Below are positions 1-61,917 of a stretch of 61,917 bases of DNA, piece after piece. Within the stretch, counting starts at the first letter, position 1. Each line of letters begins with the position of its first letter. A program made the translations under genes and the position numbers. Under the pieces are notes generated by a model. That model saw nothing but the letters and a program-made list of their open reading frames with translations, was not told the origin of the DNA and did not search any database. Origin of the DNA: Planctomycetota bacterium (GTDB lineage: Bacteria; Planctomycetota; Phycisphaerae; UBA1845). The stretch covers positions 1 to 61,917 of the forward strand of contig JAUWWQ010000023.1 in the NCBI GenBank assembly GCA_030616775.1. The letters are read 5' to 3'.

Positions 1-2481
1 GACGTGCCACTGATGAACTGCGCCAACCCCACCGACAAACTGTGGAAAGAGGACCGAGACTGCGCCTCGACTTGCGTCGGCGGCGAGAACACCGGGGAAC
101 CTTGCACCCGGCAGGCCGACTGCCCCGAGGGAATCTGCCCCGGTCCGTTCAACCATCCGTGCGGGGTGTCGGCCTGTTGCAAGCCGGAGGGCGGGTGTCA
201 GAACCTCACCGAGAATGCGTGCTATGCCCTTGAACCTGTTGACGCTGCCCGCATGTACCAGCGAGGCGACTTCTGCGGCCAGGGCGGCCAGCGGTGCCCG
301 ATCCCCGCCTGCATGGCTCGGGAGGGCGAATGCACATTGCCACGTGAGGCCTTTTGCGAAGCCGGTGAGCGTCACGGCGAGCCTTGCGAGCCCTATGTTT
401 ACCCCAGTGAGTGTCCGGGCTACACCTGCATAGGGGGTTCCCACGACGGCGAGGTGTGCGATCAAGATGTTGAATGTCCTGGCGGTGGAGAGTGTGTCGA
501 TCGCGTCTGTGACGGTGGGGACAACGACGGCAACCCCTGCAACCCCAACAGCGATTGCCCAGCGGGTGCCTGCACACTAGGCCTATGCGTCGGCGGTGTA
601 GGCTGCGAGAATCCCTTCTGCTGTACCCTGGTTTGTCAGCAACCCGGTTTCGCGTACTGTTGTACGTACTGGTGGGACTACAATTGTGCAGCGGAGACGT
701 TCCGGGTCTGCACGCAGCCGCCTTCCAACGATAACTGTTACAGCCCCGACCCTCGCGATGGGGCGCGGTTGGTGGGCATTCCGGGCGAGGTCGAAAGCGA
801 TGGCATACGCGCCACGCCTGGCTCGACCGAGCCCGGGTTCTGCTGCAACACGGACGATCCTGGGGCCAGGGGCGTCGGGACGGTTTGGTATAAGTTCGTG
901 GCCCCGCCCAACGGCGTGTGTGAGGGCGGTGAGAGAAACGGGTACTTCTGCGACCCGAACACCGCTGACCCCGAGAACCCGGTCGACGGCTGTCCTGATG
1001 ATGGTCCTGATGAAGGAACCTGCCTCTCACTACCCATATCAGTGCAGCTCGACACCTGCTGTAGCGTAGCACGCCCGGACGGACCGGCTGATGATTCCAT
1101 CCTATCGGTCTACGCTCTAGCCGAGCCTGATCGAGGCCTGTGCAGCGACGGTTTGACGCTGTGCAGCGTATCTCAACAGGATTGCCCGCCGGACCTCTTG
1201 CCCTGTGTGTTCGACGAAGAATACGCCTGCTTGACTCTTATCCCCATTGCCTGCAGCGACGACGAGGAAACCTGCAGTTGTCATGGTAATCCCGAGCCAA
1301 CCCGTTCAAAGGTTTGCGTGAGGGATCTGGTGCCCGGCGAGACTTATTATGTCATGGTTGGCGGGAAGACCGATGCGAACCGAGGCGTGTACAAACTGCG
1401 TCTGGTGTCTCCCTGTGGTGGTACTCCATTGATGGACAACGACCTCAGTATGAACGCCGAGCCGCTGGCCGGTGAGCAGGTTGTTGTTCCCTTCGATATA
1501 TCCGGTGAAGAATTCAACCGTGCCCCGGCCACATTCGACTGCCCGGGCCCGCCCGTCACCTGCTTCGACTTCACAAGGACGCTGCAGAACGACGTGTGGT
1601 ACGAATGGACCGCCCCTTGCGACGGGACAGCGACCTTCCAGACTTGCGGACTCTGCGAAGGGATCCCGTGCGATGAGGCCTCCGAGGATACCGTCATGGT
1701 GGTCTACGACGGCTGTGACACTCCGGTCGAGATCGGCACGGAGGACATTTGTAGGTGGTGGATGCCCTCCCCGTGCTTTTCCGGGGTCATGGGAAAGGTC
1801 GAAGTAACCGAGGGCGACTGTTACAAGGTCCGTCTAGGCGGTCGTCTCGGCAAGATCCACGATGAGGAAGATAATCCCATCGCCGGGGACTTGAGGATCG
1901 ATGTTGTGTGTGCGCAGTGCCCACCGGGGTCCGTTACACTAGTCGATCCGCTGGAGGATGTTACCGATGCACGGCAGCCCCATCCGCCCGGCGGCGCCAC
2001 CACCAAGCAGGGTATTAAGGAACTGCAGGTTCTTGCTCCACTGGGGGCCGCCGAGGCGAACTGGAGCGATTGCTGGTCCCTGTGCGAGACGGCCCCGGAG
2101 GGTCCGGCAAACGATATCAGCAGCATTGTCGACGACGGCGGTGGTAACTACACGATTACCCTTGACCGGGCGATCTCAACCGGGGAGGTAACAACCATAA
2201 CCTACTTGGCCGATGGCGGGACCCATACGACCCTCGTCCTCAGCTCGCTTCCGGCCGACGTGAGCGGCGACGGTACGAGTGCACCCTCGGACATCCTGTA
2301 TCTGATCGACTGTCTCAACGGCGTCGGAACGTGTGAGATCCTGCAGTGTGACGCCGACCGCAGCGCACTTTGCGGCCCACCCGACATCCTGCGAGTGATC
2401 GACCTGCTTAACGGGGCGGGCGAATTCGATCCCTGGCTCAATAAGACGCTGCCCGCCTGTGGTGTGTGCTGCCCGCCATAG
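1..2481 (+). CDS. Secreted Cys-rich dockerin-containing protein, 5' partial
   Basis: The reading frame is open to the left edge, so the true start and signal peptide lie upstream; the first in-window start codon is GTG at 4. The protein is very rich in cysteine. Its N-terminal third repeats a short module of the form C-x-G-G-x3-G-x2-C followed by D-C-P-x-G-x-C, at least five times within residues 20-200. The last 75 residues form a two-part dockerin-like domain with a Ca-binding-like D-V-S-G-D-G loop and two helices reading D-I-L-x-x-I-D-x-L-N-G, a style typical of planctomycete extracellular proteins. The role of such proteins is unknown; they may be displayed at the cell surface through dockerin-cohesin-like contacts. 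It is followed by a strong terminator at 2534. Confidence 0.8.
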   Translation, partial: DVPLMNCANPTDKLWKEDRDCASTCVGGENTGEPCTRQADCPEGICPGPFNHPCGVSACCKPEGGCQNLTENACYALEPVDAARMYQRGDFCGQGGQRCPIPACMAREGECTLPREAFCEAGERHGEPCEPYVYPSECPGYTCIGGSHDGEVCDQDVECPGGGECVDRVCDGGDNDGNPCNPNSDCPAGACTLGLCVGGVGCENPFCCTLVCQQPGFAYCCTYWWDYNCAAETFRVCTQPPSNDNCYSPDPRDGARLVGIPGEVESDGIRATPGSTEPGFCCNTDDPGARGVGTVWYKFVAPPNGVCEGGERNGYFCDPNTADPENPVDGCPDDGPDEGTCLSLPISVQLDTCCSVARPDGPADDSILSVYALAEPDRGLCSDGLTLCSVSQQDCPPDLLPCVFDEEYACLTLIPIACSDDEETCSCHGNPEPTRSKVCVRDLVPGETYYVMVGGKTDANRGVYKLRLVSPCGGTPLMDNDLSMNAEPLAGEQVVVPFDISGEEFNRAPATFDCPGPPVTCFDFTRTLQNDVWYEWTAPCDGTATFQTCGLCEGIPCDEASEDTVMVVYDGCDTPVEIGTEDICRWWMPSPCFSGVMGKVEVTEGDCYKVRLGGRLGKIHDEEDNPIAGDLRIDVVCAQCPPGSVTLVDPLEDVTDARQPHPPGGATTKQGIKELQVLAPLGAAEANWSDCWSLCETAPEGPANDISSIVDDGGGNYTITLDRAISTGEVTTITYLADGGTHTTLVLSSLPADVSGDGTSAPSDILYLIDCLNGVGTCEILQCDADRSALCGPPDILRVIDLLNGAGEFDPWLNKTLPACGVCCPP

Positions 2482-2533
2482 TCAAGGTCGGTAGGCAGCC
2501 CGGCGGCTAACGCCATAGGGCTGTGAACAAGTT

Positions 2534-2577
2534 CCACCCCTGCATCCGCACGTAGCGGGTGTGGGGGTGGCTTTTTG
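2534..2577 (+). terminator. Rho-independent terminator after the dockerin gene
   Basis: An outer stem CCACCCC (2534-2540) pairs with GGGGTGG (2564-2570). An inner stem CATCCGC/GCGGGTG extends the hairpin, and five T residues follow at 2572-2576. It lies 50 bases after the stop codon and separates this gene from lysS. Confidence 0.85.
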
Positions 2578-2691
2578 CGCCGGGGACGAAGCCGATGTAT
2601 GCGCGACGATGCACCGGAGCCACCGCTTTACCCTGTCACCCGACAATTGACACCCCTTGCAGGCTCTACCGACCGAGAGTGGCTGCCGCAA

Positions 2692-2720
2692 TTGCTGGCA
2701 TCGCGCGGGCCTGATAGGAT
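2692..2720 (+). promoter_or_regulatory. Candidate sigma-70-type promoter for lysS
   Basis: TTGCTG (2692-2697) and TAGGAT (2715-2720) are separated by exactly 17 bases and end 23 bases before the lysS ATG. It is placed directly after the preceding terminator. The call is by motif and spacing only; planctomycete promoter consensus is poorly known. Confidence 0.4.
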
Positions 2721-2743
2721 CGGGGCTGTTGGCATAGCCCACG

Positions 2744-4381
2744 ATGTCAACCGTGAGCACACGCGGGATGAGCGAAGATCACTTAAAGGCACAACGCATC
2801 AGGAAGCGCGATGCCCTCATCGAGATGGGGATCGATGCCTACGGGCGGCGGTTCCCTGACGTAATGTCCACTACGGCCGTTCGCAAGGCGGCCCAGCCAC
2901 TGAATATACAGCCCGGGCAACGCAGCGAGCTGCGCGGGCGAGTCGCCGGCCGGATTGCCCTGCTGCGGGTCATGGGCAAGCTGGCGTTTGCGACGCTGCG
3001 AGATGAGGCGGGTGCCCTCCAGTTTGGTTTCAGCAAGGCCGAGCTCGGCGAGCAATGGTCGGTCCTCAAGCTAATTGATCTAGGCGACATCATCGGGGCC
3101 GATGGGGTGATTGGCCGTACCAAAACCGGTGAGCTGACCCTCTGGGCGGACAATCTCACGGTCTTGGCCAAGTCCCTACGTCCGCCACCGGAAAAGTGGC
3201 ACGGGCTGACCGACGTGGATTTGCGCTATCGGCAGCGCTATGTCGACCTGTTCACCAACCCCGACGTTCGCGACGTGTTCCGACACCGCAGTGCGATTAT
3301 CCAGGCGATTCGCGACTGCCTGATCAGAGAGGGGTACTGCGAAGTCGATACCCCGGTCCTGCAACCGATCTACGGCGGCGCCGCGGCGAGGCCCTTTACC
3401 ACGCACCACAACACGCTGGATATCAACCTGTACCTGCGGATCAGCCCGGAGCTATACCTCAAGCGGTTGCTCGTCGGCGGGATGGAACGGGTCTTCGAGA
3501 TCAGCCGGAACTTCCGCAACGAGGGGATCAGCACGAGGCATAATCCCGAGTTTACGATGGTCGAGCTTTATGAGGCCTATGCCGACTACCAAGTGATGAT
3601 GGAGCGGGTCGAGCAGATGGTTTCGGCCGCCTTCAACACATCCGCTCGAACTGCCATACTGCAACGCGTTGAGGCCATCGAGCGGGAAGTAAGTCGCCTG
3701 GAAAAAGAGAAAGGTGGTGAAGCGGCGGCGGCCTATGCGCAGGAACAGAACCTGAAGGCGTACCGCCGGGCCGCCGAGGGGATTGCAAACGGGCGTCTAA
3801 CGGCGGTGTTCCAGGGAGAAGTGCTGGACTTCACATCTCCCTGGCCTCGACGCCAATACGCGGATCTGCTCCACGAATACGCGGGCGTGGCAATGACCGA
3901 TGTTCAGGCGGTGCGCCGCAAGGCGGAGGATGTGGGCATCGAGCACACCGGCAAGGATGATGCCGTTGTCGTCAACGAAGTGTTTGATGCGACCGTCGAG
4001 CGCCATCTGGTTCAGCCGGCGTTCGTGTTCGGCTACCCGGCCGCGATTTGCCCGCTGACCCGGCAGCACCCGGAGGATCCTTCGATTGCTCTTAGGTTTG
4101 AGGCCTTCGCAGCGGGGATGGAGCTTGGCAACGCTTATACCGAGCTTAATGATCCTGCCATCCAGGAGGTCAATTTCAAGCGGCGGGTCGCCGGCGAAGG
4201 TGCCGAGACTATGGCAGTGATGGATGAAGACTTTATCACCGCCCTGGAGTACGGTATGCCGCCTGCCGGAGGGTTGGGTGTGGGCATCGATCGGCTGGTG
4301 ATGCTGCTCACCGACAGCCCGAGCATTCGCGACGTGATCTTGTTCCCGCTCCAACGGCCCCAGCCGCCTAGGACCAGTTGA
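2744..4381 (+). CDS. lysS: Lysyl-tRNA synthetase, class II
   Basis: Charges tRNA-Lys with lysine in the cytoplasm. The N-terminal OB-fold anticodon-binding domain (about residues 60-155) is followed by a class II catalytic core. Motif 2 is seen in F-R-N-E-G-I-S-T-R-H-N-P-E-F-T (about residue 260) and motif 3 in G-V-G-I-D-R-L-V-M-L-L near the C-terminus. At 545 residues it is longer than the usual 490-510, because about 45 residues of charged, helical sequence (around residues 300-345, A-I-E-R-E-V-S-R-L-E-K) are inserted between motifs 2 and 3. The start chosen is the ATG at 2744, 23 bases after a promoter-like element. The LolCE-like permease gene follows after 3 bases, suggesting cotranscription. 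Confidence 0.95.
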   Translation: MSTVSTRGMSEDHLKAQRIRKRDALIEMGIDAYGRRFPDVMSTTAVRKAAQPLNIQPGQRSELRGRVAGRIALLRVMGKLAFATLRDEAGALQFGFSKAELGEQWSVLKLIDLGDIIGADGVIGRTKTGELTLWADNLTVLAKSLRPPPEKWHGLTDVDLRYRQRYVDLFTNPDVRDVFRHRSAIIQAIRDCLIREGYCEVDTPVLQPIYGGAAARPFTTHHNTLDINLYLRISPELYLKRLLVGGMERVFEISRNFRNEGISTRHNPEFTMVELYEAYADYQVMMERVEQMVSAAFNTSARTAILQRVEAIEREVSRLEKEKGGEAAAAYAQEQNLKAYRRAAEGIANGRLTAVFQGEVLDFTSPWPRRQYADLLHEYAGVAMTDVQAVRRKAEDVGIEHTGKDDAVVVNEVFDATVERHLVQPAFVFGYPAAICPLTRQHPEDPSIALRFEAFAAGMELGNAYTELNDPAIQEVNFKRRVAGEGAETMAVMDEDFITALEYGMPPAGGLGVGIDRLVMLLTDSPSIRDVILFPLQRPQPPRTS

Positions 4382-4384
4382 CCC

Positions 4385-5974
4385 ATGTACAAATGGTTTC
4401 TCGCATTTCGGTACCTGTACACTAAGCTCATCGCGTTGTTCGGCGTGGCCAGCGTCATGCTCTGCGTGGCCATGGTGCTGGTGGTGTTAAGCGTGATGGG
4501 CGGTTTTCTGGATACGGTCCGGGCGCGCTCCAAAGGGCTGCACAGCGAAATCGTCCTCGAGGGCGGAACGCTTCAGGGCTTTCCATACTATGAAGAGTTC
4601 GGTGAATACCTGGAAGGTCAGCTTCCCGGCACCGTCGAAGTAACCACTCCGGTGATCTACACCTACGGCATCTTCCGCGTTCCGGCGACAACCTGGACGA
4701 AACCCGCACGCATCCTCGGCGTCCGATTGGACGGCTACGTCGGGGTAAACGATTTCAAGAACGGACTACATTACGAGCGCTACTACCCCGGTAGCACGCG
4801 CTTAGGGCTTCAATCCATGCCCGTTGCCGGTGTCAGTGAAAGCGACGTGCTGCAGCTTCCTCCCGATCTGGAGGCCGCTAATGATAAATGGCGGCGGCAG
4901 GAAACCGATCCGGAGGCAATCACCTCATTTGACCAAAGCCCGTTCCAACACGCGCCCTACCCGTATGTTACGCCCGCCATCCTCGGCGAGCGCGTGTACG
5001 CGGCGGACCTCGGGCCGCCGCGTTATGAAGGCTCCGAGCATTACGGAGTGATCGTGGGATGCGACCTGCTCAATGAGCGGCGGGAAGACGGCAACTTCAA
5101 CCGGTATCTGGCCCGCGGTGCGGGGGTCGCACTAACGGTCATGCCTTTAAGCCGTACCGGCACCACCACGGGAGAGCCGCCCATTCGCGTACCCTTGCGC
5201 TATGTCGACGACTCCCGTACCGGGATATTCGAGATCGACAACCTGTGCGTCTACGTTGACTTCGACATGCTGCAGCACAAACTGGCCATGGACCCGCAGC
5301 CGTTGGTCGACGGGGGCTTCACGAAGGCCCGCGCCAACCAGCTCCTCATCGGGTTGAAGGGGGGTGTCGACCTGAACACCTCGCGTGACCGGATCAGAGA
5401 AGCCTGGCTGACCTTCTGCGCCTCGCTTTTTCCTGAGGTCTCCGACGTGGACGCCAGGGCCATGAGCCTTGCCGAAGTGTATACATGGGAGGACTTGCAA
5501 AGGCCGTTCATCGCCGCCGTGGAAAAGGAAAAGGTCCTGGTGACGTTCCTTTTTACCCTGATCAGTATGGTCGCAATCGTGCTGGTCGGATGCATCTTCT
5601 ACATGATCGTCGAGAAGAAGACACGTGATATCGGTATCCTCAAGTCGATCGGAGCTTCGGGGCGCGGTGTGGCCGGTTTGTTCATCATCTATGCAGGTGC
5701 CGTCGGTCTGGTGGGGTCGATCCTGGGAACCATCCTCGGGTCGATGGTGGTCTGGAACATCAACGACATTCAGGACTTTCTCGCCAGTTTGAATCCCCAG
5801 CTTCGCGTGTGGAGTCCGGATGTCTATTCCTTCGACATGATTCCCAACGTCGTCAAGCAGGTAGATGCCGTCTGGGTGGCGTCAGTGGCGGTTTTTGCGT
5901 CGATGATCGGTTCGCTGATCCCGGCATGGATCGCCAGTCGTGTCTGGCCGGTTAGTGCACTCCGTTACGAGTAG
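4385..5974 (+). CDS. LolC/LolE-like lipoprotein-releasing ABC permease
   Basis: MacB/FtsX-type permease expected to extract lipoproteins from the inner membrane together with the ATPase encoded next. It has an N-terminal TM segment (residues 18-40), a large periplasmic domain, and three C-terminal TM segments (about residues 385-410, 435-460 and 495-520). The cytoplasmic loop K-K-T-R-D-I-G-I-L-K-S-I-G-A is the hallmark coupling motif of LolC/E permeases. At 529 residues it is longer than E. coli LolC/E (about 400-415), the excess being in the periplasmic domain. One permease gene is seen rather than a C/E pair, so it probably works as a homodimer (LolF-like organisation). The stop lies 4 bases before the proposed lolD start. 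Confidence 0.88.
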   Translation: MYKWFLAFRYLYTKLIALFGVASVMLCVAMVLVVLSVMGGFLDTVRARSKGLHSEIVLEGGTLQGFPYYEEFGEYLEGQLPGTVEVTTPVIYTYGIFRVPATTWTKPARILGVRLDGYVGVNDFKNGLHYERYYPGSTRLGLQSMPVAGVSESDVLQLPPDLEAANDKWRRQETDPEAITSFDQSPFQHAPYPYVTPAILGERVYAADLGPPRYEGSEHYGVIVGCDLLNERREDGNFNRYLARGAGVALTVMPLSRTGTTTGEPPIRVPLRYVDDSRTGIFEIDNLCVYVDFDMLQHKLAMDPQPLVDGGFTKARANQLLIGLKGGVDLNTSRDRIREAWLTFCASLFPEVSDVDARAMSLAEVYTWEDLQRPFIAAVEKEKVLVTFLFTLISMVAIVLVGCIFYMIVEKKTRDIGILKSIGASGRGVAGLFIIYAGAVGLVGSILGTILGSMVVWNINDIQDFLASLNPQLRVWSPDVYSFDMIPNVVKQVDAVWVASVAVFASMIGSLIPAWIASRVWPVSALRYE

Positions 5975-5978
5975 ATCA

Positions 5979-6719
5979 ATGCTGCGCGCCCGAGATCTCC
6001 ATAAATCATTCATCATGGGCCGTGCCCCTCTCAGGGTTCTGCGGGGCGCGTCGCTACAGGCAGCGCGGGGAGAGTTCGTGGTGGTTACCGGGGCAAGCGG
6101 CTCGGGTAAGAGCACGCTGCTCCACCTCCTGGGCACACTGGACATTCCTGATCGCGGCACGGTGGAATACAACGGCCAAAACCTCTTTCAACTGGGCGAC
6201 GATGCCCGAAGGCTCTATCGCAATCGCGATGTCGGCTTTGTCTTTCAGTTTTATCACCTCCTTCCCGAATGCACCGTGCTGGAGAACGTGTTAATGCCAC
6301 GGCTGGTTACGCACTCCTTTTGGGCTTGGCGGCGGATAAGGCGTAACGCTCGGCGCGATGCCGAAGAGTTGCTGGAGCGCGTGGGCCTTACGGAACGGGC
6401 AAAACACCATCCCAACGAGCTTTCCGGCGGCGAGAGGCAGCGCGTTGCAATCGCACGCGCCTTGGTCAATCGACCAAAGCTCTTGCTTGCCGACGAGCCA
6501 ACTGGTAACCTGGATGAGGAGGTTGGCGAAGATATCCTGAGGCTGTTGACGGAGTTGAATGAGGCAGGCCAGACCATTGTGATGGTCACGCACGATGCCA
6601 AGGTGGCCTCCCACGCGCATCGTTACGTCCGGCTCAGCGAGGGCGTCATCCGGGAGGCGAGTTCCCCGGGCGGGAGGCCGATACCCGCCGGGCTGGCAAC
6701 GAGGGAGGTGATCCCATGA
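5979..6719 (+). CDS. lolD: LolD-like lipoprotein-releasing ABC ATPase
   Basis: ATP-binding subunit partnering the preceding permease. Walker A is G-A-S-G-S-G-K-S, the ABC signature L-S-G-G-E-R-Q-R, Walker [13 protein letters not shown], and the switch His lies in V-T-H-D, all in the MacB/LolD subfamily style. The frame is open from 5940, but that start would overlap the permease by 35 bases and add a non-conserved stretch. The ATG at 5979 gives the normal family N-terminus ([11 protein letters not shown]). The stop overlaps the start of the aminotransferase gene by 4 bases (ATGA). Confidence 0.9.
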
Positions 6720-7642
6720 GCACGGCACCAGTAGAGGTCCAACTTGTGTGGAAGACAGAGAATCCGTACGCGCCCAATCCCGACCTGAAGGTCTGGCTTG
6801 ACGGTGAACTGGTCCCTATAGAAGACGCCAAGATCAGCGTATTCGATCACGGCTTGCTATATGGCGACGGTTGCTTCGAAGGAATCCGAATCTACAAAGG
6901 AAAGATCTTCAAAGAGGATGAGCATATCAAACGTCTGTTCGAGTCGGCCAAGGCAATCCGGCTCCAGATACCCATGACGCCGCAACAGGTCAGTGAGGCC
7001 ATGCATGAGGCCATGCAAGTCAACGGCATTACCGGCGATGGCTATATTCGCCTGGTTGTCACGCGGGGCGTTGGTTCGCTAGGCCTTTCCATTTACCACA
7101 CCGCCAGCCCCAGCGTATTTGTCATCGCGGACAAAATTGCCCTTTACCCGCCCGAGGTCTACAAACGAGGGCTGCACTGCATTATTTCCAGCCTCGCCCG
7201 AAACCATCCCAACACGACCAGTCCTCGTGTTAAATCGCTTAACTATCTCAACAACATCATGGCCAAGGCTGAGGCGAAGGAGGCGGGAGCTGACGAAGCC
7301 ATAATGTTGACAACTGACGGTTTCGTGTCCGAGTGCACCGGTGACAACATCTTTGTGGTTCGCAACGGTGAAGTGTTTACGCCGCCCACCGAAATGGGGA
7401 TTTTGGAGGGAATCACCCGCAACTTGGCGATGGAGCTGGCCCGCAAACGCGGTCTACCGGTCCACGAGAAAGTGCTGATCCGCCACGACCTGCATATTGC
7501 GGATGAGTGCTTCGCGACCGGCACAGCCGCAGAGATCATCCCGATTACAAGAATCGACGGTCGACCCGTAGGCGATGGCAAGCCCGGACCCATCACCAAG
7601 CAGCTTCTGCAAGATTTCATCGACTATCGGACTACGGCATAG
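6716..7642 (+). CDS. ilvE: Branched-chain amino acid aminotransferase (fold-type IV)
   Basis: PLP enzyme that interconverts Leu/Ile/Val and their 2-oxo acids. The 308-residue length is normal for the family. Motifs include the N-terminal S-V-F-D-H-G-L-L-Y-G-D-G-C-F-E-G, the PLP-Lys region V-K-S-L-N-Y-L-N-N, the E-C-T-G-D-N-I-F segment and the C-terminal F-A-T-G-T-A-A-E-I phosphate-binding region. It overlaps lolD by 4 bases, so it is translationally coupled to the lipoprotein-export genes although no functional link is known. D-amino acid transaminase and ADC lyase share this fold; the C-T-G-D-N and T-G-T-A-A-E motifs favour IlvE. Confidence 0.9.
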   Translation: MSTAPVEVQLVWKTENPYAPNPDLKVWLDGELVPIEDAKISVFDHGLLYGDGCFEGIRIYKGKIFKEDEHIKRLFESAKAIRLQIPMTPQQVSEAMHEAMQVNGITGDGYIRLVVTRGVGSLGLSIYHTASPSVFVIADKIALYPPEVYKRGLHCIISSLARNHPNTTSPRVKSLNYLNNIMAKAEAKEAGADEAIMLTTDGFVSECTGDNIFVVRNGEVFTPPTEMGILEGITRNLAMELARKRGLPVHEKVLIRHDLHIADECFATGTAAEIIPITRIDGRPVGDGKPGPITKQLLQDFIDYRTTA

Positions 7643-7786
7643 CCTTCCCCCGCCCGGTCTCGCCGCTGGCGCCGGCAGCTTGAGGTATCCATCGAGCAGC
7701 AAAAACGGCCCCAGGTCATTGTGATAACCGAGGACTGCCCCTCCCGCAGCCGATACACGCAACGGCACGCTAGAGGTGGTCCCGGC

Positions 7787-7981
7787 ATGAGTGGGTGGTA
7801 CATCCTGATCCGCTTGGGAATATGCGCCTGTGGCGTTGCCGTTTTTCTGAGATTGGTGGCCAATGAGATAGAGATGGCCACTGAGGCGTTACGCTTGGTT
7901 GAGCAGCGGGAGCGTGAGGCATACGAGAAACGACATGCGCCCGAGGTGGAAACGGAAGCAATGGCTGAGGAGGCGGCGTAG
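7787..7981 (+). CDS. Small single-span membrane protein
   Basis: 64-residue hypothetical protein. One TM helix (Y-I-L-I-R-L-G-I-C-A-C-G-V-A-V-F-L) is followed by an acidic, Glu-rich amphipathic tail (E-Q-R-E-R-E-A-Y-E-K-R). The frame is open from 7721, but the ATG at 7787 is preceded by AGAGGTGG at a good distance and gives a clean N-terminus. No family was recognised. It sits alone between ilvE and the TM/TPR protein gene. Confidence 0.55.
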   Translation: MSGWYILIRLGICACGVAVFLRLVANEIEMATEALRLVEQREREAYEKRHAPEVETEAMAEEAA

Positions 7982-8155
7982 CACTTACCCCTCGACTGTG
8001 CCGACGGCCGACCGCAGCCCAACGGCGGTTGACGCATCGGCTTGGTGAATTAGGATTATCCCCGCGCTGGTCGTTGTCATGGCGCTCGGGCGGTTTATGT
8101 AGGGTCTTCAAGGAGGTGTGCCTTGAGACCACGTAATGCCTGTTAGGAACGTCAT

Positions 8156-9184
8156 ATGGCTGTTGCACCCGGACGTTTTTCGCAGCTTCGTTGGCTTCAG
8201 AACGTAGCCTGCGTGACCGCAATTGTCGGCTCGGTCATCCTGATCGGGTTGGGTATTGTCAGGTACGCTTCTTCCGGGGAGGTAGCCAGTGCCTGGATGA
8301 TTGTTGCGGGTGGGTTCGTGCTTTTCATTGCGGTCATGTTGATGACGCTGACCCCGCTGATCCTCAAAATCGAGTCGACGACCGCCCGTCAGCTTAGCGA
8401 GCTGCGCGATCTCAACGAGATACTGGTCAAGCAAGTCGCGCTGCTTGGGTCGGTGGCTGAGAACACGCGCATCTCCGATGCCGCCAAGGCGCTGGCTCAC
8501 CGCGACCAGGAGTCGGATGCCCTTCGTACCGCCATCCGCGACGATGTCCGTAACGAGAAGTGGGAGCTTGCGCTCAACCTCGTCGACGAAATGGAACGGC
8601 GTTTCGGCTACAAGGAGGAGGCCGATCGCCTTCGTGACGAGGTGGACGAGGCACGGAACATCGCTATCCAGGCCAAGTTGCAGGAGGCGATTGAGATGAT
8701 TGAGAGTCATTTTCAATCACATCAATGGGATCGCGCCCAAGGCGAGATTGACCGTCTCCTGAATGCCTTACCGGACGATGCCATGGTGCTGGGGTTGCAG
8801 GACCGGATGAAGGTGCTGATGGAAGAGCACAAGCAGGAGCTCAAGCTTGCCTGGGAGGAGGCGGTCCGCCGCAGCGACACCGACCTTGCCATCGACATCC
8901 TCAAGGACCTCGACCAGTACCTCTCCCCGGCTGAGGTCCAGGCCCTGCAGTCCTCGGCTCGCGACGTCTTCAAGGAGAAGCTGCTGCAACGGGGGGTGCA
9001 GTTCCGCTTTGCGGTGACCGAGAAGCGGTGGAGCGACGCCCTGACGATCGGACTCGAGTTAATGCGAGAGTTCCCCAACACGCGAATGGCCAACGAAGTC
9101 CGCGAGGCCCTGGACACCCTGCGTGAGCGTGCCCGAGCGGCGGCAGAGCCCGAGGCGGTTCAGGCCCCCGAGGTTCGGTCCTGA
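8156..9184 (+). CDS. Membrane-anchored helical-repeat (TPR-like) protein
   Basis: 342 residues. Two TM helices (about 18-36 and 45-67) are followed by a short coiled coil (residues 68-95) and a long cytoplasmic array of helix pairs resembling degenerate TPRs (for example W-E-L-A-L-N-L-V-D-E-M-E-R-R-F and W-S-D-A-L-T-I-G-L-E-L-M). No catalytic motif is visible. The layout suggests a scaffold that recruits partners to the inner membrane. It lies upstream of the diguanylate cyclase and the ESCRT-like cluster on the same strand, but gaps of 150 bases or more do not prove an operon. Confidence 0.75.
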   Translation: MAVAPGRFSQLRWLQNVACVTAIVGSVILIGLGIVRYASSGEVASAWMIVAGGFVLFIAVMLMTLTPLILKIESTTARQLSELRDLNEILVKQVALLGSVAENTRISDAAKALAHRDQESDALRTAIRDDVRNEKWELALNLVDEMERRFGYKEEADRLRDEVDEARNIAIQAKLQEAIEMIESHFQSHQWDRAQGEIDRLLNALPDDAMVLGLQDRMKVLMEEHKQELKLAWEEAVRRSDTDLAIDILKDLDQYLSPAEVQALQSSARDVFKEKLLQRGVQFRFAVTEKRWSDALTIGLELMREFPNTRMANEVREALDTLRERARAAAEPEAVQAPEVRS

Positions 9185-9337
9185 TCTCCCGTCGACGCCG
9201 CTAATTATCCTGCCTTTCCCACCGGACGAGTCCCACTGGACGGTCCACCCGCCACTGGTCGCTGTTATGGGACAATCCACGGGCGGGCCGCGCCACCATC
9301 CGGGTCCCAAGGGCTCCGGGCAGGTGGCAGCGAAGAC

Positions 9338-10900
9338 GTGGACCGCTACTTCTTGGTTGTTCAGTCGTGCTGCTTCGGTGTCGATAGGCATATTACCGGC
9401 TGCGTGCTTGACGCCGGCGCGTTCGGCGCGCGCATTGATCTGCAACAGTCGGCGAGTATTGCCCTCGAACACGCGATGGTCAGTGGACGTTCCCATAGTC
9501 CAGCAGTGCCCGAAAGCTCGGGCATCTGGCAGCGCTTCCTGGACGCGGTGCTGAGTCTGCAGTGCAAAGCCACCGGGCTGGTCGTTATCCTGACGCTGGC
9601 GGTGACGGCCGCGGTCTCGGGGTACCTGCTGCGCTCCAGCGGAGAGCTCGTCCGCGACCAACACGACACCTACATGGTGCAGGTGGCGGCTGTGCTCGCC
9701 AAAGCGGCCGCTGCAACGTTTGCCAGTGGCGACCTTACCGCTTTGCAGGAATTAGCCACCGAGTCTGCAAGCGGGGCGCCGTTGTTGTACGTCATCTTTT
9801 CGGATGTTGACGGCCGCCAGCTCGCTCTGGCCGAGCACCGCAACGCCAATCTCCTTCGGCGACTCCATCATGATTCAAGTGAGCGTGCCCCGGTTCCAGG
9901 CCTACCGGTCTTTCGTGCCGGCCACGATAACATGCCGGTGTTCCTTGATGTCACCTACCCCATCTCAATTCGCGCTCCCGAGGCAGTTACAGCGGACGGA
10001 TCGCCCTCAGACTCGAAGAGCGAGCTTGTCGGCTATGTTCGCACCGGCATGATTGCAAATAGCTGGCATCGGACGATGTCCAGCAAGCTGGACATCGTAG
10101 TCGGCGTTGGGATCCTGGCCACCCTAGCAGCTATTCCGCTGGGATTCTTGCTGATTCGTCGGATTGTCTCGCCGTTGGACGGATTGGCGGGGGTAATGCT
10201 TCGCTTTTCTCGAGGCGAACTGGACGTCAGAAGCTCGGTTCGGCGGCGCGACGAGATCGGGCGGCTGGCGCTGGCCTTCAATCGGATGGCCGACCAGCAC
10301 CAACACACCCACGACCGCATCGTCCAGCTCAACGCCGAACTGGAAAAGCGAGTCGCCCAGCGTACCCAGCAGCTCCGCGAACTCGCCTCCCGCGAACCGT
10401 TAACGGGACTCTATAATCGGCGTTATTTCAACGAGATGCTGGAGCGGCGGTTCTCGGAAACCACACGCTACGAAACCGACCTGTCCTGCATAATGATCGA
10501 CCTTGACGGTTTCAAGGCGGTCAACGACGTTTTCGGCCATCACATTGGCGATGAGTTGCTCGTGTTGACCGCCAGAACGATCACCGACCAGCTTCGCTCG
10601 GCCGATGTCGCCGCCCGGTTCGGGGGAGACGAGTTCATCCTTCTTCTTCCGCAGACTGATGCCGATCGGGCACGCGTTCTGGGCGAGCGTATCGTCGAGC
10701 AGTTCACACGCAGTGCGGCCGAACGCTTCCCGAAAGTGGACATCAGCATGAGCATGGGGATCGCCAGCCTCCCATCATTGGACATCCGGGACGCCGAGTC
10801 CCTGATCCGTACCGCCGATCATGCGATGTACGATGCCAAGGCAGCCGGGAAAAACCGCGTGGTGACCGCACTGACCGCCTCCAAACCAGCTCCCATTTGA
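9338..10900 (+). CDS. Membrane diguanylate cyclase (sensor-HAMP-GGDEF)
   Basis: Predicted to make cyclic di-GMP from two GTP. TM1 lies at about residues 79-101, a periplasmic sensor domain at about 102-245, and TM2 at about 248-272. A HAMP domain (R-R-I-V-S-P-L-D-G-L through to about residue 325) and a short coiled coil lead into the GGDEF domain. The signature GGDEF is intact at residues 429-433, and an inhibitory I-site R-S-A-D (420-423) stands five residues upstream, so product inhibition is expected. The start is uncertain: the GTG at 9338 follows AGGTGG, while an internal ATG at 9476 would still keep TM1. A PilZ-like effector candidate is encoded at 39095. Confidence 0.88.
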   Translation: MDRYFLVVQSCCFGVDRHITGCVLDAGAFGARIDLQQSASIALEHAMVSGRSHSPAVPESSGIWQRFLDAVLSLQCKATGLVVILTLAVTAAVSGYLLRSSGELVRDQHDTYMVQVAAVLAKAAAATFASGDLTALQELATESASGAPLLYVIFSDVDGRQLALAEHRNANLLRRLHHDSSERAPVPGLPVFRAGHDNMPVFLDVTYPISIRAPEAVTADGSPSDSKSELVGYVRTGMIANSWHRTMSSKLDIVVGVGILATLAAIPLGFLLIRRIVSPLDGLAGVMLRFSRGELDVRSSVRRRDEIGRLALAFNRMADQHQHTHDRIVQLNAELEKRVAQRTQQLRELASREPLTGLYNRRYFNEMLERRFSETTRYETDLSCIMIDLDGFKAVNDVFGHHIGDELLVLTARTITDQLRSADVAARFGGDEFILLLPQTDADRARVLGERIVEQFTRSAAERFPKVDISMSMGIASLPSLDIRDAESLIRTADHAMYDAKAAGKNRVVTALTASKPAPI

Positions 10901-11074
10901 CTCCTCTAGGGCTGAAAACGCCGGATAATACCGGATGGCGCCCGAATTATAGAAGGCGGCGATGTTTGTAATCGTCGCTTGCGTCGCCGTGCGACAGACT
11001 ACGGTGTAGAATTCGGCGAGAACCCGTCCGGTAACCGGGCCCGGGACCGTCGCAGAAGGATTGGGGGTTTTGAC

Positions 11075-11479
11075 ATGCTCACAGCCATAGGCCAATACGT
11101 CGGCGGCAAAGTCGTAACAGCGGTCCTGGTCGTCGCCAGCGCCGGCGCCGTGATCTGGTTTTGGAGGCACCCCGAACAGCTCCAGACGATCTGGCAGACA
11201 CTCAAGTATGTGGTGTTGTGGCTGGGGATCGTGTTGATCCTGCCCTGGGCCACTTTCTTCGTGACACCCTGGGTCGTGTCGAAGGAGTCCAATACCGCTG
11301 CAGGGCTCATGTTGCTAGGCTATCTGCTCGCCGATGTCATCTGTGCGTTTGTTCTGATCGGCAGCGTGCGTGGGCATAACACACTGACATGGTTGGTGCT
11401 TCTGCTTGGCTTCCTCGCGGCAGGAGTTTATAATTTGAAGGCCTGTGAGTTTCAGGCCGGTCGGGTCGAGGAGGTGTAG
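11075..11479 (+). CDS. Small polytopic membrane protein upstream of the zinc-ribbon kinase
   Basis: 134 residues with four probable TM helices (about 12-28, 43-62, 72-95 and 103-122). The frame is open from 10979 but that extension is Arg-rich and not membrane-like; the ATG at 11075 follows AGAAGGA. No family was recognised. It ends 32 bases before the zinc-ribbon kinase gene and is probably the first gene of the ESCRT-like operon, possibly a membrane partner or sensor for it. Confidence 0.6.
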   Translation: MLTAIGQYVGGKVVTAVLVVASAGAVIWFWRHPEQLQTIWQTLKYVVLWLGIVLILPWATFFVTPWVVSKESNTAAGLMLLGYLLADVICAFVLIGSVRGHNTLTWLVLLLGFLAAGVYNLKACEFQAGRVEEV

Positions 11480-11511
11480 CTGGGCTGGCTTGGTGCCGGA
11501 GGGTACGGAGA

Positions 11512-12552
11512 ATGTCTGCATTGCGTGACGGTGATCGGATCAGCAACTATTTGCTCGAGGCGCGCCTCGGAGCCGGCAGCTTTGGCGAAGTGTGGCGCGC
11601 CCGACACCACGTGTTCGGCGACACAGTCGCAATCAAGGTCCCCACCGACCCGCAGTACGTGCGCAACCTGCAGCGGGAGGGTGTTGCAGTCCACGGTCTG
11701 CATCATCCCAACATCGTCCGGGCGATAGACCTGGATCCCTATGCCGACCCGCCGTATTTCGTAATGGAGTTTGTCGACGGGCCGTCACTCCGGAGCGTAA
11801 TCGACAAGCATGGGTCGACCATCCCCATCGGCGCGGCCGTTACCATCCTCCGGGGGATCTTGCAGGCACTGATCGCCTCGCATCGGACGGGACTGATACA
11901 TCGAGACCTGAAACCCGCGAACATTCTTCTGCATCAACCGCCCGAAGATCTCGCCGCAATCGCCGAGCAGGCTGTGAAGGTAACCGACTTCGGGCTGGGG
12001 CACGTGGGCGGCTCAACAACACAATCGATCATGCAGAGCGGCAGCGATCTGACCGAAGGCGGTCGGAGCATTGCCGGTACGCTCGCGTATATGTCGCCCG
12101 AGCAGAAGGAGGGCGGTGAGCTTGACGCCCGAAGTGATCTGTACGCGTGCGCGATCATTCTGTTTGAAATGCTGACCGGGGAGAGGCCCCAGGGCAGCGA
12201 TCTACCAACGTCGTTGCGCAGGGAGGTGCCGGCGCACCTGAGCGAGGTCTTTCGGCGCTCTTACACGCGGTGGGACCGGCGGTATGAGTCGGCCGCCGAA
12301 ATGCTGGCTGACCTGACGGCGCCGGACCATCCGCAGGCGGCAGTTCCCCCACGGCCTGCCGGCGCACAGGTCTACGGGCCGGGTTGTCCTGAGTGCGGCA
12401 AGCCGGTTCACAGCGATGATCAATTCTGCATCCACTGCGGCCACCAGTTGGTGGCAGCGGTTCCCAGGTGCGCGGCGTGTCAGGCCTTCGTCCATCAGAG
12501 TGATCGGTTCTGCATCTTTTGCGGCAACGACCTGCGGGTCCTGAATGAATGA
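11512..12552 (+). CDS. Ser/Thr protein kinase with two C-terminal zinc ribbons
   Basis: Soluble Hanks-type kinase. The G-loop is G-A-G-S-F-G-E-V (20-27), the catalytic Lys K42, the catalytic loop H-R-D-L-K-P-A-N (130-137) and DFG 159-161, all intact, so activity is expected. After the kinase domain (to about residue 272) come two CxxC...CxxC zinc ribbons: C292/C295/C306/C309 and C320/C323/C334/C337. There is no TM segment, unlike most planctomycete kinases. It is followed after 15 bases by a small TM plus zinc-ribbon protein and then by the coiled-coil/AAA cluster. Inference: it phosphorylates or recruits cluster members. Confidence 0.88.
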   Translation: MSALRDGDRISNYLLEARLGAGSFGEVWRARHHVFGDTVAIKVPTDPQYVRNLQREGVAVHGLHHPNIVRAIDLDPYADPPYFVMEFVDGPSLRSVIDKHGSTIPIGAAVTILRGILQALIASHRTGLIHRDLKPANILLHQPPEDLAAIAEQAVKVTDFGLGHVGGSTTQSIMQSGSDLTEGGRSIAGTLAYMSPEQKEGGELDARSDLYACAIILFEMLTGERPQGSDLPTSLRREVPAHLSEVFRRSYTRWDRRYESAAEMLADLTAPDHPQAAVPPRPAGAQVYGPGCPECGKPVHSDDQFCIHCGHQLVAAVPRCAACQAFVHQSDRFCIFCGNDLRVLNE

Positions 12553-12567
12553 CGCTGGGAGCCGCTC

Positions 12568-12831
12568 ATGCACGGCGATGCTGTTCTGATTGTTTTACTT
12601 TTGGTGTTTGGATGTGTTGCCTTCCTCTTTGGTGTTATATATTTGCTCTGTCAGTCGTTCGCCTGGGTGGGGCGAGGTTTGCTGGGGATTTTCAGGCCGT
12701 GCAGACGGGCTGACGAAGCCGGGCCGCGGATGCCAGGCTTACGTCCGCGGGTGTGCCCGAACGAGCGATGCCGCAAAGTGGAATACCGCAAGGCCCGTTT
12801 CTGCTGCCAGTGCGGCACGTGTCTTCCGTAA
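12568..12831 (+). CDS. Small TM protein with C-terminal zinc ribbon
   Basis: 87 residues. One or two N-terminal TM helices (about residues 6-38) are followed by a Cys-rich tail with C-P-N-E-R-C and F-C-C-Q-C-G-T-C, matching a zinc ribbon. It starts 15 bases after the kinase gene and ends 28 bases before the first coiled-coil gene, so it is almost certainly in the same operon. The shared zinc-ribbon feature suggests contact with, or co-evolution with, the upstream kinase. The family was not recognised. Confidence 0.65.
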   Translation: MHGDAVLIVLLLVFGCVAFLFGVIYLLCQSFAWVGRGLLGIFRPCRRADEAGPRMPGLRPRVCPNERCRKVEYRKARFCCQCGTCLP

Positions 12832-12859
12832 GCGCCAAGAGTTTGGATTGTAGAATCCC

Positions 12860-14332
12860 ATGACGGTGGATGCCACGAAAGCTCTCCAGTATGAAACCGA
12901 CTTTCTGTCGGGCGTGGAGATCAACTTTGAGGCTGCCAAGGCCAAGTACTTCCGCGGTTCGATCTGGCAGCGGTCACAATCTGACGAGAGCGATCGTCTC
13001 CGGGCCCTGCTGGCCTCCAACCGGATCTATGATCGCGAAAGGCTGAAGTCGCTCCCGGCCAACCGCCGTATCGTGCTGCACGGGTTTGAACGGCGATTCA
13101 TATTAGGAAAGCGGCGAACGGGCATCGCCATCGCATCGGTTCTGTCACCGATGAGTCACTATGCCTCCTCGCCGGATTCGGAGGCACCGCCGATCGATCT
13201 CGGCGAGCTGGCCGACCACGTCAACAAGCTTGCCGGTGACAAGCGCGTGCCACATGTGATCGGGGTATGCAGTACGAGCGGGTTTACCGAGGCGGCACTG
13301 AACGCCCGGCTTGATATGCCCAACCTCACGGTGGTGCTGATTGAACCTGATGAATGTGGTGGGTGGCGTACCAAGGCCGCCAGCGACTCGGCCGATCCGC
13401 GGGTGCTCAAAATATTCGACCCCGAAGGAACGAACGAGAAAATAGACCGCGTTCGCCGCGTCATTGAGGAACACAGCGCAGACTTGTTGACCGGCGGCCT
13501 GTCGGCATCCTCGGTGGCGAAAAAAGTCGGCCTGCCGGAAGATGTAGTGCGGCTGGCGCTCGAGCGGACGGCGGCCGCTGACCCTGAACTGAGGCTGAGC
13601 AAGAAGGAGGGGGAATTTCTGCTGTTCCGCGGCGCTTCGGTGCAGCGTCAGGAGAGAAGAGCAATGAATGTCATCGACCGCATCAGGCAATTGTTCTCCG
13701 GCGAGGGCGACGAAGCCGAGAAGATCAATCTGCTCGCCGAACGCCGTGCCGCGCTGGCCCAACGCCGCGACCGGATCTACGAGGACATCGGCAAGCTGGA
13801 AAAGAAAGAGGCGGGACTGTTCGCGGAGGGTAAGGCGGCAACCTCCCAGGTTCCCAGACGGCGATTGGCCGCCCAGCTTGCCCAACTGCGGAAGGATATC
13901 GCCCGGCAGAACGCAACGGCTGCGATGCTGAACAAGCAGATCGATATCATCAGCACCGACATCCACAACCTGACGCTGATCCAGCAGGGCGAAAGGGCTC
14001 AGCTACCCGATACCGCCGAGCTGACCGAAAACGCCGTCCGGGCCGAAGAGATGCTCGAGACCCTAAGAGCCGACTCTGAACTGGTGGGCAGTCTCGAAAC
14101 AGGCATCGAAGAGTCGCTCACCAGTGACGAAGAGCTGGCGATTCTGCATGAGTTCGAGGCGGAAGCGGAACCGACGCCGGCCACACCGGTGACCACCGAG
14201 CCGGCCAAGACGCCACCCATCGCGGAGACCGAAAAGGCCGAGCCATCCGTTCCCGCCGAGTCCACTGCTGATGAGCCGCCCGCACCAGCGCCGGAGTCCC
14301 AGGACCGCCGCGCCGACGCCGAGCCTATGTGA
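12860..14332 (+). CDS. Multidomain coiled-coil protein with ESCRT-III-like core (paralogue 1)
   Basis: 490 residues in four parts. (a) Residues 1-205: an alpha/beta region with a possible Rossmann-like strand order around H-V-I-G-V-C-S-T-S (132-140) and L-T-V-V-L-I-E-P (156-163). (b) Residues 207-257: a probable winged helix (S-A-S-S-V-A-K-K-V-G-L). (c) Residues 268-432: long basic-then-acidic helices resembling ESCRT-III; residues 312-343 align with the next gene's product through K-L-x-K-x3-G-L-F-x2-G and R-R-x2-A. (d) A Pro/Glu-rich disordered tail. The winged helix fused to an ESCRT-III-like core recalls CHMP7 and ESCRT-II/III hybrids, but this is by analogy only. No catalytic motif is seen. 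Confidence 0.6.
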   Translation: MTVDATKALQYETDFLSGVEINFEAAKAKYFRGSIWQRSQSDESDRLRALLASNRIYDRERLKSLPANRRIVLHGFERRFILGKRRTGIAIASVLSPMSHYASSPDSEAPPIDLGELADHVNKLAGDKRVPHVIGVCSTSGFTEAALNARLDMPNLTVVLIEPDECGGWRTKAASDSADPRVLKIFDPEGTNEKIDRVRRVIEEHSADLLTGGLSASSVAKKVGLPEDVVRLALERTAAADPELRLSKKEGEFLLFRGASVQRQERRAMNVIDRIRQLFSGEGDEAEKINLLAERRAALAQRRDRIYEDIGKLEKKEAGLFAEGKAATSQVPRRRLAAQLAQLRKDIARQNATAAMLNKQIDIISTDIHNLTLIQQGERAQLPDTAELTENAVRAEEMLETLRADSELVGSLETGIEESLTSDEELAILHEFEAEAEPTPATPVTTEPAKTPPIAETEKAEPSVPAESTADEPPAPAPESQDRRADAEPM

Positions 14333-14403
14333 CGGCGTTGTGTCATCCGCTGTGTGGTTCTGTGAACGGTTGTGCGCTACAAGTTGAAAGGATCGTTTGA
14401 CCG

Positions 14404-15009
14404 ATGGCGTTCTTTGAGTGGTTAACCAAGCGGAAGAAACGCCTGTCACAGATGACCCGTGCGGAGCTGCGCCGGCAGGAGCTGCTTTTGGAGAAGGATC
14501 GTAAACAACTTCTCAACAAGATCACCAAGCTGGCCAAGGACAAGCAGGGGCTGTTTGAACGCGGCGCCGAAGAGAAGACCCCTGAATTGAGGCGTATGTT
14601 CGCCCAGGAGTTCGAGCTGCGGACCACCGAGCAGCTTATGCTCAGTCGGCAGCTCAACATCCGCAGCAAAGAGGCTATGACCGTCTCGCGGATTCGCATG
14701 CTGCGGGAGAACGCCGACCGGGCCGGTCAGTCCGGCAAGCTCGGGCTAGTCAGCGAGGTGGATATCCTTCGACTGGGCGGCTTGATCGAGTCAGATGCGG
14801 TCAAGGCCGAGGTCTATCAGGAGCGGCTCGACGAGATTCTGTCGGTCGGGGCGAGCGTCGATGAAGGTGCTGCATTGCTAAGCGAGGCCGGGGAGAGCGT
14901 GGTCAAAGTCTGGGAGAAGATGGATGCCGGGGCGATCACCGACGCGACCGAAGCGTTCGATGAGGCCGACCGCTCGGTGCGCGAAAGACACGCTATGCCG
15001 GAAGGATAG
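14404..15009 (+). CDS. ESCRT-III/Snf7-like coiled-coil protein (paralogue 2)
   Basis: 201 residues, all helical. The N-terminus is short, aromatic and basic (M-A-F-F-E-W-L-T-K-R-K-K-R), as in CHMP proteins. A long helix (20-45) is followed by K-L-A-K-D-K-Q-G-L-F-E-R-G (42-54) and R-R-M-F-A-Q-E-F-E-L-R (63-73). This pattern matches the alpha1-alpha2 hairpin of CHMP2, where a basic helix is followed by a Gly-containing turn, Ala-rich helix and R-x-R. The second half is acidic. The same signature appears in residues 312-343 of the upstream protein. PspA/Vipp1 also belong to this superfamily, but the length and the K-Q-G turn look closer to Snf7. Expected role: membrane-bound filament subunit. 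Not proven. Confidence 0.6.
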   Translation: MAFFEWLTKRKKRLSQMTRAELRRQELLLEKDRKQLLNKITKLAKDKQGLFERGAEEKTPELRRMFAQEFELRTTEQLMLSRQLNIRSKEAMTVSRIRMLRENADRAGQSGKLGLVSEVDILRLGGLIESDAVKAEVYQERLDEILSVGASVDEGAALLSEAGESVVKVWEKMDAGAITDATEAFDEADRSVRERHAMPEG

Positions 15010-15013
15010 TGGC

Positions 15014-15041
15014 GATTGCGGATTGGGGATTGGGGATTGGA
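15014..15041. repeat. Heptanucleotide tract GATTGNN, 4 copies
   Basis: GATTGCG, GATTGGG, GATTGGG and GATTGGA follow each other without gaps. It lies between the ESCRT-III-like gene and pspC, and a second tract with the same GATTGNN core starts at the pspC stop codon, so the two tracts bracket pspC. Confidence 0.9.
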
Positions 15042-15058
15042 GAGTGTGAAACAGTCGG

Positions 15059-15265
15059 ATGAGTAGCTGCCCGAAATTGCTGAGAAGGAGTTTTGTCAAC
15101 CGGCATATTGCCGGGGTCTGTGGTGGGATGGCGGAATACTTCGATCTGGACCCGACGACGGTTCGCGTTGCGTATGTGCTCCTGACGATCTTCTCCGCCG
15201 CTTTCCCGGGAATCCTGGTGTACATCATCCTGTGGATTCTCATCCCCAACCGAGAGTACTACTGA
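15059..15265 (+). CDS. pspC: PspC-domain membrane protein
   Basis: 68-residue protein that is almost entirely a PspC domain. An N-terminal basic stretch and R-H-I-A-G-V-C-G-G-M-A-E-Y-F (residues 15-28) is followed by D-P-T-T-V-R-V-A-Y and a TM helix ending I-L-I-P-N. In the phage-shock system PspC is an inner-membrane sensor/partner of PspA, itself an ESCRT-III-superfamily protein. Here it lies between two ESCRT-III-like genes (paralogues 2 and 3), which supports a membrane-stress role for the cluster. It lacks the extra cytosolic or Toastrack domains found in longer PspC proteins. Confidence 0.88.
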   Translation: MSSCPKLLRRSFVNRHIAGVCGGMAEYFDLDPTTVRVAYVLLTIFSAAFPGILVYIILWILIPNREYY

Positions 15266-15342
15266 TTGCCGATTGAAGATTGTAGATTGCCGATTGTCTA
15301 TAGCTGATAGCTGACGGCTGACAACTGATGGCTTTTAACTGA
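15264..15342. repeat. Heptanucleotide tract: GATTGNN x5 then NNNCTGA units
   Basis: Five back-to-back GATTGNN units (15264-15298) begin inside the pspC stop codon. They are followed by TAGCTGA, TAGCTGA, CGGCTGA and CAACTGA (15301-15328) and, after one degenerate unit, TAACTGA (15336-15342). The 7-base period resembles the short tandemly repeated repetitive sequences (STRR) known from cyanobacteria. Confidence 0.85.
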
Positions 15343-15355
15343 GAGCTTTTTTGCC

Positions 15356-15964
15356 ATGGCTTTGTTCAAGTCTTCCGAGGAACGTCGCATCGAACGGGAT
15401 ATCAAGATTCGCCAGGGGGTCAGGCGGATCGAGAAGGCCATACGCGAGCAGGGGAAGTTCCAGGACGAGTTCATCAAGAATGCTCAGCACGCCAAGAAGA
15501 TCGGTGACAACGCCCAGTACACATTCATTCGTAACTCGCTCAAAAAAACTGCCACCATTCGGAAGATGCTCGAACGGCAACTGCTCTCGGTCAAGAACGC
15601 ATTACTGATCAAGCGACAAGCGGAGGCATCGACCGATTTTGCCAAGAGCATGGGCATCATGGCCGCCGAGATTGGGCGGCTGTTCGGCGAGACCGACCTG
15701 ATGAAGACCCAGGCGGACTGGGAAAAGGCCATGGTGCAGTCGCAGACTATGGAAGAGCGCATGGAGATGTTCCTCGATACTATCGAGGACGTGGCCGCCC
15801 AGGATGCGGAGATGAGCGCAGCCGGCGAGGTGGTCGGCGATCAGGAGATCGACCGGCTGATCGAGACGGAGGCTGAGGCCGAGCATCAGAAGGAGCTCGA
15901 CAAACTGGCCGGTCTGCGGGCGGAGTTGGATTCACTCAAAGCCCAGGGGGAGAAACAGAAGTAG
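15356..15964 (+). CDS. ESCRT-III/Snf7-like protein with MIM1-like C-terminus (paralogue 3)
   Basis: 202 residues, all helical, basic N-terminal half (1-90) and acidic C-terminal half. Residues 92-147 (F-A-K-S-M-G-I-M, then W-E-K-A-M-V-Q-S-Q-T-M, then M-F-L-D-T-I-E-D) resemble the CHMP2 segment with Met-rich helices followed by an E-x2-M-x5-I-x-D/E-like helix. The last helix carries L184-x2-L187-x2-E190-L191-x2-L194-K195. This keeps the Leu spacing and terminal Lys of the MIM1 motif (D/E-x2-L-x2-R-L-x2-L-K/R), which binds MIT domains of Vps4, but lacks its acidic first residue and Arg. A MIT-AAA gene lies downstream. Expected role: filament subunit recruited or disassembled by that ATPase. Confidence 0.65.
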   Translation: MALFKSSEERRIERDIKIRQGVRRIEKAIREQGKFQDEFIKNAQHAKKIGDNAQYTFIRNSLKKTATIRKMLERQLLSVKNALLIKRQAEASTDFAKSMGIMAAEIGRLFGETDLMKTQADWEKAMVQSQTMEERMEMFLDTIEDVAAQDAEMSAAGEVVGDQEIDRLIETEAEAEHQKELDKLAGLRAELDSLKAQGEKQK

Positions 15965-15976
15965 GGACCTTGTCCT

Positions 15977-16003
15977 GAGCCGCAGGCTTTAGCCTGCGCG
16001 GAC
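15977..16003. repeat. REP-like palindrome, family A
   Basis: Flanks GAGCCGC and GCGCGGAC enclose a palindromic core (GCAGGCTTTAGCCTGC). At least six other copies in this window keep the flanks while the stem changes with compensating bases. Confidence 0.85.
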
Positions 16004-16017
16004 GTACGGCGGACTAG

Positions 16018-16046
16018 TAGGTCGGGTCATTGGACCCGACATAACG
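16018..16046. repeat. REP-like palindrome, family C
   Basis: TAGGTCGGGTC-ATT-GGACCCGACATAA forms a hairpin. A related element with the form GGCGGGTCGATGACCCGCC lies at 16855. Confidence 0.7.
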
Positions 16047-16148
16047 ACGGACGGGTCGCATGCTAGCGTGGGCATGAAAGCGGGGCAGGGTCCGAGGTGC
16101 AGACGATTGGTGAGGCGGGCATCGCCTGTCGTTAGTACCGGGTGATCA

Positions 16149-16478
16149 ATGGAGCTTGGCATGGTTGCCATGGATCAGGTTGAAGCTTTGAGTCGACAAA
16201 TCGTGCGCGAGTTTGAGCCCGAACGGATCATCCTGTTCGGATCACACGCCTACGGAACGCCCTCCGAGTATTCCGACGTTGATGTTCTCGTGATTATGCC
16301 GTTCGAGGGCCACCCGTTCGACAAAGCCATGGAGATTCTGGATCGGTTGGACCCGGATTTTTCCGCAGATGTCGTCGTCCGCAGCCCGGGGGACGCGGCC
16401 CGAAGATACGCCGAGTGCGACCCCCTGATCCGCGAAGCGTTCGATCGCGGGAAGGTTCTTTATGAACGGAACGGTTAG
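16149..16478 (+). CDS. MNT-type nucleotidyltransferase (HEPN partner)
   Basis: 109-residue minimal nucleotidyltransferase (COG1708-like). The active-site pattern is G-S-H-A-Y-G-T-P-S-E-Y-S-D-V-D-V-L-V (residues 36-53), with the two metal-binding Asp of the S-D-x-D motif. In characterised MNT-HEPN pairs the MNT protein acts as antitoxin, in some cases by adenylylating the HEPN protein. The gene overlaps the HEPN gene by 17 bases. The pair is flanked on both sides by REP-like palindromes and interrupts the spacing between the ESCRT-III-like gene and the Vps4-like gene. Confidence 0.85.
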   Translation: MELGMVAMDQVEALSRQIVREFEPERIILFGSHAYGTPSEYSDVDVLVIMPFEGHPFDKAMEILDRLDPDFSADVVVRSPGDAARRYAECDPLIREAFDRGKVLYERNG

Positions 16479-16845
16479 GGAGTGGTTCGACAAGGCCGAG
16501 GGTGACTACGGGGTCGCCGAACGCGAACTGCACGCCGGGGAGCGCCCGAACTACGACGCGGTCTGCTACCACGCCCAACAATGCGTCGAAAAGCTGATGA
16601 AGGCCGTGCTGGTACATCGTGGCGTGGTGCCTCCCAAAGTGCACGACCTGTCTCACCTGGCCAAACTCTTGAAGGACGCGTGTCCATCGTGGGATTGGAG
16701 CAAAAAGGACCTTAGGTGGCTGACGCGGGCCGGGATGGCGTTCAGGTATCCCGGTGGATCGGCCACATGCGAGCACGCCAGAAAGTCCTTGGCGGTTTGC
16801 ACGGAATTGCGCGAGTCGTTGTTGAAGCTTGTTGGGAGTGAATGA
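16462..16845 (+). CDS. HEPN-domain protein (COG2250-like)
   Basis: 127 residues. The four-helix HEPN fold is indicated by Y-D-A-V-C-Y-H-A-Q-Q-C-V-E-K-L-M-K-A (31-48), then V-H-D-L-S-H-L-A-K-L-L and the late F-R-Y-P motif followed by A-x2-A-R-K-S. The R-x4-6-H RNase motif of toxic HEPN proteins is not visible here, so this member may be a non-RNase type that regulates or protects rather than cuts RNA. It overlaps the MNT gene, forming a classic two-gene module. Confidence 0.82.
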   Translation: MNGTVREWFDKAEGDYGVAERELHAGERPNYDAVCYHAQQCVEKLMKAVLVHRGVVPPKVHDLSHLAKLLKDACPSWDWSKKDLRWLTRAGMAFRYPGGSATCEHARKSLAVCTELRESLLKLVGSE

Positions 16846-16852
16846 GGGTGCT

Positions 16853-16904
16853 CGGCGGGTCGATGACCCGCCCTACAAGACACCGGTTGTAAACCGGTAC
16901 CACA
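16853..16904. repeat. Two adjacent palindromes (families C and D)
   Basis: GGCGGGTCGATGACCCGCC (about 16855-16873) is followed by a CACCGGTTG-TAAACCGGTACCAC element. The second resembles the ACCGG-GGAAACCGGTGCCAC core at 24449 and 25979. Together they fill the space between the HEPN and Vps4-like genes. Confidence 0.75.
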
Positions 16905-16910
16905 GAGCAA

Positions 16911-18041
16911 ATGGCTGTTTCGTTTGGGATATTTGAGCGGTTAAAGGGTAAAGGGGTCGCTGCGTATAAGAAGGGCGACTACCTGACGGCCAAGACGTAT
17001 CTGGTCGATGCGGCTGAGTGCATGGTTGACATGGCTGAAACCGCCAAGACGCCCGAAGCGAAGCGGCAGCATGAAGAGCTGGCGGCCGAATTGATCGATC
17101 TGGCCAAGGACAGCGACCGGATGCACAGGTCCGGCGGTAAAGGACGTCGCCCGGGTGTTGCCCGCCAGCGCGAAAGGGAGGGCGATTCCGGGGCGGATGT
17201 CGCGGACTGGATCGTCAAGGACAAACCGACCATCGGCTTCGACGACATCGCCGGCCTGGACGACGTAAAGGAAGATATCCGCCTGAAGATGATCTACCCC
17301 TTCGCCCACCCGGAGCTGGCCCGGCAATACGGGATCAGCACCGGCGGCGGCGTGCTGCTCTACGGCGCGCCGGGTACGGGCAAAACAATGATCGCCAAGG
17401 CCATCGCCCACGAGATCGAGGCGACGTTTTTTGTTGTCAGCCCGGCCCAAATGCTCAGCAAATGGGTCGGTGAGGCCGAGCAGAACATCCGCAAGCTTTT
17501 CGAGGCCGCCAAGTCGGAGCCTACCTCGGTGATTTTCCTGGACGAGATCGAAGCCCTGGTGCCCAAGCGGAAAAGCGACAGCTCCACCGTCATGCAGCGG
17601 GTGGTGCCGCAAATCCTGCAGGAACTGGAGGGATTTGATCGGACGGGCGACCGGGCACTACTATTTGTAGGGGCGACGAACAAGCCGTGGATGCTCGATG
17701 AGGCGATACTTCGGCCCGGGCGGCTCGACGCCAGGATATACGTCGGCCTGCCCGACGCACCGGCGCGATTTCGCCTGTTGGAGATTTACTTTGGCGGCAG
17801 GCCGCTGGCGGAGGACGTAGATTTCGGTGAGTTGTGCGACCGGTTGGATCGTTACAGCGGTGCCGACATCAAGAATATTGCCCATCGGGCGGCACAATTA
17901 CCGTTTATGGAGGCGATCGCCGGGAAAGACGCCAGGCCGATCTCGCGGCAGGACATCATGACCGTCGTTGAGGCGACACGCCCATCGGTCAATCCGGCGG
18001 ACTTGATCCGATACGAGAAGTTCACGGAAGGCAGGAAGTAA
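16911..18041 (+). CDS. Vps4-like AAA ATPase with N-terminal MIT-like domain
   Basis: 376 residues. Residues 5-72 fit a three-helix MIT domain: G-V-A-A-Y-K-K-G-D-Y-L-T-A-K-T-Y at 15-30, then an Ala-rich helix and a third helix ending L-A-K-D-S-D-R. The AAA domain follows: Walker A G-A-P-G-T-G-K-T (152-159), pore loop 1 S-K-W-V-G-E (183-188, the aromatic that threads ESCRT-III in Vps4), Walker B V-I-F-L-D-E (207-212), sensor N257, R-P-G-R-L-D (268-273) near the arginine-finger position. The C-terminus P-S-V-N-P-A-D-L-I-R-Y-E-K-F matches the terminal helix of the Vps4/katanin/p97 group. Expected role: remodelling of ESCRT-III-like filaments. The Vps4 beta-hairpin insertion seems to be missing, so MIT-bearing katanin/spastin relatives are alternatives. 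Confidence 0.85.
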   Translation: MAVSFGIFERLKGKGVAAYKKGDYLTAKTYLVDAAECMVDMAETAKTPEAKRQHEELAAELIDLAKDSDRMHRSGGKGRRPGVARQREREGDSGADVADWIVKDKPTIGFDDIAGLDDVKEDIRLKMIYPFAHPELARQYGISTGGGVLLYGAPGTGKTMIAKAIAHEIEATFFVVSPAQMLSKWVGEAEQNIRKLFEAAKSEPTSVIFLDEIEALVPKRKSDSSTVMQRVVPQILQELEGFDRTGDRALLFVGATNKPWMLDEAILRPGRLDARIYVGLPDAPARFRLLEIYFGGRPLAEDVDFGELCDRLDRYSGADIKNIAHRAAQLPFMEAIAGKDARPISRQDIMTVVEATRPSVNPADLIRYEKFTEGRK

Positions 18042-18159
18042 CGATGCGGGATTCCTCGAGTTTGTGTTCTTTCCCCCTCTCCAGCGGGGATAGTGGGAGC
18101 GTAAGCGTGTTACTCAATCTCCCCCAGCTCCTCTACAAGGAGACGAGGTAGGGTGCTTT

Positions 18160-19926
18160 ATGGCTGGCAGTAAGTTTGATCCTCAGCTTTTTTTCCAGCG
18201 TCCTGATAACGTGGCCCTGCACGTTCCCGCGTCCGAGCTGTTCGGTATCCTGAAGAGGTCGTTGGATTTGCCTTCGCAGTGGGCCGCGATGGTCAGGCGG
18301 ACCACAGGCGATCACGTCGTCGTACAGGCCGGTGGACAGGTAAGCGGTACGGACGTCGAGGACGTGCTCTTTGTCAGAACTACGCCTGTCGAGGTGGTGC
18401 TCGAAGAGGAAGGCATCGTCACGGGTGACCGGTATCAGTGCCGTGCGGAGCTTCGGCTACGGATTAGCGTCATTCCCGAACGCAGCGAGTTGCTGTCCTT
18501 TCAAAGCGTGGTGCTCGGGAGCCATCGCGTTGTGCAGGCGGCCGGTATTGCCCGCTATCTTCAACCGGCGCTCCGGGCCGCCCTGGCGCAGTTCGCCGCC
18601 CAGCGCGAAGCGGCCGAAATTGTCGATGCCCGTTCGACGGAGCCGATATCCGCCGCGATGGCCGAAGCCCTCAAGGCACCCTGTTTCGCTGCCGGGCTGG
18701 TTGTAGACGGTCGGCCGTCGGCAAAGTTCGACTCCAAGACGCTTCGACAGGTTCAGGACGCTGAGCAGGAGGCCGTTCGCCGCCACGCGGAGCACAAGGC
18801 GGCCCGAGAGCTTCAAGAGGCGTTGGAGCGGGCCCAGGCTCGGCACCTCGATCATCTGGCATCGCTGTTTACTCGACTCAAGGATCTGGCCGACGCCTCA
18901 CCCGACGTTGAGTTGCCGGAGCTGATCCGTGCGTTCTCGGAGCAGCAGCGAGGCGAGTTGTACGAAGCACTCTTTGAGTCTGAGCCGGTAACCGCACAGA
19001 CGCAGTGGCTGGTCGTCGGGGCTGGTGATGAGTTGATGTTCTTCGCCCCATCAAGTCTCGATTCGCCGAGTCGTCGCTTCCGCGTGGAGGGTGAGGCCGG
19101 TCCCGTGCGATCAATTCACGTAGCCAAATCCGCTGACGGCAGTGTGACATTGCTTCTCGGCGCCGCCACCGGAGTCTACCGGCTTCCGATTGATCGGGTC
19201 GAGCCGGATATGACGCTCCTTGTAAGCGGTTTGCCGTCGGCGCGCGGCGGGTTCAATGCGGTGGCAATGGTGGGCGATCGCGTGTTCGCTTCGCACTCCG
19301 AGCTTGGTTTATGCGAATGGGACATCAATGACCCGGCGTCGTCGCGATCAAGATTTGAATCGATCACCCGCGGGGCGAAGGCGGTGCGCGGAGTTCAGTT
19401 CTTCGATGGGGATCTGTACTGCGCCATTGACGACCGGGTGATTCGCTGGGCGGCGGACCAGAGCACGGAGCGCCCCACACATATTTATACCGGCAGCATG
19501 ACCACGATCACCGCACTGTGTCCCACGTCGGATGGCCTGTTCGTGGGCAACGGTGAGGGCGACGTTCTGCACTGGCCTACCAGCCGCGATCGCAAGCCCG
19601 ATCGCCTGCACACAGGCTTGCATCGCCCCGCGGAATCCGTGTGGCTGCTGTCCACGCACGGGGTGCGGCGCCTGGTGTATACCGACACGTCGCTACACGT
19701 CCACGCGCGCGTGCTCGGTGACAACTTCGAGTGTCGTTACGAAGCCGGTGGGCAGACGCTTCGCCGGGTCGAGGTCGCACCTGACATGCTGGTGGGCACC
19801 AACGACCTGCGAGACCGCCTGATCTGCTGGAGTCCGGGTCAGCCCAAGCAGCCTACCGCAACACTCGCCGTCTCGCGCCTCTGCGGCCACAGCATCCAGG
19901 ACGTCTGCCTCGTGCCGCAGGTGTAA
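18160..19926 (+). CDS. SPFH/band-7-like domain fused to a beta-propeller
   Basis: 588 residues, no signal peptide or clear TM segment. Residues 15-185 read like an SPFH/band-7 domain: D-V-L-F-V-R-T-T-P-V-E-V (68-79), a strand-rich block R-A-E-L-R-L-R-I-S-V-I-P, then a helix R-Y-L-Q-P-A-L-R-A-A-L and a final strand F-A-A-G-L-V-V-D-G. A charged coiled coil follows (190-245), as in flotillins. The C-terminal 300 residues are repeated strands with W-D-I/W-x-A/H-W-P motifs, consistent with a WD40-like propeller. SPFH proteins organise membrane microdomains and often partner with PspA-type proteins. It lies 118 bases after the Vps4-like gene. The domain call is by eye. Confidence 0.6.
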   Translation: MAGSKFDPQLFFQRPDNVALHVPASELFGILKRSLDLPSQWAAMVRRTTGDHVVVQAGGQVSGTDVEDVLFVRTTPVEVVLEEEGIVTGDRYQCRAELRLRISVIPERSELLSFQSVVLGSHRVVQAAGIARYLQPALRAALAQFAAQREAAEIVDARSTEPISAAMAEALKAPCFAAGLVVDGRPSAKFDSKTLRQVQDAEQEAVRRHAEHKAARELQEALERAQARHLDHLASLFTRLKDLADASPDVELPELIRAFSEQQRGELYEALFESEPVTAQTQWLVVGAGDELMFFAPSSLDSPSRRFRVEGEAGPVRSIHVAKSADGSVTLLLGAATGVYRLPIDRVEPDMTLLVSGLPSARGGFNAVAMVGDRVFASHSELGLCEWDINDPASSRSRFESITRGAKAVRGVQFFDGDLYCAIDDRVIRWAADQSTERPTHIYTGSMTTITALCPTSDGLFVGNGEGDVLHWPTSRDRKPDRLHTGLHRPAESVWLLSTHGVRRLVYTDTSLHVHARVLGDNFECRYEAGGQTLRRVEVAPDMLVGTNDLRDRLICWSPGQPKQPTATLAVSRLCGHSIQDVCLVPQV

Positions 19927-20044
19927 CGCTCCGCCAGATGCGGGTTTCGGGTCACGCCTTCTTTGGAATTTGACAGGAGCTGGGCGTTACCGGCATTGAA
20001 CCTGGCCGGCAGGGGGGCTAGACTATTCATTACGAGGAAGCCAA

Positions 20045-20281
20045 ATGCGCCAGCAAGAGGTACGGGACGCTCTACGAAAGGAACCGTTCCAGCCCTTTCG
20101 GATTCATCTGAGCAACGGACACAGCTACGATGTCCGTCACCCGGAGTTCGTCGCCCTGACCCGTCGAAGCGTCTTTGTGGGCCTGCCATCTGGAAAGGAC
20201 GAGGTTGCAGATCGCATGATCGAGTGTGACCTGCTTCACGTCGTGGCGCTCGAGCCGATTGACGGGGCATCAACAACGTAG
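20045..20281 (+). CDS. Small conserved-type hypothetical protein
   Basis: 78 residues. The sequence (P-F-Q-P-F-R-I-H-L-S-N-G then V-R-H-P-E-F-V-A-L-T) alternates short strands in a way that suggests a small beta-barrel fold. I have a general impression that similar short proteins are frequent in planctomycete genomes but cannot check. The start is ATG at 20045. No role can be assigned; it is probably separate from the flanking uptake operon. Confidence 0.6.
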   Translation: MRQQEVRDALRKEPFQPFRIHLSNGHSYDVRHPEFVALTRRSVFVGLPSGKDEVADRMIECDLLHVVALEPIDGASTT

Positions 20282-20350
20282 ATCCGCAGACTCCACTGTG
20301 CGGACCAACACCGATCGCGTTTCCTTGCAACATTACAGTGAGCACCTAGG

Positions 20351-21286
20351 ATGCCGCTCATGTGGCGGCGAGGATGGTTAACCCGGCGGCTGGCGGCGCA
20401 CACCCTGTACGTGGCCATTTTCTTCTCGCCAATACTGGCAGCCCTGGCCGAGGTTCGGACGAAGAGCATCGAGCTCGGTGACGACACCGTAGCCGAGCGC
20501 ATTATCACCATTGCGCCGAATTCGGCGGAGATCATTTGTGGGCTGGGGGCGTGTGATCGAATTGTCGGCGTGAGCAAGTTTTGCGTTTACCCGCCCAAGC
20601 TGCAGCAGCGACCGCGAGTCGGCGGGCTGTTCGATTCCGACCTGGAAAGGATCATCGCCCTGCGGCCGGACCTTGTCGTTCTGCGCGGGCGGAACGATTC
20701 GGTGGAGCAGCTCTGCCGGCGGCGCAACATCGCTGTTTATCACGACCGGACTGAGACCCTCCGCGACGTTGAGACGTGCATCACCGACCTCGGGCAGCGC
20801 CTGGGGCGGGTCGACGAAGCAGCCAAGCTGCTGGAGCAGTTTCACCGTCGTCTGGATGCCGTTAGAAAACGGACCGCAAACCGGCCGCGACCGCGCGTAC
20901 TTCTGACGGTATCGCGCCAGCCCGACCGGCTGGCTAATGTGCTGACCGCCGGTAAGGGGACGTTTCTCGATGAGATGCTTAAGATCGCCGGTGGGACTAA
21001 CGTGTTCGGGCACCTGGACATGGCTTACCCTCAGATCAGCGTTGAAGCGATCATCGCCCGACGGCCCGACGTGATTATCGAGCTGATCCCGGAAGTGAAG
21101 TTGACGCCGGCGCTTACGCAGCAGATGCTCGGCCAATGGAAAAAGGTCGGTTCGATCCCGGCGGTTACCGACGGGCGAGTCTTCTTCGTCACCGACGATC
21201 ATTGTCTGATACCGTCGCCTCGGTACGTGGATATCATCGAGAAGGTGTCACGGTTGTTACACCCGGAGGCCGACGGTGATCCGTGA
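20351..21286 (+). CDS. Periplasmic substrate-binding protein, BtuF/FepB class
   Basis: 311 residues. It has a signal sequence (residues 1-34) with a Thr/Arg-rich start and hydrophobic core, and a class III binding-protein fold: I-I-T-I-A-P-N-S-A-E-I-I near the N-terminus, R-P-D-L-V-V-L in the first lobe and a long connecting helix. The repeated pattern R-R-P-D-V-I-I-E-L marks the second lobe. It overlaps the ATPase gene by 11 bases. Cobalamin (BtuF) is the likeliest ligand, iron-siderophore or haem the alternative; sequence alone does not decide. Confidence 0.85.
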   Translation: MPLMWRRGWLTRRLAAHTLYVAIFFSPILAALAEVRTKSIELGDDTVAERIITIAPNSAEIICGLGACDRIVGVSKFCVYPPKLQQRPRVGGLFDSDLERIIALRPDLVVLRGRNDSVEQLCRRRNIAVYHDRTETLRDVETCITDLGQRLGRVDEAAKLLEQFHRRLDAVRKRTANRPRPRVLLTVSRQPDRLANVLTAGKGTFLDEMLKIAGGTNVFGHLDMAYPQISVEAIIARRPDVIIELIPEVKLTPALTQQMLGQWKKVGSIPAVTDGRVFFVTDDHCLIPSPRYVDIIEKVSRLLHPEADGDP

Positions 21287-22094
21287 AACGACTCCGATGC
21301 TGGGCCTCGAAGAAGTGCGGTTCGGGTTTGCCGCCCGCCCGAGTTTTCTCGGCCCCATCACGTTCTGTGTTGACCGCGGCGAGTGCTGGGCGATCGTCGG
21401 GCCTAACGGAGCGGGCAAAAGCACGTTGTTGCGTCTGATGGCCGGTCTGTACAAGCCGCACGCCGGAAAGATCAGCCTCGGTGGCGCGGCGCTGGACGAA
21501 ATGCCCGGTCGCCACCGCGCCCGGCGCATGGCATTCCTGCCACAGAATCCGCCTACCCATCTTGATCTGTCCGTGCGAGACATGGTCCTGATGGGTCGGT
21601 TTCCGCATCGCTCGCTGGGGCTGTTCGACTCCGCGGAGGACTACCGGATCGCGGATCGGGTTATGGCGGTCACAGAGACGCTCGGTTTTGCCGATCGTCC
21701 CATGGCCACACTGTCAGGAGGTGAGGCCCAACGTGTCCACGTAGCCGCCGCCCTTGCCCAGGAACCGCGAATTGTGCTCCTCGACGAGCCTACCGCTTCG
21801 CTGGATATTCAACACCAACTGGCCATCTTTCAAATCCTTCGCAACCGGGCAAGTTCCGACGGGCTGGCAGTGGTCGTCGTGACTCATGACGTCAACCTGG
21901 CGGCCCAGTTCTGTTCCCACGTCTTGCTGCTTCATGAAGGGCACGGTGTGACTACGGGTCCACCGGCCGAGGTTTTAACGCCGGAGGTGCTTGGCCCGGT
22001 GTACGGTGTCGAGTTAATGACACTTGCGATTCCGTTCCAACAAGACCGCTGCTGGGTGGTGCCCGTTGCGGCGACGCGGGAGGAGCCTGTATGA
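21276..22094 (+). CDS. ABC transporter ATPase, BtuD/FepC class
   Basis: 272 residues. Walker A G-P-N-G-A-G-K-S, Q-loop F-L-P-Q-N, ABC signature L-S-G-G-E-A-Q-R, Walker B I-V-L-L-D-E-P-T and switch region V-V-T-H-D are all intact. The H-D-V-N-L-A-A-Q ending is typical of the FecE/BtuD family. It overlaps the binding-protein gene by 11 bases and the permease gene by 4 bases, so the three are one operon for vitamin B12 or ferric-chelate import across the inner membrane. No cobalamin riboswitch was recognised upstream. Confidence 0.9.
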   Translation: MIRETTPMLGLEEVRFGFAARPSFLGPITFCVDRGECWAIVGPNGAGKSTLLRLMAGLYKPHAGKISLGGAALDEMPGRHRARRMAFLPQNPPTHLDLSVRDMVLMGRFPHRSLGLFDSAEDYRIADRVMAVTETLGFADRPMATLSGGEAQRVHVAAALAQEPRIVLLDEPTASLDIQHQLAIFQILRNRASSDGLAVVVVTHDVNLAAQFCSHVLLLHEGHGVTTGPPAEVLTPEVLGPVYGVELMTLAIPFQQDRCWVVPVAATREEPV

Positions 22095-23221
22095 CGATGC
22101 TCACACCCCGTCGGTACGTCCTGCGGCTTGGCGGCTGTGTGCTGGGTCTTATGTTACTCATTTTGATAAGCCCGGGGATTGGCACAGAGTCTGCCTCGTT
22201 TGGATGGTGGGATGCCTGGCGAGCACAACTCGGGCTCTCGATCGATGCAGATGAGCTGATCGGACGTCCGTTCGTTGATTTGGACGAGGACGGCACGATC
22301 TCCAACGATGAGCTGGCCGGATTCGTCGATGTGGCCCGGCAGATCGGTTTCCGTCAGCGCTTTCCACGGACACTCCTGGCGTTGCAGGTGGGGATCACAC
22401 TGGCCTTGTGCGGGGCAACCTTTCAGGTGCTGTTCAGGAACCCGCTGGCTACGCCCTACACGCTTGGAATCGCCAGCGGCGGCTCGCTCGGTGCGCTGGT
22501 CGCCATCCGACTCGGATGGGGAATTACGCTGTTGGGCATATCGAGCCTGGCAATGTCTGCGTTTGTGGGCGGGGTCGCGGTTGTCGGGATCGTATTGTTG
22601 CTGGCCCGTGGAGCCCGGCGGTTGACCTCCAACGAACTCCTGCTTGCCGGGGTGACGATGGGGCTGTTCTGCTCCGCAATGATGATGCTTGTTACGGCCG
22701 TGTCGAGCGAACGGGCAACGTTCACGATGGTGCGCTGGATGATGGGTTCCCTGGATCCAATCACGACCCTCCAAGGTGCGATGCTACTACCGCTCGTGGT
22801 GCCTTCTTGGGTGGTGCTGATGGTCAGCGCTCGGGCGTTAAACCAATACCGCCTCGGTGATGAGCTGGCCACCTCCCGAGGGGTTAATGTGGTCAATCTG
22901 CAGGGAATCTGCGTGCTGGTCTGCACATTGGCGACGGCGGGCGTGGTGGCGAAGTGCGGTCCGATCGGGTTCGTTGGGCTGGTCGTGCCTCACATGGTTG
23001 CTTTGGTGATGGGCTCTGACTGTCGGCTGCTGCTTCCCACTTCGGCGGTTGTTGGCGGGGCCTTTCTGATCGTCTGTGATTGGGGTTCGCAGCTTACCAT
23101 GCGTTTTGCAGGTTGGGCTACCGACCGGCAGATTGGCAGCGCGACCCTGCCGATCGGGGTCGTAACCGCAGTTGTAGGGGTGCCTGTCTTTTTGATCTTG
23201 CTGAAAGCACGGCGGAAGTGA
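22091..23221 (+). CDS. BtuC/FecCD-type ABC permease with an EF-hand loop
   Basis: 376 residues; the FecCD family signature is clear (R-F-P-R-T-L-L-A-L then L-C-G-A-T-F-Q-V-L-F-R-N-P-L-A-T-P). About nine TM helices are visible. Between TM1 (residues 12-30) and TM2 there is an added extracytoplasmic stretch with a textbook Ca-binding EF-hand loop, D63-L-D65-E-D67-G-T-I70-S-N-D-E74. Such a loop is not part of standard BtuC or FecCD proteins, which go from TM1 straight to the R-x-P-R motif after about 30 residues. It may make transport depend on calcium or stabilise the periplasmic face. Start ATG at 22091 overlaps the upstream gene. Confidence 0.88.
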   Translation: MTMLTPRRYVLRLGGCVLGLMLLILISPGIGTESASFGWWDAWRAQLGLSIDADELIGRPFVDLDEDGTISNDELAGFVDVARQIGFRQRFPRTLLALQVGITLALCGATFQVLFRNPLATPYTLGIASGGSLGALVAIRLGWGITLLGISSLAMSAFVGGVAVVGIVLLLARGARRLTSNELLLAGVTMGLFCSAMMMLVTAVSSERATFTMVRWMMGSLDPITTLQGAMLLPLVVPSWVVLMVSARALNQYRLGDELATSRGVNVVNLQGICVLVCTLATAGVVAKCGPIGFVGLVVPHMVALVMGSDCRLLLPTSAVVGGAFLIVCDWGSQLTMRFAGWATDRQIGSATLPIGVVTAVVGVPVFLILLKARRK

Positions 23222-23410
23222 TCTGCGACCCGGCAGGGCGGGCGGCGGTTATGCGATTTTCAGCCGCCAAATCGTAAGAACATGTGAGAATCCCCTCGAC
23301 GGGCTGGAATACCGGCTAACATCTTGCGAATATAGTGGTCGGAGTATTGTGTAGGCGGGAAGCTTGCGCGTGAGGGACCAGAGCAAGAATCACTACCCGA
23401 GGAGAAGACC

Positions 23411-24289
23411 ATGAGAGCCCGAGCGACGTTTGTGTGCCTGGTTCTGGCAGGTCTGGGGTTGCTCCCGAGCACCGGCTGCATCGTCATTGGTGTAGATTGG
23501 GACTGGCCGTTTGGCGGCTCGAGAGTATGGACCGAGCCGGTGACCGAGCGGATTCAGATCGACGCCGCCGACCTCGAGGGCTTGGAGACGCGTACACACA
23601 ACGGCTCGATCACGTTCAATGGTCAGCCGATGGGGACGGCTGAAGCCTATGTCACGGTCACCAAGAAGGCCGGTGGGCTGACGATGGCTGACGCCGAAGC
23701 GGCACTCGAAGCAATCGACGTGTACGTCAAGCCAGCAGGCAACAATATTCAGCGCATCGGTTGGAAATGGAAAGGCATTAAGCGATCGAACTGGGGAGCC
23801 CGAGTCAGCTTCGATATCAAGGCACCAGGTAACATTCGATTCGATGGACAGACACATAATGGCCCGATCGAGATCAGCGGTGTCGCCGGCGATGTCCGGG
23901 TGGTCACCCACAACGGTGGGGTCAAGGTCGATTCGGCCGGTGGAAAGCTCCACGCTGAAACCCATAACGGGTCGGTCACAGCCACGTACGCCGGTGACGA
24001 CATCACGCTCGTTACCCACAATGGCCGCGTGACCGCGGACCTCAGCCGGTGCGGCGCGATGAGTGGCCGCATCACGACGCACAACGGTAGCATCGAGGTC
24101 GTCGTCGGTGAGGCGGCATCGGTTAATCTGACCTGCCGGACTCATAACGGGGCCATCAGGTGCAACGTTCCGTTGAACGAAAGCCTGTTCTCGCGACGTA
24201 AGCTCACGGGAACAATCGGGACCGGCGAAGGTAATCTCGACGTGATTACGCATAATGGCAGCGTCAACATCAAGAAAGCTTCCGGTTGA
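23411..24289 (+). CDS. DUF4097 (Toastrack-like) lipoprotein with T-H-N-G repeats
   Basis: 292 residues with a lipoprotein signal (L-L-P-S-T-G-C, lipid Cys C23). The mature part is a chain of short strands carrying eight T-H-N-G motifs (for example T-R-T-H-N-G-S-I and V-V-T-H-N-G-G-V) spaced every 15-25 residues, consistent with a right-handed beta-helix of the DUF4097/Toastrack class. Toastrack domains are found in LiaX-like and Psp-linked envelope-stress proteins. The gene follows the uptake operon after 189 bases and ends at a clear terminator. It is not in the ESCRT-like cluster but lies 3.5 kb away on the same strand, so a functional link is only suggestive. Confidence 0.75.
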   Translation: MRARATFVCLVLAGLGLLPSTGCIVIGVDWDWPFGGSRVWTEPVTERIQIDAADLEGLETRTHNGSITFNGQPMGTAEAYVTVTKKAGGLTMADAEAALEAIDVYVKPAGNNIQRIGWKWKGIKRSNWGARVSFDIKAPGNIRFDGQTHNGPIEISGVAGDVRVVTHNGGVKVDSAGGKLHAETHNGSVTATYAGDDITLVTHNGRVTADLSRCGAMSGRITTHNGSIEVVVGEAASVNLTCRTHNGAIRCNVPLNESLFSRRKLTGTIGTGEGNLDVITHNGSVNIKKASG

Positions 24290-24329
24290 CGCGACTTGAC
24301 AGACGTACCTCCCCCCTCCTTCCCTGGAG

Positions 24330-24360
24330 AAGCCCATGGGAAACTTCCTGTGGGCTTTTT
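24330..24360 (+). terminator. Rho-independent terminator after the DUF4097 gene
   Basis: AGCCCA (24331-24336) pairs with TGGGCT (24351-24356), followed by T residues to 24360. It lies 41 bases after the stop codon. Confidence 0.8.
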
Positions 24361-24400
24361 CAGTAGGCCCGGCTCCCCCACGAGGGACTCTGGCAGGCAA

Positions 24401-24492
24401 AGAGCCTATCCCAAAAAGTGTGGCACGGGTTTGCAATCCGTGTACTTAACCGGTTGGAAACCGGTGCCACAGGTGTTAATGGGATAGGCTCT
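24401..24492. repeat. 92-bp element with 13-bp perfect terminal inverted repeats
   Basis: AGAGCCTATCCCA (24401-24413) is the exact reverse complement of TGGGATAGGCTCT (24480-24492). Inside are two palindromes of the ACCGG/GTGCCAC type. The 3' 53 bases recur at 25971-26023 with 47 of 53 identical. The element is short, has no ORF, and looks like a MITE or REP-type unit. Confidence 0.85.
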
Positions 24493-24628
24493 AGGACGAT
24501 TGTCTGCGGGGGAATCCCTCCCCAACGCCGCACGGGCTGCTTTGTACGGATGTTCCGCGGCATGGTCACGGCATGGTAGTAATCGATGATCCGCCGATCG
24601 TCGAGACCAAACATTTCGCGGTTTTATC

Positions 24629-24657
24629 TTGCGTTGTGGGGGGGATCGTGATAGAAT
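24629..24657 (+). promoter_or_regulatory. Candidate sigma-70-type promoter for the dockerin gene
   Basis: TTGCGT (24629-24634) and TAGAAT (24652-24657) with a 17-base spacer. The gene starts 162 bases downstream. The rest of the 24493-24818 stretch shows no ORF or RNA gene. Confidence 0.4.
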
Positions 24658-24818
24658 GCGAACTCGTTAGACGGGCCGGAAGGGGTAAGGGTCCGCTTTG
24701 ACGTGCCCTGTCAGCACTCAGTGCGGGCATTTCAAAACGGCGGAATGCAGATGCGCTCGACGGGTAACATCCCGAGCGTTGTGGTTCACATGTTGTTTCC
24801 GATTCGGAGGTACAGACC

Positions 24819-25880
24819 ATGAACACGCCCAATAGCTATGCACGCTGCTCCATTTCCTCACGCCACAACCAAGGATCCTTATTCCGAGAGAGAAGCAGGG
24901 CCGCAGGCACGTGGCGAGTAACTGATCCGGTGGCGCCCAGTGGTTCGGAGAGGCGGCTGAGAACTGTCCTTTTTCTGACGATATCGGCGATGCTCGTGCC
25001 ACAGCCAGGCGTCACCCTGGCGGATAACGGCAAGTCGTCAAGCTCTCTCGCGTCCCAACCCTTGGGCAATCCTGCTGTAGAGAGTACCAGCCGCGAGATC
25101 GACGAGGGACGCGGATCGGTATGGGAAGCCTACGTCGGCGTCGTCGCTGCAGCTACATGCTTCCTGTCATCACCGCCCGAGCCGGACAGGTTGCCATTGC
25201 CCGGAAATCCCATCAACCAGAAGGTCCGCTACCTGTCTTTCGCCTCAGGCGATCCCGGGCGGGTCCAGGCTATCCGGGTCACGTTCAACGACCTCCCGCC
25301 GCCCTACGATACTTGGAACGGTGTGGTGATGTGGGTTGCCCAGCCGAGTATCTTCTGCGAGACTGCGGGTCACAAGACGCCTCCCTGTCCTCCTCACCCT
25401 CCCAGCGGCGGAGAGAATATCGGGGCCACACTGCAGTGTGAGCCGCACTTTATGGATTGGAGTACTCTTGGCGTTGTCCACGTATTCCACGAAGGGATCA
25501 TCCCCAGCGCAACCTACACCGTGCAAGTTATTGATTCGACCTGCGCCGTGCTGGAGTCCAACTTCTCCGATCCCTTAATCATGACCACGAGCCGGTGGGG
25601 CGACCTGGTGAGGAACTGCGTGACGTGTCCCTGCGGCCCGCCTGACGGGGTCGTCAATATCCCCACCGACGTGACCGCCCTGCTCGACAAGTTCAGGAAC
25701 TTGGAACCGCCAGACGTCACATGCTATGCACCATCCAAGGTGAGGGCCGATCTCGACCGGAAGACGCCGAACCAGTTGGTCGATATTTCGGATGTCACGT
25801 TCTGCCTGGATGCGTTCCGCGGGTTCGGGTACCCGCCGGCTGCGTTCGGCCCGCCGAGTCCGCCGCCCTGTTCGCCGTAG
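24819..25880 (+). CDS. Secreted dockerin-type protein
   Basis: 353 residues. A long n-region precedes a signal peptide core T-V-L-F-L-T-I-S-A-M-L-V (49-60), cleaved near A68. The central part (110-265) is strand-rich and may be a carbohydrate-binding or fibronectin-like fold. The C-terminus (about 275-340) has two dockerin-like repeats with D-V-T-A-L-L-D-K-F and D-I-S-D-V-T-F-C-L-D-A-F. Both dockerin proteins in this window thus share the V-T-x-L-L-D / D-I-L-x-x-I-D style. The gene is flanked in direct orientation by the 53-bp repeat (24440-24492 and 25971-26023). Confidence 0.75.
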   Translation: MNTPNSYARCSISSRHNQGSLFRERSRAAGTWRVTDPVAPSGSERRLRTVLFLTISAMLVPQPGVTLADNGKSSSSLASQPLGNPAVESTSREIDEGRGSVWEAYVGVVAAATCFLSSPPEPDRLPLPGNPINQKVRYLSFASGDPGRVQAIRVTFNDLPPPYDTWNGVVMWVAQPSIFCETAGHKTPPCPPHPPSGGENIGATLQCEPHFMDWSTLGVVHVFHEGIIPSATYTVQVIDSTCAVLESNFSDPLIMTTSRWGDLVRNCVTCPCGPPDGVVNIPTDVTALLDKFRNLEPPDVTCYAPSKVRADLDRKTPNQLVDISDVTFCLDAFRGFGYPPAAFGPPSPPPCSP

Positions 25881-25970
25881 GGGAATGTCTGCGAGTGCTC
25901 GAAAGGTCTCGTTGTGCTCCGAATGTCCTTTGAGACGAGCCCGGTCGAGCAACATGTGTCATCCGGCGGC

Positions 25971-26023
25971 GTGTACTTCACCGGCTGGAGATCGGTGCCA
26001 CAGGGGTCAATGGGATAGGCTCT
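25971..26023. repeat. 53-bp repeat, second copy
   Basis: Same orientation as 24440-24492 with 47 of 53 bases identical. It is truncated: the 5' half with the AGAGCCTATCCCA arm is missing. It lies between the dockerin gene and the convergent recJ 3' end. Confidence 0.85.
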
Positions 26024-26082
26024 TGGCAGAGTTGCGGGATGAGCCAGCCAAGGGGGCTGATCGCCGGATCTTCTGAGCCGTT

Positions 26083-27807
26083 CTATGAGGAGAACTGCAA
26101 GTCGATCATCTGCATCTCGACGGTTCGCCGACCGTCGAACTCGTTGATGATGGGTTCAAAGGCCACCCGGCAGCGACGGTGCTGTTTGAGATCCTCCCAC
26201 AGAGTACCCAGGCCAAAACCGATGCCCTTAACACAAACCCCGTGCTGGCGAAATGATGCCTGAAGATGTTGGCCTTGCTGACCGACGCAGCGTGGTTCGT
26301 CGGCAAGCTCGACCCAGTCGGAGGCCAACCGCGGCCTGGGATTGCCAACGCCGAACGGGCCCAGCCCCACAATCGCCTCCACCGTAGGCATGGTCAGCTC
26401 GTCAAGGGCCACCACGGCATCGATGCGTAGTTTCGGGATGAGGTCCTCACCGGTAAGGCGGTTGTTGGCAATCTGGACGAACGCCTCGGTGAACGATTGG
26501 ATGCGCTCTTCAGCGATGCGAAGCCCGGCGGCCATGGCATGCCCGCCGTACGACAGCAGGTGCCGGCTGCAAGAAGCCAACGCCGCGCTTAAATCAAAGT
26601 GCTGAATGCTGCGACCCGACCCTTGTCCCTGGTTATCAGCGAGGGCAATCATGATGGTCGGTCTGTGGAATCGGTCCACCATACGGGCCGCCGCTATCCC
26701 GATGACACCGGCATGCCACCCTTCCGAGGCCAACACGATTGCCCTATGGGCGTCGCCGGCGAGATGGTTGCGTTCGATCATCTCAACGGCCTGCCGGGTG
26801 ATCTGGCGCTCGGTAGCCTGTCGGGATCGGTTGTGCTCCTCGAGATAGAGGGCGATCTCGCGGGCCCGCTCCTGATCGGCACGGGTCAGCAGCTCGACCG
26901 CGAGCCGGGCGTGTCCCATCCTGCCGGCTGCGTTGATTCGTGGGGCGAGCTTGAACCCAACGTCGTATCCGCTGATCTTGGCGCCACGCAACCCGGCGGA
27001 TTCGATCAGCGCCCTCAAACCCGGCAGAGGCGTTGTAACCAGACCCTCCAGGCCGTGCCTGGCGATGATTCGGTTTTCGCCGGACAGCGGGACGACATCG
27101 GCGATAGTGCCCAGGGCGGCAAGCGGGAGCATCTCAACGAGAAGGTCTCGAAAATCGGGGCTGACACGATCCGCCCCGGCGATCTCAAGGCCGACCGCCC
27201 ACGCCAGCTTAAAGGCCACACCCGCTCCGGAAAGATCGGGGTTCGGATAGCCATCGTCCAGGGTGGGGTGGACGATCGCATCCGCCCGGGGGATCGGATC
27301 GCGTGGGGCATGGTGGTCTGTGATAATCAGTTGGACCCCGGCTTGGGCGAGGGCCTCCGCCTCCTCGACAGCGGTGATCCCACAGTCGACGGAGATGACC
27401 ATCCGGGCACCGTCTTGGACGAGGCGCCGTACGGCGTCGAGATTCAGCCCGTATCCCTCCTCAATGCGATGTGGCACGTAGAACTCGACGGTGGCACCGG
27501 CTTGGCTTAGGGCGTGCCAGAGGATCGCTACACCCGTCGTACCGTCCACGTCGTAGTCGCCGTAAAGTACGATTTTGGATTTCGAGCGAATCGCGTCGAC
27601 GATCTTGGCCGCCGCTTCCGTCGCACCGGACAGGCGGTCCGGTGGGTAGAGGTCTTTCAGTTGGGGTGTCAAAAAGGCTCCTGCCGGCTGATCGGCGGAC
27701 AGGCCTCGGTTGAGCAGCAGTTGAGCGACAACCGCCGGTACTTGCCAGCGTTGGACAGCCGCCGACAGATCGGCCGCCGGGACCGAAATCACCCATTCCT
27801 TGGCCAT
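26083..27807 (-). CDS. recJ: Single-stranded-DNA exonuclease RecJ
   Basis: 574 residues, the typical RecJ length. Motif I G-D-Y-D-V-D-G-T-T-G (83-92) and the D-H-H motif (164-166) of the DHH phosphoesterase family are intact, followed by DHHA1 with Y-G-G-H-A-M-A-A-G in the C-terminal part and an OB-fold. It degrades ssDNA 5' to 3' in recombination and mismatch repair. The start is ATG at 27807. It is convergent with the dockerin gene and divergent from the response-regulator gene. Confidence 0.92.
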   Translation of the reverse strand: MAKEWVISVPAADLSAAVQRWQVPAVVAQLLLNRGLSADQPAGAFLTPQLKDLYPPDRLSGATEAAAKIVDAIRSKSKIVLYGDYDVDGTTGVAILWHALSQAGATVEFYVPHRIEEGYGLNLDAVRRLVQDGARMVISVDCGITAVEEAEALAQAGVQLIITDHHAPRDPIPRADAIVHPTLDDGYPNPDLSGAGVAFKLAWAVGLEIAGADRVSPDFRDLLVEMLPLAALGTIADVVPLSGENRIIARHGLEGLVTTPLPGLRALIESAGLRGAKISGYDVGFKLAPRINAAGRMGHARLAVELLTRADQERAREIALYLEEHNRSRQATERQITRQAVEMIERNHLAGDAHRAIVLASEGWHAGVIGIAAARMVDRFHRPTIMIALADNQGQGSGRSIQHFDLSAALASCSRHLLSYGGHAMAAGLRIAEERIQSFTEAFVQIANNRLTGEDLIPKLRIDAVVALDELTMPTVEAIVGLGPFGVGNPRPRLASDWVELADEPRCVGQQGQHLQASFRQHGVCVKGIGFGLGTLWEDLKQHRRCRVAFEPIINEFDGRRTVEMQMIDLQFSS

Positions 27808-28127
27808 ACAGATCCTTCGAGCGTCCCGTTAGAGGGGGAGAATCCTGCCTTATGTTCTGAGAATCTACTGATTAGCCTCGGTCAGGTAAAGCGGCCTACC
27901 TGTGTCTGTAAGATGGCCTGTGATTCATTGTTGCGTCACAGCGTGTCGGACCAGTTTCACTCCAACGTTACCCGAACGGAGATCCAGGTCCGACCAATAA
28001 CGGCAGGAATTACAATATGTGACGCTTTCGCTCCCTGGGGGGCTTGATCGGCGTGCGGGAGGCATCTATACTCGGGATGTTCAGGGTCGGAGACACGATC
28101 TGGTATTCGCGTATAGGAGACTGGCAA

Positions 28128-28544
28128 TTGAGCGGTACACTTGAGGGAAAGAGCGTTTTACTCGTGGATGATGACCCGGACATGCTCACCGCGCTAAGGG
28201 CCTTGCTGCATAGCACCGGCGCCGCGATCGAGACCGCGGCCGACGGGAACGAGGCACTGCAAATGGCCGCCGAGTTCGATCCGGACCTCATCGTTCTCGA
28301 CGCCATGCTTCCAAAGCGAAGTGGGTTCCTCGTGTTGGAGAAGCTCAAAGGGCCTGCCAAGAAACGAGGCCAGCGACCTTACATCATCATGATCACGGGA
28401 AACCCAGGGAAACGCCATCAGACATGGGCCAGAAGCCTTGGCGTCGACGGCTACTTCAACAAGCCGTTTCGTATGGAGCGGCTGGTTGCGTCGATGGAAG
28501 AGCTGCTCGTTGACGGATCCAAGTCGGACGAGGAAGCCCAATAG
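28128..28544 (+). CDS. Single-domain response regulator
   Basis: 138 residues, a CheY-like receiver alone. The acidic pair D-D-D-P (early), the phospho-acceptor D-A-M-L-P-K (L-I-V-L-D) and the conserved Thr/Lys region (M-I-T-G, K-P-F) are present. No output domain follows. The frame is open from 28044, but the TTG at 28128 is preceded by AGGAGA at 28115-28120 (7-base spacing) and gives the normal N-terminus ahead of K-S-V-L-L-V-D-D-D. No histidine kinase is encoded nearby, so it is probably an orphan adaptor. Confidence 0.8.
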   Translation: MSGTLEGKSVLLVDDDPDMLTALRALLHSTGAAIETAADGNEALQMAAEFDPDLIVLDAMLPKRSGFLVLEKLKGPAKKRGQRPYIIMITGNPGKRHQTWARSLGVDGYFNKPFRMERLVASMEELLVDGSKSDEEAQ

Positions 28545-28616
28545 AAGTAGATCGGTTAACACACGGTATTTCGTGTGGGGCTTGTCCTGCGTCAGCAGGT
28601 GAATGGCCAACTCAGA

Positions 28617-28913
28617 TTACGTTCTCGGGCAGTGGCCTTGTGCTTGCAACTTGGCTAGTCCTGTGTGGGCGAAGGTTGGCGGCGGCTGGTGCGATAACAC
28701 GTGAGCGCTTTCGATAGTGATCTCAACCATGTGATCAGCCGCTCGGGCGGGTCGTTTCAGTTCCATATAGATGTCCCTGAGCGTGAAGCGGATGAACGTG
28801 CGCGCTGACGGTTCGTCGATGCATTGAAGAAGTTCTTCGAGAACCTCGGCGGCCCGCTCCAGGTCACCAGCATCCCGATGAATGTCGACGAGGGCCTGCG
28901 TGGCTATGACCAC
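28617..28913 (-). CDS. Possible small TPR-like protein or fragment
   Basis: 98 residues with a GTG start. The first 60 residues read as two TPR-like helices (A-L-V-D-I-H-R-D-A-G-D-L-E-R-A then L-R-D-I-Y-M-E-L). It could be a real small gene or the decayed end of a larger TPR protein. It is the only coding candidate in the 398-base gap between the response regulator and the TPR protease. Weak support. Confidence 0.35.
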   Translation of the reverse strand: MVIATQALVDIHRDAGDLERAAEVLEELLQCIDEPSARTFIRFTLRDIYMELKRPARAADHMVEITIESAHVLSHQPPPTFAHTGLAKLQAQGHCPRT

Positions 28914-28942
28914 TGCGTCAACCGCATCGAAGCATCACAGGG

Positions 28943-31900
28943 TTGCCTATGAGAGCATCAAAGCTAATGAAGAGGGAATGCTTCCTTTCGACGGCTAGCT
29001 GGCCGCTGGTTGTCGTAACCTTTGTTGTTGCTTCCGCTAGAGCAGATCGCGTTTTCGTATACCGCACGTCAGGGACAGCGAGCGTCCTCTCGCTATGCGA
29101 TTCCACGCGGGCTGAAGTCCGCGGCTCGGCATACGATTTCGAGAATCGCTCTACTATGCCAGGTCAAGTCACCGACGAGGAGTCCACCGAGCAGACCACA
29201 CCGCCATTGACTCTGGCCGACGCGCGAGACTTGCTAATGCAAGGCTCATACGAGCAGGCCATTGAAGCTTATGAACAACTCGCAAAAGACGAGCGCCATG
29301 CGTTGGAGGCGGGGCTGGGTCTGGCACGGTGCCGAATGCAGATTGGCGAGTATGACCAGGCCATCGCCGGTCTGACGGGACTGGCCGCTGCGGATTCCGC
29401 GGACCGCCACTACCTGCTTGCCGAGTTATATAACCGGAAAGGTCGATACCAAGAGGTGATCCGCCACGCCCGTGACGCCATCAAGCATAATAAGGACCAT
29501 GCCGGGGCGAGGCTTTTGCTCGGGCGGACGTTCGAACTGCTCGGCCGGCGCGACGAGGCCATCAAGACTTACCGGTGGTTCGACAAGCAGGTTGCCGGAC
29601 GGGCGGAGCTGCCGCACGACGCCGCGTGGGTCACACACACCGCGCTGGGGTTTCTGCGGTACAGCGTACTGACGCGGACGAACGTTGCCCGGCGCACCAA
29701 GCACGTCCTGAACGAAATGCTGCAAATTGCCTACGGGCGGCTTGATCGCACGTACTGGCCGGCACGCATCGCCGCCGCCGACCTGCTGCGCGAGAAGTAC
29801 AACAACGATGAGGAAGACGGCAGCGTTTCAGACTATAAAGCCGCTCTGCGCATCAATAAGAACCTGCCTCAAGCCCAAGTGGGGCTGGGTGGGGTCGCGC
29901 TGGAAGGATGGGATTTCGAAGAGGTCGAGCGACGGGTCGAGCTGGCCCTGACCGTCAATCCGAAGTTCGCACCCGCGATCCACCTGCTCGCCGGGAAGTA
30001 CCTCTGGGAGCGACGATACCGCCAGGCTATCGATGCTTGCGAGCGGGCACTGACCATTAACCCCAATGATGTTACTGCCCTCTCGCTCAGTGTGGCTGCC
30101 AGTGCGTGTCAGTATGACCAGGCCGCGGTTGAGCGAAAGGCCTCCCGCGTGGCGGCGATCAACCCCACTTGCGTGCTGCTGCATCGCATTCTCGGTGCTG
30201 CTTCTTCGGGTATTCGCCAATACACCGCGGCGGAACAGGAGTATCAAAAGGCGATCAAGTTCGATCCGACCGACGCCAACCCGCGCACGGAACTCGGCAT
30301 GATGTACATGCAGTGGGGGTTGGAGGAAAAGGCTCGCGACGTCCTGGAAGCCGCCTGGGCGCTGGATCCGTTTAATGAGCGCACTAAGTTCACGCTCGAG
30401 CTGCTCGAGCTGCTCGAAAAGTTCGACCGCGTCGAAACGGCGCATTTCACCGTCAAGTACAACGCGAAACGCGATCCGGGCATCGGTGAGTTCATTGCAG
30501 TCTATATGGAGGACATATACGAGTCTGTCACCGGCGACTATGACGCGCCGCTTACAAGCAAAACGATCGTCGAGTTCTTTCCCACCCACCGCGAATTCGG
30601 CGTGCGGATCACCGGGAAACCGTGGATTTACACCATCGGCGCATGCACCGGCCGGGTCATTGCACTTACTTCGCCGGGCGACTCGGCTCACCTTCCCACT
30701 TACGACGTCGCCCGCGTGCTGAAGCACGAGTTCACCCACACGGTCACACTGGAGGCCACGCTTAACCGGATCCCACATTGGTTCACCGAGGGATTGGCCG
30801 TCTATCAAGAAGACGCTCCGCGCAGCTTTATGTGGTGTGAGCTGCTCGCCAAGGCCGCCCGTCGTGATCGGCTCTTTACCCTGGAGTCGATTGACTGGGG
30901 ATTCATCAGGCCGCGTCGTCCTGATGACCGACAAATGGCCTATGCCCAAAGCGAATGGATGTGCGAATACATCGTCGAGCGGTTCGGGTACGAGACCATC
31001 AACAAGATGCTGCGGTGGTTCCGTGAGAGTCGGACTCAACGAGTAGTCTTTGCGGAGCAGCTCGGCATCGAGCAGGAGGAATTCGATCGCGATTTTCAAC
31101 AATGGGCGCGGCGTGAAATTGCCCGATGGGGTTTTGACCTGACGCCGCCGGAGAATGTGCAAGAACTGCGCGCCCTGGCAGAAGCTCAGAGTGATAACGC
31201 CAGTGTGCTTGGCCGGTTGGCCCGAGCGGAGTTCGACGACGGCGATTTCGAGCGGGCTGCTGTCGCCGCTCGGCGGGCCATCGAACTCGATGTCGAGGAA
31301 CCCAATGGGCACGAAGTGCTTGCCAAGGTACTGACCTTTTTCGCAAAACAGGAACAGAACGAGTCGGCCAAAGGTGTTTACGACGATGAAGCACTGCCGG
31401 TGCTCGATCGCCTGTTGAATATAGACCCAAGCGGGTGGACGGCGCCGAAGTATCTGGCCGAGATCGCCTTGCGCCGGAAGGAGTATGATCGGGCAGCAGA
31501 ATTGTACAAGCGGCTGCAGCGGCTGTGTCCGATGGACCCGGCAAGCTGGCGAGGTCTGGCGGGCGTCTATCTGAAGCGAGGCCAGCACGACCTGGCACTA
31601 CCGCAACTGCTGGAGCTCGCTCGGACTGAGGTGTACGATACCACTGTCCCCGCCAAGATCGCAGGCATTTACAGGCGCCGCGGCCGACTAAGCGAAGCCC
31701 GCTACTGGTATCGCCGTGCCCTATACATCGATCCCTTCGATGTCGATCTGCACCGGGCCCTAGGCGACACCAGCATGCAGGCTGGTGATACGAAGATGGC
31801 ACTTGACGAATACAAGATGCTGACGAAACTTGAGCCGGATGACCCTAAGCACTTCGAGAATGCCGCGTTCGCGGCACATAAGCTCGGTGACAAGGCAGAG

Positions 31901-31969
31901 GCACAGAAGTTTGCCCGCCAAGCAGTCAGACTCGATCCAGCTTCACCCGCCCGTTCCCTGCTACAGTAG
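28943..31969 (+). CDS. Secreted TPR protein with a gluzincin (peptidase-MA-like) domain
   Basis: 1008 residues. A signal peptide is likely (A-S-W-P-L-V-V-V-T-F-V-V-A, cleavage near A-R-A at 33-35). TPR arrays (about 85-485) lead to a zinc metalloprotease domain with H595-E-F-T-H599 and a third ligand E616 in T-E-G-L-A-V-Y. A second TPR array fills the C-terminus. This order, TPR - MA-like protease - TPR, is typical of planctomycete extracytoplasmic proteins. A family-A palindrome (29102-29127) lies in frame between the signal peptide and the TPRs. An internal ATG at 29156 is an alternative start without signal peptide. Confidence 0.82.
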   Translation: MPMRASKLMKRECFLSTASWPLVVVTFVVASARADRVFVYRTSGTASVLSLCDSTRAEVRGSAYDFENRSTMPGQVTDEESTEQTTPPLTLADARDLLMQGSYEQAIEAYEQLAKDERHALEAGLGLARCRMQIGEYDQAIAGLTGLAAADSADRHYLLAELYNRKGRYQEVIRHARDAIKHNKDHAGARLLLGRTFELLGRRDEAIKTYRWFDKQVAGRAELPHDAAWVTHTALGFLRYSVLTRTNVARRTKHVLNEMLQIAYGRLDRTYWPARIAAADLLREKYNNDEEDGSVSDYKAALRINKNLPQAQVGLGGVALEGWDFEEVERRVELALTVNPKFAPAIHLLAGKYLWERRYRQAIDACERALTINPNDVTALSLSVAASACQYDQAAVERKASRVAAINPTCVLLHRILGAASSGIRQYTAAEQEYQKAIKFDPTDANPRTELGMMYMQWGLEEKARDVLEAAWALDPFNERTKFTLELLELLEKFDRVETAHFTVKYNAKRDPGIGEFIAVYMEDIYESVTGDYDAPLTSKTIVEFFPTHREFGVRITGKPWIYTIGACTGRVIALTSPGDSAHLPTYDVARVLKHEFTHTVTLEATLNRIPHWFTEGLAVYQEDAPRSFMWCELLAKAARRDRLFTLESIDWGFIRPRRPDDRQMAYAQSEWMCEYIVERFGYETINKMLRWFRESRTQRVVFAEQLGIEQEEFDRDFQQWARREIARWGFDLTPPENVQELRALAEAQSDNASVLGRLARAEFDDGDFERAAVAARRAIELDVEEPNGHEVLAKVLTFFAKQEQNESAKGVYDDEALPVLDRLLNIDPSGWTAPKYLAEIALRRKEYDRAAELYKRLQRLCPMDPASWRGLAGVYLKRGQHDLALPQLLELARTEVYDTTVPAKIAGIYRRRGRLSEARYWYRRALYIDPFDVDLHRALGDTSMQAGDTKMALDEYKMLTKLEPDDPKHFENAAFAAHKLGDKAEAQKFARQAVRLDPASPARSLLQ
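29102..29127. repeat. REP-like palindrome, family A, inside a coding frame
   Basis: Same flanks as the intergenic copies (GCGGGCTGAAG-TCCGCGGCTC). It sits in frame in the linker between signal peptide and TPRs of the gluzincin gene. Confidence 0.75.
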
Positions 31970-32476
31970 CCGCCTACGGATCCCTCCGGGTAAGCGCCCG
32001 CTTCACCGGTGTTGTCCAATGCCGACGCTCGCCTCCATGTTCGAGGCGCCCTCAAGGGGCGGGACGGTTGAGCTGAGTCATGCGGTCGCCGCCGCCTGGG
32101 GGAACGGGGCGCCTTCTTGGTGAACAACGCCGCTCAGGCAAAGCCCGCAACTGGCCGATTGTATGGGAGTAATAAGGTCGGGGCGTCTCGGTTCGGAGAA
32201 TACCACCCCTCGCGCCGGGCAAGGGTCTTGGTTTGCACGCCAAAGGCTGTTACTCTCTTCATGGACGTTAGTGCGGATCGGGCGCTGGACCCAGTTGTGC
32301 GGGGTGAATGCGAGGTTGTTCACGCCGGGTCCAGCGGTCGTGACGCGCCATTCCCGCCGCAGAAGGTTTGAGGTCTAGCTCCTGATGAGCTGTTTGCGTG
32401 TGGCACGCGGTTCGCCTGAGCGTCGTGCCGGGTGGCAGGCGTTCGATAAGGTCGGAACCGCGACAGGATCGATGCA
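31970..32476. other. 507-base gap with no recognised gene
   Basis: Several short frames occur but none shows a domain, ribosome-binding site or codon pattern. No tRNA, terminator or repeat family was recognised. It may hold the promoter of the kinase-phosphatase pair that follows. Confidence 0.6.
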
Positions 32477-33382
32477 TTGAATGCCGATCTTGCTGGTTAC
32501 CGGATCACCAGACAGATCGGTACCGGTGCGGGCTCAAAGATCTACTCCGCGGTGGAGCTAAAGACCGGGCGGACCGTCGCCGTCAAGCACATCGTACGCG
32601 AAACCGCCGAGGACGACCGGTTTATCGCCCAGGCCGAAAACGAGTACAACGTGAGCAGCACACTCAACCACCCATGTCTGCGACACAGCTACGCCATCCA
32701 GCGAATACGCAAACTGCTGCAGGTAAAGGAGCTGGTGCTGGCGATGGAATACGTCGACGGCCTGAACCTCGAAAAGGCCAGGCCGAATCGTCTCAAGACC
32801 TTCCTGATCCTCTTCCACAAGGTGGCGAAAGGCTTAAACGCGATGCATAAGGCCGGCTTCGTGCACACCGACATCAAGCCGACCAACATCATGATCGGCC
32901 AGGGTGGGGTGGTGAAGATCATCGACTTCGGGCAGTCCTGCCGGATCCATCATCGTAAGGAGCGTATTCAGGGCACGCCCGACTACATCGCACCGGAGCA
33001 GGTCCAGCGGCTGCCGTTGGATCAGCGTACCGATGTGTTCAACCTCGGGGCGACCATGTACTGGGTGCTGACCTCGGAGAAATATCCGACGGCGATCCGC
33101 GGTCCCGACTTTCGTGGTGGTATCAGCGTGGTCACCTCGGACAAACCGATTTCGCCGATCGAGCACAATGAGAAAATACCGGTAGCCCTATCGACATTCG
33201 TGATGGACTGTTGTCGTGACAATCCCGCCGAGCGGCCCGCCGACATGGGCCAGGTTATCGCCAGGCTCGCGGTTGTTGAGAAGATTTGGAAGAAGTATCG
33301 AGAGAGCATTCGCGCCCGGCGCCGCTTCGTTGTTCCCCCACCTGTCGACCAGGCACCCCAGGCCGCCGAGGATGACGCATGA
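32477..33382 (+). CDS. Soluble Ser/Thr kinase with atypical catalytic loop (HTD)
   Basis: 301 residues, no TM segment. G-loop G-T-G-A-G-S-K-I (15-22), catalytic Lys K37 (V-A-V-K), catalytic loop H130-T-D132-I-K-P-T-N and D150-F-G are present. Thr replaces the Arg of the usual HRD motif, so activation-loop phosphorylation is probably not needed (a non-RD kinase). The catalytic Asp is kept. The start is TTG at 32477 after AGGATCG. The stop overlaps the phosphatase start by 4 bases (ATGA). Confidence 0.85.
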   Translation: MNADLAGYRITRQIGTGAGSKIYSAVELKTGRTVAVKHIVRETAEDDRFIAQAENEYNVSSTLNHPCLRHSYAIQRIRKLLQVKELVLAMEYVDGLNLEKARPNRLKTFLILFHKVAKGLNAMHKAGFVHTDIKPTNIMIGQGGVVKIIDFGQSCRIHHRKERIQGTPDYIAPEQVQRLPLDQRTDVFNLGATMYWVLTSEKYPTAIRGPDFRGGISVVTSDKPISPIEHNEKIPVALSTFVMDCCRDNPAERPADMGQVIARLAVVEKIWKKYRESIRARRRFVVPPPVDQAPQAAEDDA

Positions 33383-34233
33383 GCGCTCCTGCCCAAGCCG
33401 CCGACGTCTTCCTCGAAGCCGCCCGGTTAAACCGAGAGGATCCGCTGCTTAGCGGTTCGCTGCTTGTCTTTCCCAATTACGGGCAGGTGGTGATGACAGG
33501 CGACTTGCACGGCCATCGCCGCAATTTCAAGAAGCTGAAGCGCTTCTGCAACCTGAAGCACCTTGGGGCCCGGCACGTGATACTCCACGAGATCATCCAC
33601 GAGGACCCCGAGTCGTTCGTAGCCCACGATACCTCGCATGAGGTCTTGCTCGAAGCCGCACGCTGGAAGTGCGAGTTTCCCGATCAGGTGCACTTTCTGT
33701 TGGGAAATCACGAACTTGCCCAGCTCCACCGGCACGAAATCACCAAGAACGGACGCGTGGTAACCAGGACCTTCGAGGAGGCTGTCGTCCACGCTTATGG
33801 TAAGGACGGCCACTCGACATTGGAGGCCATCCACACCTTCATCCGTTCGCTCCCATTGGCCGGGCGAACCCCCAACCGCGTATTCCTATCTCATTCACTC
33901 CCCCGACCGCGGGAGCTGCCCTCGTTCGATCCCGCGGTGTTATCACGCGTCCCCACAGATGAGGACCTGGCTGACCGCGGCTCTGCCCACTCACTGGTTT
34001 GGGGCCGATACCACAGCGAGGCCGCTTTGACCTCGCTGTGCGAAATGCTCGACGCGGACCTCTTCGTGTGTGGGCATCAGCCGCAGGAAACGGGCTATGA
34101 GGTGGTCCACGACAAGATGGTCATTCTGGCATCCGACCACAACCACGGCGTGTTTCTGCCAATCGACCTGAATAAACCCGTCACTCTCGAAAGCCTCATC
34201 AAGAGCATCCGCCGCTTCGCCGCCGTCGCGTAG
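33379..34233 (+). CDS. Calcineurin-like metallophosphatase
   Basis: 284 residues. The phosphoesterase core motifs G-D-L-H-G-H (about residue 36) and G-N-H-E (about residue 112) are intact, with a later C-G-H-Q-P and A-S-D-H-N-H. These are the metal-binding residues of PPP/serine-threonine phosphatases and diadenosine-tetraphosphate hydrolases. The gene overlaps the kinase gene by 4 bases, so a kinase with a dedicated opposing phosphatase is the natural reading. Ap4A hydrolase is an alternative. Confidence 0.85.
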   Translation: MSAPAQAADVFLEAARLNREDPLLSGSLLVFPNYGQVVMTGDLHGHRRNFKKLKRFCNLKHLGARHVILHEIIHEDPESFVAHDTSHEVLLEAARWKCEFPDQVHFLLGNHELAQLHRHEITKNGRVVTRTFEEAVVHAYGKDGHSTLEAIHTFIRSLPLAGRTPNRVFLSHSLPRPRELPSFDPAVLSRVPTDEDLADRGSAHSLVWGRYHSEAALTSLCEMLDADLFVCGHQPQETGYEVVHDKMVILASDHNHGVFLPIDLNKPVTLESLIKSIRRFAAVA

Positions 34234-34250
34234 TCGGGCTTGAAAGGCCG

Positions 34251-34940
34251 CTACCTTACGGCCGCATCGTGCCGCAGCTTCGCAAGCGGGCAGGCCTCAC
34301 ATCGGGCCCGCACCTGGCAGTGCTTCTTGCCGACTTCCACAAACAGAGCATGATACTCGTTGTACAACTGAACATCTTGGGGCATCGTGTCGTGAAACAG
34401 CTCCCGTATCGTTTCGTAATTGGTGTTTCGCTCGATGACAAAGTGCCGGCGCAAAATGCGTTTCGTGTAGGCGTCCACGACAAACGTGGGACGCTCACCG
34501 GCGTACAGAAGAATCGTATCGGCCGTTTCCGGGCCGATCCCCCGGATACTCAGCAACAGTCGCCGGGCCTCATCGAGGTCGCCACCAAGTAGTGACTTCA
34601 ACGAACCTCGGTGATGATCCCAAAGGTAGTCCACAAACGCTTTGAGCCGGGCGGCTTTGAGCCGATAGGTCCCGGATGGTTGGATCAGTTCGGCTAGACG
34701 ATCCTGCGAGAGATGACGCAGGACGGACCAGGTCAGGCAATGCGCGCTTTTAAGGTTCTTGACGGCCCGTTCGGCGTTTTTCCAGGCGGTGTTTTGTGCA
34801 AGGATCGCGCCGATCACGACCTCGGTGGGCGTGCGAGCCGGCCACCAGTGCTGCGGACCGCAGGCAGACCAGAGACGATCATACATCTCGCACAGAACCC
34901 GGGCTCTGGATTTGCCCCTACGCCGTTCGCTTCGTGCCAT
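34251..34940 (-). CDS. MagIII-like HhH-GPD DNA glycosylase
   Basis: 229 residues of the endonuclease III superfamily. The helix-hairpin-helix I-R-G-I-G-P-E-T-A-D (132-141) and catalytic D156 (V-V-D-A-Y) are present. The Lys of bifunctional Nth (G-V-G-R-K-T-A-N) is replaced by Glu, so a monofunctional glycosylase is expected, and G-x-E-T-A-D with V-V-D-A-Y resembles 3-methyladenine glycosylase MagIII. C208, C214 and C217 recall the Nth Fe-S loop, but the spacing is C-x5-C-x2-C and the fourth Cys is missing. It converges on the phosphatase gene. Confidence 0.8.
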   Translation of the reverse strand: MARSERRRGKSRARVLCEMYDRLWSACGPQHWWPARTPTEVVIGAILAQNTAWKNAERAVKNLKSAHCLTWSVLRHLSQDRLAELIQPSGTYRLKAARLKAFVDYLWDHHRGSLKSLLGGDLDEARRLLLSIRGIGPETADTILLYAGERPTFVVDAYTKRILRRHFVIERNTNYETIRELFHDTMPQDVQLYNEYHALFVEVGKKHCQVRARCEACPLAKLRHDAAVR

Positions 34941-35004
34941 TTAGCCAACCGCTATTCCGGTCCCCGCTTGCAACTCACCCGTAAGTCGGCACGATACGGC
35001 GAGT

Positions 35005-35718
35005 ATGGCTCATTCACAACAGTCGGCAAGCTCGAAACGACGTGGCCTCCTGGCACGCCCGCTGGATGCCCTGGTGTTTCTCATGCCGCTGATCGTCTTC
35101 TATGAAGTCACCTCGCTGACTCGACAACATGATCGCGTCATCGCCTTCGACCTGCTGCGGCGGTTTTTTGAGCTGTTCGGTCACGCCGGTATGTGGGCAC
35201 CAGGCCTGGGCGTGATCGTCATCCTGCTGGCCACGCACATGGCTTCGGGTGAAAAGTGGTCGATCCGATGGGGTCGTGTGGGATTGATGTATCTCGAAGC
35301 GGCGGGGCTCGCTGCTCCGCTGCTTGCTTTGAACTGGACGATTTCGCTCTCAACAGCCGGGCTGGTCGCACCGCCGTTGCTCGACAAGATCGCGCTGGGA
35401 ATTGGTGCCGGAATCTACGAAGAGCTTGTCTTCCGACTGCTGCTGATCTCCTTTGTCATGATGATCGGTGTGGACTTGCTGCGTTTGGGTCGAACCTCCG
35501 TGACGGTGGCGGCGATCCTGCTGTCGTCGGCCGCCTTCGCCGCGCACCATCATTACCCGGTCGGCACGGAGCCGTTCATGCTGCTGCCGTTTGTCTTCCG
35601 CACGATTGCAGGCGTGTATCTGGCGACGATCTTCTGGTATCGCGGCTACGGCCCCGCGGCCGGCTGCCACGCCGCCTACAACGTAGCCCTGACGTGCCTG
35701 GGCAATGTCACCTACTAG
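35005..35718 (+). CDS. CPBP-family intramembrane metalloprotease
   Basis: 237 residues, about six to eight TM helices. Motif 1 Y-E-E-L-V-F-R (glutamate pair and Arg) and motif 2 A-A-H-H-H-Y, with a third H-A-A-Y-N near the C-terminus, are the zinc-ligand motifs of the Abi/CAAX prenyl protease (CPBP) family. It could process membrane proteins or peptides; the substrate is unknown. Divergent from the glycosylase gene. Confidence 0.85.
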   Translation: MAHSQQSASSKRRGLLARPLDALVFLMPLIVFYEVTSLTRQHDRVIAFDLLRRFFELFGHAGMWAPGLGVIVILLATHMASGEKWSIRWGRVGLMYLEAAGLAAPLLALNWTISLSTAGLVAPPLLDKIALGIGAGIYEELVFRLLLISFVMMIGVDLLRLGRTSVTVAAILLSSAAFAAHHHYPVGTEPFMLLPFVFRTIAGVYLATIFWYRGYGPAAGCHAAYNVALTCLGNVTY

Positions 35719-35779
35719 CGGACACAGACAACCTCACCTGAGTGGCATGGCCAAGCGAAGCGCCGCCATGCCTTACCCG

Positions 35780-37558
35780 TCACCCTGACCCATCAAAAAC
35801 AACCTTCCCGCCGACGATCGTTTGAGCGACTCTCACCTTCGCAAGTCGGTTCTTTGGGATCGTGAAGGGATCGTCGTTCAAGACGATCAGGTCAGCGTAC
35901 TTGCCGACTTCGATCGTGCCGAGGCGGTCATCCCGGTGGATCGCCCTAGGTGGCGAGACCGTATAAGCCCGGATCGCTTCCTCAACCGTCAGTGAGTGCG
36001 AGGGCAGCCATACCTCACCGGCCAATGTCTTGGCGTTTACTGCTGAATCGATGCCCGCAAAGGGATTCAAGGTCACAACCGGCCAATCGCTGCCGAAGAC
36101 AACCAGTGTCCCGGCGTCGACCAGCTGGCGGAACGCATACGAGCCCTTGAGCCGCTCCTTACCCAGCCGGTCCTCTGCATATCGGCCGTCGTCGGCCTTA
36201 TGAAACGGCTGCATCGAAGCCACCACTCCGAGCTTCCCGAATCGGGGAATGTCCGTAACGTGCAGGTGTTGGGCGTGCTCAACGCGATGCCGGGCATCAC
36301 GGCGCCCGTTTCGCTTGCCGGCGTACTCATAGGCATCGAGCAAAAGGTGATTGGCTTCATCCCCGATCGCATGGACGGCGACTTGCAGGCCGCGCGAATC
36401 GGCCAGAGCGACATTTTGCTGAAATGATTCCTGCGGATCAGCCATTGCGGTCAGTTGACCGCGCGGATACGGCGTCTCCGGCGCGGTATCGCTGTAAGGT
36501 TCGCGCATATATGCGGTACGGCTGCCCAGCGAACCATCCATGTACCCCTTGAAACCGGGCAGACGAACCATGTCGCTGTTGAGGCCGTAGCTGGGAATCT
36601 TATCGACATACGATGCCCAATCGCTGACACTCAGATAGGCGGTGATGCGCACGGTCAGCGTGCCCTCCCGCTCGGCACGGCGGAACGCCTCCAGCTCGGC
36701 GCGAGAGGACATGTTGTGAATCGACGTGACTCCCAGCGAATTGGCATGCTTCATTGCCCGGCGCAGCGCTTCATAATCCTCGTCCGGCGTCGGGTCGGGA
36801 ATGAGCCGGCCGACCAGCCTCATGGCCGATTCTTTCAGAATTCCCGTCGGCTCTCGGGTCTTCGGATCGCGTTGAATCTCGCCTCCCTTGGGATCAGGCG
36901 GCCCCGATGTGTCGATCCCCGCCAGCCGCAGGGCCGCCGAGTTCGCCAGGGCCGAGTGACCGTCCATGCGCCTTAGAAACACCGGACTATCGCGTGTGAC
37001 CGGATCGAGCCAGTTCTTATTCGGCGTTTCCGGCTTGTCCCAGCTCTCCACGCTCCATCGCCCACCGAGGACCCACTGCCCCTTCTTCTTGGTTTTCGCC
37101 TCGGCTGCAACGGCTTGAATGAACTCCCGGCGACTGCGCACATCGCGCAGGTTGAGTTGGGCCAGTTGGAACCCGCCACTGACAATGTGGGTGTGGCTGT
37201 CGGTAATTCCCGGGATGACGCGGCGTCCTTTAGCGTCGATCACTTGCGTGCCATTTTTGATCCACGCCCGGATGGTAACATCATCTCCCACTGCAACGAT
37301 CTTGTCACCGACCACAGCCAGGGCGGTTGGCTCGGCGGGTGCATCGGAGTCGGCTGTCGGACCGACGCCCGTCCAGACCCGGGCGTTGACTATGACCAGA
37401 TCCGCACGCTGCCCAACCGGTTTCTTTTCTGTCTCCGCACCCGGCGCCGGGGGCAAGTATGTGCTCGCACCGACTGCCAACAGCGTCCCCAAGACTGCCT
37501 TTATCGATTCCCGATGTCGGCCCTGTTGCACGTTCGATGACGTTCGTTCGACTGACAT
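35780..37558 (-). CDS. Secreted amidohydrolase, YtcJ-like (amidohydrolase 3)
   Basis: 592 residues. It has a signal peptide (A-V-L-G-T-L-L-A-V-G-A) and a metal-dependent amidohydrolase barrel: G-I-T-D-S-H-T-H early, a Lys/His-rich centre, H-R-V-E-H-A-Q and F-G-S-D-W-P-V late, and a C-terminal G-K-Y-A-D-L-I-V-L segment. This matches YtcJ-like hydrolases of broad or unknown substrate. Convergent with the CPBP gene, divergent from dihydroorotase. Confidence 0.88.
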   Translation of the reverse strand: MSVERTSSNVQQGRHRESIKAVLGTLLAVGASTYLPPAPGAETEKKPVGQRADLVIVNARVWTGVGPTADSDAPAEPTALAVVGDKIVAVGDDVTIRAWIKNGTQVIDAKGRRVIPGITDSHTHIVSGGFQLAQLNLRDVRSRREFIQAVAAEAKTKKKGQWVLGGRWSVESWDKPETPNKNWLDPVTRDSPVFLRRMDGHSALANSAALRLAGIDTSGPPDPKGGEIQRDPKTREPTGILKESAMRLVGRLIPDPTPDEDYEALRRAMKHANSLGVTSIHNMSSRAELEAFRRAEREGTLTVRITAYLSVSDWASYVDKIPSYGLNSDMVRLPGFKGYMDGSLGSRTAYMREPYSDTAPETPYPRGQLTAMADPQESFQQNVALADSRGLQVAVHAIGDEANHLLLDAYEYAGKRNGRRDARHRVEHAQHLHVTDIPRFGKLGVVASMQPFHKADDGRYAEDRLGKERLKGSYAFRQLVDAGTLVVFGSDWPVVTLNPFAGIDSAVNAKTLAGEVWLPSHSLTVEEAIRAYTVSPPRAIHRDDRLGTIEVGKYADLIVLNDDPFTIPKNRLAKVRVAQTIVGGKVVFDGSG

Positions 37559-37682
37559 GTCCGTCTTAGCTCCAAAAAAAGGTTCCCAGATGCGCCCGGC
37601 GTGAAAGCCCGAGCGTGGACATAGCCGCTTGCCAACGGATATAGTACCCCACGCACTGGGCCATTTGAAGAGAGAGCAGTCT

Positions 37683-39011
37683 ATGCTGAAAACGACCAGC
37701 TATGATAGCCTTCTGATCTGCGGTGGCCGGATCATCGACCCATTTACAGGTCGAGATGAGATCGCGGATATCGCGGTTGTCGAGGGCCTGATCGCCCAGG
37801 CTCCCACGAATGACACCCACGTGATCGACGCGACGGGTTGGATCGTCTGCCCGGGCCTGATGGACATCCACGTCCACCTGCGTGAACCGGGACAAACCCA
37901 CAAAGAGACGATCGAAACCGGTACGGCCGCTGCAGTCGCCGGTGGTTTTACCTTCGTGGCATGCATGCCCAACACGAGACCTCCTCTGGACCACCCTGAC
38001 GCCATACGCTCGGTCCTGGAGCGCGCCCGCAACGCAGGGCATTGTCAGGTCGGTCCGATCGCTGCGATCACAAAGGGCCGATCCGGGAATACCATCACCG
38101 ATTTCAGTGTTTTGCTGGATACCGGGGCGGTCGCGCTTAGTGACGACGGTGACGGCGTCGAAGACGACTCCGTCATGCGAGCGGCGTTCGAGAGCGCCCG
38201 CGAAGTTAGCGCCGTGCTTATTCAACATTGTGAGTACAAGGCAATCTCCGCCGGCGGGGTGATGCATCTGGGCGACGTATCGTGCCGGTGCGGGTTTCCC
38301 GGCCTGAACCCGCGCTCCGAAGAGGCGATGATCGAGCGGGATATCGGCCTGTGCCGTGATACTGGCAGCCGGTATCATGTGGCACACATCTCCACTGCGC
38401 GGGCAGTGGAACTGGTGCGCCGGGCAAAGGCGGAAGGGTCGCCGGTAACGGCTGAGGTGTGTACGCACCACCTGGTCTTGACGGATGAAGCATGTGTGGA
38501 AGGGGATCCGAACACGAAGATACATCCGCCGCTGCGCCCCCGGACCGACGTCGAAGAATGCCGTCGTGGGCTGCTCGACGGGACCATCGACTGCATCGTG
38601 ACCGACCATGCGCCGCACACCGTTGATGAAAAGGCCGCCGGGTTTCTAAGGGCCCCACCCGGCATTGTTGGGCTGGAGACTGCGGTTGGATTAGCCGCAC
38701 AAGCGATGATTGAGTCCGGCCTGGCCGATTGGCCGCAGCTTGTCGCCTGGTTCACGACGGGTCCGGCGGCGGTGCTGAATCGCCCTCCCAGGCCGATCGA
38801 AGTCGGCGCAAGGGCCGATTTGAGCCTGCTAAGCCCCAAGGCCCGCTGGACTGTCGATCCCCAACGGTTTGTCTCCAGGGGTCGAAATACGCCTTTTTCA
38901 GGCTGGGAACTCACTGGAAAGGCGATTGGTACCGTTCAGGGACCGCAGGTGGCCGTAAGCTCCAGGGCTGGACTCAAGTCTTCGCAGCAACCGGCCGAGG
39001 ATTCTCGGTAA
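37683..39011 (+). CDS. pyrC: Dihydroorotase
   Basis: 442 residues. It makes dihydroorotate from carbamoyl aspartate in pyrimidine synthesis. The metal motif D-I-H-V-H-L-R-E-P-G is followed by the conserved F-V-A-C-M-P-N-T and the late D-H-A-P-H-T motif. This is the class I type with a single barrel. The frame is open from 37629, but ATG at 37683 follows GAAGAGAG and gives the family N-terminus. Allantoinase/hydantoinase are relatives; the M-P-N-T and D-H-A-P-H motifs favour dihydroorotase. Confidence 0.9.
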   Translation: MLKTTSYDSLLICGGRIIDPFTGRDEIADIAVVEGLIAQAPTNDTHVIDATGWIVCPGLMDIHVHLREPGQTHKETIETGTAAAVAGGFTFVACMPNTRPPLDHPDAIRSVLERARNAGHCQVGPIAAITKGRSGNTITDFSVLLDTGAVALSDDGDGVEDDSVMRAAFESAREVSAVLIQHCEYKAISAGGVMHLGDVSCRCGFPGLNPRSEEAMIERDIGLCRDTGSRYHVAHISTARAVELVRRAKAEGSPVTAEVCTHHLVLTDEACVEGDPNTKIHPPLRPRTDVEECRRGLLDGTIDCIVTDHAPHTVDEKAAGFLRAPPGIVGLETAVGLAAQAMIESGLADWPQLVAWFTTGPAAVLNRPPRPIEVGARADLSLLSPKARWTVDPQRFVSRGRNTPFSGWELTGKAIGTVQGPQVAVSSRAGLKSSQQPAEDSR

Positions 39012-39094
39012 GTCTTTGTAAGGAATTGGCCTAGGCGCCTTGACGCCGACGGCTTAGCGAGTATAGTAGATATCTCTGGTGTGTGCAGCGGTCA

Positions 39095-39508
39095 ATGGAG
39101 AAGAATCTCATGCTCCCTACATCATCTGACCACGGAGCGACCTCGGTAGCGCCGCCTGAACCAACGGTGACGGAAACAAAGACAGCCGTCGAAGAACGCC
39201 GAGCCTCCAGACGAGCCGATCGCAAGGTCACACTGCAGCTAAAAGGTATGGGCTGCACCGAGACGCACCTTTACACCACGAAGGATATCTGCGAGGGCGG
39301 CCTGTTTCTGCACGTACCGGTGGAAAACGGTCTTGCAGTCGGACAGCGCGTAGAAGTTGTTCTCGGGGACGAAACGGTGTCGCCTAAGCCGCTGAGCTTT
39401 GCCGGCGAAACCCACTACGCGACTGTCATTCGCACCGAGCTGCTGGCTGAGGCGGCAAAGCCGACGATCGGTGCAGGGCTCCGTTTCGATCGACCCTTGT
39501 TCCTGTAA
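39095..39508 (+). CDS. PilZ-like domain protein
   Basis: 137 residues. The R-R-A-D-R-K block (RxxxR-like) is followed 25-30 residues later by D-I-C-E-G-G-L-F, the place of the PilZ D/N-x-S-x-x-G motif, with Ser replaced by Cys. PilZ proteins bind cyclic di-GMP, and a diguanylate cyclase is encoded at 9338. The replaced Ser makes binding less certain. ATG at 39095 is preferred over the GTG at 39083. Confidence 0.65.
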   Translation: MEKNLMLPTSSDHGATSVAPPEPTVTETKTAVEERRASRRADRKVTLQLKGMGCTETHLYTTKDICEGGLFLHVPVENGLAVGQRVEVVLGDETVSPKPLSFAGETHYATVIRTELLAEAAKPTIGAGLRFDRPLFL

Positions 39509-39797
39509 CCGACTGCGCCCGCCCTTCCGTCCTTCCGCTACACAGGTAACCAGCCACCCCAGAAGAATCTTACCTCCGCAACAACCGTCTTACCGTCCCC
39601 GGCGAACCGGACGCGATAGATGGATTGCAGACTGCGAACCGCAGACTGACATGGTTCCAGTCGCTAATTGCGAGTCCACAATCGTCCCGGCCATCTGTTT
39701 CCTTACGTCACCGACGCAGTTATGGTGGAGTAGTTGGTTTAGGCGCTCGCGAACGCGAGGGGCGCCGCGGAGCCCGTAAACTCGTTTGGACTCAGCG

Positions 39798-41690
39798 ATG
39801 CGTGACATGACGTGTAGGAACCTTTTCCTTTCCGCGATTGTTGTTCTGGGTATCCCGACCGCTCCCGGTTTGGCGGGAGCCGGTCCGGCGGATCGACTCA
39901 GGATCCCGTCCACCGGCGTGCCCGACGAGTGGCTGACCAAGGCAGAGCATACGGCGTTTCGGGAGACGCCCCGCTACGATGAGACAATCCGGTTCTGCCA
40001 ACGTCTGGCCGCGGCCTCAGACTGGATTGACCACAGGTCTTTCGGCCTCAGCCCCGAAGGGCGGGAGCTACCGCTGGTTATCGCCTCAAAGGACGGGACG
40101 TTTACACCTCAGGAAGCACGTGCCGCCGGAAAACTGATCGTGCTCGTGCAGAACTGTATCCATGCGGGCGAGTGCGCGGGCAAAGACGCGTCGCTCATGT
40201 TGCTGCGCGATATCGCCATCACCAAGACACGCAAGGGATTGTTGGACCACACTGTCTTGTTGGTCGTGCCGATCTTCAACGTCGACGGACATGAGCGGTT
40301 CAGCCCCTACTCCCGGATCAACCAGAACGGACCAGCCGAGATGGGATGGCGTGTTACGTCGCGCAACCTGAACCTCAACCGCGACTGCATCAAGGCCGAC
40401 ACCGCCGAGCTGCAGGCGTGGCTATCGCTGTGGAATGCATGGCGACCCGACCTGCACTTCGACAATCACACCACCGACGGCGGCAATTGGCAGTATGACC
40501 TGATGTACACGGCGGACACATCCCCGACGGCTGCCCCGCCGGTCGCACGGTGGTTGGAGAATGTGTTGTATCCGCAGTTGATTCCCGCCTTGGAGGCCGA
40601 TGGGCACCTCCCAGCGGTGTTTTTCGGCCTGATTGACTCCAAGGATCCCTCGAAGGGCATTCGATCGGGGCCTTTTTCACCGAGGTTCTCGACCGGATAC
40701 CTATCCATCCGTAACCGCCCGTCGATCCTGGTCGAAACCCATATGCTCAAGCCGTATCGCACCCGCGTCATCGCTCACTACAACATCATGCTGCACACGT
40801 TGGAGTTGCTGAATCGCGATCCTCATTCGCTGCGAGAGGCGATACGGACCGCTGACGAAAGCACCGTCAGGCTCGGCAGGAAGTATGAGCCGGATCGCAG
40901 GCTACCCGTCGCAGTCGGGAGAAGCGACGACTCGGTCCCGTTTTCCTTCAAGGGATATGCCTACAGGCGTGAGCTGAGCGACGTATCCGGTGACGTGCGC
41001 ATTGTCTATGATGATACCAAACCGATCGAGATTGACACCGTCTGGCACAACGGAGTGAAAGTCACCAAGGCGGTGAATCCGCCATTGGCCTACATCATTC
41101 CACCGCAGTGGATGGAGGTCATCGATCTGGTCAAAGCTCATGGGCTGCGAAGCGAACGCCTGTCAGAGCCAACCACCGTCGAAGTCGAATCCTACCGCTT
41201 TTCCGACGTGTCCTTTGCGAGCCGCCCGTTCGAAGGGCGGTTCAGGGCTCGTTTCCAGACGGAGATGATCGTCGAGCGCCGCACGTTTCGCGCCGGATCG
41301 GTTGTCGTTCCCCTTGATCAGCCCGACGCCAAGGTGGCCATCCACATGCTGGAACCGGATGCACCGGACTCATTGGCATCATGGGGCTTCTTCAACGCCA
41401 TCTTTGAGCAGAAAGAATATGCCGAGCATTATATTTTGGAAGACCTGGCCCGACGGATGATCGAGGCTGATCCGACGCTCCGCGAAGAGTTTGAGAGCAA
41501 GATTCGCAGCGATCGCTCGTTTGCCTCCAGCCCGCGCAGCCGGTTGTACTTTTTCTATAAGCGTTCGCCGCATTGGGACGCATCTATTAATGTCTACCCG
41601 ATCGCGCGGCTAACCAGACCCATAGCCTCAGCAACGGCTCCGGCCGATCCGGGGCAGCCTGACCGCACCCCCGCCCCAAGAGGCAAGTGA
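39798..41690 (+). CDS. Secreted M14 zinc carboxypeptidase
   Basis: 630 residues with a signal peptide (L-F-L-S-A-I-V-V-L-G-I). The zinc ligands H-A-G-E (about residue 112) and the later D-N-H-T-T-D (about 218) fit the M14 pattern, and E-T-H-M is the position of the catalytic Glu region. N-L-N-R-D substitutes the substrate Arg region. A second strand-rich domain follows (residues about 390-600). It probably trims peptides in the periplasm or outside. The TTG at 39786 is an alternative start. Confidence 0.85.
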   Translation: MRDMTCRNLFLSAIVVLGIPTAPGLAGAGPADRLRIPSTGVPDEWLTKAEHTAFRETPRYDETIRFCQRLAAASDWIDHRSFGLSPEGRELPLVIASKDGTFTPQEARAAGKLIVLVQNCIHAGECAGKDASLMLLRDIAITKTRKGLLDHTVLLVVPIFNVDGHERFSPYSRINQNGPAEMGWRVTSRNLNLNRDCIKADTAELQAWLSLWNAWRPDLHFDNHTTDGGNWQYDLMYTADTSPTAAPPVARWLENVLYPQLIPALEADGHLPAVFFGLIDSKDPSKGIRSGPFSPRFSTGYLSIRNRPSILVETHMLKPYRTRVIAHYNIMLHTLELLNRDPHSLREAIRTADESTVRLGRKYEPDRRLPVAVGRSDDSVPFSFKGYAYRRELSDVSGDVRIVYDDTKPIEIDTVWHNGVKVTKAVNPPLAYIIPPQWMEVIDLVKAHGLRSERLSEPTTVEVESYRFSDVSFASRPFEGRFRARFQTEMIVERRTFRAGSVVVPLDQPDAKVAIHMLEPDAPDSLASWGFFNAIFEQKEYAEHYILEDLARRMIEADPTLREEFESKIRSDRSFASSPRSRLYFFYKRSPHWDASINVYPIARLTRPIASATAPADPGQPDRTPAPRGK

Positions 41691-41751
41691 CCTTTCGATC
41701 ACGGGGTCACCGTGGTAGCTTATCACTCAGACTGGCCGATTTCTCGTTCCC

Positions 41752-41779
41752 GAGCCGCAGACTTGAAGTCTGCGCGGAC
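41752..41779. repeat. REP-like palindrome, family A
   Basis: GAGCCGCAGACTTGAAG-TCTGCGCGGAC, the same flanks as 15977 with a compensated stem. Confidence 0.85.
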
Positions 41780-41817
41780 TGCCATTGCAATTGACGCTGA
41801 CTCGGGGAACGCGACGC

Positions 41818-41843
41818 CGCGCGGGCTTATGCCCGCGGTTCAG
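41818..41843. repeat. REP-like palindrome, family A variant
   Basis: CGCGCGGGCTTATGCCCGCG hairpin, 40 bases from the copy at 41752. The two fill most of the gap between the carboxypeptidase and the first tandem kinase. Confidence 0.75.
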
Positions 41844-41936
41844 GGTTTTACAGTCAATGGTAATGAACGAACCGGTCAGTTTGAGTTATCAGTAATCCGT
41901 TGGTGAAGGGACCATAGTGCGATACTGGCAGAGCCC

Positions 41937-44714
41937 ATGACGCTGGAAGCTGGTACACAGCTTGGCCCGTATGAGATCGTCGCTCCGCTCGGTGCGGGCG
42001 GTATGGGGGAGGTCTATCGGGCACGAGATACGAAGCTGGACCGCGACGTGGCCGTCAAAGTCCTCCCCGAGGCCTTCGCTCGCGACGCCGAGCGGGTCGC
42101 TCGATTCCAGCGAGAGGCCAAGGTACTCGCCTCGCTGAATCATCCAAGTATCGCAGCCATTTACGGGTTCGAAGAGTCGGATGCCGTGCGCTTTCTCGTT
42201 CTGGAACTCGTCGAAGGGCAAACACTGGCCGAGCGGCTCCGCGCCAGTGCCTTGCCAGTTGATGAAGCCCTTGAGTTCTGCAAGCAGATCGCCGAGGCGT
42301 TGGAAGCCGCACATGAACATGGTGTGATTCATCGTGATCTCAAACCGGCCAACGTGAAGGTCACGCCGGATGGAAAGGTAAAAGTGCTGGACTTCGGCCT
42401 GGCCAAGGCCTTCGCCGGTAAGATGTCAGCCACGGAGATCGCCCAGTCACCGACGATCACCGTCGAGCACACCCGGCCCGGCGTCGTTCTGGGCACGGCC
42501 GCCTACATGAGCCCGGAACAGGCCCGAGGCAAGCCGCTGGACAAACGTACGGATATCTGGTCCTTCGGTTGTGTGCTCTACGAGAGTCTCACGGGCCGAA
42601 GACCCTTCGACGGCGAGACCACGTCGGACACGATCGCCAAGATCCTCGAGCGTGACCCGGACTACGGCCCGCTGCCCGACAATACACCGCCAAAGGTGCG
42701 CGATCTGTTACAGCGCTGCCTGGAGAAGAACCGAAAGCGACGACTGCGCGACATAGGTGATGCCGTGTTGGAACTGGACGAAGCCATCGCCACGCGGGCG
42801 TGGTCGACCTCCGCCATGGCCGCGGCGACGGCAGTGCCCGCGTACGAAAGACGCATGGCGCGCTCGATCCTCGCGGCGGCTTTGTTGCTCGTCCTTGGCG
42901 GCGTGATCGGAATTGCACTTTGGAGCCTGATCCGTCCTATCGAATCGCGTCCACCGCCTCCGGTCTCGCGGGCGTCGATCACTTTCCCGCCTCAGATGCA
43001 CGTCGTTGACTGGGGCCTGTCCCCCGACGGCCTGACGCTGGCCTGGATCGCCCGGCGAAGAGACGCCCGCGCTGCCTCCATAGCCGAGCGGCGAATCTAC
43101 ACCCGGCGACTCGACACGTATCAAGTTGACCCCGTGCCGGGAACCGAGGGCGCGTGGGGCTTCGAGTTCTCGGCGGACAGTTATTGGCTGACGTTTGTCG
43201 CTCCGGTTACGCCCGGAGCTTCGAAGAGCAGATTGTCCAAGGTACCGGTCGATGGGAGCTCGCCACCCCTACCCCTCACGGATTGGGACGACGAATGGGA
43301 CGGGTACAGGTTACTTCCCTGTGAGGATGTTCTGATTCAGGACGACGAGCGGGAGTCGTTTATTCGGTTGTCGGCTGCGGGCGAAGGAGTGAAGCGCCCA
43401 CGAGGAATCGAGACCGGGGAGTTTGTCGGGGGGCTGAGTCTCGGCCGCGCCTTGCCTGACGACCGAACAGTGTTCCTGGAGACCTACTCCTGGGGGCCTC
43501 GTGGGTACCAGGAGGGCGTGTCGCTTCTCGACCTGGAGACGGGCATCGCCCGGATCTTGCTTGATGTAGGCGGGAAAGCTGCATACTCGCCAACGGGACA
43601 TTTGCTATTCTCCCGTGGGGAGACCCTCTTGGCGGCCCCCTTCGACCTGGAGAGGCTTGTGATGACGGGCGGTCCGGTCGCCGTCACTGGCGGGGTTCGT
43701 ACCTATGCCCCTTGGGATAACGGTTGGTTTGAAGTCGCCGCAAACGGTACGTTGCTGTACGCGGCTGGGGGGCGGGCCGGCGGGCAACGTCGCATCATTA
43801 TCGTCGACGACACCGGCAAAGTCGAACCCTGGTCTGAGGAGCGACGCCCATTCGAAGACGGCATGAGGGTCTCGCCCGACGGTCGCAAGCTCGCCGTGGT
43901 GATCAGCACCGTGGACGGGACGTGGGAGATCTGGACCTCGCAGTTGGATGAACCGCGGTTCCGGCAACTTGTCGCCGTGCCCAACGCGGACTGTAATCGA
44001 CCGATCTGGTCGCCGGACGGCGAGCGTGTTGCGTACACCCGGTACGCCAAGAACGAACACGACGGAATCTACTGGTGCCGCGCCGACCGCAGCGACACGC
44101 CGGAGCGCCTTCTCCAGCGCGAGACACCCGTTACCTACCTTGTCCCGCGTTGCTGGTCGCCCGATGGGGCACAATTGCTGATCGAAAGATGGTCGGATGG
44201 CAAACGCGAGTTTCTGCTTCTGCCCATCGAGCCGGATGAGCATGGTACCCGGAAGTCCGCGACCCTGTCGGCGAGCCCATCGATCGACGGACGCGCAGTG
44301 TTCTCACCTGATGGCAAGTGGATCGCCTACATGTCCGACGACTCCGGACGGTGGGAGGTGTATGTTTGCCCGTACAACGACGATGGCATCGCAGGGGCGG
44401 GTATCCCCATTTCCACCGACGGGGGAGCAAGCCCCCGTTGGGCTGCTGATGGGAAGACGCTCTACTATTGGGCCGAACCGAATCGGATCATGGCCGTGTC
44501 GATCACGACGGAGCCCACCCTCAACGCATCCAAACCGCGTCAGACTCTCGACCGCGATCAGCTCCGAGCCGTCGGATGGGTGGACGTCCTTCCTGACGGG
44601 CGATTCATCATGATCCAAAAGGGCGAAGATGAGGACGACATCAAACGCGTGAACGTCGTGCTCAACTGGTTCGAGGAACTTAAAGCCAAGGTGCCGACGG
44701 AGACCGGCCGGTGA
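41937..44714 (+). CDS. Membrane Ser/Thr kinase with TolB/PD40-type propeller
   Basis: 925 residues. Intact kinase motifs: G-A-G-G-M-G-E-V (19-26), K41, H132-R-D-L-K-P-A-N and D152-F-G. TM helix at about 311-332. The C-terminal 590 residues are repeated blades with W-S-P-D-G and F-S-P-D-G-K motifs, a PD40/WD40-like propeller probably outside the membrane and sensing a ligand. The first 45 residues are nearly identical to those of the next gene, showing a recent tandem duplication of the kinase module. Stop and next start overlap (GTGA). Confidence 0.9.
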   Translation: MTLEAGTQLGPYEIVAPLGAGGMGEVYRARDTKLDRDVAVKVLPEAFARDAERVARFQREAKVLASLNHPSIAAIYGFEESDAVRFLVLELVEGQTLAERLRASALPVDEALEFCKQIAEALEAAHEHGVIHRDLKPANVKVTPDGKVKVLDFGLAKAFAGKMSATEIAQSPTITVEHTRPGVVLGTAAYMSPEQARGKPLDKRTDIWSFGCVLYESLTGRRPFDGETTSDTIAKILERDPDYGPLPDNTPPKVRDLLQRCLEKNRKRRLRDIGDAVLELDEAIATRAWSTSAMAAATAVPAYERRMARSILAAALLLVLGGVIGIALWSLIRPIESRPPPPVSRASITFPPQMHVVDWGLSPDGLTLAWIARRRDARAASIAERRIYTRRLDTYQVDPVPGTEGAWGFEFSADSYWLTFVAPVTPGASKSRLSKVPVDGSSPPLPLTDWDDEWDGYRLLPCEDVLIQDDERESFIRLSAAGEGVKRPRGIETGEFVGGLSLGRALPDDRTVFLETYSWGPRGYQEGVSLLDLETGIARILLDVGGKAAYSPTGHLLFSRGETLLAAPFDLERLVMTGGPVAVTGGVRTYAPWDNGWFEVAANGTLLYAAGGRAGGQRRIIIVDDTGKVEPWSEERRPFEDGMRVSPDGRKLAVVISTVDGTWEIWTSQLDEPRFRQLVAVPNADCNRPIWSPDGERVAYTRYAKNEHDGIYWCRADRSDTPERLLQRETPVTYLVPRCWSPDGAQLLIERWSDGKREFLLLPIEPDEHGTRKSATLSASPSIDGRAVFSPDGKWIAYMSDDSGRWEVYVCPYNDDGIAGAGIPISTDGGASPRWAADGKTLYYWAEPNRIMAVSITTEPTLNASKPRQTLDRDQLRAVGWVDVLPDGRFIMIQKGEDEDDIKRVNVVLNWFEELKAKVPTETGR

Positions 44715-47700
44715 CGCTCGCGTCCGGTACACAACTCGGCCCGTATGAAATCGTCGCACCGCTCGGTGCGGGCGGGATGGGGGAGGTCTATCGTGCCAAG
44801 GACACCCGGCTGGATCGCCAGGTTGCAGTCAAGGTCCTGCCCGAACATCTTGCTGGGGATGCCGGTGCGCTAGCCCGGTTTGAGCGCGAGGCCAAGGCCG
44901 TCGCGGCACTTTCGCACCCAAACATTCTGGCTGTCTATGACGTGGGGACCGACCCCCCTGCATCCCCCCTCTCCAAGGGGGGACAGAGAGGGGTTTCCTA
45001 TGTGGTGATGGAGCTTCTGGAAGGTGAAACCCTGCGGGAGCGCGTCCGTCGCTCGGCGATTCCGTGGCGCAAGGCCGTAGAGATCGGGGTAGCGATCGCC
45101 GACGGCTTGGCCGCAGCGCATGCGAAGGACATCATCCACCGCGACCTCAAGCCGGAAAACATCTTCCTCACAACTGACGGCGTCGTGAAGATCTTGGACT
45201 TCGGCCTCGCCCGCATTGATCCAGGGTCTTTGGGAGTGCCGCCCGAAGAGCAGGCTGATACACCTACCGTAACGCTTGACACAAGGCCGGGTACGGTGCT
45301 CGGGACGGTCAACTATATGTCACCCGAGCAAGTGCGCGGACAGAAGATCGACGCACGAAGCGACATCTTCTCGTTTGGCTCCGTGTTGTATGAGATGATG
45401 ACCGGATCTCGGGCGTTTACCGGCGAATCCACACCCGAGACGATGACCGCGATCCTCAAGGAAGACCCTCCCGGCGTTGTGTCCACTCGTGCCGAGGTCA
45501 TTCCCGAGGTGGATCGAGTGATTACGCGCTGCGTCGAGAAGAGGCCCGAGCAGCGTATTCAGTCGGCCCGCGATCTTGCTTTCGCTTTGCGTGACATTCT
45601 AATGGACAGTGGCCCCTCGAAGCCTGTGATGGCGACTCCGACGCCGAAGGCCGCCAGACTTTCCTGGATTCTGGTGGGCGCGCTGGCTGTTGCCCTGGCT
45701 GTGGTCCTCACACTTTGGCAAGCGGGCAAGCTGGGGAGTGACAAGGGTGAGGCCATCACATCGCTGGCGGTGCTGCCCTTCGTGAGCGCGGGCGGCGATT
45801 CGGAAACCGAGTACTTAAGCGACGAGATTCCGGCAAGCATTATCAACAACCTCGCTCGGCTCTCAGGCCTGCGAGTCGTTCCACGAAACACGGCCTTTCG
45901 CCACAAAGGCCAAGAGAAGGAGCTCGCCACTCTGGGCCGTGAGCTGAAAGTCGAGGCGATCCTGACCGGTCGTATTGCGGTGCTCGCGGATAGCCTCATT
46001 ATTCACGCGGAACTGATCGACTTAGCCAACGATAAGCAGCTCTGGGGCACCAAGTATCGTAGGACGCTGGCCGACATCCTCGCCATTGAAGAAGACATTG
46101 CCAGGCAAATCTCCGATGCCCTTCGATTGCGACTAACGTACGAAGACAAGGCTCGCCTCACGGAACGCTACACGGACAACGCTGAGGCGTACCGGGCCTA
46201 TATGCAAGGTCGCTTCTGGTGGAACAAGCGGACGAAAGAGGGGTTCAGAAAGGCCATTGAGTTCTTCGATGAGGCGATTCGAATCGATCCGGCGTACGCC
46301 CTGGCCTATGCGGGCAAGGCCGACGCGTACATCATCATGGGATACTACACCCACCGACCCAGCGAGGTAGCCCCTCTTGCCCTTGAGGCAGCCGAAACGG
46401 CAATCCGGCTGGATCCGACGCTCGCGGAGAGTTATCCACCGCTCGCTTGGGTCCATGGCATGTGCAACTGGGACTGGGAGGCGGCCGAGGAAGCGTTTCG
46501 CAAAGCCATCGAATTAAACCCCCGCTACGCGACGGCTCACCATTGGTACGGCGTACTGCTGCTCGCCTTAGGGCGGTTCGATGAGGCGGAGCGTGAAATC
46601 AACCAGGCCCGTCAGCTCGATCCCGGATCGTTGATCATCAATCGTGAGTATGCGAGTGTAGCATTCTTTCAGCGGGACTTCGATCTCGCGCTGCGGCGCT
46701 GCCGGCACGCCGTCGAGATGGACCCGATGTTTGCCCCTGCCCACAAGATTCTGGGTGACATCTACCTATCCTTGAAGCGTTATGACGAAGCGATCGCCGA
46801 GTTTCGCAGGCTTATTGAGTTGGAAGGACGCGCCGCGAGGTACGCTGGGGCGCTGGGCTATACCTATGGTCTGGCGGGACGCCGCGCTGAGGCGCTCGAG
46901 GAGCTCCGGATTCTGGGCGAGCTTTCCTTACAAGGAGAATACGTGCCCGCTGGCGCGTTCGGACTCATTCACGCTGGATTGGGCGACTATGACTCGGCGT
47001 TCGAATGGTTCGATAAGGCCTGCGATGAACGCGACAACGATCTGGTGTTCTTTAAGTTCGCCCCGGGCGTAGACCCGCTGCGCTCCGACCCGCGCTTTGA
47101 TGTCCTCTTGAAGAAGATGAACCTGCCGCCCGACCCGCCGGCACCAGTGGTTGCGCCCCGGTCAATCGTCACGTCGCCGGCCGGTAAGATCATGTTGGCC
47201 GTGCTGCCGTTTGAGAATCTGGGTCCGTCCGATGAGGAGTACTTTGCCGACGGTATCAGCGATGAGATCAGAAGCCGATTGGCCGCCGTTCGTAAGCTGG
47301 GTGTCATCTCCCGCGCCAGCGCTTTTCAGTACAAAGAAGCGAACAAGACGAGTCGTCAGATCGGTTCGGAATTGGGCATCGACTACCTGATTGACGGCAC
47401 GATCCGCTGGGATCGACGCGCCGATGGCAGCGGCCGGGTTCGCATTACGCCGGAACTCATCCGCGTGTCGGATGACAGCCAACTCTGGTCACAGCCCTAC
47501 AATCGCGTGATCGAAGATATCTTCGAGGTCCAAGCCGACATCGCCGGGCAGGTCATCAAACAGCTTGAAATCACTTTGCTAGAACCGGAGCGCCAGGCCA
47601 TCGAAGTTATACCGACCGAAAACCCCATTGCCTACCGCGCGTATCTCCGCGGCGTGGAGCATGCGGAAAGTCCCACCTGGGAATCCGCGAACGAATGCCA

Positions 47701-48838
47701 GCTGGCAGCGCAAATGTTCGAGCGGGCGGTGAAGCTCGATCCGGACTTCGCCCTCGCCCACGCGCGGCTCTCAATGGTTCACTCAGCCATCCACCATTAT
47801 GGCTATGACTGCACTGAAGCCCGCGCAGCGAAGTCCAAGGTGTCTGCGGACCGGGCGCTCGAGCTTCAACCGAAGTTGCCCGAAGCGAATTTGGCTCTTG
47901 GCTGGTACCACTACCGTTGCAACCGGGAGTATGACCGGGCGCTCGAAGCGCTGACCATCGCCGAGCAGAACCTGCCAAATGACGCCAGGATACTGGGAGC
48001 CATTGGATTCATCCGGCGGCGTCAGGGGAGACTCGAGGCCACACTGGACAACTTCAAACGCGCCTTCGAATTGAGCCCACTTTACGCCGATCTAGCTAAA
48101 GAGATCGGATCGACCTACGTGCTCCTGGGGAGATACCCGGAAGCGCTGCGCTATGCGGAACGCTCCCTCTCGCTGTCGCCTGATCAGTACGAGGCCCAAC
48201 TCTTCAAGGCGGAGCTTCACTGGCTGTGGAAAAGCGATCTCGAGAGCGCCCGGACGTCCCTCGAGGAAATACCGAAGACACTGGCACTGGACGCGCGCAC
48301 GCAGTGGCATTGGTTTCGGCAGGAGCTTTATGAAAGAGATTACCAGGCCGCGTTGCACCGGCTCGCTCTAACATCCACCGATACCTTTGTCTTCCAGGAA
48401 TGGTTCCTCGCGAAGGCCCAGTTGGCAGGGTTGGTACATCAACTCATGGGCGATCCGCAGCGTGCCCTCGCCTCGTACGATTCCGCCCGCATTCTGCTTG
48501 AGAAGAAGGTCAAAGAATCGCCCGACGATCATCGCATCCATAGCTCGCTCGGTATCGTCTATGCAGGACTTGGCCGCAAGGAAGATGCCATCCGCGAGGG
48601 GAAGTTGGGGATCGAGCTGTTCCCGGTTTCGAAGGACGCTCTGATTGGCCCGTTCCGCGTCGAAGACCTTGCCTTCATCTATGTGTTGGTCGGTGAGTAT
48701 GACGCCGCGCTGGATAAGATCGAGTATCTGCTCTCGATTCCTTCCCTGCTTTCGGTCCCGCTACTTCGCCTCGACCCACGCTGGGACCCCCTGCGCGACC
48801 ACCCGCGCTTCCAAAAGCTAGTCGAACAACAACCATAG
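44711..48838 (+). CDS. Membrane Ser/Thr kinase with two TolB-like/TPR modules
   Basis: 1375 residues. The kinase domain (1-300) has G-A-G-G-M-G-E-V (19-26), K41, H-R-D-L-K-P-E-N and D-F-G. An extra P-A-S-P-L-S-K-G-G stretch at about residues 81-95 lies between kinase beta-strands. TM helix about 318-338. Then come two copies of a TolB-N/FlgO-like domain (S-L-A-V-L-P-F-V and L-A-V-L-P-F-E-N, starting about 350 and 825), each followed by TPRs. The module is thus duplicated within one protein. GTG start, overlapping the previous gene by 4 bases. Confidence 0.9.
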   Translation: MTLASGTQLGPYEIVAPLGAGGMGEVYRAKDTRLDRQVAVKVLPEHLAGDAGALARFEREAKAVAALSHPNILAVYDVGTDPPASPLSKGGQRGVSYVVMELLEGETLRERVRRSAIPWRKAVEIGVAIADGLAAAHAKDIIHRDLKPENIFLTTDGVVKILDFGLARIDPGSLGVPPEEQADTPTVTLDTRPGTVLGTVNYMSPEQVRGQKIDARSDIFSFGSVLYEMMTGSRAFTGESTPETMTAILKEDPPGVVSTRAEVIPEVDRVITRCVEKRPEQRIQSARDLAFALRDILMDSGPSKPVMATPTPKAARLSWILVGALAVALAVVLTLWQAGKLGSDKGEAITSLAVLPFVSAGGDSETEYLSDEIPASIINNLARLSGLRVVPRNTAFRHKGQEKELATLGRELKVEAILTGRIAVLADSLIIHAELIDLANDKQLWGTKYRRTLADILAIEEDIARQISDALRLRLTYEDKARLTERYTDNAEAYRAYMQGRFWWNKRTKEGFRKAIEFFDEAIRIDPAYALAYAGKADAYIIMGYYTHRPSEVAPLALEAAETAIRLDPTLAESYPPLAWVHGMCNWDWEAAEEAFRKAIELNPRYATAHHWYGVLLLALGRFDEAEREINQARQLDPGSLIINREYASVAFFQRDFDLALRRCRHAVEMDPMFAPAHKILGDIYLSLKRYDEAIAEFRRLIELEGRAARYAGALGYTYGLAGRRAEALEELRILGELSLQGEYVPAGAFGLIHAGLGDYDSAFEWFDKACDERDNDLVFFKFAPGVDPLRSDPRFDVLLKKMNLPPDPPAPVVAPRSIVTSPAGKIMLAVLPFENLGPSDEEYFADGISDEIRSRLAAVRKLGVISRASAFQYKEANKTSRQIGSELGIDYLIDGTIRWDRRADGSGRVRITPELIRVSDDSQLWSQPYNRVIEDIFEVQADIAGQVIKQLEITLLEPERQAIEVIPTENPIAYRAYLRGVEHAESPTWESANECQLAAQMFERAVKLDPDFALAHARLSMVHSAIHHYGYDCTEARAAKSKVSADRALELQPKLPEANLALGWYHYRCNREYDRALEALTIAEQNLPNDARILGAIGFIRRRQGRLEATLDNFKRAFELSPLYADLAKEIGSTYVLLGRYPEALRYAERSLSLSPDQYEAQLFKAELHWLWKSDLESARTSLEEIPKTLALDARTQWHWFRQELYERDYQAALHRLALTSTDTFVFQEWFLAKAQLAGLVHQLMGDPQRALASYDSARILLEKKVKESPDDHRIHSSLGIVYAGLGRKEDAIREGKLGIELFPVSKDALIGPFRVEDLAFIYVLVGEYDAALDKIEYLLSIPSLLSVPLLRLDPRWDPLRDHPRFQKLVEQQP
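44953..44997. repeat. Palindromic element inserted in frame in a kinase domain
   Basis: CCCCTCTCC-AAGG-GGGG...AGAGAGGGG forms a hairpin and encodes the P-L-S-K-G-G-Q-R-G stretch that is not part of normal kinase sequences. Confidence 0.7.
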
Positions 48839-49884
48839 CGCCGGGCGGAGGGTACCCGAGTGCGGGTTACCCTGTCCGAGCCAAGTGTGGGATGCGTTTG
48901 GCCGGAACGAGGAGCCGGCAATATGAGACCAGGCCTGATGACCCGCATGTCCTCTCTGGCACGGCGGGCGTGTTCGTCGCCCGCGCAAAAAGCCGGCCCG
49001 CCTCAACTGTTTGACGGAGAGACGGGCCGAAGTTTGTCCGCTGCCGTAGGCAGCACCGTCTGCTGCCTACGGCAGCCAACCTATGTTATAAGCCACTGAT
49101 CACCTCCTTCAATAAAACGGGATTACCCGATTATCGGGGGCTCTGCCCTCGAACCATCGGCCTTACCCATCCCGCGGGTCGTCACCCGCAGGAACGCCAA
49201 GTGCTCGACACAGTTGACCCTCGTCGAACGCTCGGTGGAGTTTCCAGCCCGCTCCAGTATGCCCAATTCCACGCTGGAAGCGGCCCTTGCCACTCCACAC
49301 CTTTACTCTAGCGGATCAGGTGGTCGTATGTCAAGGGCGGATGCCAGGAGAGTAGACGCTGTCCGATCCGAGCGCCCCGGTAGGCCCTGTGGCACCTCCC
49401 GATGGTGCGGCTCTTCCGTCTCACGTACGCTACACCTCTACCTGTACCGCAGACGTCGTCCGGGCCTGGGTCCAGGCGTGTGGAGCCCGACCGATCCGCC
49501 TGGACAGCCATGATGCCCTCTTGGCAGGTGGTTTGCCATATTCTTGACGGGGAGACCGAACGTCCATAAACTCCCGCTCGGATGCGGGACGTATGAAAAC
49601 CGGTCGCTTCCCGCACAGGGCTCCTGCAGGCAGGCTGCCCCTAGTTCCGAAAAGGTGGTAGCGTGTCCGACGAGTTAACTTGCGCTACCGGCCCGTTGTA
49701 TGGTAGGCAAGCACGCAGGTTTGCCGCTTCCTCCTGGAGATGGTTGAGCTATAGACGACCTGTACGGATTACCGGGCGTGGACGGTATCCGCGAGCTGAG
49801 TATCGAGCGTGGCAACGGAGGTTACAGGACGGGGTCGTCAGGAGCAAAGGCCCGTTCGTTAAGGTGTCCTCATGACACTGATAC
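48839..49884. other. 1-kb gene-poor stretch before tRNA-Phe
   Basis: Short frames exist but none shows a domain or a clear start. A perfect 14-base inverted repeat, GCTGCCGTAGGCAG (49040-49053) and CTGCCTACGGCAGC (49063-49076), has a 9-base loop and no T-tract. I looked for RNase P, tmRNA and SRP RNA signatures and found none. Confidence 0.6.
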
Positions 49885-49957
<73 letters not shown>

Positions 49958-50005
49958 TTCAAAAAGACCGTTTTTCTCGGGCCTAGAGGCGTCGGTTGCA
50001 GAAAA

Positions 50006-50180
50006 TCAGCTTGCCCCTTGCACTTTTCGCAGCTTCGCCACCGCGTCCCGCATATCGTCCTCAGTGACGGCATCGTAATACCGCAAGGTTGTGGATAGGT
50101 TGGAATGACCGGCCAATCGCTGCACCGTCTTGACCGGGACGCCAGCCCGTACTAATCGCGTGACGTAGGTGTCAGATCGT
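50006..50180 (-). pseudogene. Tyrosine recombinase (integrase) C-terminal remnant
   Basis: The frame encodes T-Y-V-T-R-L-V-R-A-G-V-P-V-K-T-V-Q-R-L and L-A-G-H-S-N-L-S-T-T-L-R-Y-Y, the C-terminal catalytic helix region of phage/XerD-type integrases including the GHS and terminal Tyr. Everything upstream (core-binding domain and the catalytic Arg) is missing; homology breaks at a repeat element near 50177. It lies 48 bases from tRNA-Phe, a common integration target, so it is probably the scar of a lost integrated element. Confidence 0.8.
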
Positions 50181-50305
50181 GCTGGTGCAAGAATCCCTTC
50201 TCGCACCCGTCCCTCGGGAATCCTTTCCCGTGTCTGACGAAGGGCCAAGATAGGATTCTCGGCCCAGCCGCATGGGCGACAAAGGGTTCTCGGCCCAGCC
50301 CGCGC
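50177..50305. repeat. Repeat element related to 56604-56684
   Basis: Contains GCTGGTGCAAGAATC-CCTTCTCGCACC and two copies of the A-TTCTCGGCCCAGCC motif (about 50250 and 50287). A related block with GCTGGTGCGAGAATCATTTCTCGCACC and GGGATTCTCGGTCCAGC lies at 56611-56684. Confidence 0.6.
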
Positions 50306-50343
50306 TGGTGTACTCGCCCCGACTCGCCTTGGAGATCTGGCCG

Positions 50344-50802
50344 TCAGCTTTCCTGGACGTCGATCTTGATGGCTTTGGGCCGGCTGGCTTCGGACTTGGG
50401 GATGGTGACCTCCAAGACCCCGGCCTGACATTTGGCAGACAGCTTGTCAGCGTTGATGTCCGAGGCCACTTCGACCGAACGGCAGAAGGTCCCGTAGCGG
50501 CGTTCACCGCGCACCGGGCGCTCCGCCTCCCCAACCGCGGCCGGCTTGGTCTTTTCACCCCGAATGGTCAGGGCATGGTCGAGGTAGCTCAGTTCAACTG
50601 TGCTGCCGTCGACACCGGGAATCTCCGCGTAGAGTACGTAGCGATCGTCGTACTCATAGAGATCGACCACCGGTGCCCATTGCTGGCCGTCGAACGGACG
50701 CGTTGATACTCCTGCGTGCCAAATCCGCTCGAACAGTCGGTTCATCTCGTCCTGCAAGTTGCTCAGTGAAAGCTGCGTATCTTGTAAAGGTCGAAACGGC
50801 AT
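50344..50802 (-). CDS. Hsp20 small heat-shock protein
   Basis: 152 residues. The alpha-crystallin domain spans about 40-140, with P-V-V-D-L-Y-E-Y-D-D-R-Y at its start, G-V-D-G-S-T-V-E-L-S-Y and the late A-G-V-L-E-V-T-I-P-K (the A-x-x-x-G-V-L signature). The C-terminal tail P-K-A-I-K-I-D-V supplies the I/V-x-I/V anchor. ATP-independent holdase. The frame is open to 50850; M at 50802 (M-P-F-R-P-L-Q-D) is preferred. Confidence 0.92.
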   Translation of the reverse strand: MPFRPLQDTQLSLSNLQDEMNRLFERIWHAGVSTRPFDGQQWAPVVDLYEYDDRYVLYAEIPGVDGSTVELSYLDHALTIRGEKTKPAAVGEAERPVRGERRYGTFCRSVEVASDINADKLSAKCQAGVLEVTIPKSEASRPKAIKIDVQES

Positions 50803-50955
50803 AGTGGAATGCTCCCAAAAACCTGACTTCGCAGAGACACAGGCCGCCACACTACGGGCCGCCTGAATTATATACCCCAGATCCCTCGGGTGTCGACGGT
50901 CGCACCGATGTATCGGCAGGTTCGATCGTGCCCAAAAGCTCGGGGCTGTCGGATG

Positions 50956-52647
50956 TCACTTTCCCGATCCAACTCGACTGGCCAGCCGTGCCATCATGAG
51001 GTCTTTTATGGCCACGACAAGCTCTGTGGGGACAAAGATCCGAAGCTCCGTCTCGCGTGGGTTGACCGAATGCATCGTCAGCGCTACGGGCACACTTAGC
51101 TCAGACATATCCGGGATAGTGCCGGGCACACCCGTTGCCGCAAGCACCTCCTTTGTCAACCGCAGGCACCGGTCAAACGAAAAGTACGCCTCCAGCGAAC
51201 GCTCACCCGCCAGCTTCTTCGCCGATTGTCCGATCCCCGGATCTTCCGTCAACGGTGCTTTCTTGGCGCGTACCAGCGCCATAACCTCGTTAAAGCGAAC
51301 CAGGCCGCCGCCAAGTGCGATCACAACACTGTTCCCGTCAACCACGCCGATACGCGTCAGGTATCCCTCTGGCCCGAGGAGTCTCTTGAGTGCCTCGTGG
51401 TCGATACCTTCAAACTCGCTCAGGTTCACGGACAGATGGTCAATGATGACGGTGCCACTCGTTTCGGCCGCCCGACGATACTCGATTCTCTCGGCCACGC
51501 GGTTGATAAGCGGGTCGACGAACAGCCCGCTCTTCAACACGTTCAGAATACTCTCCACGTCGTCGAGAACCGCACGCCCGTCGCCCCGCGTGCGGAGCAC
51601 CTTGGTCAAGGCGATCCGGCCGTGGGAACCTTCGGGTAAGAGGGCAACGCTGGCAGAACCGCCGGTGATCTTGCCTACAACGGATTCGTATGCCCGGGCA
51701 AGCGCTGCGGATTGCGATGGCTCGATGATGCCAAAAGCAGTCGACGCCGAGATGATCCGATTGGTCATCGAGCTAAGCCGGGCGCCGCCGTCATCGTCCA
51801 GGAGCCCAAGGGCCATAATGAACCGCTCGTTGGGAAGTCCGGTCAGCAGCGAATCGGTTGTCTCGCGGCTCTTGGCCGTACGCCTCGGCTTGGCCCGTGC
51901 CGCGCTGAGCTCGAAGTAAAGCCCATCCGTCTCGAATCGCGATGACCATTGGAGGCTATCGTATTGTTTGAGTGACTCGACGCCGAAGGTGCGCTGCAAC
52001 CATGCAACCGGTCGCTCGCCAAGCGCCCCCGACGCCAATGACGCCACGTTGACCCAAAAAGACACGTCATTAGCACCGAATTGCTTGAGCAGATGTGTCG
52101 AAAACCGGTCAACAAGCCGCGTCTTGGCATTGACGACATGCCGAACGGTCTCGATATCGGGCCCGAAAACGGTAAACCGACCCTTTGTACCGACGTACGT
52201 CTCACGCCCGCGAAGCGTCACCTTGACATAGCTCTCGTCAACAGGTCGCGGGTTGAGGAACGTCAGCAACGCCGCTCGATCGGTCGTGGGCAGGAGAAGT
52301 ACGATTCGTTTCGACGCTGTCCCTGCCGGGCCGGGCGCCATCACCGCAACGGCTGCCGAACCGTCATCGTCGAGCCCGGAAACAATTCCAAGAGCTCCCT
52401 TGAGCAACGTGTACGGGCTTATAGGAAAGCCCAGTCGCTCCATAAGTTTCGCGAGCTTGCCATCGCACTCCGCCAGATCGCGTACCGTGACGGCAAACAC
52501 TACATCCACCGGCAGGGCAGAGAGAATCTCCGGCGAGCCCGTCCGAACCGCTGACGGTTCAGCGGGCGTGACCGTCGTCTGCGAGTACAAGCCGGTGGAT
52601 AGCAGCAACAGACTCGCCAGCACGCCGTTCACAGTACAGGCCTCCAT
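50956..52647 (-). CDS. Secreted hypothetical protein
   Basis: 563 residues with a signal peptide (G-V-L-A-S-L-L-L-L-S-T-G). The start of the mature part, P-V-D-V-V-F-A-V-T-V-R-D, followed by repeated alpha/beta blocks, resembles DUF3352-like planctomycete proteins whose role is unknown. There are no catalytic motifs or TM segments. It precedes folD on the same strand in the opposite gene order (folD is upstream, 49 bases away), so the two may be cotranscribed. Confidence 0.6.
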   Translation of the reverse strand: MEACTVNGVLASLLLLSTGLYSQTTVTPAEPSAVRTGSPEILSALPVDVVFAVTVRDLAECDGKLAKLMERLGFPISPYTLLKGALGIVSGLDDDGSAAVAVMAPGPAGTASKRIVLLLPTTDRAALLTFLNPRPVDESYVKVTLRGRETYVGTKGRFTVFGPDIETVRHVVNAKTRLVDRFSTHLLKQFGANDVSFWVNVASLASGALGERPVAWLQRTFGVESLKQYDSLQWSSRFETDGLYFELSAARAKPRRTAKSRETTDSLLTGLPNERFIMALGLLDDDGGARLSSMTNRIISASTAFGIIEPSQSAALARAYESVVGKITGGSASVALLPEGSHGRIALTKVLRTRGDGRAVLDDVESILNVLKSGLFVDPLINRVAERIEYRRAAETSGTVIIDHLSVNLSEFEGIDHEALKRLLGPEGYLTRIGVVDGNSVVIALGGGLVRFNEVMALVRAKKAPLTEDPGIGQSAKKLAGERSLEAYFSFDRCLRLTKEVLAATGVPGTIPDMSELSVPVALTMHSVNPRETELRIFVPTELVVAIKDLMMARLASRVGSGK

Positions 52648-52696
52648 GCTTCACACCTGTCCCCTCCAAGCCCGAAGGCTCATCGATCCCGGTTTG

Positions 52697-53584
52697 TTAC
52701 GTTTCAAGTCGTCTCGGTTCAGCCAATTGCTTTCTGGCGGCCTCGGCGGCACTGCGTAGGAGAATCGCCACAGTGACCGGTCCCACACCACCGGGCACGG
52801 GCGTGATTACGGTAGCAACTTCCTTCACCTCGTCAAACGCCACGTCTCCGACGATTCTCCGTTCACCTTTCCGGCTGATCAGTGTGCTGATACCCACGTC
52901 AACGACAACCGCGCCGGGCTTGACGTCCGGGGCGCGGATCAGATCCGGTTTTCCCACGGCGGCGATCAGCAGGTCGGCGCGGCGAGTGTGCTCATATAGA
53001 TCTCGCGTGGCGATGTGGCAGCAGGTGACCGTGGCCATTTCGTGAAGCAGAAACAGGGAGACGGGCTTGCCTACGATTGAACCCTGCCCCACCACAACCG
53101 CGTCGAGGCTGCGCGGGTTCACCCCCGCCTCCTTGAGGATGGCCATCACTGCCAGGGCGGTACATGGTGCGATGATCGGGCCGCCGTAGAGAAGCAGCCC
53201 GATGTTAGAAGGGTTGACGCCTTCGACGTCTTTGTAGGGGTCGATGCAGTATTGCATCGCGTGCGTGTCGATGCCTCGCGGTAGGGGCAGGTTGAGCACG
53301 ATCCCGGTGACTGACCGATCGTCGTTCAGCTCGCGGAGCAGGCTGCGGATGTCCGCCTCTCTGGCATCACCGTCCAGGGTGTGCAGGCGATATTCAATGC
53401 CAACGTCCTGGCATTTTCTACGCTGTGAACGCGCGTAGATCTCGCCCGCCTCGGGATCGCCGACCATGATTGCATCCAGGCTCACCCGAACGCCTTCCGC
53501 GCGGAGGGCGCGAACATGCTGGGCCACCTCCTCCTTGATGCGCCGGCCCAGCGCCACCCCATCGATGATTCTTGCCTCGGCCAT
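52697..53584 (-). CDS. folD: FolD-like methylene-THF dehydrogenase with changed catalytic residues
   Basis: 295 residues, normal FolD length and numbering. The C-terminal I-T-P-V-P-G-G-V-G-P-V-T-V-A motif and the Rossmann G-Q-G-S-I-V-G-K-P motif are intact. The three residues needed for cyclohydrolase chemistry in E. coli FolD are replaced: K54 to Gln (Y50-A-R-S-Q54), Q98 to Asn (L-N98-L-P-L-P) and D121 to Glu (K-D-V-E121). C-T-P-R-G also becomes C-T-A-L-A. It may be dehydrogenase-only. ATG at 53584 chosen over the upstream open frame to 53749. Confidence 0.88.
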   Translation of the reverse strand: MAEARIIDGVALGRRIKEEVAQHVRALRAEGVRVSLDAIMVGDPEAGEIYARSQRRKCQDVGIEYRLHTLDGDAREADIRSLLRELNDDRSVTGIVLNLPLPRGIDTHAMQYCIDPYKDVEGVNPSNIGLLLYGGPIIAPCTALAVMAILKEAGVNPRSLDAVVVGQGSIVGKPVSLFLLHEMATVTCCHIATRDLYEHTRRADLLIAAVGKPDLIRAPDVKPGAVVVDVGISTLISRKGERRIVGDVAFDEVKEVATVITPVPGGVGPVTVAILLRSAAEAARKQLAEPRRLET

Positions 53585-53654
53585 AAACTCTCCGAACCTC
53601 CCGAAAAGCCAAAAACCCACGCGTCGAACCGGGCTCGTGCAATACCGAGAAAGG

Positions 53655-55178
53655 TCAAGGCCCGCCGGCCTGCAATCGCAGGATCGCCGGCTCCGGAACC
53701 ACCGCCCAATAGTACAGCCAAACCGCCGACCCGATAATCGCCAGGGCAAACATGGCGATCTTGACGCGCCGGATCAGCCTTTCGAAGCGGGCCCCTCGAT
53801 GCGGATCACCCGCCAGCGAGGTCAAGAATCGGATGCGGCTGCCGATGGACGAGTGACGCCAACTCCGCTCCTCCGAAGGAATACCGTTGAGCGCAGCGAC
53901 ACGATTGAGGGCGGAGGCGAACACAGCCGCCCCGGTTGCACAGAGGCGACCACCGCCGGTAAGTACGGTTTTCTCATCCGGGTGTACACTGCAGGGCAGG
54001 CTGCATCCAGCCTCGCTCGGTGTGACGCACCTGGCTCCGAACAGATCAGCCTGTCGCTCGAACCGCCGCGACATCCACCCGAATCCCAGGCCCCAGAAGA
54101 TAATGCCTCCCGCTACGCCGATCCCCTGAATAGTCAATGCAGAGAGTGTGAAAAGCGAGTGGGGCTCCGAGGACGCCCGGGCAACCAGCTCCATCAACCC
54201 TGCGATCAGCAACCATCCCACCAGCGCGAACACCAAAAAATGCTGAATGTGACGGTGTTGCACGTGTCCCGCTTCGTGGCCGAAAACCGCCTCAATTTGC
54301 CGCGCGTCCATGGTGGCCAGCAGACCATCGGAGAGCAGCACGAAACGAACCGGCGGGAAGAGACCCATGACCGCGGCGTTGATTATCATTCCATCACTGT
54401 GCCAAATGAGAATATCCCGGCAGCGCAGGCCAATCCGCCCACACACCGCTTCCAGTCGCTTGCGCACCGGACCGGCTTCGAGGGAGACAGTGCGCCAAAC
54501 TCGGACCAAGATCAGCGGTGACACCACAAAGACACCCAAGGCAACCGCGCCGAGCAGCAGGTCGGGCGTCCAGGCCCAGCCACTCCACTCCTGTAACACC
54601 GATTCGTACCCTTGGGTCATATTCGCAGCGAACAGAATCAGCGTCAGCGGGATTATTATAATGAGCAGGTGGTACCGCAGGTTGAAGTCTAGATAGGCCC
54701 GCAAACGCCACGGCTTGCTTTGCTTTTCACCCACCCTTGCAACCAGGTCGACCGTCTGCGCCCGTATTACTTTCTCGAGCGGGTAGGCGGCCAGCCATAC
54801 CGCGATGACTCCGACGACAAACGGAGACAGCACGATCAGGTTTCCCACAGTCTGCAACGCTGGATTCTCAAAGGTGAACCACGTTGGCCATCGCGTCAGC
54901 AGGACCATGACCGCAAAGCCCACTATGATTGCGGTCCGAAGCCACACGTTTGTGCGGTGATGGGACTGTTGCGCTACCTGCGGGGCGTCAGGCTGCTCGG
55001 TGAGCAACCGAAGAGCCCGGCGGGCCGAAAGCCAGGCCGCAACGCCCAAAAGTGGCGGCTGAACCAGTACGATGAGCAGCGTCCACAGGGCGTCTTCCTC
55101 GCCCAGCAAGAGCCGGTGTTCCGGCTGCTCGGCTTGCCAGAAGATGATCACGAACGCCAGGATGGTCACTAAGTACAT
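53655..55178 (-). CDS. M48-family membrane metalloprotease
   Basis: 507 residues. About eight TM helices in the N-terminal half, then the zinc motif H-E-A-G-H (V-F-G-H-E-A-G-H-V-Q-H-R-H) and a second domain. The family is HtpX/Ste24-like. A zinc-ligand Glu is expected in F-E-R-Q-A-D-L-F, about 90 residues after the HEXXH. The frame is open to 55256, but the M at 55178 starts directly with a TM helix. Membrane protein quality control is the likely role. Confidence 0.82.
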   Translation of the reverse strand: MYLVTILAFVIIFWQAEQPEHRLLLGEEDALWTLLIVLVQPPLLGVAAWLSARRALRLLTEQPDAPQVAQQSHHRTNVWLRTAIIVGFAVMVLLTRWPTWFTFENPALQTVGNLIVLSPFVVGVIAVWLAAYPLEKVIRAQTVDLVARVGEKQSKPWRLRAYLDFNLRYHLLIIIIPLTLILFAANMTQGYESVLQEWSGWAWTPDLLLGAVALGVFVVSPLILVRVWRTVSLEAGPVRKRLEAVCGRIGLRCRDILIWHSDGMIINAAVMGLFPPVRFVLLSDGLLATMDARQIEAVFGHEAGHVQHRHIQHFLVFALVGWLLIAGLMELVARASSEPHSLFTLSALTIQGIGVAGGIIFWGLGFGWMSRRFERQADLFGARCVTPSEAGCSLPCSVHPDEKTVLTGGGRLCATGAAVFASALNRVAALNGIPSEERSWRHSSIGSRIRFLTSLAGDPHRGARFERLIRRVKIAMFALAIIGSAVWLYYWAVVPEPAILRLQAGGP

Positions 55179-55512
55179 GTGGTATAATAGGTTAGAGCAT
55201 GTAGCAGAACAACCGGCCCGGGCCTCCCGCCGGAGGGCTCTCCGTGTACCTCGCATCGATTGCAGACAGGGACAAGTCTACGCACAACTGACCAACCATC
55301 CCCACGAACCCCGCGTCAGGTTCCGTTCCTACGCGCTGTCAACAAGCCGGGTTGTGCCTTACTATGATAGATGCCCGTCTGCCGCAAGCAGCCGGGTTCC
55401 CGTTGGCTGCCGGGCCGCGTGGGTCGACCCGAATCCTGCAGCGGCGGCATTTACGGATTCGACAGGAGCGCCAATGCTCGGTACAGCGAGCTTCGACCAG
55501 GAGTACAATACC

Positions 55513-56529
55513 ATGAAAACGACGCGAAGAGGTTTGTTAAATGTGGCCCTGTTTCTTGGGCTTGTAGTCCCGACTTCGTCCATCGCTCAGCAGGACGAGC
55601 GGGACGTAGATCGGGAACGGGATCAGCGACTCGACGATGCCGGCCGCTCGGAATCTGCGGCACGCGATGATCAGGCTGACGTTGACGACAAGGGCTCGCG
55701 CCGGCCCAGTGCTGCGGATCCTCGATCGGAGTCACGCATTCGGCGTCAGGTCGCGCAGCTCACCAAACTGCAAACCGCCATGAAGAAAAAGCTGGATCTC
55801 TCACGGCAGCAGGAGGAGGCCATAGACCAGCTCTTCAAGGACTACTTCCGTGGTCTGAAGGACAAGAAGAGCCGGCCAAAATCCTTTGGCGCCAATCGGG
55901 GGGATGCGGAGGCGCTTGCGGAACTCCGCAAGAAGATGACCGAGGCGTACAAGAAGGGGGATAACGAGACTCTACAGAAGCTGCGAGAAGAGCTTCGTGA
56001 GAAGATGCGCCCACGATCAGCCGGTGAGGCTGCTTCCATGTCGCAGCTCTTCAGCCAGGTCGCAGATGAGTTGGATGAGGAGCAACGCCCCAAGTTCCGG
56101 AGTCTCATCAGACGTTTGCGGATCGGCTCGGCGCCGCGCGCCCCCGGTGGTGAGTTGCGAACGCTCTGGCGAGCGGTGATGCGACCTGACAACGACCTCT
56201 TGAGCGAGCAGCGGAAGACTGCGCGCGACCTGCTGCGCGATGGCTTCGTAGCCATCGGTGAGGTGGAATCGGACGGCGGCAAAGTAAAAGAGATCACCGC
56301 CCGAGTGCAAGCCGACATCTTCGAGAAGCTCACGGCCGAGCAACGGGCCAAGGTCGAGGCCGCGCTGGAAGCCGAGAAGAACCGCGTCCCGGGAAGAAGG
56401 CGTGACGAAGCGAGACGCGGCCAGCGCAGGGGCGAGAGACCCCCGGCCGATGACGACGCCGGTGACCAGGAAGAGGAAGAGGCCGAAGAGCCGGACGACG
56501 ATCAGGAGCCGGATGACGATCCGGATTAA
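55513..56529 (+). CDS. Secreted coiled-coil protein with acidic tail
   Basis: 338 residues. Signal peptide N-terminus M-K-T-T-R-R-G-L-L-N-V-A-L-F-L-G, cleavage after S-I-A. The mature protein is highly charged and helical (E-E-A-I-D-Q-L-F-K-D-Y; L-Q-K-L-R-E-E-L-R-E-K), possibly of the CpxP/Spy-like class, and ends in an Asp/Glu-only tail. The frame is open from 55072, but ATG at 55513 follows CAGGAG and gives the signal peptide. Confidence 0.65.
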   Translation: MKTTRRGLLNVALFLGLVVPTSSIAQQDERDVDRERDQRLDDAGRSESAARDDQADVDDKGSRRPSAADPRSESRIRRQVAQLTKLQTAMKKKLDLSRQQEEAIDQLFKDYFRGLKDKKSRPKSFGANRGDAEALAELRKKMTEAYKKGDNETLQKLREELREKMRPRSAGEAASMSQLFSQVADELDEEQRPKFRSLIRRLRIGSAPRAPGGELRTLWRAVMRPDNDLLSEQRKTARDLLRDGFVAIGEVESDGGKVKEITARVQADIFEKLTAEQRAKVEAALEAEKNRVPGRRRDEARRGQRRGERPPADDDAGDQEEEEAEEPDDDQEPDDDPD

Positions 56530-56615
56530 AGCACGTTGCTGTGTTGCGCGGGCATTGCGTAGCGGCCGGGCCCCGTGCCGGTCGTAGTCTGTCAACAGTG
56601 AACGATCTTGTCGCT

Positions 56616-56639
56616 GGTGCGAGAATCATTTCTCGCACC
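56616..56639. repeat. Perfect hairpin
   Basis: GGTGCGAGAA and TTCTCGCACC are exact complements around a 4-base loop, part of the repeat shared with 50177. No T-tract follows, so it is not a clear terminator. Confidence 0.75.
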
Positions 56640-56872
56640 GTACCCATTGCCAAGTGGAACGAGAAGGGATTCTCGGTCCAGCAAAAGTCTATCGATAGTG
56701 AACGATCCTGGCGCCGGGTAGCGGATCGCTATGCGAGAACGATGATCGGTGTTGCATTGCTCCGTTTGCCTTGGCCCTCGCCCCAAGACGGTTACGAGCA
56801 TCCAGACAAGTGGGTACGCCCTTCCTCACTGAGCGGGGTTGGATACCGCGCATAACCGGTGTGCCTACGCAG

Positions 56873-56990
56873 CTACAGCTTCTGGGTAAGCCACCTCTTG
56901 GCCCGATCGAGGGCGTTGGGAATACCGGCCACATCGTTTCCGCCGCCTTGGGCCATGTCGGGTCGACCGCCCACCAGCCTGTGAAGCCTT
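56873..56990 (-). pseudogene. Orphan alaS 3' end
   Basis: On the minus strand this encodes V-G-G-R-P-D-M-A-Q-G-G-G-N-D, then P-N-A-L-D-R-A-K-R-W-L-T-Q-K-L and a stop: the usual AlaRS C-terminus. A 33-base stretch (56933-56965) is identical to 57960-57992 in the current alaS 3' end. The PIN gene ends exactly before it. It is the tail displaced when the PIN pair inserted. Confidence 0.85.
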
Positions 56991-56993
56991 CCA

Positions 56994-57506
56994 TCAACCT
57001 GACCACGACATCTGCCGAAGATGATTGAAATTAATGGCAGCGCATTTCTCTGTCTGAAGCATTCCACACGCAGCAAAGTCGTCCGTCAGTACGAGACATT
57101 TCAACTCTCGAGCTGCCTCGAGAAGTGAAAGGTCCGTAAACCCGAATCGCGGGAGTCTCTGATCGGCAAGGAGTCGGTCCTTTTCAATATGAACCTCGGT
57201 TGCGCGCTTGAGGACTTCAACGAGCGTGACAAAATACGTAGCGGCGCGCTGATCCTTTAGCGCCTTCGAAAGGTTTGAAAGCTCGGAAAGAACGTGCGGA
57301 GTTGTGACCAGCAAATGGAAGGGGCGGACGAACTTGTGGACGATATCGAAGTCCTCCACCGTGTATTGCTGAGTTCTCTTGAACCCGGGAACATAATCTC
57401 TGTCGTATAGACCGACCAAGTACATCAAAAGTAGGTTCGTGTCGATGAGTACGCCCCGAGAAGCGTAGGCTTGGATAGTTGCCACCTGCGAGGAATGCGT
57501 GTTCAT
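56994..57506 (-). CDS. PIN-domain protein
   Basis: 170 residues. The N-terminal D of G-V-L-I-D-T-N-L-L-L-M-Y and the later acidic T-D-L-S-L-L-E-A-A and L-T-D-D-F supply PIN nuclease metal ligands. The length is like VapC-type toxins plus a C-terminal extension. It overlaps its partner gene by 4 bases and is inserted between alaS and the orphan alaS tail. Activity as RNase toxin is likely but unproven. Confidence 0.8.
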   Translation of the reverse strand: MNTHSSQVATIQAYASRGVLIDTNLLLMYLVGLYDRDYVPGFKRTQQYTVEDFDIVHKFVRPFHLLVTTPHVLSELSNLSKALKDQRAATYFVTLVEVLKRATEVHIEKDRLLADQRLPRFGFTDLSLLEAARELKCLVLTDDFAACGMLQTEKCAAINFNHLRQMSWSG

Positions 57507-57826
57507 ACCTCCCTGATCTTCATTCTCAGCACGTCGCCCGTGTAGGCGTTCACCTCAAAAAGCTTGTATTTCTTTGGGCCCATAAACGCCAATGAGGTGT
57601 CTAGGAAACTCAGAGTCACGATCCACCGATTTCCATCCTGGCTGAGCTCAATCTCTTCGACCGATCCCTGCTGACCAGCGCCGGTGAGTTCGTGGTAATA
57701 CCGGGCGGCGGCGCGGGCCGCCTCACGCGGTGAAATTCGCTCTCTCTTGTCTTCCCGTTTCTTCTCCGCAGCGGCCTGTTTCTCTTCCATAGCGGCTTGC
57801 GACACGGTTTTCCGTTTCTTTGCCAT
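57503..57826 (-). CDS. PIN partner protein (possible antitoxin)
   Basis: 107 residues. A Lys/Glu-rich helical N-terminus (1-35) precedes an alpha/beta domain: R-E-A-A-R-A-A-A-R-Y-Y-H-E-L, then W-I-V-T-L-S-F and Y-K-L-F-E-V-N-A-Y-T-G-D-V-L. The fold suggests a PepSY- or GvpO-like domain. No DNA-binding motif is evident, so it differs from typical VapB antitoxins. Overlap with the PIN gene means translational coupling. Confidence 0.6.
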   Translation of the reverse strand: MAKKRKTVSQAAMEEKQAAAEKKREDKRERISPREAARAAARYYHELTGAGQQGSVEEIELSQDGNRWIVTLSFLDTSLAFMGPKKYKLFEVNAYTGDVLRMKIREV

Positions 57827-57896
57827 GGCGACGTTTCCTTCTCGTGATTCGGGGCTAATTCTCTACTACGATCGCATCGCTTGGACACTCGACCTT

Positions 57897-61484
<3,588 letters not shown>

Positions 61485-61917
61485 GGAGCAACCCGTCGTA
61501 ACAACTCACCCGTCCGCAGTGACGCCTCACATCGTGGCGCTATCAGCCGGAGGCCATAGGGCGATAGGCGTGGCCCACTACTCTTACTCTACCCGGCCAT
61601 TGCCGGTGATCCAAGTTCCGTGTTGTGTAGCCATCGGTTGTCCGCCGCCCTCGGATCGCCGCAGGCCCATTGGGATACGCGCGGAAGTCCGTGACAGAAA
61701 CGGCGGGCAGGATCGCAGGCTGAAGGCCTGCCCGAAAGTAGCCGGTGGCAAGCGTAGCGCCGCCACCGGATCCGGGCGTTACCAAGCCGTCCGACCCTGA
61801 AAGGGTCGTCTATTCTCTGGGGCGCGTGCAACGTGGCGTTTATACGACCCCTGCAGGGTCGAATGGAACGGGTGTTGGGATTACCGTGGGCGGCGTCCGC
61901 CTGTGGCGGACTTGCCC
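61485..61917. other. Upstream region of alaS with palindromes, no gene
   Basis: Contains CGCAGGCTGAAGGCCTGCCCG (about 61712) and two GACCCT...AGGGTCG palindromes (about 61794-61808 and 61847-61860). No coding frame is supported. The alaS promoter should lie here but was not recognised. Confidence 0.6.

Follow-up and report, generated by a model that had tools for sequence, protein, structure and literature searches.

The window analysed here, a 61,917-nucleotide stretch of DNA from a Planctomycetota bacterium (Phycisphaerae; UBA1845; assembly GCA_030616775.1, contig JAUWWQ010000023.1, positions 1-61,917, forward strand), contains a gene cluster that very probably encodes a bacterial ESCRT-type membrane-remodelling machine, as judged by sequence comparison and structure prediction. 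Within it, a gene encoding a Vps4-like ATPase (H) lies directly behind three genes encoding ESCRT-III-like proteins (C, D and E), a context on which the earlier note, concerned with the ATPase, had not remarked. The conserved operon, which combines three ESCRT-III relatives and an MIT-type ATPase with winged-helix, kinase and SPFH components, would extend the pairing of ESCRT-III with Vps4 to bacteria, and it bears on the origin of ESCRT and of planctomycete membrane complexity. The genes follow one another in the order A, B, C, D, E, H, I, with the following features:

11512..12552, + strand: A, Ser/Thr protein kinase that also has a double zinc ribbon; the cluster starts with this gene (Pfam)
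12568..12831, + strand: B, small protein of 87 aa with, by eye, a hydrophobic N-terminus and CxxC pairs (position kept)
12860..14332, + strand: C, 490-aa fusion of an archaeal arCOG09748-like winged-helix protein with an ESCRT-III-like coil
13118..13639, + strand: C residues 87-260, central and winged-helix region in common with an archaeal ESCRT-locus protein (hhalign)
13649..14179, + strand: C residues 264-440, ESCRT-III-like coil (hhalign)
14404..15009, + strand: D, ESCRT-III relative, 201 aa (planctomycete-only profile, hhalign, alignment A8)
15356..15964, + strand: E, ESCRT-III (Snf7/CHMP) relative, 202 aa (AlphaFold2, Foldseek, Pfam Snf7, PDB profile)
15905..15940, + strand: E residues 184-195, conserved C-terminal helix, predicted MIM1-like MIT-binding tail
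16911..18041, + strand: H, Vps4-like single-AAA ATPase, 376 aa (ORF check, Pfam, AlphaFold2, tree, NCBIfam)
16923..17129, + strand: H residues 5-73, N-terminal domain of three helices, MIT-like (AlphaFold2, hhalign, PDB profile matches)
17202..17930, + strand: H residues 98-340, the AAA module, containing the Walker A/B and RPGR motifs (Pfam, motif alignment)
17457..17474, + strand: H residues 183-188, aromatic pore loop SKWVGE (alignment)
17934..18029, + strand: H residues 342-373, Vps4_C-type C-terminal region (PF09336)
18160..19926, + strand: I, SPFH/Band-7-like protein, 588 aa, with, by eye, a coiled coil and a propeller-like C-terminus

The ATPase H and its N-terminal domain

The open reading frame of H begins with an ATG at 16911 and its stop ends at 18041 on the + strand, as the earlier note had it. 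Pfam AAA matches the protein at E 7e-40, and Walker A (GAPGTGKT, residues 152-159), Walker B (VIFLDE, 207-212) and sensor (ATN, 255-257) motifs are present. An SKWVGE pore loop and a Vps4-typical C-terminal helix had also been claimed for H, and both were found: the loop occupies residues 183-188, where G187 is invariant and S183, K184 and V186 are nearly so (alignment A2), and Vps4_C (PF09336) matches above its cut-off (E 3e-7; 30.7 bits, cut-off 21.3), with the helix TRPSVNPADLIRYEKF at residues 356-371. The beta-domain insertion of eukaryotic Vps4 is, by sequence, absent from H, which has 376 aa compared with 437-444. The best NCBIfam model for H is CdvC (NF041006), which spans residues 15-373 and is the only top match extending through the N-domain; its score of 224 bits lies below the equivalog cut-off of 650.

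The N-terminal domain of H is likely an MIT domain. AlphaFold2, using a 52-sequence alignment, predicted helices at residues 5-20, 24-43 and 48-73 with a pLDDT of ~90, followed by a low-confidence linker and the AAA fold. When compared by hhalign with a set of Vps4 and CdvC MIT domains, this domain aligned over its whole length (probability 52, E 1.5e-4, 61 collinear columns), and the controls, the TPR of bacterial TPR-AAA proteins and reversed MIT, reached 0.9 and 3.1, respectively. In profile-profile comparisons, the N-domain of a paralogue, H', scored 94-96 with that of H and 92 with the archaeal domain. A wider profile of the H N-domain matched PDB entries 2mpk, 1wr0, 2jqh and 8uc6; nearly full-length matches include chitin synthase 1 (1.4e-3) and VPS4B (0.2-0.6), and partial-length matches were to calpain-7 (0.07) and many TPR proteins. 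Chitin synthase 1 and calpain-7, like VPS4B, contain MIT domains. The Pfam MIT model matched no member of the H family, in which single TPR repeats (TPR_2) were preferred. Because this model also misses the Vps4s of Desulfurococcales (L059/L060 type) and of haloarchaeal loci, while finding CdvC of the Caldarchaeal type, it cannot decide on the N-domain of H. A Foldseek search with the whole H model was swamped by p97 and has no bearing on MIT. The three-helix MIT pattern that the earlier note had read in the first ~70 residues is supported by the prediction of three confident helices that are MIT-like by profile comparison, and not by a Pfam MIT match.

To place H, a tree of AAA domains was built from 62 sequences, among them H, Vps4, CdvC, spastin, bacterial TPR-AAA and Cdc48 proteins, with FtsH as an outgroup (the host genome encodes FtsH separately, on contig C5) and with katanin and PAN left out. 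The Vps4s, spastin, H and the bacterial TPR-AAA proteins form one group from which Cdc48 is excluded at 100/96, placing H, which has a single AAA domain and no M41 peptidase, outside Cdc48 in this PAN-free tree. The H orthologues form their own Planctomycetota clade (100/97), which adjoins the bacterial TPR-AAA proteins and two haloarchaeal proteins (96/93) and in the best tree lies outside the Vps4, CdvC and spastin clades; spastin pairs with eukaryotic Vps4 (98/96), and H is located elsewhere. H' and a Chloroflexota plasmid protein were placed with Desulfurococcales and haloarchaeal Vps4 (100/97). With long branches removed, grouping H and all Vps4s in one clade was not rejected (AU p 0.152). 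At residues 268-273, H keeps RPGRLD, where Vps4 and CdvC have an SRF/RRF-type motif. Membership of the Vps4/katanin group, as the earlier note had proposed for H, was not supported by the best tree, which was built without katanin. Because of its tree position, the AU result and RPGRLD, we describe H as Vps4-like, with descent from within Vps4/katanin one possibility. The contrary outcome envisaged in that note, a purely bacterial AAA clade combined with an N-terminal fold unrelated to MIT, was seen at most in its first half, the N-domain being MIT-like.

ESCRT-III relatives in the cluster

On profile matches and a predicted structure, E is a distant Snf7/CHMP homologue. Its AlphaFold2 model (pLDDT 74) has helices at residues 7-49, 52-110, 115-153 and 162-201, arranged as a long hairpin plus two more helices, and ranks 1-6 of a Foldseek search of the PDB are all ESCRT-III proteins (CdvB, CHMP2A, CHMP3 and a Loki CHMP), with weak E-values of 0.02-0.2 and with BAR-type hairpins ranking next. 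Snf7 is the Pfam family matched by most E-family members (14 of 23 diverse sequences; best 2.7e-6). The host's own E copy has no Pfam Snf7 match, Pfam Snf7 has 0 matches across the host genome, and Pfam returned nothing useful for the host copies of C, D and E or for the MIT domain. At E <=10, the E-family profile matched five PDB sequences, all of them CHMP3 or CHMP2A (best 0.028). Because comparison of E with archaeal CdvB by hhalign was negative (D and E both reached a probability of only 0.1-0.3), the assignment of E rests on the Snf7/CHMP matches and on topology. Behind a variable linker, the C-terminal helix of E, LAGLRAELDSLK, has L187, R188, E190 and K195 invariant in 30 sequences; it follows the pattern LxxLRxELxxLK, with Glu at the canonical MIM1 Arg position. 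Strong conservation of this kind would fit an MIT-binding tail, and the helix is predicted from sequence to be a MIM1-like, putative tail of that type.

By sequence comparison, D and the C-terminal coil region of C are, like E, ESCRT-III relatives. All archaeal matches of D and C were obtained with planctomycete-only profiles, which were used because iterated HMMs drifted. Among 1702 ORFs, the D profile picks the one that immediately precedes vps4 in each of four archaeal loci (L059-L062; E-values 2e-8, 3e-7, 3e-5 and 1.4e-4), and hhalign aligned D with the archaeal ESCRT-III encoded beside vps4 over 173 columns (probability 70). D has no Pfam Snf7 match, reaches a probability of 0.1 with Snf7-positive CdvB directly and only 13 with E, and against the PDB it returned only noise. 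The C profile finds a second ORF in three of the same archaeal loci (1.8e-6, 0.003 and 0.008), and residues 87-260 of C align with the archaeal ESCRT-locus protein at a probability of 97 (E 2e-10, 171 columns); the family name arCOG09748 was given to C by analogy with PMC10936438. The coil of C aligns with D at a probability of 92 and with Snf7-positive archaeal CdvB at 50 (E 1.7e-4, 150 columns), and coiled-coil controls stayed below 4 in the hhalign comparisons of C, D and E. Taken one by one, the homology scores are modest, as the host E copy without a Snf7 match and the D/E-CdvB and D-E values illustrate.

H most likely functions in the manner of Vps4 and remodels ESCRT-III filaments at a membrane. 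C, D and E would polymerise on the inner face of the membrane, where the winged-helix part of C may nucleate or recruit. The MIT-like domain of H would dock on ESCRT-III C-terminal helices, for which residues 184-195 of E are the best candidate; H would form a hexamer and pull subunits through its pore via W185, and ATP hydrolysis by H would exchange or dismantle the filament, leading to constriction, scission or repair. Kinase A may tune assembly, and the SPFH protein I may scaffold a membrane domain.

Alternatively, H could be a bacterial unfoldase of TPR-AAA type, similar to Vps4 or Cdc48, with unrelated coiled-coil proteins for neighbours and no ESCRT function. We consider this quite unlikely: although H joins the bacterial TPR-AAA proteins in the tree and shares RPGRLD with them and with Cdc48, TPR-AAA N-termini are unlike that of H (probability 0.9) and those proteins are without the Vps4-type C-terminal helix, and a single clade of H and the Vps4s was not rejected. 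The first two MIT helices are TPR-like, Pfam favours TPR_2, and bacterial Vps4-like AAAs with snf7 displaced are on record (PMC11237479); however, the ESCRT-III pairs in the planctomycete locus score 50-92, far from the coiled-coil controls, and the PDB matches of the E profile are CHMPs only.

The coil genes could also encode PspA/Vipp1-type envelope-stress proteins that form a phage-shock system with an AAA partner, since PspA is a member of the ESCRT-III superfamily (PMC8281802) and is found with AAA+ and Band-7 partners (PMC11237479). This appears very improbable, as a planctomycete PspA profile reached hhalign probabilities of <=0.3 against the ESCRT-III-like coil of C and against D and E, Pfam returned Snf7 rather than PspA for the E family, and none of the 24 genomes searched in the host's family had a PspA_IM30 match above the cut-off.

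Conservation of the locus and its possible roles

An H orthologue is present in ~49 of 60 related genomes (Phycisphaerae and other Planctomycetota), single-contig MAG chromosomes among them; in one relative (G052) a further match is a different AAA protein, not an orthologue. Because the locus is kept in relatives and on single-contig chromosomes, chance or contamination as its source was ruled out. Across 292 phylum-wide genomes, ~25 outside the host's order have full or partial H orthologues (44-54% identity), and the orthologue is missing from most, including nearly all genomes from the other orders of the same class.

Gene order is conserved as well. Where at least 7 kb lies upstream, the order kinase-C-D-E-H was found in 26 of 35 Phycisphaerae loci; the remaining 9 genomes all have D at another place, next to C and/or E wherever the surrounding sequence is visible. 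Some loci are limited by partial genes and contig ends. Kinase A (Pfam Pkinase 2e-38, DZR 4e-9) is the first gene in all 26 syntenic loci, B belongs to no Pfam family, and the SPFH-type gene I, whose product matches Pfam Band_7 slightly under the cut-off (E 9e-5; 23.0 bits, cut-off 23.6), is next downstream of H in 38 of 42 loci. The same gene set occurs in other planctomycete classes, often with the second Vps4 paralogue H', which sits between D and E in loci L140, L141, L143, L144, L145 and L151 and lies nearer than H to archaeal Vps4. Four loci of one family (L092-L095; genomes G084, G153, G123 and G106) encode weakly D-like proteins, with E-values of 3e-8 to 3e-14, and no C, E or H gene was seen alongside. 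In the window, the cluster is followed at 20351-23221 by three consecutive genes that by eye resemble BtuF-BtuD-BtuC cobalamin/iron uptake, and at 23411-24289 by a gene whose 292-aa product contains many THNGxI/V repeats and by eye resembles Toastrack/DUF4097 beta-repeat proteins, a type that has been linked to PspA partners (PMC11237479).

A nucleotidyltransferase (MNT)/HEPN gene pair lies between E and H (16149-16845). Because it occurs in few loci (~7-8), the pair has the look of a mobile element of toxin-antitoxin type inserted into the cluster. With a kinase, an AAA protein and this pair together, and with PADLOC matches of H to IetA (7e-37) and of the kinase to PD-T4-6 (1e-58), the locus might be read as a phage-defence or conflict module, a scarcely credible reading given that both PADLOC matches are generic, that the locus is broadly kept among relatives rather than sporadic and that most loci are without MNT/HEPN. 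No phage relatives of note were found for the locus. The PspA and defence readings were both rejected on the hhalign comparisons, the PspA search and the generic nature of the PADLOC matches.

FtsZ was undetected in the host genome and in 59 of the 60 genomes of the related set; the sole FtsZ/tubulin match (G019:C475:4569-4706) is in a MAG that is 63% complete, and is possibly contamination. Phycisphaerae and Brocadiales are described as dividing in a manner like binary fission without FtsZ, with the driver an open question (PMC6952346), for which the operon provides candidate genes. The failure to detect FtsZ and this description make a role in division an attractive and testable possibility. 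A simple replacement of FtsZ by ESCRT was rejected, as 287 of the 292 Planctomycetota genomes sampled gave no FtsZ match while H is found only in a minority; most sampled genomes from other orders of the same class have neither the H ATPase nor FtsZ. Because these H-less genomes are also without FtsZ, and because the combination of kinase and SPFH resembles archaeal loci that have been interpreted as sorting systems, we assert ESCRT-type remodelling alone. As to the cellular task of the locus, we regard membrane repair, vesiculation or sorting as an even prospect, and cytokinesis in FtsZ-less cells as conceivable and rather doubtful. The broader proposal, that FtsZ-less Phycisphaerae with the locus use it as their chief machine for cytokinetic scission, as a bacterial counterpart of Cdv acquired from or shared with archaea, is a tentative one that we do not favour.

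Comparison with known systems

According to a published survey, the pairing of vps4 with ESCRT-III is limited to archaea and eukaryotes, and in the full-text literature (preprints outside its scope, few subscription papers within it) we found no earlier description of a planctomycete ESCRT system. An ESCRT-III gene neighbourhood serves as the second criterion for Vps4 in PMC10936438, and ESCRT-III relatives adjoin H. Transfers of Vps4-like proteins to bacteria have been reported (PMC11237479), and these share with the planctomycete locus a Vps4-like AAA in a bacterium; in them an unrelated TPR/6TM gene displaces snf7, whereas the planctomycete locus keeps ESCRT-III relatives. A second, smaller bacterial ESCRT-like locus was found in Chloroflexota, on plasmid NZ_CP128401.1 of Candidatus Chlorohelix allophototropha (L104:1-4655), where genes for two coil proteins, one of them D-like (E 3e-7), stand in a row with those for a Vps4-type ATPase and a WD40 kinase.

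Compared with human CHMP2A/CHMP3 and VPS4B, the E profile matches CHMPs only, and the MIT-like domain and C-terminal helix of H resemble VPS4B; unlike VPS4B, H is without the Vps4 beta-domain and the RRF motif, and the sequence similarity is very remote. The Cdv system of TACK archaea (CdvA, CdvB, CdvC) likewise combines an MIT-AAA ATPase with ESCRT-III, and CdvC is the best NCBIfam model of H. The planctomycete system differs in that H scores 224 against the 650-bit equivalog cut-off and in the best tree falls outside the CdvC clade, and in that no CdvA was noticed, without a dedicated search.

In archaea, ESCRT systems that include genes for kinases, winged-helix proteins and SPFH proteins have been described, and loci with kinase and SPFH genes have been read as sorting systems (PMC10936438). 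The Meth_adaptin systems of that study resemble the planctomycete locus in having an SPFH-family gene and are set apart, by their descriptions, by adaptin-like genes, none of which were recognised in the planctomycete locus. The Desulfurococcales loci L059-L062 resemble the 'Main' systems of the same study, with vps4, ESCRT-III, an arCOG09748 winged-helix protein and a kinase. Unlike them, the planctomycete locus has a bacterial host, the winged-helix-coil fusion C, the extra protein E, an SPFH-type gene downstream, no recognised arCOG08177-like gene and an ATPase on a separate branch. In both, however, a Vps4-type ATPase is encoded directly behind a D-family ESCRT-III gene, with a homologous winged-helix protein encoded upstream and, as in L060 and L061, kinases nearby.
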